A stretch of 49,067 bases of DNA, taken from assembly GCA_019694595.1 (NCBI GenBank), contig JAIBBQ010000025.1:1-49067 (forward strand). Direction: 5' to 3'. This document shows, piece by piece, positions 1 through 49,067 of this stretch. The notes beneath the pieces are model-generated. The model saw only the letters and a program-made list of their open reading frames with translations. It was not told the DNA's origin and did no database searches. Each line of letters opens with the position of its first letter. The stretch's first letter is position 1. Source of the DNA: Myxococcaceae bacterium (lineage in GTDB: Bacteria > Myxococcota > Myxococcia > Myxococcales > Myxococcaceae). The position numbers and the translations under genes were made by a program.

Positions 1-1
1 T

Positions 2-73
2 TCGGGCGGCGGCTCTTCGGGCGGCGGCTCTGCGGGCGGTGGCTCCGCGGGCGGAGGCTCGGGCGGCGGCTCC
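2..73 (+). repeat. 15-nt tandem repeat encoding Gly-Ser linker
   Basis: Four 15-nt units (2-16, 17-31, 32-46, 47-61) each encode S/A-G-G-G-S, and a partial fifth unit follows. The units differ mainly at third positions and in the first codon. They form the flexible linker between the missing export signal and the hydrolase domain. The full copy number is unknown because the window cuts the repeat. Confidence 0.75.
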
Positions 74-1276
74 GCGGACGCCGGGCGCCCCGACTCCGGG
101 ATCGCTGACGCGGGCGTCGACCCCACGACGCTCAAGAACAAGCTCCTCTTCGGGTACCAGGGGTGGTTCGCCTGCCCGGGCGACGGCTCGGCGGTGAACC
201 GCTGGGTGCACTGGAAGCGCGGCGACGGCACGCCGACGGTGGACCTCTGGCCCGACGTGCGCGAGCTCCCCCCGGGCGAGCGCTGCGCGACCGGGTGGAC
301 GCAGCCCGACGGCGGAGCGAGCGAGGTCTACTCGGCTTCCCGCAGCGCCACGGTGGACCGCCACTTCGCGTGGATGCAGCAGTACGGCATCGACGGCGTG
401 GTGTTGCAGCGCTTCTCGTCCGAGCTCAAGGACCCCGCCTTCCTCGCCTTCCGCAACCAGGTGCTCCAGCACGTGCGCGCCTCTGCCGAGGCGCACGGCC
501 GCGTGTTCGCGGTCATGTACGACATCTCCGGCGCCAGCAGCACCACGCTGGTCCAGGACCTGGAGAGCGACTGGGCGACCCTGGTGAACACGCTCCAGGT
601 GACGCAGAGCCCGAACTACCTGCGCCACCGGGGCAAGCCGCTGCTCGCCATCTGGGGCCTGGGCTTCTCGGACCGGCCCGCGACGACGGCCCAGGCGCAG
701 GCGCTCATCGCGTGGTTCAAGTCGCAGGCGCCGGTCGCCGAGCGCGCCACGCTCCTGGGCGGCGTCCCGCGCACCTGGCGCACCGACGCCACCTGGGCGC
801 CCACGCTGCGCACCCTCGACGTCATCAGCCCCTGGACCGTGGGCGCCTTCGTCGACGACCCCGGCGCCGACAACTACAAGCCGACCATGGTGGCCGACCT
901 GGCGAACGCGGCCGACGCCGGGGCCGAGTACATGCCGGTCGTCTTCCCCGGCTTCTCCTGGAAGAACCTCAACAACGGCCCGCTGAACCAGATCCCCCGG
1001 CGGGGCGGCAAGTTCTGGTGGCGGCAGCTCTACAACGCGAAGAGCGCCGGGGCTCCGTTCGTCTACGGCGCGATGTTCGACGAGGTCGACGAAGGCACCG
1101 CGATGTTCAAGCTGGTGCCCACCGCGGCGGGCCTGCCCACGCAGTACCCGTTCCTGCCGCTCGACGCCGACGGCGAGGCGCTGCCCAGCGACTGGTACCT
1201 GCGGCTCGCGGGCGAAGGCGCGCGCATGCTGCGCGGCGAGATCCCGCTCTCGCCGACCCGGCCCATCACCCCCTGA
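2..1276 (+). CDS. Secreted GH71/GH99-like glycoside hydrolase, 5' end cut by window
   Basis: The reading frame is open from the window edge to the TGA at 1274-1276, so the N-terminus (presumably a signal or lipoprotein peptide) is missing. The visible part begins with a Gly-Ser linker (GGGSS/GGGSA units), then a short stretch with two DAG motifs (DAGRPD, DAGVDP). The domain then starts at KLLFGYQGWFACPGDGS. That opening, VMYDISGAS in the middle, and MFDEVDEGTAMFK near the C-terminus are what I recognise from glycoside hydrolase family 71/99-like proteins. The acidic pair in DEVDEG is the likely catalytic region, by analogy with the GH99 EWHE region; that is inference. The role would be hydrolysis of an alpha-linked polysaccharide outside the cell. 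A start at the internal ATG (194) would remove the conserved opening and is rejected. The family call is fairly confident; the substrate is unknown. Confidence 0.72.
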   Translation, partial: SGGGSSGGGSAGGGSAGGGSGGGSADAGRPDSGIADAGVDPTTLKNKLLFGYQGWFACPGDGSAVNRWVHWKRGDGTPTVDLWPDVRELPPGERCATGWTQPDGGASEVYSASRSATVDRHFAWMQQYGIDGVVLQRFSSELKDPAFLAFRNQVLQHVRASAEAHGRVFAVMYDISGASSTTLVQDLESDWATLVNTLQVTQSPNYLRHRGKPLLAIWGLGFSDRPATTAQAQALIAWFKSQAPVAERATLLGGVPRTWRTDATWAPTLRTLDVISPWTVGAFVDDPGADNYKPTMVADLANAADAGAEYMPVVFPGFSWKNLNNGPLNQIPRRGGKFWWRQLYNAKSAGAPFVYGAMFDEVDEGTAMFKLVPTAAGLPTQYPFLPLDADGEALPSDWYLRLAGEGARMLRGEIPLSPTRPITP

Positions 1277-1283
1277 AATGCCA

Positions 1284-1315
1284 GAGGCCGGCGCCCCGAG
1301 CGGGGAACCGGCCTC
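1284..1315. terminator. Stem-loop between convergent genes
   Basis: GAGGCCGG (1284-1291) pairs with CCGGCCTC (1308-1315), and an inner CCCC/GGGG stem lies inside. It sits 7 nt after the hydrolase stop and 23 nt before the end of the leftward M48 gene, the usual place for a bidirectional terminator. There is no T-run, so Rho-independent action is unproven. Confidence 0.5.
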
Positions 1316-1338
1316 CGGTCACTGCACGACGGTGCGCC

Positions 1339-2406
1339 TTACTTGCCCGCGGGCAGCGCGGGGATGAGCGCCTTGATGTTCTCGGGCAGCTCGGGCTTGT
1401 TGGTCGCCCCCGCGAGGAACGGCTGGAACTCCCCGTTGCGCAGCGCGGTCAGCGCCTTGAGGCGGTCCACGTTGCTCGGGTGGTTGGGGAAGCCCTGGCG
1501 GCTCTGCTCGACGATCTGCAGGAAGCTGTCGAACTCGGTGGGCTCGTACCCGGTCGAGATCATCAGCTCGAGCGCCGCCTTGTCCGCCGCGAACTCCGCT
1601 TCCTTGCCGGAGCCGAACTTCTGCTTGAAGTCGATGACCCCGTCGGTGAGCGTGTTGATGAGCTTGCTCAGCCCGCTGTCCGGGTTCGCGGTGCCGTCGA
1701 CCGGCTTGTCGAACTCGCCGCTGAGGTCGGCGTACTTGCGGACCTCCGCGGGAGCGCTGTCGCCGATGCCGGCCTTGATGAACGCCGCGCCCTTCATCGC
1801 CACCACGCAGATGTTGTGCTTCACGCTGGCGTAGGTCTTCACCGTGTCGCGGTTCACCACGTGGCCGATCTCATGGCCGAGGATGCCCGCGAGCTGCGCC
1901 TCGTTCTTCACCCGCGCGAGCAGGCCGGTGGTGACCACCACGTAGCCGCCCGGAGCGCTGAACGCGTTCACGTCCGGGTGCTCGAGCACCGCGAACACCC
2001 AGGGGAGCTCGGGCCGCGCCGACGCGCTGGCGAGCGACTTGCCCAGCTTCGCCACGTAGGCGGTGAGGTCGTTCTTGCCGCCCATCTTGACCTGCACCTC
2101 GCTCGGCTTGGTCGAGATGTCGGGGAGGTCGGGGTTGCCTTCCACGAAGTACGGGGCCTTCACGGTCTGGGTGAGGCCGACGACCACCGAGCCGCCGATC
2201 TCCTTCTCTTCCTGGATGGGGATGATGCCGTCTTCCTTGGGGCACTTCTTGGCGTCTTCATCGCCCTGCTTGTTGGCCGCCGCGATGGCCGCCGCCATCT
2301 TCTGCGCGTTGGCCGCAGCGCCCTTGAGGTCGCCTCCGGCCGCCGACTTCAGCGTGGCACAGCCCGACATCAACGCGACCACCACCATCAGTACGGAGCG
2401 GTTCAT
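1339..2406 (-). CDS. M48-family metalloprotease lipoprotein
   Basis: This 355-residue protein begins with a lipoprotein signal (lipobox LMSGC near residue 16). An Ala/Lys-rich helical stretch follows, then a zinc-protease domain. The active-site motif GHEIGH lies near residues 176-181, with the third zinc ligand probably the Glu of EAEFAAD near residue 268. The late NHPSNVDRLKAL motif is also typical of M48 (Oma1/BepA-like) peptidases. Such enzymes cleave misfolded or damaged envelope proteins; here it would be anchored to a membrane in the periplasm. The start is the ATG at 2406, which overlaps the stop of the upstream SH3-like gene by 4 bases (ATGA), so translation is probably coupled. It is the last gene of a three-gene leftward operon behind an adenylate cyclase. 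Family assignment is confident; the substrate is unknown. Confidence 0.9.
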   Translation of the reverse strand: MNRSVLMVVVALMSGCATLKSAAGGDLKGAAANAQKMAAAIAAANKQGDEDAKKCPKEDGIIPIQEEKEIGGSVVVGLTQTVKAPYFVEGNPDLPDISTKPSEVQVKMGGKNDLTAYVAKLGKSLASASARPELPWVFAVLEHPDVNAFSAPGGYVVVTTGLLARVKNEAQLAGILGHEIGHVVNRDTVKTYASVKHNICVVAMKGAAFIKAGIGDSAPAEVRKYADLSGEFDKPVDGTANPDSGLSKLINTLTDGVIDFKQKFGSGKEAEFAADKAALELMISTGYEPTEFDSFLQIVEQSRQGFPNHPSNVDRLKALTALRNGEFQPFLAGATNKPELPENIKALIPALPAGK

Positions 2407-2906
2407 TTGCCACCCTTCTTCTTCTTGCCAGCCGCGGCCGGCTCGGAGTCCTTGTTCGCCTGGAAGTTGATGCCTTCGACCAGCACGACCTGCTGGCCGG
2501 CCACCTTGGCCTCAGGGCCCTTGCTGTTCGCGTAGTTCTGACCCGACCGAGACAGCGCACGGGTCGCGGCGCCCGACGAGGCGACCGCGTGACCGAGAAT
2601 CGGCTTGCCGTCGCTCGCCACCTCGTCCTGCGGCTTCTTCATCGAGAGGTTGGCCATCATCACGAAGCCTTCCTTGGCTCCGCTCTTGACCTTGTGGAAC
2701 TTGGGGTCGCTCTTGTCGACGCCCTGCCACTGCACTTCCGTGCCCGGCTGCAGCGTGACCACCGCGGTGCCGGTGGCGGTCGCGGTCTTGAGGACCTTGG
2801 TGTCCTTCGACTTGATGTACAGCGGGTCACCCGGATTGATGGCGAATGCCGTGCTGGCGCCGAACAGCGCGAGCCCGGTCACTGCCCCCTTCAGTGTCTG
2901 CTTCAT
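2403..2906 (-). CDS. Secreted SH3-like domain protein
   Basis: A 167-residue protein with an N-terminal signal peptide (MKQTLKGAVTGLALFG, cleavage likely after ASTAFA). The mature start (INPGDPLYIKSKDTKVL) and TGTAVVTLQPGTEVQW resemble a bacterial SH3 (SH3b) fold, which often binds cell-wall peptides. The C-terminal half is less structured and ends in a Lys/Gly-rich tail (KKKKGGK). An in-frame upstream ATG at 2993 would add 29 residues, but the ATG at 2906 is chosen because a strong AAGGAGG ribosome site lies 8 bases before it and the signal peptide starts there. The gene lies 20 bases after the cyclase stop and overlaps the M48 start. Its place between a cyclase and a protease suggests an envelope-quality role; that is inference. 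Confidence 0.8.
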   Translation of the reverse strand: MKQTLKGAVTGLALFGASTAFAINPGDPLYIKSKDTKVLKTATATGTAVVTLQPGTEVQWQGVDKSDPKFHKVKSGAKEGFVMMANLSMKKPQDEVASDGKPILGHAVASSGAATRALSRSGQNYANSKGPEAKVAGQQVVLVEGINFQANKDSEPAAAGKKKKGGK

Positions 2907-2926
2907 CGTGTGCTGCCTCCTTGAGG

Positions 2927-5443
2927 TCACTTCTCCAGCGACGAAACGCCATCCCAGCCTTCCGACGGTGGCTGGGTCAGATACTGCGTGCACTTCTGTG
3001 CGAGCGCCTTCGACGGACCGTCGGCTTGGTCCAATGCCAGGGCGGCGTCAAGGCGAACGAGCGCTTCCTGGAACTTGCGCTGCCGGTAGAGCAGCAGCCC
3101 CTGGCCGTAGAGCTCCGCCACCTGCAGGCGTTCCTGGCTCACCTGGCCCTTGAGCCCCATCAGCTCGTAGATGGCGGTGGCCTCGTGCTTGCCGGCGACG
3201 CGGACGAGGTCGATCTCCCGCGCTTCCACGTCGTGCTTCACGGCCTCGTAGGTGAGCGGGCCCATCAGGATGCCCGTGCCGTAGAACTTGTTGGCCGCCT
3301 CGAGCCGCGCCGCGAGGTTCATGCCGTCGCCCAGCGCGGTGTAGTCCATCAGCTGCGCGCTGCCGATGTTGCCCACGAACATCAGGTCGGTGTTGAGCCC
3401 GATGCGCGTGTACACGTCGGGCAGGCCTTCGTCGTGGAACACCTGCCGGAGGCTGGTGATGGCCGCCTGGGCCGCGAGCGCGCCGCGGCACGCCCGCAGG
3501 GCGTGGTCGTGGTGCGAGACCGGCGCGCCGAAGAGCGCCACCACCGCGTCGCCGATGTACTTGTCGATGCACGCGCCTTCCTTGGTGAGCACCGGCGTCA
3601 CCGTGGACAGGTAGCGGTTGAGCAGCTTCATCAGCCCGCGCGGGTTGCCGTGGTACTTCTCGGCGAAGGTCGAGAAGCCACGGATGTCCGAGAAGAACGC
3701 GGTGATGACGATGCTCTGGCCTTCGAGCGACGGGAGCTGCTTCTGCTCGATCATCGCCTCGACGAGGTCCTTCTCCATGTAGTTCTGGAACATCTCCTTC
3801 ATCCGCTCGCGCTCCTTGCGCGCGAACAGCCGTTCCCACGTGGTGGCGAGAATGGACCCCACGGTGCCGGCGAGCCCGGGCATCGCCGACAGCACGTGGA
3901 TCTTGGTGGCCACCAGGAAGCTGCCGGTGACCACGAAGAAGCCCACGTACAGGAGCACCGGCCAGCCGATGTCGATGAAGGTGTTGCGGATCACCAGCAC
4001 CAGCGCGACCGAGAAGAAGGCCACCGCGAACCCGAAGAGGATCGACACCCACTCCGGCGCGTTCAAGATGAAGCGGCCGTCGAGCAGGTTCTGCAGCATC
4101 GCGGCGTGCTTCACCACCGCGGGCACGGTGTTCTCGAGCGCGGTGGCCTTGATGTCGCCGGTGCCCACCGCGAAGCCAGCCACGAAGACGTACTTGCCCT
4201 TGAACTTCTCCTCGCCGCCCGGCGTGCCGCCCCGGTAGCGCAGCACGTCGGCCAGGCTCGCGGTCTCGAAGCGGTCGTAGAACGCGCCGCCGTAGTCGAT
4301 CTCCGCGGTGCCGTCGGGGTTGATGGGAATGTGGTGCGTGCCGATGGTCAGCTCGCCGGGCGAGATGGTGACCCGCTCGGCCTTCCAGACGTCGGCCATC
4401 ACCGCCACCGGGAGCAGCAGGTAGCTGTTCACCCCGTCGGTCACCGCGAAGCGTGTGCGCCGCATCTTCCCGTCGGGGTCGGGCTCGTGGTCCACCGCGC
4501 CGAAGCCGGTGGTCACCTCGAGCACCTGCTCGATGGCGGGGATGGGGTACTGCTTGCCCAGCTTGTCGCGCTCGTCCTCGGTGATGCCCGGGGGCGGCGA
4601 CGGCGCGGGCACCTCGAGCCCGCCCAGCGTCTCGACCTGGAACGCATAGGCCTCGGCGGCGAGCTGGCGGCGCTTCACCAGCGCGGCCTCGGCGGCCTTC
4701 TTCTGGTCTTCCGGCGAGGGCTCGTCGAAGTTGAAGTTCTGCTCTTCCGGCGGGGGCTCGACCTTCTTGGGCGGCGCCTTGGCCACCTTCTTGAGCACCT
4801 TCTTGCCGGCCTTCTTGGCGCCCTTCTGCGGGGGCGGGGCAGGGGGCTCTTCGGGGGCAGGCTCCGGCGCCGGCTCGGGCGGGGGCGGCGGAGGCGGCGG
4901 CTGCACGTAGCGGTTCTTCGGCTCGTCGACCTTGGGCAGCGCGGGGACGCCCGCGGTCATCGCGAAGCCCAGGTAGAACGGGATGCCGTCCTTCTTGATG
5001 GTCTCGCCGAGCGCGAGGTCGCCGGTGGGGTCCGGCTTGGGCACGTCCATCACCGCGTCGAAGACGATGGCCTTGGCGCCCACCTGGTTCAGGTAGGAGA
5101 AGACGTCGGCCCAGAGCACGCGGTCGTACGGGAACGAGCCGTAGCGCTGGCGCCAGGGCTCGTGATCGTTGATGGCGGCGAAGGTGTCGTCGTCGATGCC
5201 GACGACCACGATGTCCTTGCTCTTGGTCACCGCGCTCCCGGGCACCAGCCGCCAGGGCAGCGCCGTCGCCCCGGTGAACTGGGTGAGCCCGTTGTCGTAC
5301 GCGCCGCGCTCGTCGTCGGTGATGCCCAGCACGTCGAACTTCCACCACAGGGTCGCGAAGGTGGTGGCGATGAGGGAGATCGCCACCATCACGAGCCAGC
5401 TCCGCCGGAAGCGGAGCAGCATCAGGGAAAGTGCGTGTCTCAC
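2927..5443 (-). CDS. CHASE2-domain class III adenylate cyclase
   Basis: An 838-residue membrane sensor. A transmembrane helix (about residues 15-35) is followed by a periplasmic CHASE2-type sensor domain, then three membrane helices (about 464-540, beginning WVSILFGFAVAFF), and a cytoplasmic class III cyclase domain. The metal-binding Asp residues are in FFSDIRGFS and IGDAVVALFG. The base-selecting Lys is in CIDKYIGD and the Thr in DYTALGDG, which points to ATP as substrate and class IIIb. The transition-state Asn and Arg are in NLAARLE. A helical, TPR-like tail ends the protein. Inside CHASE2 (about residues 180-240) lies a Pro-rich then Lys/Ala-rich insertion. The start is taken as the GTG at 5443 (VRHALSLMLLRF); an ATG at 5422 is also possible. 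A longer frame to 5968 would run over the divergent lipoprotein gene and is rejected. It heads the operon with the SH3-like and M48 genes. Confidence 0.9.
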   Translation of the reverse strand: MRHALSLMLLRFRRSWLVMVAISLIATTFATLWWKFDVLGITDDERGAYDNGLTQFTGATALPWRLVPGSAVTKSKDIVVVGIDDDTFAAINDHEPWRQRYGSFPYDRVLWADVFSYLNQVGAKAIVFDAVMDVPKPDPTGDLALGETIKKDGIPFYLGFAMTAGVPALPKVDEPKNRYVQPPPPPPPPEPAPEPAPEEPPAPPPQKGAKKAGKKVLKKVAKAPPKKVEPPPEEQNFNFDEPSPEDQKKAAEAALVKRRQLAAEAYAFQVETLGGLEVPAPSPPPGITEDERDKLGKQYPIPAIEQVLEVTTGFGAVDHEPDPDGKMRRTRFAVTDGVNSYLLLPVAVMADVWKAERVTISPGELTIGTHHIPINPDGTAEIDYGGAFYDRFETASLADVLRYRGGTPGGEEKFKGKYVFVAGFAVGTGDIKATALENTVPAVVKHAAMLQNLLDGRFILNAPEWVSILFGFAVAFFSVALVLVIRNTFIDIGWPVLLYVGFFVVTGSFLVATKIHVLSAMPGLAGTVGSILATTWERLFARKERERMKEMFQNYMEKDLVEAMIEQKQLPSLEGQSIVITAFFSDIRGFSTFAEKYHGNPRGLMKLLNRYLSTVTPVLTKEGACIDKYIGDAVVALFGAPVSHHDHALRACRGALAAQAAITSLRQVFHDEGLPDVYTRIGLNTDLMFVGNIGSAQLMDYTALGDGMNLAARLEAANKFYGTGILMGPLTYEAVKHDVEAREIDLVRVAGKHEATAIYELMGLKGQVSQERLQVAELYGQGLLLYRQRKFQEALVRLDAALALDQADGPSKALAQKCTQYLTQPPSEGWDGVSSLEK

Positions 5444-5555
5444 CGGGGGCGGACCATACCGGGGGGGCCGTTCGGGGCCAGGACGAAAATGGTGGCGCCC
5501 GCCCACCCGACCGTCGCCCGTGACAGCGGCGGGCGGACGTGCTTTCCGCCCCCGC

Positions 5556-6485
5556 ATGCTCCGGTGGACCTGGCCCTTGCTCCTGTGCGCGTGCGCGTCG
5601 ATTCCCTTGCCGCCGGCGGGAGGCGTGCGACCCCCTCCGAAGGCCGCCCGGGAAGTCGAGGTCTGCGCGGTGGTGGGCGGCGAGGACCACCGCCGGCGCT
5701 GGCTGGGCGTCGCCGAGCTGAGCTTCTCGGAATGGGTCACCACCACCATCTCCATCGTGGTGCGGCACCCGAGCGGCGTGCTGGTCATCGACCCCGCGTT
5801 CGGCCGCGCGCTGCCGGTCGACCTCCGGGCGGCGCCGCTGTGGTCGAAGCCGATCCTCGGCGACCTCTCGAGCAAGCGGCCCATCGGCGACCTGCTGCGC
5901 GAGGTGGGCATCGCCCCGGCGGAGGTGAAGTTCGCGGCGCTGAGCCACGCCCACTGGGACCACGCCACCGGCCTCGCCGACCTGCCGCTGTCGGTGGCCT
6001 GGCTGTCGCGGACCGAGGCCGAGTGGTGGCCGACGCTCGAAGGGCAATTCGTTCACGGCGTGATGCCCGCCCACCTGCGCCGCGCGGCCTCGCGGCTCAC
6101 CCCGTTCGACTTCGACGGCCCGCCGGTGCTGGGCTTCGCCGCGTCGCACGACTTCTTCGGCGACGGCTCGGTGGTGGCGGTGCCGCTGCCCGGCCACACG
6201 CCCGGGAGCACCGGCTACCTGCTGGCAGGGCAGGGCGGGAAGCGCTGGCTGTACATCGGCGACACCACCTGGACCTTCCGCGGCGTCGAGAAGCCGGCGC
6301 ACAAGAACCCGCTGCTCGGCGCCACCGTGGACCTGGACCCGGAGCAGCTCGGCGTCACCATCGGGCTGCTGCACGCGCTCTTGCTCGAGCACCCCGAGGT
6401 GCAGATCGTCCCCGGGCACGACCTCCAGGACTTCATGCCCCGCTGTGAGAAGGTGTTCGCGTCGGGTCCTGCGGCGGCGCCGTGA
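5556..6485 (+). CDS. Metallo-beta-lactamase-fold lipoprotein
   Basis: A 309-residue hydrolase. The ATG at 5556 gives a lipoprotein signal (MLRWTWPLLLCAC, lipobox LCAC); a longer upstream frame lacks a signal and overlaps the divergent cyclase gene. The metallo-beta-lactamase motifs are complete: HAHWDHATG (HxHxDH) near residue 130, PGHTPGSTGYLL for the next His, GDTTWT for the bridging Asp, and a C-terminal PGHD. It should bind one or two metal ions and hydrolyse a small molecule in the periplasm; nothing shows which one. Its last 53 bases overlap the end of the convergent gene at 6433-7128. It is divergent from the cyclase operon across 112 bases. Confidence 0.85.
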   Translation: MLRWTWPLLLCACASIPLPPAGGVRPPPKAAREVEVCAVVGGEDHRRRWLGVAELSFSEWVTTTISIVVRHPSGVLVIDPAFGRALPVDLRAAPLWSKPILGDLSSKRPIGDLLREVGIAPAEVKFAALSHAHWDHATGLADLPLSVAWLSRTEAEWWPTLEGQFVHGVMPAHLRRAASRLTPFDFDGPPVLGFAASHDFFGDGSVVAVPLPGHTPGSTGYLLAGQGGKRWLYIGDTTWTFRGVEKPAHKNPLLGATVDLDPEQLGVTIGLLHALLLEHPEVQIVPGHDLQDFMPRCEKVFASGPAAAP

Positions 6486-7128
6486 CGGTCGACTGCGCGA
6501 CCTGACCGTCGCGCAGGATCTTCGCCAGCGCGGGGAAGCCTTCGTCGAACGCGGTGATGGCCCCTTCGCCGAGCACGGCCGCGCCGTCGATGGGCCGGGT
6601 GACGCCGTCGAGCTCGGTGCGCGCCCACGCGAGCAGCACGTCGCGCAGCGCCGCGGCGCGCGGGTTGTCGGTCACCTGGAGCGGCTCGAGCGCCTGCACC
6701 ACCACCGGCCACTTCCTGGCGCGGGCGGCGTGCGCGGCGCGCGCCAGCCGCGGCTCCTGCCCTTCGACGAGGTGTCCCGATGCGTAGGCGAGGCGGGGGG
6801 CCCACAGCGCGTGCACCAGGGCGACGAGCGGCTCCGCGGTGTCTCGGAAGCGGGCGGGGTCCAGGTGGAGCGCGTGCTGGAGGTCCTCCAGCGCGTCGGG
6901 CAGCCGCCACAGCCACAGCTTCGCCCGGCCGGTGAGCACCAGCCGGTCCTGGCAGAGCGTGAAGGCCTCCAGCGCGTCGACGATGCGCCCTTCGGAGAGG
7001 GCCATGAAGCCCCTGGCCCGGGCGCGCTGGCCGCGGCCCGCGACCCAGTTCACGGCGACGATCACCACCACCACCGGCAGCACGAGCTCCAGCAGCGCGA
7101 GCACCGAGGTGACCAGGGTCGACTCCAT
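6433..7128 (-). CDS. Membrane-anchored TPR-like protein, hypothetical
   Basis: A 231-residue protein with one strong N-terminal transmembrane helix (about residues 8-29, LALLELVLPVVVVIVAV). An Arg-rich stop-transfer follows, then helical pairs typical of tetratricopeptide repeats, for example LSEGRIVDALEAFTLC and LPDALEDLQHALHLDP. The likely role is a protein-protein interaction platform facing the cytoplasm. The C-terminal 18 codons overlap the tail of the convergent lipoprotein hydrolase gene. I do not recognise a named family. Confidence 0.7.
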   Translation of the reverse strand: MESTLVTSVLALLELVLPVVVVIVAVNWVAGRGQRARARGFMALSEGRIVDALEAFTLCQDRLVLTGRAKLWLWRLPDALEDLQHALHLDPARFRDTAEPLVALVHALWAPRLAYASGHLVEGQEPRLARAAHAARARKWPVVVQALEPLQVTDNPRAAALRDVLLAWARTELDGVTRPIDGAAVLGEGAITAFDEGFPALAKILRDGQVAQSTVTAPPQDPTRTPSHSGA

Positions 7129-7189
7129 CGCGCAGACGCTAGCCCGGCGACTGAAGGCGCGCGGAAGCGCCCCCGCCCGGGTGAAACCT

Positions 7190-8356
7190 TCAGAGCCCGT
7201 ACGCCGTCTTCACCGCGCTCACCACCTGGGCCGGCGTGCAGGCCCCCGGCGGGCAGCGCGAGGCGACCGACTGGTTGGCGACGAAGGCCTTGGCGCGGAA
7301 GTGCGCGTTGACGTCGGAGTTCCAGGAGCGCACGTGGTTGCCCAGGCACTCCGCGCCCCACGCCGCGGTGAGGCCGCTCGAGCCCACCTGGTTCAGGCAC
7401 TGGGTCTTGGTCTGCGCGCCGATGCCGGCCTGGTAGGTGCACCACTCGGTGCGGTGGAGCGAGTTGATGCGGCAGTAGCAGCCGCTGCTGCAGCCCTGGG
7501 TGATGCCCTTCTCGAAGGGGTAGTTCACGTAGCCGCTCCCCATGTTCTCGATGATGCCGCCGGTGAGCGGGAAGATGCGGGAGCTCTGGTACAGCATCGC
7601 CAGGCCGATGGCCTTGAGGCCCGCCTCGTAGTCGCTCTGCGCGGTGCCCTTGAGCTTCTGCAGCGCGGGGATCAGCGTCGCGGAGTCGACCACCCACCGC
7701 GCGACGCGGTCGGGCGTGGGGTCGGCCACGGTGACCGAGGTGGTGATGCCCCCCGAGGTGTACGTGCAGCGCTTCGCGGGGTACGGCCAGCCCGGGTACG
7801 TCGCGGCCACGCACGAGACCTCGACGTAGGGCTTGGGCGACAGCAGGGTCACCAGCGAGGCGGGCACCACCAGCGTTCCCGGACATTGATCCGGCACGCC
7901 CGCCGGCATCGCCTGACACGGCCCGGGGGCGCAGACCTCCTTCGGCACCAGTTGACCGCTCTTGCAGACGTAGAGCGTCGACGGGCTGCCGGCGATGCCG
8001 TTGCCACCGCAGAACAGTCCTCCTTCCTTGGGGCAGGGGCCCACGCTCGAAGGGCCCGCGTCGGCGAGCCCGGCATCGTGAGCACCGGCATCCGCGGGAA
8101 CACCGCCGCCGTCATGCCCGCCCGTCGCCGGGCCGGCGTCCGGCAGGTGCCCGGGCTCGCCCGGACCGGCATCGGGCCCGGCGTCGAGCGCTTCGTCCGG
8201 GCCGGCGTCCGTGCCCGGTGGCTCCTCGCCTGCGTCGCCAGCCGGGTCTGCCGGCCGGTACGGCATCCATGGCTCGTCGGGCACCGCATCGATGGCGCCG
8301 CCGCAGGCAGCGAGCCACGCCACGATGAGCCCCGCCAACGGTCGACGCATGGTCAT
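7190..8356 (-). CDS. Hypothetical Cys-rich lipoprotein with DAG-type linker
   Basis: A 388-residue predicted lipoprotein (MTMRRPLAGLIVAWLAAC, lipobox LAAC). Residues about 30-105 form a low-complexity Asp/Ala/Gly/Pro linker with repeated DAGP units. A Cys-rich segment follows (PCPKEGGLFC, YVCKSGQ, CAPGPCQAM), then a roughly 220-residue C-terminal domain with more cysteines (CSSGCYC, EWCTYQ, CLNQVG), likely disulfide-bonded. A WVVDSATLIPALQKLKG helix is visible, but no catalytic motif. Two in-frame ATGs (8356 and 8350) are equally good starts. It is divergent from the PuuD-like gene. Function is unknown; surface display is inferred from the lipobox and linker. Confidence 0.7.
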   Translation of the reverse strand: MTMRRPLAGLIVAWLAACGGAIDAVPDEPWMPYRPADPAGDAGEEPPGTDAGPDEALDAGPDAGPGEPGHLPDAGPATGGHDGGGVPADAGAHDAGLADAGPSSVGPCPKEGGLFCGGNGIAGSPSTLYVCKSGQLVPKEVCAPGPCQAMPAGVPDQCPGTLVVPASLVTLLSPKPYVEVSCVAATYPGWPYPAKRCTYTSGGITTSVTVADPTPDRVARWVVDSATLIPALQKLKGTAQSDYEAGLKAIGLAMLYQSSRIFPLTGGIIENMGSGYVNYPFEKGITQGCSSGCYCRINSLHRTEWCTYQAGIGAQTKTQCLNQVGSSGLTAAWGAECLGNHVRSWNSDVNAHFRAKAFVANQSVASRCPPGACTPAQVVSAVKTAYGL

Positions 8357-8375
8357 TTGTCGGAATGGACGAGCC

Positions 8376-8394
8376 AGGCGCCCCGGAGGCGCCT
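8376..8394. other. Perfect 7-bp stem-loop in a divergent promoter region
   Basis: AGGCGCC (8376-8382) and GGCGCCT (8388-8394) form a perfect stem with a CCGGA loop. It lies 19 bases upstream of the leftward lipoprotein gene and about 100 bases before the rightward PuuD-like gene. It could be an operator, a leader hairpin or chance in GC-rich DNA. Confidence 0.3.
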
Positions 8395-8497
8395 TGTAAG
8401 TCCGCTTGACCTCCCGGGCCTGGTCCTCGCGTCACCCAGCGACGAGCGCGACTTGGAGGCGCTGCCTTGGGCCCGGTGGGTTAGATACACCCCGCCG

Positions 8498-9292
8498 ATG
8501 GACCCCACGCTGATGCAGTGGCTCGACGTCTTCCTGCGCTGGGTCCACGTCGTCGCGGGAGTGCTCTGGGTCGGCCAGCTGTACTTCTTCAACTTCGTCA
8601 ACGCGCACGCCGCGAAGACCTTCGACGACGAGACGCGCAAGAAGGTCATGCCGCAGCTGATGACCCGCGCGCTCTACGTGTTTCGCACCGGCGCCTTCTT
8701 CACCTGGCTCACCGGCGTGCTCCTCGTCGGGCTGGTGTTCCACCTCGGGGGGCTCCTGGTGCCCTTCGACGCCACCCCCGCGCAGAAGGGGCTGGCCGCG
8801 GGCGTGGGCTTCGGCCTCATCTTCTTCGGCTTCTTCGTCTACGACCTCTTCGCTCGCACGCCGCTGGTTCGCCGTGGCCCGGCGTTCATGGTCGCATCCC
8901 TCGCCCTCATCGGCGCCATGGCCTTCGGTCTCGCGCGGGTGATGAGCGGGCGTGCGATGTTCCTGCACGTGGGGGCGGTGCTGGGCAGCGTGATGATGAT
9001 GAACGTGTGGATGCGCATCTGGCCGGCCCAGCGCGCGGTGCTGCGCGGCCTGGTGGGCAAGGCCCCCGCGCCCGACGCCGCGGTGCCGGCGCTCGCGGCC
9101 CTGCGCTCGAAGCACAACGCCTACCTCTCGGTGCCGGTGCTCCTCTTCATGGTCTCCGGCCACACCTTTCCCCTGGCCTACGGCGACGACCTCAACTGGG
9201 CGTTCGCGGTGGGCGTGGTGGCGCTCGGCTACGCGCTGGCCTGGCACCTCTTCGTCATCTTCGGGCGCGAGAAACGGGCGGAGGTTCCCTGA
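8498..9292 (+). CDS. PuuD-like (urate hydroxylase N-terminal type) membrane protein
   Basis: A 264-residue polytopic membrane protein with about seven hydrophobic helices. The first helix, WVHVVAGVLWVGQLYFFNF, is the signature of the membrane domain shared with PuuD (Urate_ox_N). Known PuuD proteins add a C-terminal cytochrome c domain that is absent here, so urate oxidation cannot be claimed. The conserved His residues in the helices suggest haem or metal binding by inference. The ATG at 8498 is chosen because translation from it begins directly at the first helix (MDPTLMQWLDVFLRW). A TAGATA hexamer 11 bases before the ATG would make a very short leader. The adenosyltransferase gene starts one base after this stop, so they form an operon. 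Confidence 0.7.
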   Translation: MDPTLMQWLDVFLRWVHVVAGVLWVGQLYFFNFVNAHAAKTFDDETRKKVMPQLMTRALYVFRTGAFFTWLTGVLLVGLVFHLGGLLVPFDATPAQKGLAAGVGFGLIFFGFFVYDLFARTPLVRRGPAFMVASLALIGAMAFGLARVMSGRAMFLHVGAVLGSVMMMNVWMRIWPAQRAVLRGLVGKAPAPDAAVPALAALRSKHNAYLSVPVLLFMVSGHTFPLAYGDDLNWAFAVGVVALGYALAWHLFVIFGREKRAEVP

Positions 9293-9293
9293 A

Positions 9294-9848
9294 ATGACCA
9301 GCATCTACACGAAGACGGGCGACGGCGGAGACACCGGGCTCTTCGGCGGCGGCCGCGTGGGCAAGGAAGACCTGCGCGTCGACGCGTACGGCCAGGTCGA
9401 CGAGCTCAACGCGGCGATCGGCGTGGCGCGCGCGCACGGCCTGGGCGCCATGGACGCGCTCACCCAGGACCTGCAGTCGCAGCTCTTCACCCTGGGCGCG
9501 GTGCTGGCGACCCCCGCGGGCTCCAAGGCCGAGGCGGCCATTCCCAAGCTCAAGGGCGAGTGGACCACCGCGATGGAGAAGGCCATCGACGGCTTCGACC
9601 AGGAGCTGCCCGCGCTCACCAGCTTCATTCTCCCCGGCGGGACCCCGGCCGCAGCGGCGCTCCACTTCGCGCGCACCGTGTGCCGCCGCGCCGAGCGCCG
9701 CGTGGTGCCGCTGATGCGCGCCGGCAAGGTGGGGCCGGAAGCCATCGTCTTCCTGAACCGCCTGTCCGACCTGCTCTTCACCATGGCGCGGGTGGCCAAC
9801 CACCGCGCGGGCGTGAAGGACGTGCCGTGGGTGCCGTCGAAGGGGTGA
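9294..9848 (+). CDS. pduO: PduO-type cob(I)yrinic acid a,c-diamide adenosyltransferase
   Basis: A 184-residue cytoplasmic enzyme that transfers the adenosyl group of ATP to reduced cob(I)alamin, making coenzyme B12. The N-terminal YTKTGDGGDTGLFGG and DAYGQVDELNA motifs and the C-terminal FLNRLSDLLF are diagnostic of the PduO/MMAB family, and the length is normal. It starts one base after the PuuD-like stop, and its own stop overlaps the GTG start of queG, which is itself a cobalamin-dependent enzyme. The methylmalonyl-CoA epimerase gene lies 3 kb downstream. The pairing suggests supply of cofactor to methylmalonyl-CoA mutase (not in this window) and perhaps to QueG. Confidence 0.93.
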   Translation: MTSIYTKTGDGGDTGLFGGGRVGKEDLRVDAYGQVDELNAAIGVARAHGLGAMDALTQDLQSQLFTLGAVLATPAGSKAEAAIPKLKGEWTTAMEKAIDGFDQELPALTSFILPGGTPAAAALHFARTVCRRAERRVVPLMRAGKVGPEAIVFLNRLSDLLFTMARVANHRAGVKDVPWVPSKG

Positions 9849-10852
9849 GCGTGCTCTCGAGCGCGCAGCTCGCCGGCTGGGCCACCGCCGCGGGCTTCGA
9901 CCTGGTGGGCTTCGCGCGCGCCGAGCCCATTCCCCCGGCGGCGCTCACCGACTGGCTGGCGCAGGGGCACCACGCCGACCTCGACTGGATGCAGGAGCGC
10001 CTCGAGGAGCGGCTCGACCCGCGGCGCCTGTTGCCCGGCGCGAGGACCGCGGTGGCGCTCGCGAGCAACTACTGGCGCGACGACGCCGCCTCGCCGGTGG
10101 CACGCTACGCCCGCGGCCGCGACTACCACGCCACCCACCGCGACCGGCTGCGCGCGCTGCGCCGCCAGCTGCGCGCCGGGGCGCCGTCGGTGCACGACTA
10201 CGGCAGCGTCGACGCCAACCCGGTGATGGAGAAGGTGTGGGCGGTGCGCGCGGGGCTGGGCGTGGTGGCGAAGAACGGCTGCCTGGTGACGCCGCGCTTC
10301 GGCTCCTGGGTGGTGCTCGCGGTGTGGTTCCTCGACGCCGAGGTCGACGCCTACGCCGCGCCCGCCGCCGAGGACCGCTGCGGCAAGTGCCGGCTGTGCA
10401 TCGACGCCTGCCCGACGTCGGCCATCGTGCAGGACCGGGTGGTCGACGCCCGCGCGTGCCTCTCGTACCAGACCATCGAGAACGAGGCCGCGGTGCCCGG
10501 GCCGCTGCGCGAGGCGATGGAAGAGATCGTCTTCGGCTGCGACGTCTGCCAGCAGGTCTGCCCGCTGAACGACGCCCCGCTGCGCGCCCACGAGCGCTTC
10601 GCCCCGCGCGCGCTCGCCACCAAGGGCACCGCCGAGCTCGCCGCGCTCACCCGCGCCGAGTACGACGCGCTGGTGCCGGGAACGCCGCTGGCCCGCGCGG
10701 GGTACGACGGGCTGCGCCGCAACGCCGCGTACGCCCTGGGCGCCGCGCGCGACGTGCGCGCCCGGGCGGTGCTCGAGCTGCTGTGTGGGGACGACAGCCC
10801 CAAGGTGCGAGAAGCAGCCGCCTGGGCGCTGTCCCGGTTTTTAGGTCCCTGA
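9845..10852 (+). CDS. queG: Epoxyqueuosine reductase QueG
   Basis: A 335-residue iron-sulfur, cobalamin-dependent enzyme that reduces epoxyqueuosine to queuosine at the tRNA wobble base, the last step of the pathway. The ferredoxin-type clusters are clear: CGKCRLCIDACP and CDVCQQVCP. The N-terminus (LAGWATAAGFDLVGFARAEP) and the C-terminal HEAT-like helices (AAYALGAARDVRARAVLELL) fit the family. The start is the GTG at 9845, which overlaps the stop of the adenosyltransferase (GTGA); a second GTG six bases on is possible. The Fe-S cysteines begin near residue 179. Confidence 0.95.
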   Translation: MSVLSSAQLAGWATAAGFDLVGFARAEPIPPAALTDWLAQGHHADLDWMQERLEERLDPRRLLPGARTAVALASNYWRDDAASPVARYARGRDYHATHRDRLRALRRQLRAGAPSVHDYGSVDANPVMEKVWAVRAGLGVVAKNGCLVTPRFGSWVVLAVWFLDAEVDAYAAPAAEDRCGKCRLCIDACPTSAIVQDRVVDARACLSYQTIENEAAVPGPLREAMEEIVFGCDVCQQVCPLNDAPLRAHERFAPRALATKGTAELAALTRAEYDALVPGTPLARAGYDGLRRNAAYALGAARDVRARAVLELLCGDDSPKVREAAAWALSRFLGP

Positions 10853-10872
10853 GCGAGCGCTGGTAGACTGAC

Positions 10873-11577
10873 GTGGTCTTGCCCGTTCGCCCTCGCCGAA
10901 CCCGGAAGCTGGAGAAGAGCGCCAGCGTGGCCGACGCGCCGAACATCGGCGTGACGCTGGGCCGCCGGCTGCAGCGGGTGGGCATCGACACCGTGGGGCA
11001 ACTGGAAGCGGTGGGCGACGAGGGCGCGTTCGCCCGGGTGACCGAGATCTTCCCCGACGAGGCGAACGTGCAGACCCGCCTCGCGCTGGCCGGCGCGGTG
11101 CGCGGCGTGCGGTGGACCAAGCTGTCGAAGACGCTGCGCTCGCGGCTGACCGCCAAGGTCACCGGCAAGGGCAAGTCGCGCGCCGCCAAGGGCCTGAGCT
11201 TCGAGCAGGTCGCCGCGCTGGGCCTCAAGCTCAAGGGCGTGGAGACCTCGCCGTCGTACGGTACGCCCGCGCTCAAGCTGCGCGGCCGGCTGCTCGCGCG
11301 CCTGCGCGAGGACCGCAAGACGGTGGTGGTGAAGACCTCGTTCGACGAGCGCGAGGTGCTGCTCGGCCTGGACCCGCGCACCTTCTTCGTGACCGACCAC
11401 TACCTGAAGTACCCGTGGGTGGTGGTGCGGCTGGCCACGGTGAAGGAGTCCGCCATGCGCGAGCTCCTCGAGCGCGCGCACCGCGCGGTGTCCGCCGAGC
11501 TGCCGGAGCGCACGGTGGCCGACGAGCCGGTGGCGTCCGCACCGGTCGCCCCGCGCCGCGGCCCCCTGATGTCCTGA
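10873..11577 (+). CDS. TfoX C-terminal domain fused to MmcQ/YjbR-like domain
   Basis: A 234-residue protein starting with GTG, 20 bases after the queG stop. Residues about 22-95 (NIGVTLGRRLQRVGIDTVGQL ending at a GVRWTKLS motif) match the helix-hairpin-helix-like C-terminal domain of TfoX/Sxy competence regulators. After a basic linker, residues about 120-215 (SPSYGTPALKLRGRLLARL, VVVKTSFDEREVLLG, DHYLKYPWVVVRL) match the MmcQ/YjbR family, a CyaY-like fold with suspected DNA binding. The usual TfoX N-terminal domain, which is itself YjbR-like, is missing, and the domain order is reversed compared with full TfoX. A nucleic-acid role is likely; the function is unknown. A TAGACT hexamer sits just before the start. 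Confidence 0.72.
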   Translation: MVLPVRPRRTRKLEKSASVADAPNIGVTLGRRLQRVGIDTVGQLEAVGDEGAFARVTEIFPDEANVQTRLALAGAVRGVRWTKLSKTLRSRLTAKVTGKGKSRAAKGLSFEQVAALGLKLKGVETSPSYGTPALKLRGRLLARLREDRKTVVVKTSFDEREVLLGLDPRTFFVTDHYLKYPWVVVRLATVKESAMRELLERAHRAVSAELPERTVADEPVASAPVAPRRGPLMS

Positions 11578-11581
11578 GCCT

Positions 11582-12058
11582 TCAACGCTTGCCGGCGTCG
11601 GGCCGGGCTTCCCAGCCGTCTGCGGGGAGCACTTCCTTGAGCCGGCGGGGCTCCTCCACCACCGGCAGCACGCGCGCGGTGACGCCGGCATCCGCCTGGG
11701 CCACCTTCTCGATGGGGGTGCGGCCTTCCCGCGGCCGCGCGGGCTCGTCGTCGAACGGGCGCACCACCAGCGGCGCTTCACGGCCGGCGTCGGGCACCTC
11801 GCGCGCCGCCTTCCGGGCCTGGTCGGCCTTCTCCGCCTTCTCGGCGGTGGCCTGGTCCGCGTAGACGCGCTCGCGGCAGGCGGCGTCCTTCCCGTCGCAG
11901 CGCTGCCGACATTTGAGCAGCCGCTCGCGCGCCTTGAGGTCGGTCACTCCGCCGAAGTCGACGGTGCAGGTCTCCTTGCACTCCGCGAGCTCGTCGTCGC
12001 AGGCGGTGAGGTCCACCTTGGGGGCCACGGCGAGGAGGGTGAGCAGGAGCCAGCGCAT
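11582..12058 (-). CDS. Secreted Cys-rich hypothetical protein
   Basis: A 158-residue exported protein starting at the ATG at 12058 (MRWLLLTLLAVAP signal); a start 7 codons upstream is possible but weaker. The mature N-terminal third has seven cysteines in a regular pattern (TACDDELAECKETC, LKCRQRC, AACRERV) that looks like a small disulfide-rich helical domain. The rest is a charged Ala/Glu/Lys segment and then a disordered tail with three DAG motifs. No catalytic residues are visible and no family is recognised. It ends 4 bases after the convergent fusion gene, with no room for a terminator. Confidence 0.65.
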   Translation of the reverse strand: MRWLLLTLLAVAPKVDLTACDDELAECKETCTVDFGGVTDLKARERLLKCRQRCDGKDAACRERVYADQATAEKAEKADQARKAAREVPDAGREAPLVVRPFDDEPARPREGRTPIEKVAQADAGVTARVLPVVEEPRRLKEVLPADGWEARPDAGKR

Positions 12059-12131
12059 CGTTGCGCTCGAGCCTACCAAGCTCCGCGCGCGCTACCCCCC
12101 GTGAAGGGCCCGTGGTACCTGCCGGCGCACG

Positions 12132-12947
12132 ATGCCTGAGCTTCCCGAAGTGGAGATCGCGCGCCGCTGCCTGGTGCGCTGGTTCGACGGCCGCTCGCTG
12201 GTGCGCGCGGTGGGCACGCCGTCGCGCGTCTTCCGCGGCGCCGAGCGCGCGCGCTTCGAGGCGCTCGCAGGGCCGCTCACCAGCGCCGAGCGCAAGGGCA
12301 AGTACCTGATGCTGGGCTTCGGCGAGCAGGGCCTGGTGATGCACCTGGGCATGACCGGCAAGCTGGTGAAGCGGCCACAGGGCCAGGCCGAGCCGTACAG
12401 CCGCGCGCGCTTCGAACTCGACAGCGGCGAGGTGGTGCACTTTCGCGACCCGCGCATGTTCGGCCACATCGAGCCGGCGCCCACCAAGACGCTCCCGACC
12501 CTGAAGGCGGTGGCCAAGCTGGGGCGAGACCCGCTCGTCGAAGGCCTCGACGCCAGGGCGCTCGCCGAGCTCGTGGGCCCGTCGCGGCAGGCGCTCAAGG
12601 TCGCGCTGATGGACCAGGAGCGCATCGCCGGCCTGGGGAACATTCACGCCGCCGAGGCGCTCTTCCGCGCCGGGCTGCACCCCGCGCGGGCGCCGGGGAG
12701 CCTCTCCAGCGCGGAGTGGAAGCGCCTCGCCCAGGGCATCCGCGCGGCGCTCGACTTCGCGCTGGTGGAGCAGGACTCCGACGAGATCCGCTACGTGGAA
12801 GAGCCCGGCTCGGACAACCCGTTCCTGGTCTACGGCCGCGCCGGCACGCCGTGCCGCAAGTGCAAGACGACGGTGAAGTCGATGACCCAGGGTGGCCGCA
12901 CCACCCACTACTGCCCGAAGTGCCAGCCGAAGGGAGCCAAGCGATGA
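12132..12947 (+). CDS. mutM: Formamidopyrimidine-DNA glycosylase (Fpg/MutM)
   Basis: A 271-residue base-excision repair enzyme that removes 8-oxoguanine and formamidopyrimidines and nicks the abasic site. All hallmarks are present: the N-terminal PELPEVE with catalytic Pro and Glu, the KGKYL beta-hairpin lysine, HLGMTGKL, the helix-two-turn-helix around GLGNIHAAEALF, and the C-terminal zinc finger (CRKC...YCPKC) that binds DNA. The length is normal. The stop overlaps the start of the methylmalonyl-CoA epimerase gene (ATGA), so the two are co-translated although unrelated in function. Confidence 0.96.
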   Translation: MPELPEVEIARRCLVRWFDGRSLVRAVGTPSRVFRGAERARFEALAGPLTSAERKGKYLMLGFGEQGLVMHLGMTGKLVKRPQGQAEPYSRARFELDSGEVVHFRDPRMFGHIEPAPTKTLPTLKAVAKLGRDPLVEGLDARALAELVGPSRQALKVALMDQERIAGLGNIHAAEALFRAGLHPARAPGSLSSAEWKRLAQGIRAALDFALVEQDSDEIRYVEEPGSDNPFLVYGRAGTPCRKCKTTVKSMTQGGRTTHYCPKCQPKGAKR

Positions 12948-13357
12948 AGGCCAAGGGACTCGACCACGTGGCGATCGCGGTGAAGGACCTCGATCAGGTG
13001 ATGGCCTTCTACAAGGACGCCTTCGGCCTGGTGCCCGACGAGCAGGAAGAGGTGAAGGACCAGCAGGTGAAGGCCGCCATCTACGGCCACGGCCTCGGCC
13101 GCATCGAGCTCATCTGCCCCACGGTGAGCGACTCCAGCGTCGCCAAGTTCCTCGAGAAGCGCGGCGAAGGGCTCCACCACATCTGCATCGAGGTGGAAGA
13201 CATCGACGCGGCGCTCGCCAAGCTCAAGGCCCAGGGCGCTCAGCTCATCGACCAGGTGCCGCGCATCGGCGCCGGCGGGGCGCGCATCGCCTTCGTGCAC
13301 CCCAAGGGTGCGCACGGGGTGCTGACCGAGCTGCGCCAGGGCCCCAAGGCGCCCTGA
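12944..13357 (+). CDS. mce: Methylmalonyl-CoA epimerase
   Basis: A 137-residue metal-dependent VOC-fold enzyme that interconverts (2R)- and (2S)-methylmalonyl-CoA in propionate and branched-chain catabolism. Two paired beta-alpha-beta-beta-beta modules are visible. The metal ligands His8 (GLDHVAIAV), His in LHHICIEV, and Glu in GVLTEL are in place, as is the IELICP strand. The ATG at 12944 overlaps the mutM stop, and GGGAG lies 8 bases before it. The mutase that needs adenosylcobalamin is not in the window, but the adenosyltransferase is at 9294. Confidence 0.93.
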   Translation: MKAKGLDHVAIAVKDLDQVMAFYKDAFGLVPDEQEEVKDQQVKAAIYGHGLGRIELICPTVSDSSVAKFLEKRGEGLHHICIEVEDIDAALAKLKAQGAQLIDQVPRIGAGGARIAFVHPKGAHGVLTELRQGPKAP

Positions 13358-13370
13358 CGACCCGGGCGGC

Positions 13371-14219
13371 TCACCCGCGCTGCAGCCCCTGCAGCGAGAG
13401 GTCGAGCCGGCTGCCCACCAGGCCGAGCAGGCTGTCGAGCGAGCTGCCGTCGAGGCCCAGCCGCTCGTGGAGCTGCACCTTCACCGCCGCGAGCCACCGC
13501 TGCCGGGCCTGCTCCAGCCAGTGCGCGACGGTGCTGCGCGGCGCGCCGAGGCGCTTGCCCAGCTCGCCGTGCGGCACGCCTTCGAGGTGATGTGCGCGCA
13601 GGAGGTCGCGGTCCTTCTCGCTCATCGCCGCCAGGGTGTCGGTGAGCGCGCGCTCCAGCGCGGCGCGGGCGTTGGCCTTCACCGCCGACAGCTCGGGGTC
13701 GCTGGTCACCAGGTCCCAGAGCGCCTGGGCGCCCACCTCGCCGCCGACCTCGCGGTTCGACGGCGCGCGCTTGAGGTCGGCCAGCTCCCGCTTGGCGACC
13801 AGCGCGAGCCAGCGCTTGAGCGGCGCCCGGCCGGCGAACTCCAGCAACCGGGGGCGCGCGCCCACCAGGAGCTTCTCGCGCAGCCGCTGCGCGAGCTCGT
13901 CGTCGCCCTTGCCGACCTGCCGGACCACCGGCCCGAGCACCTCGGCGTCGAACCGCCGCAGGGCGCCGCGGTCCTGCTCGAGGCAGCCCAGCGCGAGGGC
14001 CACGTCGCCCGCGTGGAAGGACGAAGGGTCTTCCAGCGCGGCGGTGGTGAGCAGCTGTCCGAGGCGCTCGGTCAGTTGCTTGGCGTCGCCGTCGGGCCAG
14101 CCGGCGCGGGCCTCGGCGAGCCAGCCGTCGACGAGCGCGCCGGCGTCGCGATGCGCCTTCAGGGCGGTGCGCACCGCGGGCGCGGTGTGCGGCAACAGCA
14201 GGGCGAGGCGGTCGGCCAC
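13371..14219 (-). CDS. Myxobacterial-type RNA polymerase sigma-70 family factor
   Basis: A 282-residue sigma factor. The C-terminal region 4 is clear: SEKDRDLLRAHHLEGVPH followed by the helix-turn-helix GELGKRLGAPRSTVAHWLEQAR (about residues 193-235), which would read the -35 element. Region 2-like helices (APLKRWLALVAKRELADLKR) lie around residues 130-155. The long N-terminal half and divergent region 2 fit the Myxococcales sigma-70 subfamily often labelled gmx1 rather than a standard ECF sigma of about 180 residues. It is transcribed divergently from a Ser/Thr kinase with an anti-sigma-like zinc finger, 59 bases away. A control relationship between the two is likely but inferred. Confidence 0.8.
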   Translation of the reverse strand: MADRLALLLPHTAPAVRTALKAHRDAGALVDGWLAEARAGWPDGDAKQLTERLGQLLTTAALEDPSSFHAGDVALALGCLEQDRGALRRFDAEVLGPVVRQVGKGDDELAQRLREKLLVGARPRLLEFAGRAPLKRWLALVAKRELADLKRAPSNREVGGEVGAQALWDLVTSDPELSAVKANARAALERALTDTLAAMSEKDRDLLRAHHLEGVPHGELGKRLGAPRSTVAHWLEQARQRWLAAVKVQLHERLGLDGSSLDSLLGLVGSRLDLSLQGLQRG

Positions 14220-14228
14220 GCGCCCAGG

Positions 14229-14259
14229 CTGACACGCGGGCGGGGGCGTGGGCTACCGT
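14229..14259 (+). promoter_or_regulatory. Possible sigma-70-type promoter for the kinase gene
   Basis: CTGACA (14229-14234), 19 bases, then TACCGT (14254-14259), about 20 bases before the kinase ATG. The whole divergent intergenic region is only 59 bases, so both promoters must lie within it or in the coding ends. Weak matches; inferred only. Confidence 0.3.
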
Positions 14260-14278
14260 TTGGAAGCGCAGACGCTCG

Positions 14279-15811
14279 ATGACGTGTCCTTCGGAGAACT
14301 CGCTGCTCGACTACCTGGAAGGCCGGCTGGCCTCGCAGGAAGACGCGCGCCTGGGCGAGCACCTGGAAGGCTGCGAGCGCTGCCGCGAGGTGGCCTCGCT
14401 GGCGTCGCAGATTCACGAGACGATGGTGGGCGACTCGACGCTGTCCACCTCGCCGACGGCGATTCGCCAGGCGTACCAGGCCCGCGCCCAGGCCGCGGCC
14501 GAGCTCATCGGTCAGAGGATCGGCGAGTACGAGGTGGAAGCGCTCATCGGCTGCGGCGGCATGGGCCTGGTGTACCGGGCGGTGCACCCCGTCATCCAGA
14601 AGCCGGTGGCCATCAAGGTGCTGCGGCCGGAGCTGGCCGCCGACCCCACCCACATGCGCCGCATGGTGAGCGAGGCGCGCGCGGTCACTTCCATCGGCCA
14701 CCGCGGCGTGGTGGACATCTTCTCCTTCGGCGAGCTGGCCGACGGCCGCCAGTACCTGGTGATGGAGTTCCTCGTCGGCCGCGCGCTCGACCGCATCGTG
14801 CGCGAGCAGGCGCCGCTGCCGCTGGGGCCCTTGCTGGTGCTGCTCGACGGCATCCTGGAGGCGCTCGGCGCCGCGCACGCCGCGGGCGTGGTGCACCGCG
14901 ACCTCAAGCCGTCGAACCTCTTCGTCGTCGAGCCGCCCCACGGCAGTCCGTACGTGAAGCTGCTCGACTTCGGGCTGGCCCGGCGCGAGCGCACCAACAC
15001 CGGGCACACCCGCATCGGCCTCGACGTCATCGGGACCCCTGCGTACATGGCGCCCGAGCAGGTGAAGGCGCAGCCGGTGACCACCCGCGCCGACCTCTAC
15101 GCGCTGGGCGTGGTGGCCTTCGAGCTCGCCGCCGGCAAGCGCCCCTTCGACGGCCCGACCGTGCAGGCGCTGCTCCAGGCGCACGTGAACGAGCAGCCGC
15201 CGAGGCTCTCGAGCCTGGTGGCGGGCGTGCCGCCGGCGCTCGACGGGCTCATCGCCCGGCTGCTGGAAAAGGACCCCGCGGCCCGGCCCGCGTCGGTGAC
15301 CGAGGTGCAGGAAGAGCTGCGCCGCATCTCGCAGATCGACGAGGTCACCGCGCGGCGGCCCCCGGACGAGCCGGCGCGCCGGACCTGGACCTGGGTGCTG
15401 CTCGGCGTGGGCCTGGTGAGCGCGCTGCTCCTGGGCGCCGCGGTGCAGCGCTTCGCCACCGCCGACGAGCTCCAGGTGACGCCCCCGCGGCGCCCGTCGC
15501 TGGTGCCGGTCGTCGTGCCCGACGAGGTGGTGGTCGACGCGGGTGAAGAGCCGACGCGAGGCGAAGAGGACGCGGGGCTCGAGCCTGCGCGGGTGCCCCA
15601 GCCACTCAAGGTCCAGGTGCGGCGGCACCTGCAGCAGTTGCAGGCGCGGCTCAAGCAGCGCACCCCCGCGGGCGAGCCCCCCAACGCGCTGGTCACCGCC
15701 GTGCTGCGGGAGACCGAAGGCAAGCTCGCGTCGGCGCGCACCGACGCCCAGCTGCGCGCCATCGACGCCTCGCTGTCGGATCTCGAGCGCAAGTACCTGC
15801 CGCGCCGCTGA
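14279..15811 (+). CDS. Membrane Ser/Thr protein kinase with N-terminal anti-sigma-like zinc finger
   Basis: A 510-residue Hanks-type kinase. Residues 1-45 (CPSENSLLDYLEG then HLEGCERC) form an HxxxCxxC zinc-binding motif like zf-HC2 anti-sigma domains. The kinase domain spans about residues 82-345, with glycine loop IGCGGMGLVYRA, VAIKVL lysine, HRDLKPSN catalytic loop, LLDFGLA metal-binding Asp, and MAPEQ. All catalytic residues are present, so it should be active. A single membrane helix (about 365-385, WVLLGVGLVSALLLGAA) leads to a roughly 120-residue extracytoplasmic helical domain. A divergent sigma factor gene lies 59 bases away. The architecture suggests an outside signal, kinase, zinc finger, and control of that sigma factor. 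This is inference. Confidence 0.88.
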   Translation: MTCPSENSLLDYLEGRLASQEDARLGEHLEGCERCREVASLASQIHETMVGDSTLSTSPTAIRQAYQARAQAAAELIGQRIGEYEVEALIGCGGMGLVYRAVHPVIQKPVAIKVLRPELAADPTHMRRMVSEARAVTSIGHRGVVDIFSFGELADGRQYLVMEFLVGRALDRIVREQAPLPLGPLLVLLDGILEALGAAHAAGVVHRDLKPSNLFVVEPPHGSPYVKLLDFGLARRERTNTGHTRIGLDVIGTPAYMAPEQVKAQPVTTRADLYALGVVAFELAAGKRPFDGPTVQALLQAHVNEQPPRLSSLVAGVPPALDGLIARLLEKDPAARPASVTEVQEELRRISQIDEVTARRPPDEPARRTWTWVLLGVGLVSALLLGAAVQRFATADELQVTPPRRPSLVPVVVPDEVVVDAGEEPTRGEEDAGLEPARVPQPLKVQVRRHLQQLQARLKQRTPAGEPPNALVTAVLRETEGKLASARTDAQLRAIDASLSDLERKYLPRR

Positions 15812-15861
15812 AGCGGGGCGTCCCCGGTTGACTTCGCCGCCAGGCGCGAAACGATGGGGCC

Positions 15862-16686
15862 GTGCTCGCCTTCGCGCTCGGCGTCCAGCTGCTCGCCCTG
15901 GGGGCGACCCGCCCGGTCGACGTGGTCGTCTCGCGCGCGGTCGACGTGAGCCCCCAGGAGCAGACCGCCATCGCCGAGCGGCTGGTGCTCGCGCTGCGCG
16001 CCCAGGGAATGACCGCGGCGATGCCGGGCGACGTGGCGACCCGGCTCAAGGCGCTCGGTGCGTCGCGGCCCGAGTCGTGTGCCGCGGAGCGCAGCTGCGT
16101 CGCCCGCCTGGGCGCGCTCCTGCAGTCGTACTTCGTGGTCTCTGTCGACCTCGGCCGGGTGGCGGGCCAGCTCGCGGTGGCGGTGGAGGCCATCTCTCCC
16201 GCCGATGCGAAGGTGGTGGGCCACCGCGCGGGCACCGCCGGCACCAGCGACGCCGTGGCCCCGCTCCTCGAGAGCTTCGCCGCGCAGCTGCGCCCCAAGG
16301 TGCCCGACGTGCCCGAGCCCGAGGTCTCGCCCACGCCAAAGCTCGTGCCGGTGGCGGCGCCCGAGACTCCGGCCGTTCCTGCGCAGGCGGTGGAGGTGGC
16401 CGCCGCCCCGAGCCACCTGCCGGCCAAGGTGACCCTGGGCATCGCCGGCGCGCTCGCGGCCGGCAGCCTGGCGAGCCTGACCGCGGGGCTGGTCTTCAAG
16501 AGCCGCTTCGACGCCTCGCGCTCCCAGGTGGGCGGGCTGGAGGCCTCCCGCCTGCCGCAGGCCGATGCCCAGGCCCTCGCTGGCTCGGCGAACGCGGCCT
16601 TCAGCGTCGCGCTGGTGGGGGCGCTGCTGTCGGCGGCCACGCTCGGCGTGAGCGGGTTCCTCTGGCTCGGTCCCGGCGAAAGCTGA
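15862..16686 (+). CDS. Hypothetical exported/membrane protein
   Basis: A 274-residue protein with a GTG start and an N-terminal hydrophobic segment (FALGVQLLALGAT, a probable signal). Residues about 15-145 alternate strands and helices (AERLVLALRAQGM, CVARLGALLQSYFVVSVDL) in a way I do not recognise. A Pro/Val/Ala-rich linker follows (about 148-180), then two predicted membrane helices (LGIAGALAAGSLASLTAGL and FSVALVGALLSAATLG). It starts 50 bases after the kinase stop in the same direction and may be co-transcribed; TTGACT at 15828 could give it its own promoter. Function unknown; the context hints at a kinase partner. Confidence 0.65.
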   Translation: MLAFALGVQLLALGATRPVDVVVSRAVDVSPQEQTAIAERLVLALRAQGMTAAMPGDVATRLKALGASRPESCAAERSCVARLGALLQSYFVVSVDLGRVAGQLAVAVEAISPADAKVVGHRAGTAGTSDAVAPLLESFAAQLRPKVPDVPEPEVSPTPKLVPVAAPETPAVPAQAVEVAAAPSHLPAKVTLGIAGALAAGSLASLTAGLVFKSRFDASRSQVGGLEASRLPQADAQALAGSANAAFSVALVGALLSAATLGVSGFLWLGPGES

Positions 16687-16758
16687 GCCGGGCCGGGCGC
16701 TTCAACGCCCTTTACAGCGCCCCACGTTGGAAGCCGCGCGGGGGCCGTCGTCTTGCCT

Positions 16759-16777
16759 GGCGAGAGCGCAACTCGCC
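16759..16777 (+). other. Leader stem-loop next to ribosome site of the C39-like peptidase
   Basis: GGCGAG (16759-16764) pairs with CTCGCC (16772-16777) with a 7-base loop. It ends 3 bases before the AGGAG ribosome site of the peptidase gene, so it could influence initiation or mRNA stability. A second short hairpin, GGGCG/CGCCC (16695-16710) followed by TTT, lies just after the preceding gene and may be a weak terminator. Confidence 0.35.
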
Positions 16778-16791
16778 GCCAGGAGCCCGCC

Positions 16792-17973
16792 ATGTCGTCT
16801 CCCACCATCCGTCGCAAGAGCCCCATCGCCTTCGAGCCGCCCATCGCGCCCAGCCTGGCGCGCACCGAGCGCACGGCCGCGCTCCAGAAGGCCGCCGACG
16901 CCTTCGTCGCCACCAGCGCGAAGAAGGCGGTGGTGGCGAGCCCGTACACGCTGAGCGCCAAGGAACTCTCTCGCGGCGACAGCGGCGATGCGGTGCGGCT
17001 GCTGCAAGACGACCTGGTGGCGCTCGGGTACATGACCCAGGCGGGCATGAACACCGGCCCCGGCATCTTCGGGCCGCGCACCCAGGCGGGCGTGAAGGAC
17101 TTCCAGCGCGAGCACGGCCTGCCGCAGACCGGCATCACCGACCACGCGACCCGCGCGGCGATGCGCAAGGCGCTCGACGAGCTGGCCCAGTTCGACGCCC
17201 ACACCATCAAGCGCGGCATGAAGAACGCGTCGGTGCGCGCCTGGCAGGCCAAGCTGGTCGAGGCCGGGTACCTCTCGCAGGCCGCGGTCGACGCGCACCC
17301 CGGTGTGTTCGGCGGCAAGACCGAGGCGGCGACCAAGCAGTTCCAGGAAGACCACGGGCTCCACGTGAGCGGCGCGTGCGGGAGCGCCACCCGGGCCAAG
17401 ATGAAGAAGGTGCTGGCGGGCGAGGTGGCCAATGCCCCGGGGAAGGACGGCCAGGTCCGGCCGGTCCCGTACATCAACCAGCTCACCAGCGACGGTGGCG
17501 CCGACGACTGGAACGCGCAGTCGAACTGTGGGCCGACGTCGGTGGCGATGATCGCCAAGGCCTTCGGCAAGTTCGCCGGCTGGCGCGACGGCGACACGGT
17601 GGAAGAGGTGCGGCGGCTCGGCGGCGTGGGTGCCGACGGGGCAGGGGCCGACACCGTGGCGGCGATGGGGCGAGCCGCCGGCCTCACGTCCTACGGTCCG
17701 GTGTGGGGTGCCCAGCTCGACTGGATCCGCAGCCAGCTCGCGCAGGGCCACCTGGTGGCCGCCAACGGCAACCGCGGCGTCACGCTGGAGAACGCGAGCT
17801 TCAACGACGGTGTCACCGGCGGGCACTGGATCGTCGTCACCGGCATCGACAAGAACGGCAACTTCCTGGTGAACGACCCGTCGACCGACTGCCATTCACT
17901 CACCCCGGAGCAGCTCCAGCGGTACTTCAACTCGCACGAGTACGGCGGGGCGGCGGTGGCCTTCTCCAGCTGA
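16792..17973 (+). CDS. C39-like peptidase with two peptidoglycan-binding domains
   Basis: A 393-residue protein. The ATG at 16792 has AGGAG 6 bases upstream; an earlier in-frame start (16753) is not preceded by a ribosome site. Two PG_binding_1-type repeats (about residues 60-127 and 138-208, with core LLQDDLVALGYM, GVKDFQREHGLPQTG and AATKQFQEDHGL) precede a papain-like domain. The catalytic Cys is in SNCGPTSVAMI (near residue 245), the His in GGHWIVVTGID (near 345), and the Asp in LVNDPS. The fold matches C39_2-type peptidases. It probably cuts peptide bonds in or near the cell wall. No signal peptide is visible, so export is unexplained or the protein acts after lysis or through a dedicated secretion system. 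Confidence 0.82.
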   Translation: MSSPTIRRKSPIAFEPPIAPSLARTERTAALQKAADAFVATSAKKAVVASPYTLSAKELSRGDSGDAVRLLQDDLVALGYMTQAGMNTGPGIFGPRTQAGVKDFQREHGLPQTGITDHATRAAMRKALDELAQFDAHTIKRGMKNASVRAWQAKLVEAGYLSQAAVDAHPGVFGGKTEAATKQFQEDHGLHVSGACGSATRAKMKKVLAGEVANAPGKDGQVRPVPYINQLTSDGGADDWNAQSNCGPTSVAMIAKAFGKFAGWRDGDTVEEVRRLGGVGADGAGADTVAAMGRAAGLTSYGPVWGAQLDWIRSQLAQGHLVAANGNRGVTLENASFNDGVTGGHWIVVTGIDKNGNFLVNDPSTDCHSLTPEQLQRYFNSHEYGGAAVAFSS

Positions 17974-18023
17974 AGGTCGTTCGCCCGCGCGCGTCGTACG
18001 CCGGCAGGTGCTTCAATGTCGGC

Positions 18024-19076
18024 ATGAGGTGGTTCGCGGCGCTGCCGCTCGTGCTCACGGGGTGCCAGTGCGTCGCCACCGACGGCCTCACCTTCGGTTG
18101 CGAGGCCGACGGCGGGTGTCCGGCGGGCCGCCGGTGCGATGCGCCGAGCCAGCTCTGTCTGCCGGCGGATGCGGGGCAGGCGGCCGACGGCGGCCCCGAG
18201 GTGGACGCCGGAGTCGATGCTGGCGCCGACGCGGGGGGCGTCGACGCCGGGAAGGACGCGGGAGTGGATGCGGGCGCCGATGCGGGACTCGATGCGGGGC
18301 CGATGCCGAGCGGGGAGACCTGCGACGAGCCGTTTCCGCTCGACCTCGCGCACGGCGAGGCGGTGGTGACGGGAACGCTCGTCGGTGCGAAGGACGACGT
18401 GCTCGCGGCGTGCGCTCCGAGCCAGGCGCCGGACCTCGTGTACGCCTTCGACGGAGGTGGAGTGTTCACGGCCTCCGTCGACCGGCTGCCCGACAGCGGC
18501 ATTCACCCGCAGCTCATGGTGCGCAGCACCTGCGCCGGCACCAGCGCCGAGCTCTGCGTGCAGTGTTCCTGTGACGTGGGTGGCCGGGTGTTGCTCGCCC
18601 CGGGCCGCTGGTTCGTGGTCGTCGACAGCCGCTCCGGGCTCACCGGGCCGTACGCGCTCCACGCTGCCCTGGTGCCTGCGGTCAGCGGAGAGTCGTGCGA
18701 CTTCGCCGCCAGCCTCGCGCTCCTCGACGGCGGCTTCTCGGGCACCATCAGCCTCGCGGGCACCATCGACGAGCGCCAGCGGCCGCCGAGCTGCTCTCCC
18801 GGCGATGCCGGTCACGACCTGGTGGTGAAGTTCGTCACGCCGCGCGCGGGGAACCTCGGCGTCACCGCCAGCGCGCCGTTCACCCACGCGCTGGCGCTCA
18901 CCCGCGGAACGGCCTGCGCCACCGCGACCGAGGTCCTCGCCGCGTGCGACGCCGCCGACGCCGGGCCCGCGGCGGTGGCGGTCACTGCCGCTCCCGCGGG
19001 CACCTACTGGCTGTGGCTGTCGAGTCCCGAGCCCGCCCAGCAGGGCGCGCTGTCCGTCACCATCACCCTCGACTAG
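18024..19076 (+). CDS. DAG-linker lipoprotein, first of a tandem pair
   Basis: A 350-residue lipoprotein (MRWFAALPLVLTGC, lipobox LTGC). A Cys-rich segment follows the lipid anchor (CQCVATDG, GCEADGGCPAGRRC, SQLCLP). Residues about 57-93 are Asp-Ala-Gly units. The C-terminal 250 residues hold two similar beta-rich modules, beginning SGETCDEPFPLDLAHG and SGESCDFAASLALLDGG, each containing a PDLVYAF- or HDLVVKF-like strand and an LxVT segment; they resemble bacterial pre-peptidase C-terminal folds. The next gene (19126) is a clear paralogue with the same order of parts. Function unknown; display on the cell surface is inferred. Confidence 0.75.
   Translation: MRWFAALPLVLTGCQCVATDGLTFGCEADGGCPAGRRCDAPSQLCLPADAGQAADGGPEVDAGVDAGADAGGVDAGKDAGVDAGADAGLDAGPMPSGETCDEPFPLDLAHGEAVVTGTLVGAKDDVLAACAPSQAPDLVYAFDGGGVFTASVDRLPDSGIHPQLMVRSTCAGTSAELCVQCSCDVGGRVLLAPGRWFVVVDSRSGLTGPYALHAALVPAVSGESCDFAASLALLDGGFSGTISLAGTIDERQRPPSCSPGDAGHDLVVKFVTPRAGNLGVTASAPFTHALALTRGTACATATEVLAACDAADAGPAAVAVTAAPAGTYWLWLSSPEPAQQGALSVTITLD
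18204..18303 (+). repeat. Asp-Ala-Gly coding repeat
   Basis: About ten imperfect GAY-GCS-GGN units, often in 12-base pairs encoding DAGVDAGADAG. The units vary at third bases. They encode the extended linker of the first tandem lipoprotein. Confidence 0.65.
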
Positions 19077-19125
19077 CCCCCGCGAGCCCCGCGCACCTGG
19101 CCCCCGCTTGAGCCACAATGCCTCC

Positions 19126-20274
19126 ATGAAGTGGCTCGCCCTGGCCGCCCTGGCCACCACCGCCGGTTGCACCTGCGTCCGCACCGACGGGCTGGTCTTC
19201 GAGTGCGGGCCCGATGGCAGCTGCCCCACGGGCCTCACCTGCGACGAGGGACTGCAGCTCTGCCTGGCGGGCGACGGCGGCGGTTTCCTCGATGCCGGCG
19301 CAGACGCAGGCAGCGACGCCGGGCGCGATGGCGGCGTCGATGCGGGCGCCGATGCCGGGCGCGACGGTGGCCTCGATGGCGGCAGTGACGGCGGGGCCGA
19401 CGCGGGGCGCGACGGCGGACTCGATGGGGGGAGCGATGGGGGCCGCGACGGCGGGCTCGACGCGGGTGTCGACGCCGGGCCTTCGGGCGAGACGTGCAGC
19501 GACCCGTTCCCGCTCGACCTCTCGACCGGAAACGCCCTGGTCACCGGGACGCTGACCGGCACGCGCGACGACGTGGCCACCACCTGCATGGGCTTCGGGT
19601 CCGTCTCTCCGGGGCCCGACCTCGTCTACGCCTTCGACGGCGGCGGGGTGCTCGACGTCGACCTGCACCGGACCTCGGGCTCCTCGATGTGGCCCGAGCT
19701 CATGGTGCGCACCTCCTGCAGCGCGCCCACGTCCACCTTCTGTGGGCTGAGCAAGAGCGACACGCCCGTGGTGGCGCACCTGCTCCTGCCGCAGGGGCGC
19801 TGGTACCTGGTGGTCGACTGCGAGACGCAGAAGGGCCCGTACGAGATGGCGGTGAGCCTCAAGGCGCCGGTGGCTGGCGAGTGGTGCGAGAACCCGCTGC
19901 CGCTCACGCTGAGTGGCGCGCCGCTCACCGCGAGCACCATGGTGAGCCTGGCGGGCACCGAGGCCACCCGGCAGCGCCCTCCCAGCTGCTCCGACGCCGG
20001 GGTGGGCCACGACGTGGTGCTCAAGGTCACCACGCCCACCACGGGCAACCTCTCGGTGGTGGGCGTCGCCAACTTCGGCTTCGCGCTGGCGGTGACCGAG
20101 GGGCCCTCGTGCCCCAGCGCCAGCGAGCCCGCGGGGGCTTGCGGGGCCGACGGCGACGGCGGCCAGCTCTCGCTCAACGTGCCGGGAGCGCTCGCCGGCA
20201 CCTACTGGGTCTGGGTCTCGTCCACCTCGGCCGCCGGCCAGGGCACGGTCGACCTCACCGTGACCCTGCAGTAG
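19126..20274 (+). CDS. DAG-linker lipoprotein, second of a tandem pair
   Basis: A 382-residue paralogue of the preceding gene. It has a lipoprotein signal (MKWLALAALATTAGC), a matching Cys-rich start (CTCVRTDGLVFEC, GSCPTGLTC), a longer linker mixing DAG and DGG units (about residues 56-118), and the same two C-terminal modules (SGETCSDPFPLDLSTG, then GEWCENPLPLTLSG). PGPDLVYAFDGGGV is nearly identical to the first copy. The ATG at 19126 is chosen over the one at 19108 because the signal starts there. The pair probably arose by local duplication, with the linkers diverging fastest. Function unknown. Confidence 0.75.
   Translation: MKWLALAALATTAGCTCVRTDGLVFECGPDGSCPTGLTCDEGLQLCLAGDGGGFLDAGADAGSDAGRDGGVDAGADAGRDGGLDGGSDGGADAGRDGGLDGGSDGGRDGGLDAGVDAGPSGETCSDPFPLDLSTGNALVTGTLTGTRDDVATTCMGFGSVSPGPDLVYAFDGGGVLDVDLHRTSGSSMWPELMVRTSCSAPTSTFCGLSKSDTPVVAHLLLPQGRWYLVVDCETQKGPYEMAVSLKAPVAGEWCENPLPLTLSGAPLTASTMVSLAGTEATRQRPPSCSDAGVGHDVVLKVTTPTTGNLSVVGVANFGFALAVTEGPSCPSASEPAGACGADGDGGQLSLNVPGALAGTYWVWVSSTSAAGQGTVDLTVTLQ
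19291..19479 (+). repeat. Asp-Ala-Gly / Asp-Gly-Gly coding repeat
   Basis: Roughly twenty 9-base units alternate between GAT/GAC-GCN-GGN and GAC-GGN-GGN. The block is about twice as long as the matching one in the upstream paralogue, consistent with slippage or unequal crossing-over. Confidence 0.65.
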
Positions 20275-20387
20275 GCGCCGGGCGGGCCGGGAAGCCCCCA
20301 AGAAACACTGACGTTTTCGCTTGGCCCCTTCCTGGCACGGTGCTTTGAGGCCCCGTCGCTCGTCCTCGACGAAGGAGTCAGGTCCCC
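20275..20387 (+). promoter_or_regulatory. 113-bp upstream region of the barrel protein and lysine operon
   Basis: This region holds an AT-richer stretch (about 20299-20321) that is the most promoter-like part. A TGGCAC hexamer at 20333 resembles a sigma-54 -24 element, but the -12 GC is missing. A GAAGGAG ribosome site precedes the ATG at 20388. It probably carries the promoter for the barrel gene and possibly for lptM-lysA-dapA downstream. Confidence 0.3.
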
Positions 20388-22220
20388 ATGTGCCGCCTCG
20401 CTGCGCTGATCGCCATCGCGCTTCTGCCCTTTGCCGCCCAGGCGCAGGACGGAGGCGTGCCCGCCGCGGCGCTCAGTGACACCGAAGCGCTGCGCGCCGA
20501 GCTGCAGGCCGCCCGCAAGGAGCTCGCCGCGCTGCGCGACGAGGTCCACGCCAACGCCGCCAACCAGTCGGTGGCCCAGGGCTGGAGCGAGGAATTCGTC
20601 GACGAGAAGCGCAAGCTCGAGACCTTCGTTCCGGACGGGTACTTCCGCATCCGGCCCGAGCTGTTCCACCGCTTCGACCTCGGCCGCCAGGCGGACCCGT
20701 CGGGCTACACGGTGTTCCCGCGCTCGCCCATCAGCCAGCGCGACCGCACCAACGCGGGCGTGAACATGCGCTTCCGCTTCGAGCCGACCTTCAACATCTC
20801 GTCGGAAGTGCGCATCCGCGCGCAGGTCGACGCGCTCGACAACGTGCTCTTCGGTTCCACGCCCGACTACGCGTTCAGCCGCAACGTGCTCAACAACTAC
20901 GGCTGGGACCGCGACGCCTTCAGCATCTTCTCGGAGTCGCAGAGCGCGCCGAAGTCGGGCATCAACGCGCTGGCCGACTCCATCGCCTTCAAGCGGGTGT
21001 GGGGCGAGGTCTCGACCCCCGTCGGTATCCTGCGGTTCGGCCGCATGGGCAGCCACTGGGGCCTCGGCATGCTGCACAACGACGGCAGCTGCGAGAACTG
21101 CGACTTCGGCGACACCGTCGACCGCATCATGTTCGTCGCGGAGCCGTTCCAGGGCTGGTTCATCAGCCCGATGGTGGACTTCAACGCCGAGGGCGCGTCG
21201 GCGCGCATCGCCGGCGGGGCGCCCTTCGACCTCTCGCAGAGCGACGACAGCCACAGCTTCATCCTCGCCATCGCGCGCCGCGACACCGAGAGCCAGGCCA
21301 AGGCCATTCTCGAGGCGAACCGCACGGTGCTGAACTACGGCATCCACTTCACCTACCGGGTGCAGAAGAACGACCCGGCCGACTTCTACGGCCAGGCCTT
21401 CATCGACGAAGGCACCGTGGCGCCGAACGCGGGCGCCTACGTGCCGCGCAACGGCTCGCTGTTCATGCCCGACCTGTGGCTCAAGCTCGAGCGGAAGAAC
21501 TTCCGCATCGAGGCGGAGTTCGCCGGCGTGCTGGGCAACATCAACAACCGCGCCGAGACCGGCGCCGACGCCTTCCTCCCCGGCAAGAACCAGGCGCTGG
21601 GCGTCATCCAGTTCGGTGGCGTGCTCCAGGGCGAGTACCGCTTCCTCGACGGCGCGCTCCGCGTCGGCGGGGAGATCGGCTTCGCGTCGGGCGACCCCGC
21701 GCCCGGGTTCGGCAACTACCCGCGCCGCAAGGTCTCGGGCGCCGACAACAACACCCAGTACGGCGACATCGACGGCCCGCAGTACGCCTGCCAGTCGACC
21801 GGCGGCTGCACCGACAGCACCATCAAGAACTTCCGCTTCAACCGCGACTACCGGGTGGACATGATCCTCTTCCGGGAGATCCTGGGCGGCGTCACCGACG
21901 CCGTCTACTTCAAGCCCACCATCGACTACCGCATCACCGAAGGCTTCCACGTCTTCGGCGCCGGCATCTACTCGCGCGCGGTCTTCGCCGAGTCGACCCC
22001 GTCGGCGCAGGTGCTGACCAACGGCACGGTGCAGGCCGATGCCAACCTGGGCCTCGAGCTCAACGTGGGCGCGCGCTACCAGACGGAAGACGGGTTCTTC
22101 GGCGAGCTGCGCTGGGGCATCCTCTTCCCGCTCGGTGGCTTCGCCGACCCGCGCCCCAACGCGCCCACCACGCTCGACTCCGCGCAGGCGCTGCGCGCGG
22201 TGGTCGGCATTCACTTCTGA
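20388..22220 (+). CDS. Outer-membrane beta-barrel protein with N-terminal coiled coil
   Basis: A 610-residue protein with a cleavable signal (MCRLAALIAIALLPFAAQAQ). A short coiled coil follows (about residues 30-60, TEALRAELQAARKELAALRDE), then a long domain of alternating strands rich in Tyr/Phe/Arg (YFRIRPELFHRFDLG, VNMRFRFEPTFNISSEVRIR, YGIHFTYRVQKN). It ends VVGIHF, and the C-terminal Phe is the usual recognition signal for barrel insertion. The layout fits a myxobacterial outer-membrane family that I believe is TIGR04551; this naming is from memory. The substrate is unknown. It stops 8 bases before lptM. Confidence 0.75.
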   Translation: MCRLAALIAIALLPFAAQAQDGGVPAAALSDTEALRAELQAARKELAALRDEVHANAANQSVAQGWSEEFVDEKRKLETFVPDGYFRIRPELFHRFDLGRQADPSGYTVFPRSPISQRDRTNAGVNMRFRFEPTFNISSEVRIRAQVDALDNVLFGSTPDYAFSRNVLNNYGWDRDAFSIFSESQSAPKSGINALADSIAFKRVWGEVSTPVGILRFGRMGSHWGLGMLHNDGSCENCDFGDTVDRIMFVAEPFQGWFISPMVDFNAEGASARIAGGAPFDLSQSDDSHSFILAIARRDTESQAKAILEANRTVLNYGIHFTYRVQKNDPADFYGQAFIDEGTVAPNAGAYVPRNGSLFMPDLWLKLERKNFRIEAEFAGVLGNINNRAETGADAFLPGKNQALGVIQFGGVLQGEYRFLDGALRVGGEIGFASGDPAPGFGNYPRRKVSGADNNTQYGDIDGPQYACQSTGGCTDSTIKNFRFNRDYRVDMILFREILGGVTDAVYFKPTIDYRITEGFHVFGAGIYSRAVFAESTPSAQVLTNGTVQADANLGLELNVGARYQTEDGFFGELRWGILFPLGGFADPRPNAPTTLDSAQALRAVVGIHF

Positions 22221-22228
22221 GCCGGGCG

Positions 22229-22354
22229 GTGCTGCTGCGCGCGCTCGCGCTGCTGGGGCTCCTCGCGGCCTGCGGCATCAAGGGCCCGCCGCGTCCGCCC
22301 ACCCAGGCGGCGCCGGAGCCCGCCGACGCCGGCTGCTGCGGAGCCGCGCGGTGA
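22229..22354 (+). CDS. lptM: Small lipoprotein LptM (YifL-like)
   Basis: A 41-residue lipoprotein read from the GTG at 22229 to the TGA at 22352-22354. The signal LLRALALLGLLAAC leads straight into CGIKGPPRPP, the conserved Cys-Gly-hydrophobic-Lys-Gly-Pro start of LptM/YifL. In E. coli LptM helps the LPS translocon LptD mature; that role is assumed here. In many proteobacteria the gene lies next to lysA, as here, and its stop overlaps the lysA GTG by 4 bases. The tail ends with an unusual Cys-Cys pair. Confidence 0.75.
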   Translation: MLLRALALLGLLAACGIKGPPRPPTQAAPEPADAGCCGAAR

Positions 22355-23592
22355 ACCACTTCGAGTCCCGCCGGGGCGCGCTGTGGTGCGAAGGCGTGCC
22401 GCTCTCGCGCATCGCGCAGGCCGTGGGCACGCCCGCGTACGTGTACTCGTCGGCCACGCTGGAGCGGCACTACGCGGTGCTGTCCCAGGCTTTCCACGGC
22501 ATCGACCACCACCTCTGCTACTCGGTGAAGGCCTGCAGCACGCTGGCGGTGCTGAAGCTCTTCGCCCGCCAGGGCGCCTGGTTCGACATCGTGTCCGGGG
22601 GCGAGCTCGAACGGGTGAGCCGCGCGGGCGCCGACCCGGCGCGGGTGGTGTTCGCGGGCGTGGGCAAGACGCGCGACGAGATGGCGCTCGCGCTCCGGCG
22701 CGGCATCGCGCTCTTCAACGTCGAGAGCGCGGAAGAGCTCCAGGCGCTCGACGAGGTGGCGCGCCGGCTCAAGCGCAAGGCGCCGTTCGCGCTGCGGGTG
22801 AACCCCGAGGTCGACGCGCGCACCCACCGGTACATCGCGACCGGGCTCAAGACGTCGAAGTTCGGAGTGCCGCTGAAGGAAGCGCGCTCTCTCTACGCCC
22901 ACAGCCGCACGCTGCGCGGGCTCACCGCGGTGGGCATCGACTCGCACATCGGCTCGCAGCTCACCGACGAGCGGCCGATGCGCGAAGCGGTGACCGCGGT
23001 GGCGGCGATGTACCGCGACCTGCGCGCCGCCGGGTTCCCGCTGCGCTACCTCGACGTGGGCGGCGGGCTGGGCATCACCTACCGCGCCGAGCGCCCGCCG
23101 TCGGTGGAGCGCTACGCCCAGGTGGTGAGCGCGCCCCTGCGCGGGCTGGGGGCGACGCTCCTGGTCGAGCCGGGCCGCATGCTGGTGGGCAACGCCGCGG
23201 TGCTGCTCACCCGGGTGCTGTACCGCAAGCGCACTCCGGCGAAGCGCTTCGTGGTGGTCGACGCGGCGATGAACGACCTCATGCGCCCGGCGCTCTACGA
23301 GGCGTACCACGGCATCGAGGCGGTCGCGCCGCGGGCCGGCGCCCGGCAGAAGGTCGACGTCGCGGGCCCGGTCTGCGAGTCGGCCGACGTGCTGGGCAAG
23401 GACCGGCTGCTGCCGCCGCTCGAGCAGGGCGACCTGGTGGTGGTGCGCACCGCCGGGGCCTATGCGATGAGCATGGCGAGCAACTACAACTCCCGGCCGC
23501 GCGCCCCCGAGGTGCTGGTGCGCGGCTCGAAGTTTCGCGTGGTGCGCCAGCGCGAGACGGTGAACGACCTGATGCGCGGAGAGACGACATGA
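22351..23592 (+). CDS. lysA: Diaminopimelate decarboxylase
   Basis: A 413-residue PLP enzyme making L-lysine from meso-diaminopimelate. The PLP lysine is in CYSVKACSTLAVL, the glycine-rich phosphate site in LDVGGGLGITY, and the substrate and dimer motifs in HIGSQL, VEPGRMLVG, CESADVLGKDR and GAYAMSMASNYNSRPR. The GTG at 22351 overlaps the lptM stop, and the lysA stop overlaps the dapA start (ATGA), so lptM-lysA-dapA are tightly coupled. The length is normal. Confidence 0.96.
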   Translation: MNHFESRRGALWCEGVPLSRIAQAVGTPAYVYSSATLERHYAVLSQAFHGIDHHLCYSVKACSTLAVLKLFARQGAWFDIVSGGELERVSRAGADPARVVFAGVGKTRDEMALALRRGIALFNVESAEELQALDEVARRLKRKAPFALRVNPEVDARTHRYIATGLKTSKFGVPLKEARSLYAHSRTLRGLTAVGIDSHIGSQLTDERPMREAVTAVAAMYRDLRAAGFPLRYLDVGGGLGITYRAERPPSVERYAQVVSAPLRGLGATLLVEPGRMLVGNAAVLLTRVLYRKRTPAKRFVVVDAAMNDLMRPALYEAYHGIEAVAPRAGARQKVDVAGPVCESADVLGKDRLLPPLEQGDLVVVRTAGAYAMSMASNYNSRPRAPEVLVRGSKFRVVRQRETVNDLMRGETT

Positions 23593-24473
23593 CGCTCAAG
23601 CTCGAAGGCTCGATGACGGCGCTCGCCACGCCGTTCAAGAACGGTGCGCTCGACGAAGACGCCTACCGCAAGCACATCGACTTCCAGCTCGCGAGCGGCA
23701 CCCAGCTGCTCATTCCCATGGGGACCACGGGCGAGCCGGCGACCATGACCCCGGCGGAGCGGCGCCGCGCCATCGAGGTCTGCGTGCAGCACACCAAGGG
23801 GCGGGCCCCGGTGTTCGGCGGTGCGGGGTCGAACTCCACCGCGGAGACCATCGAAGGGGTGAAGGTCGCCCGCGAGCTCGGCTGCGACGGCGCCCTGGTG
23901 GTGACGCCGTACTACAACAAGCCCACGCAGGCCGGCGTGGTGCTCCACTACCAGCTGGTGGCCAAGGCGCACCCCGGCTTCCCGCTGATGGCCTACAACG
24001 TGCCGGGCCGCACCGGTTTCGACCTGCTGCCCGACAGCGTGCTGCGGCTGTGCGACGTGCCGGAAGTGGTGGCGCTCAAGGAAGCCACCGGGCTGGCCTC
24101 GCGCACCATCGACCTGGTGGAGCTGGTGGGCGAGCGCCTCGCGCTCCTGTCGGGCGACGACTTCACCGTGCTCCCCTTCATCGCCTGCGGCGGCAAGGGC
24201 GTGGTGTCGGTGAGCTCCAACGTGGTGCCACGGCAGATGGCGGACCTGGTCGCGGCGGCCCGCGGCGGGCAGATCGACAAGGCCCGGGCGCTCCAGGTGC
24301 TGCTCAACCCGCTCCACCGCCTGCTCTTCGTGGAATCGAACCCCATTCCGGTGAAGAAGGCGCTCGAGCTCATGGGCCGCTTCGGCCCCGACATTCGCCC
24401 TCCGCTCACCCCGATGACCGAGCCGAACGCGCAGAAGCTCCGCGCCGAGCTGCAGCGGCTCAAGGTGATCTGA
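23589..24473 (+). CDS. dapA: 4-hydroxy-tetrahydrodipicolinate synthase
   Basis: A 294-residue aldolase-fold enzyme that condenses pyruvate with aspartate semialdehyde, the first committed step to diaminopimelate and lysine. The family signatures are present: MTALATPFKNG, GTTGEPATMT, the catalytic Tyr in MAYNVPGRTG, and the Schiff-base Lys in VVALKEATG (about residue 163). It starts inside the lysA stop codon. A gap of 78 bases follows before the alpha/beta hydrolase gene. Confidence 0.96.
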   Translation: MTLKLEGSMTALATPFKNGALDEDAYRKHIDFQLASGTQLLIPMGTTGEPATMTPAERRRAIEVCVQHTKGRAPVFGGAGSNSTAETIEGVKVARELGCDGALVVTPYYNKPTQAGVVLHYQLVAKAHPGFPLMAYNVPGRTGFDLLPDSVLRLCDVPEVVALKEATGLASRTIDLVELVGERLALLSGDDFTVLPFIACGGKGVVSVSSNVVPRQMADLVAAARGGQIDKARALQVLLNPLHRLLFVESNPIPVKKALELMGRFGPDIRPPLTPMTEPNAQKLRAELQRLKVI

Positions 24474-24486
24474 ACACCCAGACAGG

Positions 24487-24516
24487 TTGCGGGTTGGGCC
24501 CGGGGTGCGCTACCTC
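24487..24516 (+). promoter_or_regulatory. Possible internal promoter of the dap operon
   Basis: TTGCGG (24487-24492), an 18-base spacer and TACCTC (24511-24516), 35 bases before the hydrolase ATG and inside the 78-base gap after dapA. Spacing is right, but the hexamers match only partly. Confidence 0.3.
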
Positions 24517-24551
24517 CCCGGGCAGACGTTCCAGGGGGAGTCCTTCTCGCC

Positions 24552-25337
24552 ATGCCAGTCTTCACCACCGACGACGGGGTCCGTCTCGCGTACCGCGAGC
24601 AGGGGCAGGGCGCGCGCGCGGTGCTCTTCGTGCACGGGTGGTCCACCGACGGCGCGGTGTGGGACCAGCTCTTCGCCGCGCTGAAGGACGAGCCGCTGCG
24701 CCTGGTGGCCGTCGACCTCCGGGGCACCGGCGGTTCCGACCGGGTCGCCACCGGCGCTGCGCTCGAGCGGCACGTGCAGGACGTGCGCGCCCTGGCCAGG
24801 CACCTCGGCCTGCGCCGCTACGCCGTGGTGGGGCACTCGATGGGCGGCCAGGTGGCGCAGCTGCTGGCGGCGCGCGCGCCCGGCGAGCTCGACGGCGCGG
24901 TGCTGGTGTGCGCGGTGCCGGCGCGGGGCCTGCCGCTGCCGCCGCCGGTGCGCGCGCTCTTCCGCGGCGCCACGGGCGACGCCCAGGCCTTCGAGACCAT
25001 CTACCGGCAGGCGACCCGGCAGCTGCCCGCCGGCGCGCTCGCGGCCCTGGTTGCGATGTCGCTCGCGCAGCAGGCGCCGGCCATCGAAGGGGGCTACGAC
25101 GCCTTCACCGGGGCGAGCTTCGAGCCCGAGCTCGAGCAGATCCGCTGCCCGGTGCTGGTGCTGGCGACCGACGACCCGTTCCTCTCGCCGGCGGTGTTGC
25201 GCGAGCTGCAGGTGAAGAAGATTCCCGGTGCGGCGCTGGCGTACCTGCCGGGCCCGGGCCACTACCCGCAGGTGGAAGCGCCCGCCCAGACGGCCGCGGT
25301 GGTGGCGGCGTTCCTCGCCGGGCTGCCGCGCGTCTGA
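24552..25337 (+). CDS. Alpha/beta-fold hydrolase
   Basis: A 261-residue cytoplasmic hydrolase. The oxyanion region is VLFVHGWSTDG, the nucleophile elbow GHSMGGQVA (Ser near residue 97), the acid probably the Asp in LATDDPFLS, and the base His in GPGHYPQVE. A cap-like helical region lies between about residues 125 and 185. It could be an esterase, thioesterase or lactonase; the substrate is unknown. It sits between dapA and dapB, with its own possible promoter upstream and another before dapB, so it may or may not serve the lysine pathway. Confidence 0.87.
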   Translation: MPVFTTDDGVRLAYREQGQGARAVLFVHGWSTDGAVWDQLFAALKDEPLRLVAVDLRGTGGSDRVATGAALERHVQDVRALARHLGLRRYAVVGHSMGGQVAQLLAARAPGELDGAVLVCAVPARGLPLPPPVRALFRGATGDAQAFETIYRQATRQLPAGALAALVAMSLAQQAPAIEGGYDAFTGASFEPELEQIRCPVLVLATDDPFLSPAVLRELQVKKIPGAALAYLPGPGHYPQVEAPAQTAAVVAAFLAGLPRV

Positions 25338-25340
25338 CCT

Positions 25341-25370
25341 TTGACGGCGGCGCGGCGGCGGCGATAGTCG
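25341..25370 (+). promoter_or_regulatory. Probable sigma-70-type promoter before dapB
   Basis: TTGACG (25341-25346), an 18-base spacer and TAGTCG (25365-25370), starting 4 bases after the hydrolase stop and 32 bases before the dapB ATG. It has the best -35 match within this operon. Confidence 0.45.
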
Positions 25371-25401
25371 TTTCACCGTTCGTCGCGAGGAGTCACCGCA
25401 C

Positions 25402-26205
25402 ATGGCAGAGCTGGGCGTGGTCATCACCGGAGTCACCGGCCGCATGGGCAGCGCGCTGGTCAAGGGCGTGCGGGACACCAAGGGCCTCGTGCTCGCCGGG
25501 GCGACCGAGCGGCCGGGCAGCACCGCGGTGGGGCTCGACGCCGGCCTGGCCGCCCACCTCGGCATGCTCGAGGTGTCGGTGGAAGACTCGCTCCAGGCGG
25601 CGCTCACCCCCAGGGCGAACGTGGTGATCGACTTCACCAGCCCGGAGGCGAGCCTGCGCCACGCGGCGGCCTGCGCGGCGGCCCGGGTGCCGCTGGTGGT
25701 GGGGTCGACCGGCTTCACCGAGGCGCACAAGGCCGAGCTGCTGGTCCACGCGAAGTCGGTGGCCATCGTGATGTCGCCCAACATGTCGGTGGGCGTGAAC
25801 CTGATGATCGCCGCCGCGGCCCAGCTGGCGGCCCGGCTCGGCGAGGCCTTCGAAGTGGAGATCGTCGAAGCGCACCACCGCAACAAGAAGGACGCGCCGT
25901 CGGGCACCGCGCTGCGGCTGGCGGAGGAGATCGCCAAGGCCCGCGGGCTGCCCCGCAGCGTCATCCGCACCGCGAGGGAAGGGCAGGTCGGCGAGCGCTC
26001 GCGCCAGGAGATCGGCGTCGCCACCGTGCGCGGCGGCGACGTGGTGGGCGAGCACACCGTCTTCTACCTGGGCGACGGAGAGCGGCTGGAGCTGAGCCAC
26101 CGCGCCTCGAGCCGCGAGCAGTTCGTGCGCGGGGCGCTGCGCGCCGCCGCCTGGGCGGTGGGCAAGCCGCCCGGCCTCTACGGCATGACCGACGTGCTCG
26201 CGTGA
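25402..26205 (+). CDS. dapB: 4-hydroxy-tetrahydrodipicolinate reductase
   Basis: A 267-residue NAD(P)H-dependent enzyme, the step after DapA. The nucleotide-binding loop is GVTGRMGSALV, the conserved middle VIDFTSPEAS and VVGSTGF, and the substrate/catalytic signature EAHHRNKKDAPSGTAL. The length is normal. The stop overlaps the GTG start of the next gene (GTGA). A promoter-like pair lies directly upstream, so it can be expressed apart from dapA. Confidence 0.96.
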   Translation: MAELGVVITGVTGRMGSALVKGVRDTKGLVLAGATERPGSTAVGLDAGLAAHLGMLEVSVEDSLQAALTPRANVVIDFTSPEASLRHAAACAAARVPLVVGSTGFTEAHKAELLVHAKSVAIVMSPNMSVGVNLMIAAAAQLAARLGEAFEVEIVEAHHRNKKDAPSGTALRLAEEIAKARGLPRSVIRTAREGQVGERSRQEIGVATVRGGDVVGEHTVFYLGDGERLELSHRASSREQFVRGALRAAAWAVGKPPGLYGMTDVLA

Positions 26206-26966
26206 GCCGCTACACCCGGGTGCAGACGCTCGCCGGCCCGCGCTGGGCGGAAGTCGAAGGCGACGCGCTCCACTTCCTCGACGGCGCGCCGTGGTGGGCG
26301 GGCGCGCGCCGCACCGACGTGAGCGCGCCGCTGGCCGGGGCCACGCTGCTCGCGTGCAGCGACGCGTCGAAGGTGGTGGCGGTGGGCCAGAACTACCGCC
26401 AGCACGCGGCGGAGATGGGGAAGCCCGTGCCCGCGGAGCCGCTGATCTTCCTGAAGCCGTCCACCGCGCTCAACGGCCACGGTGCGCCCATCGTGCTGCC
26501 GCCCGAGAGCCAGGAAGTGCACCACGAGTCCGAGCTGGGCCTGGTCATCGGCGAGCGGCTCCACCGCGCGAGCGAGGCCGAGGCGGCGCGGGGCATCTTC
26601 GCGCTCACCTGCTTCAACGACGTCACGGCCCGCGACATCCAGAAGCGGGAAGTGCAGCACACCCGCGGCAAGGGCTACGACACCTTCGCCTGCGCCGGCC
26701 CGTGGATGGTGCGCGGCCTCGACCCGGCCGACCTGCGCGTGCGCTGCCGGGTCAACGGCGTGGTGAAGCAAGACGGCCGCACCTCGGACATGGTCTTCAG
26801 CCCCGCGCGGCTGGTGGCCTTCATGTCGAGCGTGATGACGCTGCTGCCGGGAGACCTCATCGCCACCGGCACTCCGTCGGGCGTGGGGCCGATCCGCGAC
26901 GGCGACGTGGTCGAAGTGGAGATCGACGGCATCGGCGTGCTGCGCAACCCGGTCCAGAAGGCGTGA
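26202..26966 (+). CDS. Fumarylacetoacetate hydrolase-family protein
   Basis: A 254-residue protein beginning with GTG inside the dapB stop. It carries the FAH C-terminal catalytic fold: QNYRQHAAEMG, the metal-binding acids in HHESELGLVIG (Glu) and CFNDVTARDIQ (Asp), and the TPSGVGPI loop near the end. Enzymes of this family are hydrolases, isomerases or decarboxylases acting on acylpyruvates and oxaloacetate with Mg or Mn. An acylpyruvase or oxaloacetate-type activity is possible; the link to lysine synthesis is only by position. It overlaps folK (GTGA). Confidence 0.87.
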   Translation: MSRYTRVQTLAGPRWAEVEGDALHFLDGAPWWAGARRTDVSAPLAGATLLACSDASKVVAVGQNYRQHAAEMGKPVPAEPLIFLKPSTALNGHGAPIVLPPESQEVHHESELGLVIGERLHRASEAEAARGIFALTCFNDVTARDIQKREVQHTRGKGYDTFACAGPWMVRGLDPADLRVRCRVNGVVKQDGRTSDMVFSPARLVAFMSSVMTLLPGDLIATGTPSGVGPIRDGDVVEVEIDGIGVLRNPVQKA

Positions 26967-27424
26967 GCCGGGTCTTCGTCGGCCTGGGCTCCAACCTGGG
27001 CGATCGCGCGGCGCACCTCGCGGCCGCCCGCGCCGCGCTCGCCCGCCGCTTCACGCTGGTGCGTGCCTCGGGCGTGGTGGAGACCCCCGCGCTGCGCCCC
27101 GACGGCGACCCGACGCCGCGTCCGGACTTTCTCAACCAGGTGGTCGAGCTCTTCACGCTCGAGTCTCCCGAGGCGGTGCACCAGGCACTCAAGGCGATGG
27201 AGGTCGAGCTCGGCCGCACGCCGGCGCCGCGCTGGGAGAGCCGCACCATCGACCTCGACCTGTTGCTGCACGGCGAGCGGGTGGTGCGCACCGAGACGCT
27301 CGTGGTTCCACACCCGGGACTGTCGGCGCGTCGCTTCGTGCTCGCGCCGCTCGCCGAGCTCGCGCCCGGTCTGCTTCATCCCGCGAACGGTCGCACCATC
27401 GCGGCGCTGCTCGCCGCGCTCTGA
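26963..27424 (+). CDS. folK: HPPK, 2-amino-4-hydroxy-6-hydroxymethyldihydropteridine diphosphokinase
   Basis: A 153-residue folate-pathway kinase. The N-terminal VFVGLGSNLGDR, central FLNQVVEL, and the Mg-binding signature RWESRTIDLDLLLHG (two Asp) with VVPHPGLSARRFVLAPL are diagnostic. It starts with GTG overlapping the previous stop and ends the operon; a 347-base noncoding region follows. Confidence 0.95.
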   Translation: MSRVFVGLGSNLGDRAAHLAAARAALARRFTLVRASGVVETPALRPDGDPTPRPDFLNQVVELFTLESPEAVHQALKAMEVELGRTPAPRWESRTIDLDLLLHGERVVRTETLVVPHPGLSARRFVLAPLAELAPGLLHPANGRTIAALLAAL

Positions 27425-27771
27425 AGAGGCGCTGCTTCCGCGCGCGCACGCGCCACGCGACATCAGGCGCGCATGCATTGAAATGTCGCGCGTCCGAAGC
27501 GGCGACACGGCGACGGTGTGGGTTGATCGATCGCCGGACAGCGGCGCGCGCGCGCAACTGCGGAGAACGACGGCGCGACGTCGCGGCGCGCAAAACGTGC
27601 TGACAAACGGTGGCTCACGGGTGCCGCGCGTGGGCGCGGGTGCGACGCGAGCGCCTTCGCGCTGAATCCAGCGAGTTGCGCGGTTGGCCGGCGAGTTGCT
27701 CTGGGCCGCGTCGTCTCCTGCCGCTGCACCGCGAACAACAACACCGGGCGCCCGCCCGGAAGGGACTCGTC
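27425..27771. other. 347-bp intergenic region between folK and the metzincin gene
   Basis: No convincing gene is seen. It contains an 8-bp perfect inverted repeat (CGCGACAT 27456-27463, ATGTCGCG 27483-27490) whose 19-base loop includes the overlapping palindromes GCATGC and ATGCAT, lying 31 bases after folK. Short A-rich patches (GCAAAACGTGCTGACAAACGG near 27590) are the most promoter-like part. A GGAAGGGA ribosome site precedes the ATG at 27772. Confidence 0.4.
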
Positions 27772-28932
27772 ATGCCTCGCGTCGCCGCCGTCGCCTCCGT
27801 CGTGCTGCTCGCCGCCTGTGGTGGGCAAGAAGCGCTCATCTCCTCCGATGGGAACTCGAGTGCACAGTCGAGCGCGCTCACCTGGAGCGAGTTCCTCTCG
27901 CGGGTGTACCAGGCGCCCGAGCAGGACCTCTTCCTCGTCGACGGCGACACCACCGTGGTGGGGTGGAAGAACCTGCGCGCGTTCTACGAGGCGGTGGTGG
28001 CGGGCGAGCACTCGCTCGTCATCGACAGCCACGGCGGGGTGGACACCCGATGGGCCGACGGCCAGAAGCGCAGCCTCACGTACTGCGTGTCGGACGCCTT
28101 CGGGGCGCGCAAGGCGCAGGTGGTGCAGGCGCTCGCCGACGCCACCGCCGCGTGGATGACGGTGGCCGACGTCGGCTACCAGTACGTGCCCTCGCAGGAC
28201 GGGAGCTGCACCACCCGGAACACCGCGGTGGTCTTCGACGTGCGGCCGGTGAACGTCAACGGCCAGTTCGTCGCCCGCTCGTTCTTCCCCAACGACCCCC
28301 GCTCGGCGCGCAGCGTGGAGATCGACGCTTCCGCCTTCTTCTCCAGCGGCAACCCCACGCTGGTGGGCGTGCTGCGGCACGAGCTCGGCCACACCCTGGG
28401 CTTCCGCCACGAGCACACCCGGCCGGAAGCCGGCGCCTGCTTCGAGGACCGCAACTGGCGCGCCCTCACCACCTACGACTCCGCCTCGGTGATGCACTAC
28501 CCGCAGTGCAACGGCACCGGCGACTGGACGCTGAACCTCACCAGCAAGGACATCGCCGGCGTGCGCGCGGTCTACGGCGCCGCGCAGGTCTCGGGCCCCG
28601 GTCCGGTCACCCCCCCGCCGGCCACCGGCAGCCCGAGCACCAAGGGCTTCGACGGCTCGCTGGCCAAGGGGCAGAGCGCGCTCCTGCCCACCTTCGCGGT
28701 GAAGCCGGGCTCCACGTTCTCGGTGGTGCTGTCGGGCACCGGCGACGCCGACCTCTACGTGCGCTTCGGCAGCGCGCCCACCAGCACCGCCTTCAGCTGC
28801 CGTCCGTACCTCGATGGCTCGAGCGAGCAGTGCGAACTCACCGTGCCCGCCAACGTGTCGCAGGCCTTCGTCGCCGTCGCCGGCTACACCGCGGCGAGCT
28901 ACCACGCCGAGGTCCGCTGGACCGCGCCCTGA
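27772..28932 (+). CDS. Secreted zinc metzincin protease with PPC-type C-terminal domain
   Basis: A 386-residue lipoprotein (MPRVAAVASVVLLAAC, lipobox LAAC). The catalytic domain carries the long zinc signature HELGHTLGFRHEH (near residues 203-215) and a Met-turn SVMHYPQC, as in astacin/matrixin-type metzincins. A short Gly/Pro linker leads to a C-terminal beta domain (about residues 295-386, FDGSLAKGQSALLP, DADLYVRFGSAPT) of the bacterial pre-peptidase C-terminal type. It should degrade proteins outside the cell. The ATG at 27772 follows a purine-rich ribosome site. It stands alone between two long noncoding regions, next to the muramidase gene. Confidence 0.88.
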   Translation: MPRVAAVASVVLLAACGGQEALISSDGNSSAQSSALTWSEFLSRVYQAPEQDLFLVDGDTTVVGWKNLRAFYEAVVAGEHSLVIDSHGGVDTRWADGQKRSLTYCVSDAFGARKAQVVQALADATAAWMTVADVGYQYVPSQDGSCTTRNTAVVFDVRPVNVNGQFVARSFFPNDPRSARSVEIDASAFFSSGNPTLVGVLRHELGHTLGFRHEHTRPEAGACFEDRNWRALTTYDSASVMHYPQCNGTGDWTLNLTSKDIAGVRAVYGAAQVSGPGPVTPPPATGSPSTKGFDGSLAKGQSALLPTFAVKPGSTFSVVLSGTGDADLYVRFGSAPTSTAFSCRPYLDGSSEQCELTVPANVSQAFVAVAGYTAASYHAEVRWTAP

Positions 28933-29260
28933 GTCGACGCGAGTCGCTCCACTCGCGGAAGCACCATGGGCGTGCCGCACGCCGCGCGCGTGCGGCCCGT
29001 CGCCCGCTCGACGTGTCGTCCGTTTCCAGCTGGTGCATCCGCGCGCAGGTCCTGTCGCGCGCGGCGTGACGCTTCGATGGGTGTGCATGTGCGCGGGGGT
29101 GAGCGCGTTCTGCCGACGCCTCCGCGCCTCATGTGGCCCGGGGCACGCGAGCGAACGATTTCCACGAATCGCGTTTGCAAGAACACCCCGAGCGGGCGAA
29201 TCCCCTTTCTCGAATATTGAGAGGCGCGACTGACCGCGCAGCAGCAAGGGGAGCGACGAC
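28933..29260. other. 328-bp intergenic region before the GH25 muramidase
   Basis: After the stem-loop at its start I see no gene. The last 110 bases are relatively AT-rich for this genome (ACGATTTCCACGAATCG, TTTCTCGAATATTGAGAG), which suggests the promoter lies there. A TCTC/GAGA arm pair flanks GAATATT (29211-29222 region). AAGGGGAG precedes the ATG at 29261. Confidence 0.35.
28938..28957 (+). terminator. Stem-loop after the metzincin gene
   Basis: CGCGAGT (28938-28944) pairs perfectly with ACTCGCG (28951-28957) around a 6-base loop, 6 bases after the stop. No T-run follows. Confidence 0.4.
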
Positions 29261-31096
29261 ATGAAGCGAGTCTTGATGGTGGTGATGCTGGGCCTCTCGG
29301 CGTGCGACCTGTCGGTGTCCGGGACTCCGGGGGAAGACGCGCTGCCGGCGGAGGCCCTGTCGGAGCTGCGCGCGTGCCTGGGCCCGTCGCGCCTGAGCGG
29401 CATCGACGTGTCGGTGTACCAGGGGCGCGTCGACTGGCCGACGGTGAAGGCCGCCGGCAACGCCTTCGCGTACACCCGCATCGGCGACGGCACCACCCGC
29501 GACACGCGCTTCGCCGAGAACTGGGCGGGCATGCAGAACGCGGGGCTGATTCGCGGCGCGTACCACTTCTTCCGCGTCAACGTGGACCCCGACGTGCAGG
29601 CCTCGAACGCGGTGAGCGCGGTCGGCCGCCTCGGCCCCGGCGACCTGCCGGTGATGGCGGACCTCGAGGACCTGAGCACGCCCCGCTACACCAAGGCGCA
29701 GATCGCCCAGCGGCTGCAGCGCTACCTGGACCTCATCGAGCAGGGCACCGGGAAGCGGCCCACCATCTACACCGCGCAGTGGTGGTGGGACCCGCACGTG
29801 GGCAGCGCCGCCTTCGGTCGCTACCCGCTGGTGGTGGCGTACTACGGCTCGGGCTGCCCGCCGATGCCGCTCGGCTGGTCCACCATGGCCTTCTGGCAGT
29901 ACCGCGGCGACCAGGGCCGCATGGCGGGCGTCGCCGGCCCGGTGGACCTCGACTTCTTCAACGGCGACCTCGACGCGCTGAAGACGCTGGCGGGCCTGTC
30001 GACCGCCGCGGTACCGGCAGGGGGCATCGCCGGCAGCTTCACGGCGCTGGGCGCGCCGCAGTACTTCACCCCCATCGCCCCGACGCGGGTGCTCGATTCT
30101 CGCGACTCCACGAAGGTGACGGGTGGCTCGACCCGGGCGCTCGACCTGACCGGAGTGGCGCCGGCCGGCACCACCGCCGTCTCCCTTCAGCTCACCGCCG
30201 TCAACGCGGTCGGCAACGGCTATCTGGCGCTCCTCGCGCCCGGCCGCGGCGTCGAGACCTCGAGCCTCAACTTCGGCGCGGCCACGCCCATCTCGAGTGG
30301 CGCGGTGGCGCCGGTGCAGGCCGGCTTCGGCACGGTGTTCGCTTCCACCACCACCGACGTGGTGGCCGACGTCACCGGGACCTTCAGCCCCTCGGGCTCC
30401 GGCTTCGTCGCGGCCCAGGCACGCCTGTTCGACAGCCGGGAAAGCGGGCGCCTGCAGCCGGGCGAGGTCCGCATGGTGACGGTGAACGCGCCCGCGGGGG
30501 CCACCGCGGCCGCGCTGGGTGTGGTGGCGGTCGGCCCCAGCCAGGCGGGCTTCGTGACCGTGTTCCCTTGTGCATCGCCGAGCGGCGCGCCGGGCACCTC
30601 GACGGTGAACTTCGTGGCCGGCGACGTCATCGCCAGCGCCACCAGCGTCGGCCTGGGCCCCAACGTGTGCGTGAGCTCCAAGGTGGCGGTCGACGTGGTT
30701 CTCGACCTCCAGGGCTGGTTCCTCGCCGGCGGCGGGGCGCCGTTCATCGCCGCCGCTCCGACGCGGCTGCTCGACACCCGGTCCGGGGCGGGGGAATGGA
30801 AGGGCACGCTCGCGGCCGGCCAGGAAGTGAGCCTGTCGCTCGCGGCGCTCCCCGGGCTGCCGGCGGGCACCCAGGCGGTGACCCTGAACGTCACCGCGGT
30901 CAACCCACAGGCCGCGGGCTACCTCACCGTCTCGCCCTGCGGGCAGCGCGGCACCACCTCCAACGGCAACCTGCGGCCCGGGCGCATCTCGGCGACGCTG
31001 GTGCAGGTCGCTCCGTCCGCCGGCGGCCAGGTCTGCGTCTTCAGCACCGTGGCGACCGACCTGGTGGTCGACCTCTTCGGCGCCTTCGCGCGGTGA
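29261..31096 (+). CDS. GH25 muramidase lipoprotein with three C-terminal beta repeats
   Basis: A 611-residue protein with a lipoprotein signal (lipobox LSAC). Residues about 45-245 are a glycoside hydrolase 25 lysozyme: GIDVSVYQGRVDW, the catalytic acids in VMADLEDL, AYHFFRVN, TIYTAQWWWD and AFWQYRG. Three repeats of about 110 residues follow (from residues 268, 382 and 495), each opening with a PTRxLDSR or PTRLLDTR-like motif and closing with a TDxVxDxxGxF-like motif. The repeats resemble ones common in actinobacterial secreted proteins and occur again in the protein at 38547. The enzyme should cleave the N-acetylmuramic acid-GlcNAc bond of peptidoglycan, perhaps of prey. GGGGAG lies 7 bases before the ATG. 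Confidence 0.9.
   Translation: MKRVLMVVMLGLSACDLSVSGTPGEDALPAEALSELRACLGPSRLSGIDVSVYQGRVDWPTVKAAGNAFAYTRIGDGTTRDTRFAENWAGMQNAGLIRGAYHFFRVNVDPDVQASNAVSAVGRLGPGDLPVMADLEDLSTPRYTKAQIAQRLQRYLDLIEQGTGKRPTIYTAQWWWDPHVGSAAFGRYPLVVAYYGSGCPPMPLGWSTMAFWQYRGDQGRMAGVAGPVDLDFFNGDLDALKTLAGLSTAAVPAGGIAGSFTALGAPQYFTPIAPTRVLDSRDSTKVTGGSTRALDLTGVAPAGTTAVSLQLTAVNAVGNGYLALLAPGRGVETSSLNFGAATPISSGAVAPVQAGFGTVFASTTTDVVADVTGTFSPSGSGFVAAQARLFDSRESGRLQPGEVRMVTVNAPAGATAAALGVVAVGPSQAGFVTVFPCASPSGAPGTSTVNFVAGDVIASATSVGLGPNVCVSSKVAVDVVLDLQGWFLAGGGAPFIAAAPTRLLDTRSGAGEWKGTLAAGQEVSLSLAALPGLPAGTQAVTLNVTAVNPQAAGYLTVSPCGQRGTTSNGNLRPGRISATLVQVAPSAGGQVCVFSTVATDLVVDLFGAFAR
30062..31093 (+). repeat. Three protein-level repeats in the muramidase
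   Basis: Units begin near 30062, 30404 and 30743. Shared features are VLDSR/LFDSR/LLDTR at the start, a TAVxLxxTAV-like strand, a GYLT or GFVTVFPC strand, a VNF/LNF core with VCV, and a final VDxxGxF-type motif. They are diverged at DNA level, so they are old. Confidence 0.75.
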
Positions 31097-31133
31097 GCGC
31101 TCCCGGGCACGTCAGATGTGCTAGCGACGGGGC

Positions 31134-32447
31134 ATGGTCTTTCCGCTCCTCGTCGTCCTGAGCCAGGCCCCGCTCGCCCCCAACGCCGAGCTGCCGCCCA
31201 ACCACCCGCCGATGGCGGGCGCAGCCCCGGCGGCCGGGGGAGCGGTGCTGCCGCCCGGGCACCCGACGACGGGCGCTGGCCCCACCGCCACGCCCCCCGG
31301 GGAGGCCCCCAGCGCCGACGAGCTCATCAAGCGCCTCGACGCCTCGGGCGACCTCAAGGACAAGGCGAAGAGCTTCGAGCTCGCGGCATCGCTGGGGAAG
31401 CTGTACCTCTCGCACGGCCGCGCGAAGGACGCGGAGGTCTTCCTGCAGCAGGCGCTCACCCAGGCCAAGCCGATGCGGGAGTTCTACCTGCAGAAGCGCA
31501 AGGCGCTGGGCAGCAAGCCGATGCCGCCGTCGGGCAGCGTCGGCTGCCTCGCCGGGCCCGAGGTGACCTTCGACCAGCTGTCCGCCAAGGCCAAGGCGCA
31601 GACCGACGTCGCCGCTGCCGCGGCGTGCGCCCGGGCCGCGCTGCTGCCGCTCATCGAGCTCGAGAACCTGCTCGCGCACGCGCTGTTCCTGCTCGGCAAC
31701 GCCGAAGAGGCGCTCGCGGTGCACACCCGGGCGCTCGAGCTCTTCGAGTCCAACCCCGACGCGCGCTACGGCAAGGGCGCGCTGCTGCTCGACTTGCGGG
31801 GCGACGACCTCAAGTCGCTCAAGCTCGCCCAGGCGGAGCTCGAGCGCTTCCTGTCCGACTACCCGACCGCGCCGCAGGCCGCGCAGGCGCGCAGCTTCCT
31901 CGCGCGCACCAAGGACGCCATCGCCGCCGGCGGGGTCTCGAAGCTCAAGCCCCAGAAGCACCAGGACAAGGTCGACCCGCACGCCGGGGTCGCCGGAGCG
32001 CCGATGCTCGGCGGCGGCAAGACGCCGCCCTTCGCCCAGCAGGGGGGCGGCAACGGCATGCCGCAGCTCACCCCGGAGATGATCGAGGCGATGCAGAACG
32101 TGGAGCGCACGCCGGAACTCGAGCAGGGCCTGCAGAAGCTGGTCGCCGACGCCGAAGGCCTGCTCGCCAAGGGCCAGTACCAGCAGGCGCTCGACGCCTA
32201 CAAGCGGGTGGTGCCGGTGCAGCCGGACAACGCGCGCGCCAAGGCGGGCATGGCGTGGAGCCTGGTCGGCCTCGGCAAGCCGATGGCGAACCAGATCTGG
32301 TCGGTGGCCTGCCAGGACCCGGCGGCGGTCGACGCGCTGGGCGATTCGCTCAAGGCCAACGGCGACGCCGACGGCGCCAAGCGCCTGTGGGCCAAGCTGT
32401 CGGAGACGGTGCCCGCCTACGCGCCCAAGCTGAGCGGCAAGCTGTAG
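31134..32447 (+). CDS. Exported TPR-repeat protein
   Basis: A 437-residue protein with a short N-terminal signal (MVFPLLVVLSQAPLA). A Pro/Ala/Gly-rich segment to about residue 58 follows. Helical repeats then come in two blocks: about 60-260 (LGKLYLSHGRAKDAEVFLQQAL, LFLLGNAEEALAVHTRALEL, AQAELERFLSDYPTAPQAAQ) and about 325-430 (LLAKGQYQQALDAYKRVVPV). Between the blocks is a Gly/Pro-rich linker. It probably acts as a periplasmic scaffold; no enzyme motif is visible. It lies 37 bases after the muramidase and may share its transcript. It ends 6 bases before the convergent kdsD end. Confidence 0.75.
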   Translation: MVFPLLVVLSQAPLAPNAELPPNHPPMAGAAPAAGGAVLPPGHPTTGAGPTATPPGEAPSADELIKRLDASGDLKDKAKSFELAASLGKLYLSHGRAKDAEVFLQQALTQAKPMREFYLQKRKALGSKPMPPSGSVGCLAGPEVTFDQLSAKAKAQTDVAAAAACARAALLPLIELENLLAHALFLLGNAEEALAVHTRALELFESNPDARYGKGALLLDLRGDDLKSLKLAQAELERFLSDYPTAPQAAQARSFLARTKDAIAAGGVSKLKPQKHQDKVDPHAGVAGAPMLGGGKTPPFAQQGGGNGMPQLTPEMIEAMQNVERTPELEQGLQKLVADAEGLLAKGQYQQALDAYKRVVPVQPDNARAKAGMAWSLVGLGKPMANQIWSVACQDPAAVDALGDSLKANGDADGAKRLWAKLSETVPAYAPKLSGKL

Positions 32448-32453
32448 CGGCCT

Positions 32454-33455
32454 TCAGCGCCGCTTGCGCGAGGCGGGGGCCAGGTGCGCCGGCGGCGCGC
32501 CGGCGAGCACGTCTTGCACGTCGAGCAGCCCCACCGCGCGGCCGCGGCCGTCGACCACCGGCAGCTGGTCGACCTGGGTCTCCTTGAGCGTCTGCGCGGC
32601 CTCGAGCACCGGGGTGCCGGGGAGCACCACCTTGGGGCGCCTGGCCATGACGGTGCTGACCGCGGCCGAGAAGTCGAGGGTGCGGCGCTCGGCGAGCCGG
32701 CGCAGGTCGCCGTCGGTGAAGATGCCGAGCAGCTCGCGCCGCCGCCCGACCACCAGCGCCGCGCCCGGGCGCCCTCGGGTGTTGGTCATCACCACCACCA
32801 CCTCGCTCAGGGGCTGGGCCTCGCGCACCAGGGGGAGCCACTCGCCGGTGCGCATCAGGGCGCCGACGTCGAGCGCGGCGCGGCCGAGCGTGCCGCCCGG
32901 GTGGAGCCGGGCGTAGTCGTGGGCCGAGAACTCGCGCGCATGGGCGAGCGACATGGCGAGCGCGTCGGTGATGGCGTGCAGCGCGGCGCTGGAGGCGGTG
33001 GGCACCAGGCCGATGGGGCAGGCCTCGTCGATGGGCCCCAGCGCCACCACCACGTCGGCGCCGCGGCCCAGCGGGCTCTTGTCGTCGCCGGTGATGGCGA
33101 TGCACTTCGCGCCCAGCCGCTTGAGCGGGGGCAACAGGCGCACCAGCTCCTCGGTGGCGCCGGAGTTCGACAGCAGCACCACCACGTCGTCCCGGGTGAC
33201 GCGGCCCAGGTCGCCGTGGGCGGCCTCGGCGGGGTGCAGGAAGTGCGACGGCACGCCGGTGGAGGCGAGCGTCGCGGACAGCTTCTGGGCGATGAAGCCC
33301 GGCTTGCCGATGCCGCTGACCACCACCCGGCCCTTGCAGCGGTGGAGCAGGGTGAGCGCGCGCTCGAAGGCGGGCCCCACCCGGCCTTCGAGGGCGGCGA
33401 TGGCCGCGGCTTCCTGGCGGAGCACCTGGCGGGCGTAGGCGAGCGCGGCACGCAT
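32454..33455 (-). CDS. kdsD: D-arabinose-5-phosphate isomerase (KpsF/GutQ/KdsD family)
   Basis: A 333-residue isomerase converting ribulose-5-phosphate to arabinose-5-phosphate, the precursor of Kdo for lipopolysaccharide. The SIS domain has [27 protein letters not shown], and the catalytic His region [15 protein letters not shown]. Two CBS domains form the C-terminal third ([28 protein letters not shown]). The ATG at 33455 gives the normal N-terminus; a longer frame to 33683 would overlap the divergent aldolase gene and is rejected. The gap to that gene is 43 bases. Confidence 0.93.
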
Positions 33456-33498
33456 CGCGCGCCTTGTACCAGTGCCCGGCGTGTGGTGGATCGTCGCC

Positions 33499-34149
33499 AT
33501 GCGCTTCTTCATCGACTCCGCCGACGTGAAGGAAATCCGGGCCGCCAACGACATGGGCTGTGTCGACGGCGTGACCACCAACCCCAGCCTGCTCGCGAAG
33601 ACCGGCCGGCCGATGAAGGAAGCGATCCTCGAGATCTGCTCCATCGTCGACGGGCCCATCTCCGCGGAGTGCGTGACGCTCACCGCCGACGAGATGATCG
33701 CCGAAGGTCAGGGCCTCGCCGCCTGGCACAAGAACATCGTGGTCAAGATTCCCATGGGCGTCGAAGGCATGAAGGCGGTCAAGGCGCTCACCGCCAAGGG
33801 CATCAAGACCAACGTCACCCTGTGCTTCTCGCCCAACCAGGCGCTGCTCGCGGCCAAGGCCGGCGCCACGTACATCTCGCCGTTCGTCGGCCGCCTCGAC
33901 GACATCGGGCAGGACGGGCTCAAGATGGTCCGGGAGATCTGCCAGATCTACAAGAACTACGGCTACGCGACCCAGGTGCTGGTGGCGAGCGTGCGCAACC
34001 CGATTCACCTGCTCGAGTCGGCGCTGATGGGCGCCCACGTGGCGACGCTGCCCTTGAGCGTCATCCAGCAGCTCGCGCAGCACCCGCTCACCGACTCGGG
34101 CATCAAGAAGTTCCTCGCCGACTGGGAAAAGGTCCCCAAGGCGAAGTAG
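33499..34149 (+). CDS. fsa: Fructose-6-phosphate aldolase/transaldolase family enzyme
   Basis: A 216-residue small transaldolase (TalC/FSA group). [28 protein letters not shown], the Schiff-base Lys in VVKIPMG (near residue 86), [19 protein letters not shown] and [10 protein letters not shown] are all typical, and the length matches the short subfamily. It may act as transaldolase in the pentose phosphate pathway or as an aldolase releasing glyceraldehyde-3-phosphate; sequence alone does not settle which. The ATG at 33499 is preceded by GGTGGA; an in-frame ATG at 33472 would add 9 residues. It is divergent from kdsD, another pentose-phosphate enzyme. Confidence 0.92.
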
Positions 34150-34179
34150 CCGTCCCGGGAAGTTGAGCGCCCTGCCGCT

Positions 34180-34209
34180 GGGCCGCTCCAGGTGTGACCT
34201 GGAGGGCCC
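34180..34209. terminator. Long stem-loop between convergent genes
   Basis: GGGCC-G-CTCCAGGT (34180-34193) pairs with ACCTGGAG-GGCCC (34197-34209) around a GTG loop, 13 paired bases with one bulge. It lies 31 bases after the aldolase stop and 52 bases before the end of the leftward lipoprotein gene. It probably terminates both; no T-run. Confidence 0.55.
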
Positions 34210-34260
34210 GTCAGCTCATGGCGCTTCAGAAGGGCGACGCATCGCCCCTCCCGCCGCGGC

Positions 34261-36996
34261 TCACTGGAAGGTGGCGCTGTAGCTGCGCTGCACCGAGGTC
34301 GACAGGGCGCTGGAGCCGGTGAACTGCACGGTGCCCGACGAAGGGCCAGGGGGCCCGGCGCCGAAGAGCGTCAGCTGGCCGCCCACGCCACGTCCGAACG
34401 AGGTGAACGAGGTCTGCCGGACGCACCGGTACCCGGTGGTGCTGGTGTTCGACAGCTCGTTGCAGACTCCGGCCACCAGCTCGGCGCCGCCGTCCGGGTT
34501 GGGCGCGGACTCCAGGCGCTGGTAGTTCACGCTCATGCCGAGGCTGTCGCCGTTGATGCCTCCGGTGACCACCGACGCCGAGCCGCGGCCCCCGAGGACG
34601 TTCACCGTGATGCTCGGCCCGTCGACCGAGAGGGGGGCGAAGTAGTCGTCGCCCCAGGTGAAGTCGATGAGCTGCTGCGCGGGAGATGCAGGGACGTTCC
34701 ACGGAGGCGACACCGAGAAGGCCATCGTCGATGCCGCGGTGGACAGTGGGCCGCTCCAGCGAAGGTGGGTGACGCGCCAGATCTGGGTGTTGGCGTCCCA
34801 GCAACCATTCGGGCCGTCCCAGATGCCGTTCTTGGGAATGCTCGCCCCGGTGACACAGTCGACGTGGGTGGTGTCGAGGAACGCTTCGCCGTTGTCGTAC
34901 TGGTTGTTGTCGTTGGCGTCGATGAAGGGCTCAGGCAGATCGACGAACCACTCACCCGGGTCCCACTTGCCGTTCTTGGCGCCGTTCGAAGTGCCCGAGC
35001 CGTCGTAGAACTCTTCCTCGCCGCTGGTGACCGCGATCACCGCGATCAGCGTGTCCCGAGGGTTCTTGGCTCCGTTGGTCGGCTCACCGGGCAGCGGGGT
35101 GGTGTCGTTGGGCAGGTCCGACGAACTCGAGTTGTAGTTGGCGACCGCCACCTCGGCGTTGGTTCCGGTACCGCCCGGCGTCGTCGTGTTCCCGTCAATG
35201 GACCCCTTCTCAGCCATCCACTGCACGCTGGTCTTCACCCCGACGAAGTTGCTGAACCTGTCCGACAGGCGGGCGCTGCACGTCGTGGTCTCAGCGCGAG
35301 TCGTGGAGGTGATCGTGTGGAGCGCGCCGAGGTTCCTCTTGGTGCAGGTCACCACCAGGCCGCGGTCCGACGGCTTGCCGCCCACGATGGAGATGCCCGT
35401 GCTTGCGGTGATTGCTCCCGGCTGGCCCTGGGTCGCCGCGACGGTGGCGACCACGATGGCCTGGCCGATGTCGTCGCCCGAGGCCAGGGTGGTGGAGACG
35501 ATTCCCTGCGCGTTCGACGACGCCGACACCGTCACGTTGGCTCCGGCGGCTCCGGACACAGAGAAGTTCACCAGCACGTTGGGGGCGGGGTTGTTCGAGG
35601 AGTCGACGACCTTGAAGAGCACCGGAGTGGTGGTGTCGCGGCCCGAGGACTGGATGCCGAGCACGGTCTTCACCAGCGGGTCGTTGAGCACCAGGATGCT
35701 CGCCACGTTGACCAGCTGAACGCTGGTCTTCGCCGTGCCGTCGAGCGCGGTCGCCTGCACGTTCGCGGTCGCGCCCGTGGCGCCGTTCCCCGCGAACAGA
35801 GACGCGAGCGCGATGCCGGCGTCGTTGGTGTTGCCGGTGAACATGGTGGTGCCGCTCGCCGAGACGAAGGCGCCCGCGGTGCTGCTGAACGCGACCGGCA
35901 CGCCGGCCAGCGGCTGGCCACCGTCAGCGGCCGTCACCAGCGCGGTCACGGTCAGGCTGTCGTTGGTGTTGAGCACCAGCGCGTTCTTGCTGGTCGAGAT
36001 CTGCACCAGGGTCTGCGAGCCGGCGTCGACGCCGCCGTCGGGCACGGGCACCGAGTAGCGCACGCAGCCGACGAGCACGTTGTCCTTCTGGCCTTCGCAG
36101 TACTGCTGGAAGGCGACCGTGAGGTCGGTGAGCGTCGAGCCCTGGGCGCCGTACTTGAGCACCTTGAAGTTACCGGTGCTGGTGTTGCAGCCGCGCCCGT
36201 TGCCGCCGACGTCGAGGCCGCCGACGCCGGTCACCGCGAAGCGCTGCGACATGGCGTAGGTCTGCTCGGCGAGCGTCATGCCCGTCGGCGGCGCCACCGC
36301 CACCGACCAGCTGGTGCCCTGCACCGGCGCGTCGGGGATCACCGTCACCGTCGAGGTCTTCTGCCCCGCCGTGAGCTGGACGCCGAGGAAGCTCGCCATG
36401 GTGACGTGCTGCGCGCCCTTGAAGACGTAGCCGTTGTCCGGGCCGGCCAGGTAGAGGCTGTTGCTCCCCGCGGGGCATTCCTGCGCCAGCGAGTCGAGCG
36501 TGCCGGCGTCGAACGGGGTGCCGGCGTCGATGCCCGCGTCCACCCCCGCGTCCACGCCCGCGTCGGAGCCGCCGTCCTTGCCGGCGTCGGTGGTCATCAT
36601 CTGTACGCCCACCTGCACCGTGGTGGTGGTGCTCAGCGTGCCGGTCTTGGCGGCCGCCTCGGCGGTGATGCGCACCGGGCCCTTGCACTTGGCGTCGAGG
36701 AGCACCTCGCAGCTGAACATTGCGGTGGCCTTGCCCGCGGCGTCGAGCGTGACGCTGGTCCCGTCGACCAGGGAACCGGCGGCGCTGGTGATCTTCACCG
36801 TGCCCGCGCCGGGCTTGCCGTCGGCGTCGAGTGCCTCCACGGTGAGCGTCGTCGCCTGGCCCTGGTCGTCGATCTTGTTCGGGCTGGCGGTCAGGGCGAG
36901 CGTCGGCGAGCCGGTACCGGCGGTGGGGCAGGCGGAGAAGGCGACGAGCGCCAGGACAGCGGCCGACAGGCCGGTGCGGAGCGACGGACGGAGCAT
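34261..36996 (-). CDS. Large lipoprotein with Big-1/invasin-like domains
   Basis: A 911-residue lipoprotein (MLRPSLRTGLSAAVLAL, lipobox FSAC). The first domain (about 28-130) and two central ones (about 310-420 and 420-530) look like bacterial Ig-like (Big-1) folds: LTVEALDADGKPGAG, LTVTALVTAADGGQPLAGVPVAF, GTAKTSVQLVNVASILVLND. A DAG-type linker lies at about 136-160. Near residues 670-740 are acidic loops (DANDNNQYDNGEAF, KWDPGEWFVD) like calcium-binding EF-hand or dockerin-type loops. The last 130 residues have two Cys (VAGVCNELS, GYRCVRQ). The ATG at 36996 is the one giving the signal; a frame to 37206 lacks it. An adhesin or display role is likely. Confidence 0.78.
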   Translation of the reverse strand: MLRPSLRTGLSAAVLALVAFSACPTAGTGSPTLALTASPNKIDDQGQATTLTVEALDADGKPGAGTVKITSAAGSLVDGTSVTLDAAGKATAMFSCEVLLDAKCKGPVRITAEAAAKTGTLSTTTTVQVGVQMMTTDAGKDGGSDAGVDAGVDAGIDAGTPFDAGTLDSLAQECPAGSNSLYLAGPDNGYVFKGAQHVTMASFLGVQLTAGQKTSTVTVIPDAPVQGTSWSVAVAPPTGMTLAEQTYAMSQRFAVTGVGGLDVGGNGRGCNTSTGNFKVLKYGAQGSTLTDLTVAFQQYCEGQKDNVLVGCVRYSVPVPDGGVDAGSQTLVQISTSKNALVLNTNDSLTVTALVTAADGGQPLAGVPVAFSSTAGAFVSASGTTMFTGNTNDAGIALASLFAGNGATGATANVQATALDGTAKTSVQLVNVASILVLNDPLVKTVLGIQSSGRDTTTPVLFKVVDSSNNPAPNVLVNFSVSGAAGANVTVSASSNAQGIVSTTLASGDDIGQAIVVATVAATQGQPGAITASTGISIVGGKPSDRGLVVTCTKRNLGALHTITSTTRAETTTCSARLSDRFSNFVGVKTSVQWMAEKGSIDGNTTTPGGTGTNAEVAVANYNSSSSDLPNDTTPLPGEPTNGAKNPRDTLIAVIAVTSGEEEFYDGSGTSNGAKNGKWDPGEWFVDLPEPFIDANDNNQYDNGEAFLDTTHVDCVTGASIPKNGIWDGPNGCWDANTQIWRVTHLRWSGPLSTAASTMAFSVSPPWNVPASPAQQLIDFTWGDDYFAPLSVDGPSITVNVLGGRGSASVVTGGINGDSLGMSVNYQRLESAPNPDGGAELVAGVCNELSNTSTTGYRCVRQTSFTSFGRGVGGQLTLFGAGPPGPSSGTVQFTGSSALSTSVQRSYSATFQ

Positions 36997-37046
36997 TGGG
37001 GGACCCCTGGGAAGGTGGTGCGGCGGCCGCGGCATCTTACGCAAGC

Positions 37047-37075
37047 TTGCCCCGGCTCCAAGTCCTTGCTTTAGG
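37047..37075 (+). promoter_or_regulatory. Possible promoter of the acyl-CoA dehydrogenase gene
   Basis: TTGCCC (37047-37052), a 17-base spacer and TTTAGG (37070-37075), 6 bases before the ATG. It lies in the 85-base divergent gap with the Big-1-like lipoprotein. If real, the transcript would be nearly leaderless. Confidence 0.25.
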
Positions 37076-37081
37076 GCGCGC

Positions 37082-38221
37082 ATGGACTTCTCGCTCTCCG
37101 ACGACGAAAAGGCGCTGCAAGAGACGGCCCGCAAGTTCGCCCGCGAAGTCATGCGGCCCAAGGCGGCCCACCACGACGAGCACAGCCTGTTCCCGCGCGA
37201 GATCATCCAGCAGGCCTACGAGCTCGGGCTCCTGAACATGACCATTCCGCCGGAACTCGGGGGCATCGGGGTCTCGCACCTCGGCCAGGCCCTGGTGTCT
37301 GAGGAGCTGTCCTGGGGCTGCGCGGGCATGGCGACCTCGATGATCGCCAACGACCTGGCGCTCCTGCCGATCCTCATCGGGGCCACCAAGGAACAGAAGG
37401 AACGCTTCGTGCGCCCCTTCACCGAGAAGTTCAAGCTCACCAGCTTCGGGCTCACCGAGCCCGGCGCCGGCAGCGACGTGGCGGGCGTGCGGTGCACCGC
37501 CAAGCGCGACGGCAACCACTACGTGGTCAACGGCCAGAAGCAGTGGATCACCAACGGCGAATACGCCGACCAGTTCTCACTCTTCGTCACCACCGACCCC
37601 GGTTCCCGTCAGAAGGGGCTCACCTGCCTGGTGATGGAAGGGCGCCCCAAGGGGTTCAGCACCGGCAAGCACGAGAACAAGATGGGGCAGCGGGCGTCCA
37701 ACACGGTGACGCTCACCTTCGAGGACGTGCGGATTCCGGTCGAGAACCGCATCGGCGCCGAAGGGGAAGGTTTCCGCATCGCCATGGAGACGCTCGACAA
37801 CTCGCGCCCGCTGACCGCGATGTTCGCGGTGGGCATCGCGCGCGCCGCCACCGAGCACGCCATCGATTACGCGAAGCAGCGGCAGCAGTTCGGCCGGCCG
37901 ATCGCCGATTTCCAGGCGATCCAGTTCATGATCGCCGACATGGCGAAGGACACCCAGGCCGCGCGACTGCTCGCGTACCAGGGCGCCTGGCTGCTCGACG
38001 CCGGGCAGAAGAACACGCTCATCTCGAGCTTCGGCAAGTGCTTCGCCGCCGACACCGCGATGCGCGTGACCACGGACGCCGTGCAGGTCTTCGGCGGGTA
38101 CGGGTACTCGAAGGAATACCCCGTCGAGAAGCTGATGCGCGACGCCAAGCTGGTGCAGATCTACGAAGGCACCTCGCAGGTGCAGCGCGTGGTGATGGCG
38201 CGCGAGCTGCTCCGCGGGTGA
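37082..38221 (+). CDS. Acyl-CoA dehydrogenase
   Basis: A 379-residue FAD enzyme that introduces the alpha-beta double bond in beta-oxidation and passes electrons to ETF. The motifs are complete: FGLTEPGAGSDVAG, QWITNGEYAD, the C-terminal R-QFGRPI and QVFGGYGYSKEYPVEKLMRDAK, and the catalytic Glu in QIYEGTSQVQR, the position used by short/medium-chain enzymes. Chain-length preference cannot be read reliably; it resembles butyryl-CoA dehydrogenases. Genes for both ETF subunits are 6.4 kb downstream in the same direction. Confidence 0.95.
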   Translation: MDFSLSDDEKALQETARKFAREVMRPKAAHHDEHSLFPREIIQQAYELGLLNMTIPPELGGIGVSHLGQALVSEELSWGCAGMATSMIANDLALLPILIGATKEQKERFVRPFTEKFKLTSFGLTEPGAGSDVAGVRCTAKRDGNHYVVNGQKQWITNGEYADQFSLFVTTDPGSRQKGLTCLVMEGRPKGFSTGKHENKMGQRASNTVTLTFEDVRIPVENRIGAEGEGFRIAMETLDNSRPLTAMFAVGIARAATEHAIDYAKQRQQFGRPIADFQAIQFMIADMAKDTQAARLLAYQGAWLLDAGQKNTLISSFGKCFAADTAMRVTTDAVQVFGGYGYSKEYPVEKLMRDAKLVQIYEGTSQVQRVVMARELLRG

Positions 38222-38546
38222 GGTCGACCCGCCGGGCGCCCAGGTCGCGCCCGGCCGGACTGCGCCGCTGGTGCGTCTCACGCCCCGCACTCTGGCAAGG
38301 CGATGGACGCACCACCGGCCTTCGAACCGGTGTCGCGCCGCGTGCGACAGTGCGCGTTGGCGCGTCCCACGAATGAATCGAGGCACTTGGTCTCGCCCGC
38401 TCGAGTGTCTCGGTGGGGTGATGTCGCAGAGGGTGTGACAGCGACATACGGCGGCCGCGCGAACCCGATGATCTTTCTCGGGCCGCGAGCGTGCACGGCG
38501 CTTGCTCTGGAGGCGGACAACTCGTTTCCCCTCGGAGCGTTTCACC
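38222..38546. other. 325-bp intergenic region before the triple-repeat lipoprotein
   Basis: After the stem-loop I see no gene. The stretch from about 38365 to 38530 is AT-richer than its surroundings (CCACGAATGAATCGAGGC, GATGATCTTTCTCGG) and probably carries the promoter for the gene at 38547. The gene's ribosome site is weak (CTCGGAGCG). Confidence 0.35.
38231..38255 (+). terminator. Stem-loop after the acyl-CoA dehydrogenase
   Basis: GCCGGGCG (38231-38238) pairs perfectly with CGCCCGGC (38248-38255) around a 9-base loop, starting 10 bases after the stop. No T-run follows. Confidence 0.45.
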
Positions 38547-40175
38547 ATGAACTCACCTCGACGTTTCTCCGCCTTGTCCTGTGCCGCGCTGCTCGCGCTC
38601 TCCGCCTGTCAGGGAGGTCTGCCCGAAGAAGGCGGCGCCGACGGCCGCGTCTCGGGCGATCAGTCGCTCGGCTTCGACGGAAAGGACGACGGCATCATCT
38701 CCAGCTGCAGCGGCATCAAGTGTGATCACTGGTACGCGCGCAGCCTGACCGCGGAGCTCTGGGACAAGCCGAGCCAAGGCATCAAGTTCGCGGCCGAGGC
38801 GATCGGCTCGTGCTTCCCCCACGGGGTCGGCGCGGACTGGGACCTCTTCCAGCACCTTCCGAACTGGACGACGGCGATCTGTATCGGCGTGGGCGGCTTC
38901 GCGGGGTCGGACATTCTGAAGGCCATCACCAAGGCCGCGCAGGATGGTCAGTGCCTCCATCTTCAGACCGAAGGAAACACTTCCGCCGCCGGGGCGCTGA
39001 CCTTCAAGTTCGCTCGCACAGACAACGGCGGGAACTGCGACGCGGCGGAGATGGAGTGGCAGCGCTCGCACACGCCTCCTGATTCCGCCGTCACCGACAC
39101 CGGGCTGCGCGGGTACTTCAACCCCATTCCGCCGGTGCGCATGCACGACAGCCGCAACGGCGCGGGCAAGCTGATCGGCGGCTCGACCCGGCAGATCAAG
39201 GTGCGCGGCAGTGGCACCGGCATCCCCTTCAGCGCGGTCGCCGTGCAGCTGAACCTCACGTCCACCGAGTCGGTGGCGAGCGGCTTCCTGCGGGTGTGGC
39301 AGTGCGACCGACCCATGCCGAGCTCCTCGAACGTCAACTTCCCCGCGGGACAGAACATCGCCAACTCGGCGGTCACCGCGGTGGGGTCGGGTGACACCAT
39401 CTGCGTGTACGCCAACCAGAGCACGCACATCATCGTCGACGTGACCGGCTACTACGACGGCACCGGGGCGGGGTACGTGCCCCTGAGCCCGTACCGGGCG
39501 TACGACGGGCGTGAGGGCGGTTCCTCGGTGCTGACCGACGGGCTCATCGCGCTCGGCAGCCAGGTCCCTGCGACCGCGAAGGCGGTGGCGCTGAATGCCA
39601 CGGTCACCGACAGCATCGGTGGCGGCTTCCTCACCGTCTACCCGGGGTACAGCAGCATGCCGCCCACCTCGACCTCGAACTTCAGGGCGGGCCAGACCAT
39701 CGCCGCCGCGAGCAGCGTGGGGGTCAACTACCAGTCGGTCGCGTACCACCTCAACACGCCGGCCCACGTGATCCTCGACGTCGCGGGCTACTTCGCCAAG
39801 GACATCGGCGCGAAGATGGCTCCGGTCGTTCCGGCGCGGCTCCTCGACACCCGCTCGTGGGCCTACCCCACGCCGCTCGTCGGTGGCACGGTGGTCAGCA
39901 TCCCGACCAACCTGTCGGGTCGTCCTGCGGGCACCATCGCTGCGGTGGTGCTCAACATCACCGCCGCCGCGCCCACTGGGCCGGGCTTCCTGACTGCGTA
40001 TCCGTGCAACCGGCCGGGCGGTGTGCCGGTGGTGTCGAACCTGAACTTCGCCGGCGGCGAGGTGGCGATTCCCAACCTGGCGACCGTGCAGGTCGACGCT
40101 TCCGACGCGGTCTGCATCTACACCAGCACCACCACCGACGTGGTCGTCGACGTGCAGGGCTACTACCTCTACTGA
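38547..40175 (+). CDS. Lipoprotein with unknown N-terminal domain and three beta repeats
   Basis: A 542-residue lipoprotein (MNSPRRFSALSCAALLALSAC). Residues about 50-185 form a domain I do not recognise, with several cysteines (SSCSGIKC, GSCFPHG, TAICIGVG, DGQCLHL, GNCDAAE) and an amphipathic helix around AGSDILKAITKAAQDG. Three repeats follow from about residues 190, 310 and 424. The last opens VPARLLDTRSW and the units close with VDVTGYYDG, LDVAGYFAK and VDVQGYYLY. The repeats are the same type as in the GH25 muramidase at 29261. The ATG at 38547 gives the signal peptide; an upstream in-frame ATG does not. A secreted toxin, inhibitor or adhesin are all possible. Confidence 0.75.
   Translation: MNSPRRFSALSCAALLALSACQGGLPEEGGADGRVSGDQSLGFDGKDDGIISSCSGIKCDHWYARSLTAELWDKPSQGIKFAAEAIGSCFPHGVGADWDLFQHLPNWTTAICIGVGGFAGSDILKAITKAAQDGQCLHLQTEGNTSAAGALTFKFARTDNGGNCDAAEMEWQRSHTPPDSAVTDTGLRGYFNPIPPVRMHDSRNGAGKLIGGSTRQIKVRGSGTGIPFSAVAVQLNLTSTESVASGFLRVWQCDRPMPSSSNVNFPAGQNIANSAVTAVGSGDTICVYANQSTHIIVDVTGYYDGTGAGYVPLSPYRAYDGREGGSSVLTDGLIALGSQVPATAKAVALNATVTDSIGGGFLTVYPGYSSMPPTSTSNFRAGQTIAAASSVGVNYQSVAYHLNTPAHVILDVAGYFAKDIGAKMAPVVPARLLDTRSWAYPTPLVGGTVVSIPTNLSGRPAGTIAAVVLNITAAAPTGPGFLTAYPCNRPGGVPVVSNLNFAGGEVAIPNLATVQVDASDAVCIYTSTTTDVVVDVQGYYLY
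39114..40172 (+). repeat. Three protein-level repeats shared with the muramidase
   Basis: Units begin near 39114, 39474 and 39816 and are about 110-120 residues each. Shared elements with the muramidase are an R-x-x-D-x-R or RLLDTR start, AVxLNxT strands, SNxNF/SNLNF with AGQ or AGG, an ICVY or ICIY strand, and a VDVxGYY/GYF end. Confidence 0.72.
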
Positions 40176-40188
40176 GGTCTCGGCCGGG

Positions 40189-41016
40189 TCAGCGGAACGG
40201 GGCCACCCAGGCCTCGCTCCGCGCCCACAGCTCCCTGGCGAGCGCATCGTCGAGCGCCAGGGGGCTGGGTCGTTTGGGGCGGCACTCGTCCCAGAAGAGT
40301 CCCGATTCCAGGTCGGGCTGCGTCGCGCAGTACACCGAGGTCTTCGCCCCTTCGACGTCGGAGATCATGCGCAGCCGCAGGATGGCGCGAATGAACCCCG
40401 GCACCCGGCGGAAGGCGTCGGAGTCCACCACCCCCGGGTGCAGCGAGAAGGTGGCGACCGCTGGCCCTTCGCGCCGCGCCAGCTCCCGCGCGTGGAGCAC
40501 GTTGCACAGCTTCGACACCTCGTACTCCTTGAGCCCGATGAGCGTGCGGGTGGGCCCGCGCAGCGCGTCGAAGTCGAGCCGCTTGCAGGCGTAGTGCGAG
40601 CCCGAGGAGACGAAGACCACCCGGGCGGGCGCGCTCGCGCGCAGCCTCGGCAACAGCAGCTCGGTGAGCAGGAAGTGGCCGAGGTGGTTGGTCCCGAACT
40701 GGAGCTCGAACCCGTCCTCGGTGGTGCCTCGGTGGCCGGCGACGCCCGCGTTGTTCAGCAGCACGTGCAGCGGCCAGCCGCGGTCCAGGTAGTCGCGCGC
40801 GAAGCGCTGCACCGAGGCCAGGTTCGCCAGGTCGAGCGGCAAGAGCTCTCCGGCGCCGGTGGGCGACGCGCGGCGCACTTCCTGGAGCACCGGCGTCGCC
40901 TTCTCCAGCGAGCGGCACGCGAGCACCACCCGGTGGCCACGGCGCGCGAGCTCGAGCGCGCTGGTGCGGCCGATGCCGCTGGAGGCACCCGTCACCACCA
41001 CGAAGCGGTCGCTCAT
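40189..41016 (-). CDS. Short-chain dehydrogenase/reductase, retinol-dehydrogenase-like
   Basis: A 275-residue classical SDR. The NAD(P) loop is VTGASSGIGRTSA, followed by the basic residue in LACRS, which favours NADPH. LLNNAGVAG, the catalytic Ser in VFVSSGSHYA and the YEVSK Tyr/Lys pair complete the active site. The LHPGVVDSDAF loop and C-terminal LARELWARSEAWV fit the RDH11-14/WWOX-like branch that acts on lipid alcohols, aldehydes or ketones. Its ATG overlaps the stop of the TetR gene (ATGA), so it is the last gene of a desaturase-TetR-SDR operon. It may act on the same lipid as the desaturase; that is inference. Confidence 0.9.
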   Translation of the reverse strand: MSDRFVVVTGASSGIGRTSALELARRGHRVVLACRSLEKATPVLQEVRRASPTGAGELLPLDLANLASVQRFARDYLDRGWPLHVLLNNAGVAGHRGTTEDGFELQFGTNHLGHFLLTELLLPRLRASAPARVVFVSSGSHYACKRLDFDALRGPTRTLIGLKEYEVSKLCNVLHARELARREGPAVATFSLHPGVVDSDAFRRVPGFIRAILRLRMISDVEGAKTSVYCATQPDLESGLFWDECRPKRPSPLALDDALARELWARSEAWVAPFR

Positions 41017-41627
41017 GGCTTCAGGTACCCCACCACCAGGCGGGCGAGTTCATCCTTGAACGCCGGCTGCTCGAGGAGCTCGGGGCGCTGCAGCTGTCCG
41101 AGCAGCACCGCCGAGCGCAAGGCGTTGCTCACCAGGAAGGCCGCCAGCGCCGGGTCGACGGGCCGGACCGCGGGGCCGAGCGAGCGCAGGAACGTCTCCA
41201 CCAGCGCGTTCATGCGCTCGTCCATCTCGGTCAGGCTGCCGAGGTCGCCGTTGCGGCAGAAGTACCGCAGCATCGCCTGCTCGATGCGCGAGCGGGTGCG
41301 CTGGGTGCCGACCAGCCCGTCGATGAGCGTGCGCGCGGCGAGCTCGGCGTCGAGGCCCCGGACCTGCGCGAGCGCGGCTTCCAGCGCGTCCATGCGCGAG
41401 CGCAGGTGGTAGCGCAGCAGCGCGTTGGCGAGGGCGCCCTTGCTGGGGAAGTACTGGTAGATCGACCCCACACTCACCCCGGCGCGGTCGGCGATCGCCT
41501 GCACCGACGGCTCGTCGAGCGCGCGCTTCTCGGCCAGTTCGATCATCGCTTCGAAGATCGCGTCGACCGTGGAGCGCGACCGGTCCTGTCGAGGCGCCCT
41601 GCGCGGCGAGAGCGTGTCCCTGGCCAT
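41013..41627 (-). CDS. TetR-family transcriptional regulator
   Basis: A 204-residue regulator. The N-terminal helix-turn-helix is clear: TVDAIFEAMIELAEKRALDE followed by VQAIADRAGVSVGSIYQYFPSKGALANALL (about residues 20-62). The rest is the helical ligand-binding and dimer domain. The ATG at 41627 is used; a GTG at 41636 that overlaps the desaturase stop is nearly as likely and would add three residues. It lies between the desaturase and SDR genes and probably represses its own operon in response to a lipid-like ligand; the operator is not identified. Confidence 0.9.
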   Translation of the reverse strand: MARDTLSPRRAPRQDRSRSTVDAIFEAMIELAEKRALDEPSVQAIADRAGVSVGSIYQYFPSKGALANALLRYHLRSRMDALEAALAQVRGLDAELAARTLIDGLVGTQRTRSRIEQAMLRYFCRNGDLGSLTEMDERMNALVETFLRSLGPAVRPVDPALAAFLVSNALRSAVLLGQLQRPELLEQPAFKDELARLVVGYLKP

Positions 41628-41632
41628 GACGC

Positions 41633-42598
41633 TCACGCTACTCCCTGTGGCCCGCGCACGATGCGGCTGCCGACGCCCAGCGCGGGGCTGGTGATGAAGC
41701 GCCAGAGCACCGCCGTCCACGACCGGTGGCTCACCAGCGGCGCGTAGGCCTCGCGGGCGAGCGCGTGGAGCTGCGGCAGCCGCCAGCCAGGCACCTTCAT
41801 GAAGTCGTGGTGCTCCACGTGGTACCCGACGTTGAAGGTCACCCGGTTGAGCGGCCCGTAGTACGAGTAGGTCTCCTGCCCGGGCGCGAACGTGTAGTGC
41901 TCGTGCAGGAAGTGGGCGGCCACCGGGTGCAGCCCGTGGCCGAAGATCAGGCTGAGCGCCAGGTAGAGCAGCCCGGTGGGCCCCACGAGCCAGAGCACCG
42001 CGGCGTCGACCGCCACCATCTGCGCGAGGTTGAGCCACTCGAGCTTCCCCGGGCGCCGGGCGAAGGTCGCGCCTCGCGCCACGTAGACGAAGGCGTAGCC
42101 CGCCCACCACAGCGCCTTGCGCCACCGCCGGTTGCCGACCAGCCGGGCCTCGAAGGCGTGGGGGAGGTCGGTGTCGCCGCCGAGGGCGCCGAGCTTGCCG
42201 TGGTGGGCGAGGTGGTAGCGGCGAAAGACCATCGCCACCGGGGCCACCAGGGGCACGTTGGCGAGGAACCCGAGGAGAACGTTCTGCCGTGGGGTCCGCA
42301 GCGCGAGGTCGTGCGTCGCCTCGTGAATGGCCATCGAGAGCCAGTGGCTGACGATCGCCCCCCACAGCAGCGAGGCCAGCGCGCAGGCCAGCGTCTTCAC
42401 GCCGGCGGTGCTCTGACCGGCGAGCGCCTCGAGGAGCACCGCGCTGCCGAGCTGCACTGCGACCAGGCCCGCCGTCACCCACGCGGTGCGCACGTCGTGG
42501 CCTTCGAGCGCGCGGATGCCCGGGTGGCGGCGGAGCAGGGCGGCGCGGCGATGGCGGTGAGGTTCCTGCGGAGGACCGATGGCGAAGGCAGGTGACAT
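41633..42598 (-). CDS. Membrane fatty-acid desaturase of the sphingolipid 4-desaturase (DES1) type
   Basis: A 321-residue di-iron membrane enzyme. The three His boxes are present: HEATHD (about residues 93-98), HLAHH (about 128-132) and HVEHH (about 259-263). The stretch NVGYHVEHHDFMKVPGWRLP and an N-terminal PHRHRRAALLRRHPGIRAL-type motif closely follow the eukaryotic dihydroceramide delta-4 desaturase family, more than ordinary acyl-lipid desaturases. Four or so membrane helices are visible. The ATG at 42598 puts the N-terminal motif at the usual place; a start at 42670 adds an Arg-rich tail. It heads the operon with TetR and SDR genes. The substrate could be a sphingoid base or an acyl chain. 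Confidence 0.85.
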   Translation of the reverse strand: MSPAFAIGPPQEPHRHRRAALLRRHPGIRALEGHDVRTAWVTAGLVAVQLGSAVLLEALAGQSTAGVKTLACALASLLWGAIVSHWLSMAIHEATHDLALRTPRQNVLLGFLANVPLVAPVAMVFRRYHLAHHGKLGALGGDTDLPHAFEARLVGNRRWRKALWWAGYAFVYVARGATFARRPGKLEWLNLAQMVAVDAAVLWLVGPTGLLYLALSLIFGHGLHPVAAHFLHEHYTFAPGQETYSYYGPLNRVTFNVGYHVEHHDFMKVPGWRLPQLHALAREAYAPLVSHRSWTAVLWRFITSPALGVGSRIVRGPQGVA

Positions 42599-42856
42599 GC
42601 CGCCCAAGGTACGGAGCCACCGAGGACGGCGGAATTCGCGTTCCGTCGACCGCGATTTCCCTCGGAGCACGCCTCGGGGCCACGCGGGACACTCAGGTTT
42701 CGCGCGCCGGTCACCGACCGTTGCCTACACATGAACACCCCATGGCTCGATTCCACCCGGAAGAGTCCTTGGAGATCTGCAACTCCGTGGCAAATTCCCG
42801 CGCGCCGAGCCTGACGGGCTCGTGCACAGCGCACTTTGCTCAAGGGGAAGATCGAC
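42599..42856. promoter_or_regulatory. 258-bp divergent regulatory region, desaturase operon versus delta-60 lipoprotein
   Basis: It must contain promoters for both directions. A 6-bp stem CGAGCC/GGCTCG (42806-42822) sits 34 bases before the lipoprotein ATG, and CAAGGGGAAG is its ribosome site. AT-richer patches lie at about 42640-42660 and 42783-42797. No TetR-type palindrome stands out by eye. Confidence 0.4.
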
Positions 42857-44464
42857 ATGATGAAGCGGTTGCTCGTGCTGGCCACCGTGGCCACGATGGC
42901 GGTGTTGGGTGCAGCGGGTTGCTCGGGTGATGGCGGTTCTTCGAGCGGCGGTGGCAGTGGCTCGACGGGCGGCGGCTCCGGTTCCACGGGCGGTGGCAGC
43001 GGCTCGACGGGCGGCGGCACCGGCTCGACGGGTGGCGGCTCCGGCTCGACCGGCGGCGGCTCCGGTTCCACGGGCGGTGGCAGCGGTTCCACGGGCGGTG
43101 GCTCCGGTTCGACGGGCGGCGGCAGCGGCTCGACGGGTGGCGGCAGCGGCTCGACGGGCGGCGGCAGCGGCTCGACGGGCGGCGGCAGCGGCTCGACGGG
43201 GGGCGGCACCGACGGCTCCAGCGGCGGCGGCATGGGCGGCGGCAACGCGGCCTACGACGCGGGCTGGCTCGACGTGGCCTTCGGCGACGCGGGCAGCCGG
43301 GTGAACGACTTCGGGTGCAGCGGCGGCGCGGCGGTCGACTCGCTGTCGGCGCTCGTGTACGCCGGCGACGCGGGCCTCTTCGCGGCGGGCAGCGGCTGCA
43401 CCGACACCGCGCTGGCGATCATGCACCTCGACGAGAACACCGGCGCCCCCAAGAGCGACATCTGGGACGGCGGCATCTTCTTCCTCCCCTCGAGCCAGGG
43501 GACGCAGAAGGTCGTCGGCGCGACCACGATGGGCAACAGCCTGATCCTCACCGGGGTGCTGGACACCGGCATGGGCGGCCCCAAGGCGGTCGGGCTCCTC
43601 AAGCTCAACTTCGCGACCGGCTTCATCGACACCAACTACAACGCGATGTCGACCATCACCGCGGGCGGCGCCACCGCGCGCGCCTCGTTCGCCCAGGGCA
43701 CCAGCATGGTGGTCGTGGGTGACGCGGTTCTCGACGACGGCGGCACGTCGGGCTTCGTCGCCCGCTTCGCCCCGAACGGCGACCTCGACACCACCTTCGC
43801 CGACGCCGGCGTGTACTTCGACTACGGCGCGGCGACGGCGTCCGGTGGCGCGTCGCTGCCCAACGGCCTGGTGGTCGTCGGCGCCGCGGCCACCGCGACC
43901 GGCAGCTCGGCCACCGTGAACCGCGTGCTCGACGCCGGCCAGCCCGACATCACCTTCGGGACCAACGGCCAGTACAAGTCGTCGCCCTCCGGCGCCGACC
44001 TGTTCATCTCTGCCGCGGTGCAGCCTGACGGGAAGGTCGTCGTCGGCGGCTACTCCATTCCCAACCTCGCGCAGCCCACCAAGGCGAAGAGCCTGGTGGC
44101 GCGGCTCAACTCCAACGGCACGCTCGACTCGACCTTCGGCACCTCGGGCCGCGTGGAACTCGACCTCGTCTCGGGCCTGGAAGCGGTGAGCCAGGTCTCG
44201 ATCGATGCGTCGGGCAAGGTGGTCGCGGTCGTGGCGACCGAGGTCTCGGGCCAGAACGCCAACGTGTACCTGCTGCGGTTCACCGGTGCCGGCGCGCTCG
44301 ACACCACCTTCGGCAACGGCGGCGGCCAGTCGGTGCCTGCCGTGTCGGCGAAGCTGGGCATGGACTTCACCGGGTTGCCGGTGATGGCCACCACCCCGGG
44401 CGGCTACTGCCTGGGCACCACCACCACCGACGACGACTTCCGGGTCACGCGCTTCCACGAGTAG
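42857..44464 (+). CDS. Lipoprotein with Gly-Ser linker and delta-60 repeat propeller
   Basis: A 535-residue lipoprotein (MMKRLLVLATVATMAVL, lipobox AAGC). Residues about 28-130 are a Gly-Ser-Thr linker of 12 seven-residue units. The remaining roughly 400 residues contain repeats ending in LDTTF, IDTNY, PDITFGTNG, LDSTFGTSGRV and LDTTFGNGG, the delta-60 type found in predicted beta-propellers of secreted proteins. Two Cys (FGCSG, SGCTD) may bridge. It is probably held away from the membrane by the linker as a binding or display module. Start: ATG at 42857 (42860 is also in frame). A strong terminator follows. Confidence 0.82.
   Translation: MMKRLLVLATVATMAVLGAAGCSGDGGSSSGGGSGSTGGGSGSTGGGSGSTGGGTGSTGGGSGSTGGGSGSTGGGSGSTGGGSGSTGGGSGSTGGGSGSTGGGSGSTGGGSGSTGGGTDGSSGGGMGGGNAAYDAGWLDVAFGDAGSRVNDFGCSGGAAVDSLSALVYAGDAGLFAAGSGCTDTALAIMHLDENTGAPKSDIWDGGIFFLPSSQGTQKVVGATTMGNSLILTGVLDTGMGGPKAVGLLKLNFATGFIDTNYNAMSTITAGGATARASFAQGTSMVVVGDAVLDDGGTSGFVARFAPNGDLDTTFADAGVYFDYGAATASGGASLPNGLVVVGAAATATGSSATVNRVLDAGQPDITFGTNGQYKSSPSGADLFISAAVQPDGKVVVGGYSIPNLAQPTKAKSLVARLNSNGTLDSTFGTSGRVELDLVSGLEAVSQVSIDASGKVVAVVATEVSGQNANVYLLRFTGAGALDTTFGNGGGQSVPAVSAKLGMDFTGLPVMATTPGGYCLGTTTTDDDFRVTRFHE
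42959..43210 (+). repeat. Twelve 21-bp tandem repeats encoding GSTGGGS
   Basis: Exactly 252 bases, 12 units of 21 bp, coding GSTGGGS (Thr replaces the last Ser in units 3 and 12). The base sequence is conserved, with only scattered third-position changes and a Ser codon switch (TCG/TCC), so the array is young and likely to change length by slippage. The opposite strand can be read as a Pro-rich frame; this is a by-product. Confidence 0.85.
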
Positions 44465-44488
44465 CGCGCTCAATCGTCGGTGAGAGAG

Positions 44489-44525
44489 GCCCCCCGTCGC
44501 CGCGTGCGCCGGGGGGCTTCTTTTT
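44489..44525 (+). terminator. Intrinsic terminator after the delta-60 lipoprotein
   Basis: GCCCCCCG (44489-44496) pairs perfectly with CGGGGGGC (44510-44517), followed at once by TTCTTTTT. It starts 25 bases after the stop. It is the clearest Rho-independent terminator in the window and separates this gene from etfBA. Confidence 0.88.
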
Positions 44526-44549
44526 GGCCTGCGCGCGCGTACGAATTCG

Positions 44550-44579
44550 TTGCGCGGAGCGCGGTTGACACGGTAATCA
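44550..44579 (+). promoter_or_regulatory. Possible promoter/operator region of etfBA
   Basis: TTGCGC (44550-44555), an 18-base spacer and TAATCA (44574-44579), 34 bases before the etfB ATG. Alternatively the consensus TTGACA at 44565-44570 is a -35, but no good -10 follows it. TTGACACGGTAATCAA has TTGA/TCAA arms that could be an operator. Confidence 0.35.
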
Positions 44580-44613
44580 ACGCGGCGCGTCGAACAGCCT
44601 CGAAAGGGAGCCC

Positions 44614-45411
44614 ATGAAGATCCTCGTCACCGCCAAGCGGGTGGAAGACCCCGAGTCGAAGATCAAGGTGAAGCCTGACGGCAGCGGCATCGTGCCCGAA
44701 GGCCTCAAGTACAAGATCAACCCGTTCGACGAGATCGCCGTCGAGGAAGCGCTGCGCCTGTCGGCCGCGCACACCGGCGACGTGGTGGTGGTGAGCATCG
44801 GCACCAAGGACGTGCACGAGCAGCTGCGCCACGCGCTCGCCATGGGCGCCACCAAGGCCGTGTGGGTGAACCACACCGGCGCGCTCGACCAGCTCGCCAT
44901 CGCCCGGCTGCTCCAGAAGGTGGTGGAGAAGGAGAAGCCGGACCTCGTCATCCTCGGCAAGCAGAGCATCGACGACGACCAGAACCAGGTCGGCCAGTAC
45001 CTCGCCGAGTTCCTCGGCTGGAGCCAGGCCACCTTCGCGTCGAAGGTCGAGGCGCTCGACTCCGACGCCGAGAAGAACAAGCAGCCGGGCCTCAAGCTCA
45101 CCGCCGACAAGAAGGGCCTCACCGTGGTGCGCGAGGTCGACGGCGGCCTGAGCACCCTGGAGTGCTCGCTGCCTGCGGTGGTGACCACCGACCTGCGCCT
45201 CAACCAGCCGCGCTACGCGTCGCTTCCGGGCATCATGAAGGCCAAGTCCAAGCCCATCGAGGAGCTCACCCCCGCGGCGCTCGCGGTCGACGTGGCGCCC
45301 AAGCTCACCGTGACCAAGCTGTCGTCGCCGCCGGCCCGCAAGGCGGGCATCAAGGTGGCCGACGTGCCGGCGCTGGTCGAGAAGCTCAAGAACGAAGCCA
45401 AGGCTTTCTAA
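44614..45411 (+). CDS. etfB: Electron transfer flavoprotein, beta subunit
   Basis: A 265-residue subunit that with EtfA carries electrons from acyl-CoA dehydrogenases to the membrane quinone oxidoreductase. KINPFDEIAVEEALRL, the AMP-binding LGKQSIDDDQNQVGQYLAEFLGW region, VVREVDGGLSTLE, and LPAVVTTDLRLNQPRYASLPGIMKAK are diagnostic. The length is normal. A GGGAG ribosome site is close to the ATG. It is the first gene of an etfB-etfA-MBL operon behind a strong terminator. Confidence 0.96.
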   Translation: MKILVTAKRVEDPESKIKVKPDGSGIVPEGLKYKINPFDEIAVEEALRLSAAHTGDVVVVSIGTKDVHEQLRHALAMGATKAVWVNHTGALDQLAIARLLQKVVEKEKPDLVILGKQSIDDDQNQVGQYLAEFLGWSQATFASKVEALDSDAEKNKQPGLKLTADKKGLTVVREVDGGLSTLECSLPAVVTTDLRLNQPRYASLPGIMKAKSKPIEELTPAALAVDVAPKLTVTKLSSPPARKAGIKVADVPALVEKLKNEAKAF

Positions 45412-45421
45412 GGAGACCACC

Positions 45422-46384
45422 ATGCCCATCGTGCTCATCGTTGCCGAGACCCAGCCGGACGGTGGCCTCCGCAAGGCTTCCCTCAACGCGCTCACCGCCG
45501 GGGCGCAGCTCGCCAAGGCGGCGGGCGCCGAGCTCCACGCGGTGGTGCTGGCGAAGGACGCCGGCGCCGTCGCGGCGCAGGTGAAGGACTACGGCGTGAA
45601 GGTGGTGCACGCCGGCAGCGCCGCGCACCTCGAGCACGGCCTGGCCGAGGCGCTGGCGCCGGCGATCGCCGACCTCGCGGCCTCCATCAAGGCCGACTGG
45701 GTGGGCGCGGCCGCCACCGCGCAGGGCCGCGACACGTTGCCCCGCGTCGCCGCGCGCCTCAACGCGGCGATGGCCACCGACGTCACCGGTTTCACCGGCA
45801 GCGGTGCCGACGTCGCCGTGATGCGGCCGATGTGGGCCGGTGCGGTCATCGCCGAGGTCAAGCTGCACACCCCGGTGAAGGTGTTCACCGTGCGCACCAC
45901 CGAGTTCCCCGCGGCCGAGAAGTCGGGCGGCGGCGAGGTGAAGGCCTTCGCGCCCGCGGCGCCCAAGCTGCCCACCAAGCACGTCGAGTTCAAGGAAGTG
46001 AAGAGCGCCCGCCCGAACCTCACCGAGGCCAAGGTGGTCGTCTCCGGCGGCCGCGGCACCAAGGGCGACTTCAAGGAGATCGAGGCGCTCGCCGACGAGC
46101 TCAACGCCGCGGTCGGCGCGTCGCGCGCGGTGTGCGACGCCGGCTGGCAGCCGAACGACCTGCAGGTCGGGCAGACCGGCAAGGTGGTGGCGCCGCAGCT
46201 GTACGTGGCGGCCGGCATCTCGGGCGCCATCCAGCACCTGGCGGGCATGAAGGGCTCCAAGACCATCGTGGCCATCAACAAGGACCCCGAGGCCCCCATC
46301 TTCCAGGTGGCGGACTACGGGCTGGTGGCCGACCTCTTCAAGGCGCTCCCCGAGCTGCGCACGGCGATCAAGGCCGCGAAGTAG
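45422..46384 (+). CDS. etfA: Electron transfer flavoprotein, alpha subunit
   Basis: A 320-residue FAD-binding partner of EtfB, starting 10 bases after it with an AAGGAG site. The N-terminal domain is typical ([18 protein letters not shown]). The C-terminal FAD domain carries [48 protein letters not shown] and [18 protein letters not shown]. These features fit an ordinary ETF feeding the respiratory chain from beta-oxidation rather than a clearly bifurcating type. Confidence 0.96.
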
Positions 46385-46387
46385 TTC

Positions 46388-47419
46388 GTGAGCCTGCTCC
46401 ACGCAGGCCCGGACGCGGCGCTGCCCGTCGACGAGGCGGTGCTCACCGCGCTCGGCGTGCATCGCATCGAGATCCCGCTTCCCTTCGTGGAAGGGGGCGG
46501 GCCGGCGAACGTGCTGGCCATCGAGGATCAGGGCGGCGACCTGTGCCTGTTCGACGCCGGCGTGGCCACGGAGCAGGGCTGGGCGGCGCTGTCCGGAGGG
46601 CTCGCGGACCTCGGGCTGTCGACGAAGCGACTGAGGCGCATCGTCATCAGTCACGGCCACGTCGACCACTACGGCAACGCGCAGCGCCTCGCCGAGGCCT
46701 CCGGGGCGCAGGTGCTGGTGCACCGCGACGACCTGACCAAGGTGCTGGGCCAGGAGCGCTGGAGCCTGATGCTCGCGCAGCACCGCGACTTCTTCCTCGA
46801 GGAACTCGGGGTCCCGGTGCCGGTGCTCGAGGAGCTGATCGCCTCCACGGGCTCGGGGGCCCGGCTCGCGCTGCCCATCGACCGCGAGCGGCTCACGATC
46901 CTCGAAGGAGGCGAGCGGCTGGACTTCGCCCGCTTCAGCGCCGAGGTGGTCCACTGTCCGGGGCACACCCCCGGCCTCATCTGCCTCCTGGTCGCACAGG
47001 AACGAATCCTGTTCGCCGACGACCACGTGCTGGCCAAGGTCTCGCCCAACCCGTTGCTCGACTTCTCTCAGGGGGCGGGGGAAACGCGGTTCCGGGCGCT
47101 CGTGAGCTACCTCGAGAGCGCACGCCGGATCGCGGCGCTCGACCTCGACGTGGTGGTGCCTGGTCACGGGCCGTCGTTCCGCAATCACCGACCGCTGCTC
47201 GAAGGGCTGTTCGCGTTCTACGAGCGCCGGCAGGGGATCTTGCTCGGGCGGCTGCGCGAGGGCGGACCGGCGAGCGTGCACGCGCTGTTGCCAGCCATCT
47301 TCCGCCGCATCGACGTGGGCCGCCTGTACCTGATGCTGTCGGAGGTGCTGGGCAACCTCGAGGTGCTGCAGGCGCGCGGGCTCGTCCGCCGCGAGCGTGG
47401 CCTGTGGGTGTCAGTGTGA
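46388..47419 (+). CDS. Metallo-beta-lactamase-fold hydrolase, cytoplasmic
   Basis: A 343-residue enzyme with a GTG start 4 bases after etfA, hence the same operon. Motifs: VISHGHVDHYGNA (HxHxDH), HCPGHTPGLICLL, FADDHVLAKV and VVPGHGPSFRNH. A C-terminal roughly 70-residue helical/winged-helix-like part (VHALLPAIFRRIDVGRLYLMLSEV) resembles the tail of LACTB2-like proteins. No signal peptide. The link to ETF suggests a role in acyl-CoA or fatty-acid metabolism, for instance ester or thioester hydrolysis, but this is only from position. It is distinct from the lipoprotein at 5556. Confidence 0.87.
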   Translation: MSLLHAGPDAALPVDEAVLTALGVHRIEIPLPFVEGGGPANVLAIEDQGGDLCLFDAGVATEQGWAALSGGLADLGLSTKRLRRIVISHGHVDHYGNAQRLAEASGAQVLVHRDDLTKVLGQERWSLMLAQHRDFFLEELGVPVPVLEELIASTGSGARLALPIDRERLTILEGGERLDFARFSAEVVHCPGHTPGLICLLVAQERILFADDHVLAKVSPNPLLDFSQGAGETRFRALVSYLESARRIAALDLDVVVPGHGPSFRNHRPLLEGLFAFYERRQGILLGRLREGGPASVHALLPAIFRRIDVGRLYLMLSEVLGNLEVLQARGLVRRERGLWVSV

Positions 47420-47467
47420 CGGGGAATCCCTGACGAGGCCTCGGGAAGCGTGAGACGCTCCTGCTCC

Positions 47468-49067
47468 GTGAATCCTCGCTGGGTCTGCGTCGCACTGGCA
47501 TTGGCCGCTGGGTCGGCCGCGGCTCAGCGCACGATCAGCGTGGGCGCCGATCAGGACGTCACCGTGCGCGACGGCAACAAGTTCCCCTGGCAGCCGACGG
47601 TGAACTACTCCGACCGCTACAGCGACCGCATCGCGGGCAACGGCGGCCCGTTCGACAAGACGGCGAAGGTGCTGCTGCGCTTCGACGTCAGCAGCCTGCC
47701 GGCCGGAACGGTGGACTCCGCGACGCTGCGGCTCTCGGTGGGCAACACGAGTCCGGCGACCATCCAGGTCTACGCGCTGACGCGGCCCTTCGTGTCAGGG
47801 GAGGCCACGTGGAACCGGGCGTCCGCGGCGCTCGCGTGGCAGACGCCTGGCGCGAACGGAGGGAGCGATCGCACCTTGCAGGTGGGCTCGTTCGTGGCCA
47901 GCGCCCAGGGGTTCAACAGTGTGGCGATCACCCCGACCCTGGTGGAGACCTGGCGAGACACGCCCGCGTCGAACGCCGGGCTGCTTCTGGAATCGCCAGC
48001 GATGAGCGACGCGCTGGAATTCAGCTCGGTGCGTTCCCAGGTGAGCACCCGGCCCCGGCTGGTGGTGGTGGTGGCGGGCACCACCTTCACGTTCCAGCAG
48101 GGCGTCTCGGGGTACTCCGGCCAGACCGACACCACCATCGCCAGCGGCGCCGACCCGAGGACCGTGAGCTGGAACCAGAGCAGCCTGGAGATCGACGGCT
48201 TCGCGGGCGCGAACGTCGACCACAACCACTCGTCGGCACTGATGCGGTTTCCCGTCGCCGGGACGATGCCGCCCTGGTCCACGGTGCTCGGGGCCACGCT
48301 CCGGATGCGCGGCGTGTTCTCGGAGAGCAACTCGAGGCAAGCCTTCTACGAGATGCGCACGCCCTGGAACGAGCAGGCCACCTGGCTCCAGCGCGACGGC
48401 GTCGTCAGCTGGTCGGTGTCCGGCGCTGCCGGGGTGCCAGGCGACCGCGGCGCCAACGCCATCGGCGCGCTCCCCCCGGGGGACGGAGGCACCGCGACCT
48501 CCGTTCCGTTCAATGCCGTCGGGGTGGGGCTGGTCCAGCGGTGGCTCGAGCAGCCCGATGCGAACTTCGGGCTCATCGGCCAGGAGCTCGACGCGGGCGA
48601 TCTGTTCGGGTGCCAGGAGAGCGAGTCCGGAAACGGCCCGCTGCTCGACGTGACCTGGGTCGAGGCGAAGATCGACTGCGCGGTCAGCTGCAGCGGCCCC
48701 GGGCAGTGCGTGGTGACCTTCACCCGGACCCGACCCGACGGAGGCGCGCTGACCCCCACGCCCAGCGGGTTCAGCACCACTGCCGCGGCGGATCAGGGCG
48801 CGCTGTCCGACGGAGGCCGCGTCGCCTTCGTCGACGGCGGCGTGGTCACCTCGCTGCGCTGGGCAGGCAGCCCGGGCATCACCTTCGAGGTGCAGTCGGA
48901 GCCTCCCGACAACCGTGTCCTCTTCCACTGCTTCAACCTGCCGAGCCAGGGAAGCGGGGGCGGCGGCGGCGCTGCTGGCGGCGGCAGTGGCGCTGGCGGC
49001 GGCGCCGCGGGCGGCAGCGGCGCGGCGGATGGCGGCGGCGCAGCAGGTGGAGGCGCAGCGGGCGGCA
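47468..49067 (+). CDS. Secreted DNRLRE-type protein, 3' end cut by window
   Basis: The frame is open from the GTG at 47468 to the window end (533 codons). A signal peptide opens the protein (MNPRWVCVALALAAGSAAAQ). Two beta domains follow. The first (about residues 22-200) has TVNYSDRYSDRIAGNGG, KVLLRFDVSSLPAGTVDSATL and ATWNRASAAL. The second (about 205-395) has ALMRFPVAG, ATLRMRGVFSE and ATWLQRDG. These are the marks of DNRLRE/CBM96-type domains that bind polysaccharide. A Cys-bearing strand region (CAVSCSGPGQC) and then a Gly/Ala/Ser-rich tail run to the edge. It probably continues into a further domain. An ATG start is not available near the signal. Confidence 0.78.
   Translation, partial: MNPRWVCVALALAAGSAAAQRTISVGADQDVTVRDGNKFPWQPTVNYSDRYSDRIAGNGGPFDKTAKVLLRFDVSSLPAGTVDSATLRLSVGNTSPATIQVYALTRPFVSGEATWNRASAALAWQTPGANGGSDRTLQVGSFVASAQGFNSVAITPTLVETWRDTPASNAGLLLESPAMSDALEFSSVRSQVSTRPRLVVVVAGTTFTFQQGVSGYSGQTDTTIASGADPRTVSWNQSSLEIDGFAGANVDHNHSSALMRFPVAGTMPPWSTVLGATLRMRGVFSESNSRQAFYEMRTPWNEQATWLQRDGVVSWSVSGAAGVPGDRGANAIGALPPGDGGTATSVPFNAVGVGLVQRWLEQPDANFGLIGQELDAGDLFGCQESESGNGPLLDVTWVEAKIDCAVSCSGPGQCVVTFTRTRPDGGALTPTPSGFSTTAAADQGALSDGGRVAFVDGGVVTSLRWAGSPGITFEVQSEPPDNRVLFHCFNLPSQGSGGGGGAAGGGSGAGGGAAGGSGAADGGGAAGGGAAGG
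48953..49067 (+). repeat. Gly/Ala/Ser-rich coding repeat at window edge
   Basis: GGN-GGN-GGN triplets separated by GCN, AGC or GAT codons encode GGGAAGGGSGAGGG-type linker. It is cut by the window end. It is similar in kind, not in sequence, to the Gly-Ser linkers at 2-73 and 42959-43210. Confidence 0.65.

Follow-up and report, generated by a model that had tools for sequence, protein, structure and literature searches.

A gmx1 sigma factor gene paired with a membrane Ser/Thr kinase that carries an anti-sigma-type zinc domain, a recurrent arrangement in myxobacteria

Background

Anti-sigma domains and kinases are each an established way of controlling ECF sigma factors. Class I anti-sigma domains bind sigma region 4 with three helices and region 2 with a fourth, and the groups that carry them contain both zinc and non-zinc members (PMC7406223). 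Six ECF groups are associated with Ser/Thr kinases (STKs), among them ECF43 (PMC8999054), whose member EcfP is devoid of the acidic residues of region 2.2 and is inactive until phosphorylated (PMC8999054, PMC13147305). According to a 2022 review, the kinase-linked ECF sigmas outside ECF43 await characterisation and may differ from EcfP (PMC8999054). The present analysis concerns a stretch of 49,067 nucleotides from a Myxococcaceae bacterium (assembly GCA_019694595.1, contig JAIBBQ010000025.1; hereafter the window), in which a sigma factor of the Sig-70_gmx1 family (gmx1) lies beside a membrane kinase with an N-terminal zinc finger.

The sigma factor

The sigma gene and the gap that separates it from the kinase gene comprise the following features.

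13371-14219 including the stop (13374-14219 coding), minus strand: Sig-70_gmx1 (TIGR03001) sigma-70 factor, 282 aa, GTG start (profile score, AlphaFold)
13767-14012, minus strand: sigma region 2, spanning approximately residues 70-151 (helices of the AlphaFold model; aligned with sigmaE, SigW and SigK)
13896-13901, minus strand: acidic pair D107-E108 of region 2.2 (homologue alignment)
13458-13697, minus strand: sigma region 4, about residues 175-254 (domain and structure match)
13380-13448, minus strand: C-terminal tail helix, residues 258-280 (AlphaFold; pLDDT about 74 dropping to 35)
14220-14278, no strand: intergenic region of 59 bp between the divergent start codons (sequence)

The protein scores 160.7 bits against TIGR03001, above the curated cut-off of 154.6, and it has the ECF architecture of regions 2 and 4 joined by a linker with no region 3; ECF structures align with it over residues 69-260. 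Specifically, the top VIA-align match of its model is region 4 of SigL bound to RslA (3HUG; Z 9.7, 2.2 A over 77 residues). The AlphaFold model (mean pLDDT 80) consists of N-terminal helices (1-65), region 2, region 4 and the tail helix, with extra helices at both ends relative to the ECF core. Structure matches scarcely cover the N-terminal extension (1-65), so no new fold is claimed for it.

An acidic residue, Asp or Glu, occupies position 108 in each of the 52 homologues (DDELAQ in the window sequence), and the sigma does not have the region 2.2 without acidic motif and with a phospho-Thr that marks ECF43. Because these acidic residues are kept, the sigma should bind RNA polymerase unphosphorylated and would need restraint; an inactive default state is not expected for it, in keeping with sequestration. 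The tail carries Ser or Thr at high frequency among homologues (Ser263 98%, Ser270 81%, Ser275 at least 92%), and from this conservation the three serines may be phosphorylation targets or perhaps structural instead. They are a lead at most, since sigmas with no zinc-finger kinase nearby retain them: in three such loci (L062, L075, L082) Ser263 is kept, as is Ser275 except for a Thr in L082, which is why the serines may be structural.

The kinase and its zinc-finger domain

On the opposite strand, the kinase gene and the gene that follows it were delimited as below.

14279-15811 including the stop (14279-15808 coding), plus strand: anti-sigma-domain Hanks Ser/Thr kinase, 510 aa, ATG start (domain profiles, AlphaFold)
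14279-14425, plus strand: N-terminal zf-HC2 / class I anti-sigma three-helix domain, residues 1-49 (Pfam, conservation, AlphaFold)
14453-14506, plus strand: predicted fourth helix, residues 59-76 (AlphaFold, linker lengths)
14528-15295, plus strand: Hanks-type kinase domain, residues 84-339, catalytic K113, D208 and D230 (Pkinase, fold)
15383-15445, plus strand: transmembrane segment, residues 369-389 (sequence; model helix 365-394)
15446-15808, plus strand: outside region, a disordered acidic and Pro-rich stalk followed by three helices, residues 442-506 (AlphaFold)
15862-16686, plus strand: exported protein, hydrophobic segments at its C-terminal end, candidate third part (relative in locus L066)

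The initial annotation had described a sigma factor 59 bases from a divergent kinase with an HxxxCxxC motif in its first 45 residues, a membrane helix and an outside domain, and each element is borne out by the TIGR03001 score, the positions of the start codons and the features above. Pfam identifies Pkinase with an E-value of 9.9e-45 and zf-HC2 with 24.8 bits (gathering cut-off 22.2). The kinase domain is intact (VAIK, HRD, DFG) and its fold matches PknA and PknB, as for a Hanks Ser/Thr kinase. The finger motif, HLEGCERC, occupies residues 28-35, and its zinc ligands are H28, C32 and C35, with C3 as the fourth. In the AlphaFold model (mean pLDDT 75.6), helices at 6-13, 19-31 and 33-49 are followed by a loop and a helix at 59-76 before the kinase, and the C-terminus ends in a helical bundle (442-506).

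The initial annotation had further likened the finger to anti-sigma factors and had made its proposal depend on conservation among orthologues. Across sets of 34 and 40 diverse homologues, H28, C32 and C35 never vary, which puts them level with the catalytic K113, D208 and D230, and the first ligand position is Cys or His in 117 of 117 paired kinases; with its ligands invariant among homologues, the HxxxCxxC motif is not a chance occurrence. A profile of 40 fingers compared with all PDB sequences retrieved four anti-sigma factors first, RslA (1.1e-6), ChrR (1.4e-5), DdvA (7e-4) and RsiW (0.006), each of which has a domain of this type. Furthermore, the domain has the Hx3Cx2C pattern across helices 2 and 3 and the upstream Cys/His ligand of zinc class I anti-sigma factors, and the modelled layout of three helices plus a fourth is the one that defines class I. 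The assignment of the N-terminal finger as an anti-sigma-type domain is thus supported. The next PDB match, with an E-value of 0.02, is a CHAT-domain protein (8ROT/8RW5) with a similar anti-sigma-like finger at residues 7-39, hinting from sequence similarity that anti-sigma domains may be fused to other enzymes besides kinases.

The fourth helix is modelled in the window kinase at a pLDDT of about 65-85, and the 46-residue linker between finger and kinase domain reaches the upper end of the family range (median 31). Most relatives have linkers that are too short or Pro-rich, and even that of the closest one (L044) is too short for a fourth helix. As such, full two-site sequestration cannot be general. 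In three other kinases beside gmx1 sigmas (L075, L137, L141), all zinc ligands are lost at the N-terminus, and anti-sigma families are among the best matches in all three at sub-threshold scores, with zf-HC2 as the sole, weak Pfam match in L075 and L141. These variants parallel the published anti-sigma groups that mix zinc and non-zinc members (PMC7406223).

The exported protein downstream of the kinase had been put forward as a possible third part of the system. A relative of it lies between kinase and sigma in locus L066 (E 1.2e-5), and none was detectable in the other sigma loci examined; the protein is not a general component of these loci, and any role as a third part may be confined to this sub-lineage. 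Just 3' of its gene, the window encodes a protein that combines two peptidoglycan-binding domains with a C39-like peptidase domain (16753-17973). Next come two lipoprotein-like genes (17985-19076 and 19108-20274) that resemble each other, contain Asp/Gly/Ala-rich repeats, have no Pfam match and look like a tandem duplication.

Pairing of the two genes across genomes

The initial annotation had treated the pair as a local curiosity and had staked its proposal on the two genes being neighbours in related genomes. The layout is family-wide rather than special to the window, with up to about a dozen copies per genome. This genome alone (G000; draft, 7.28 Mb, 394 contigs) has 12 gmx1 sigma genes and about 130 kinase matches; 13 of the kinases carry the finger, and 11 of the 12 sigma genes have a finger-kinase neighbour on the same contig. 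The twelfth sits at the end of a contig (C217), and before it comes the end of a coding frame with a transmembrane segment and an acidic, Pro-rich stretch that resembles the kinase C-terminus; an attempt to join C217 to C193, where a kinase is cut at the contig end, gave no exact overlap. In four finished relatives (G007, G011, G022, G028), the sigma loci beside a finger kinase number 10/10, 2/2, 5/5 and 7/7, that is, 24/24. Conversely, among the matches listed, 24 of 26 finger kinases in these genomes lie beside a gmx1 sigma, with one of the searches run at a strict threshold at which a weak finger kinase may be missed. By simple arithmetic, the 26 listed kinases with 4 kb on either side cover about 0.5% of 44 Mb, so that chance alone would give about 0.1 pairings.

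A wider sample of 143 unique sigma genes, whose loci were picked by sigma similarity and not by kinase, yielded the same picture, with a kinase within 3.5 kb of the sigma gene counted as paired. A finger kinase is present at 117, a kinase with an anti-sigma-like N-terminus without zinc ligands at 3, a kinase with no anti-sigma-type domain at one (L132) and a broken kinase frame only at another (L128), while 4, all away from contig ends, have no kinase within this distance. Leaving out the 17 that are cut by contig or locus ends, an anti-sigma-domain kinase is thus next door at 120 of 126 evaluable loci. The 117 pairs occur as kinase-then-sigma (46), sigma-then-kinase (32), divergent (30) and convergent (9). 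Of the 146 genomes sampled from the phylum, 75 contain TIGR03001 itself; at that threshold, none of 14 control genomes does. A scan of named genomes with sigma alignment A3 recovered 13 loci, and the named relatives are Myxococcaceae. Closest to the window pair are that of L044, a Myxococcaceae MAG in which the genes are also divergent and the kinase is 46% identical over the aligned region, and the tandem pair of L066.

Several observations stand beside this pattern. Among the matches listed, three finger kinases have no gmx1 neighbour (G000:C52:41233-42327, which is L043; G007:4176303; G028:11309992); at about 1,050-1,260 aa, they possibly form one orthologous class acting on a remote sigma. 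A frame of 451 aa (G028:C1:5489626-5490687) has a full gmx1 model match plus a second match to the C-terminal 100 positions, and is apparently a sigma with duplicated region 4 and tail. Finally, a record labelled Comamonas sp. KCTC 72670 (L095, BNCN01000003.1) holds a typical Myxococcus sigma/kinase pair and is probably mislabelled or contaminated.

Co-divergence of finger, kinase domain and sigma

Across the 117 pairs, evolutionary distances correlate at 0.68 between finger and sigma, 0.64 between kinase domain and sigma, and 0.47 between finger and kinase. The mirror-tree p-value is 0.001, a test of co-inheritance rather than of contact. It is weakened by control windows of the kinase, which in the N-lobe reach up to 0.70 with the sigma, as high as the finger, so the overall finger-sigma correlation is not decisive alone. 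The regions were compared after removal of near-duplicates, leaving 90 non-redundant pairs. In this set, the finger follows sigma region 4 (r 0.41) more closely than region 2 (r 0.32), and the kinase domain shows the reverse (region 2 r 0.38, region 4 r 0.30), giving a difference of differences of 0.17 (95% interval 0.02-0.33). This co-divergence lends modest support to a contact between the finger and sigma region 4.

A proposed mechanism and its alternatives

With two proteins of these domains, paired family-wide and with zinc ligands and catalytic residues conserved, the reading we favour, with moderate confidence, is that the kinase tethers the sigma through its fused anti-sigma domain and that kinase activity releases or activates the sigma. 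The N-terminal domain would be a class I anti-sigma domain of the zinc type whose bundle of three helices attaches to region 4 of the gmx1 sigma encoded next door; that the finger binds there is what we infer from the known behaviour of its family. The docked sigma would be held at the membrane and kept from RNA polymerase. A signal reaching the outside domain, possibly with the exported neighbour, would alter kinase activity, and phosphorylation of the sigma, the anti-sigma domain or both would free or activate the sigma. The kinase would thereby be the switch, although both its target and the direction of its effect are only what we infer. One protein thus probably senses a signal and directly controls its sigma factor, and the pair would constitute a self-contained channel from envelope to transcription. 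Whether this extends to a general class of anti-sigma kinases, in which one membrane protein sequesters a sigma and then releases or activates it by its own kinase, through several and up to about a dozen parallel channels per myxobacterial genome, is in our judgement evenly balanced.

The strongest alternative holds that the zinc domain docks the sigma as a substrate rather than inhibiting it, and that direct phosphorylation switches the sigma on, as in EcfP/PknT and EcfK/PknS. This scheme would predict the gene pairing just as well, direct phosphorylation is proven for ECF43 sigma-STK pairs (PMC8999054, PMC13147305), the conserved tail serines offer potential targets, and the kinase domain co-diverges best with sigma region 2. 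However, gmx1 sigmas retain the acidic residues whose absence renders EcfP inactive unless it is phosphorylated, the literature searched on ECF43 kinases mentions no anti-sigma domain on them, and the tail serines persist in the loci without a zinc-finger kinase. We regard docking without inhibition as unlikely.

Fingers of the RsrA and ChrR type respond to oxidants, and the zinc domain could likewise sense redox state or metals in the cytoplasm, or mediate dimerisation, and tune the kinase in this way without touching the sigma; the zinc-finger kinases that have no gmx1 neighbour would suit such a role. Yet the finger is coupled near-perfectly to gmx1 neighbours, about 100 other kinases per genome do without it, and zinc-less, anti-sigma-like variants persist beside sigmas, which makes this reading improbable. 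That a single fusion arose beside this sigma and then multiplied by duplication, without any functional coupling today, is very improbable: the family is paralogous and co-duplication alone can correlate trees, but orientation and order have been reshuffled many times and the genes are still together, which argues for selection on the pair.

Comparison with known systems

A systematic fusion of anti-sigma domain and kinase was not described in the literature searched, nor did that literature include a paper treating zf-HC2 and Pkinase together or, among the papers searched, one describing the regulation of gmx1 sigmas; the 2021 ECF classification lay outside the search, so no priority is claimed for the fusion. 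Tethering followed by kinase-driven release would combine features of two described systems. Like the zinc class I anti-sigma factors (ChrR, RslA, RsrA, RsiW, DdvA), the window kinase has an N-terminal three-helix domain with the C/H...Hx3Cx2C pattern and is encoded beside its sigma, and, like many of them, it is membrane-anchored. A fourth helix is predicted in the window protein but is not conserved in most of the family. Unlike these anti-sigma factors, the window protein continues into an active-looking Hanks kinase.

As in the ECF43 pairs (EcfP/PknT, EcfK/PknS), a sigma gene is paired with a Hanks kinase. ECF43 sigmas, however, typically have no acidic motif in region 2.2 and are switched on by phosphorylation, whereas gmx1 sigmas keep the motif, are extended by helices at the N-terminus, end in a tail that contains serines, and are accompanied by kinases with an anti-sigma domain. 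In the other STK-associated ECF groups, too, a sigma and a neighbouring STK occur with no separate anti-sigma factor. For these kinase-linked sigmas outside ECF43, the gmx1 family suggests a concrete answer, namely sequestration and phosphorylation in one protein. Myxococcus, which is rich in gmx1 sigmas, is a place where this model is testable, and the family furthermore offers a route to working out which signal feeds each of the paralogous channels, about a dozen per genome.
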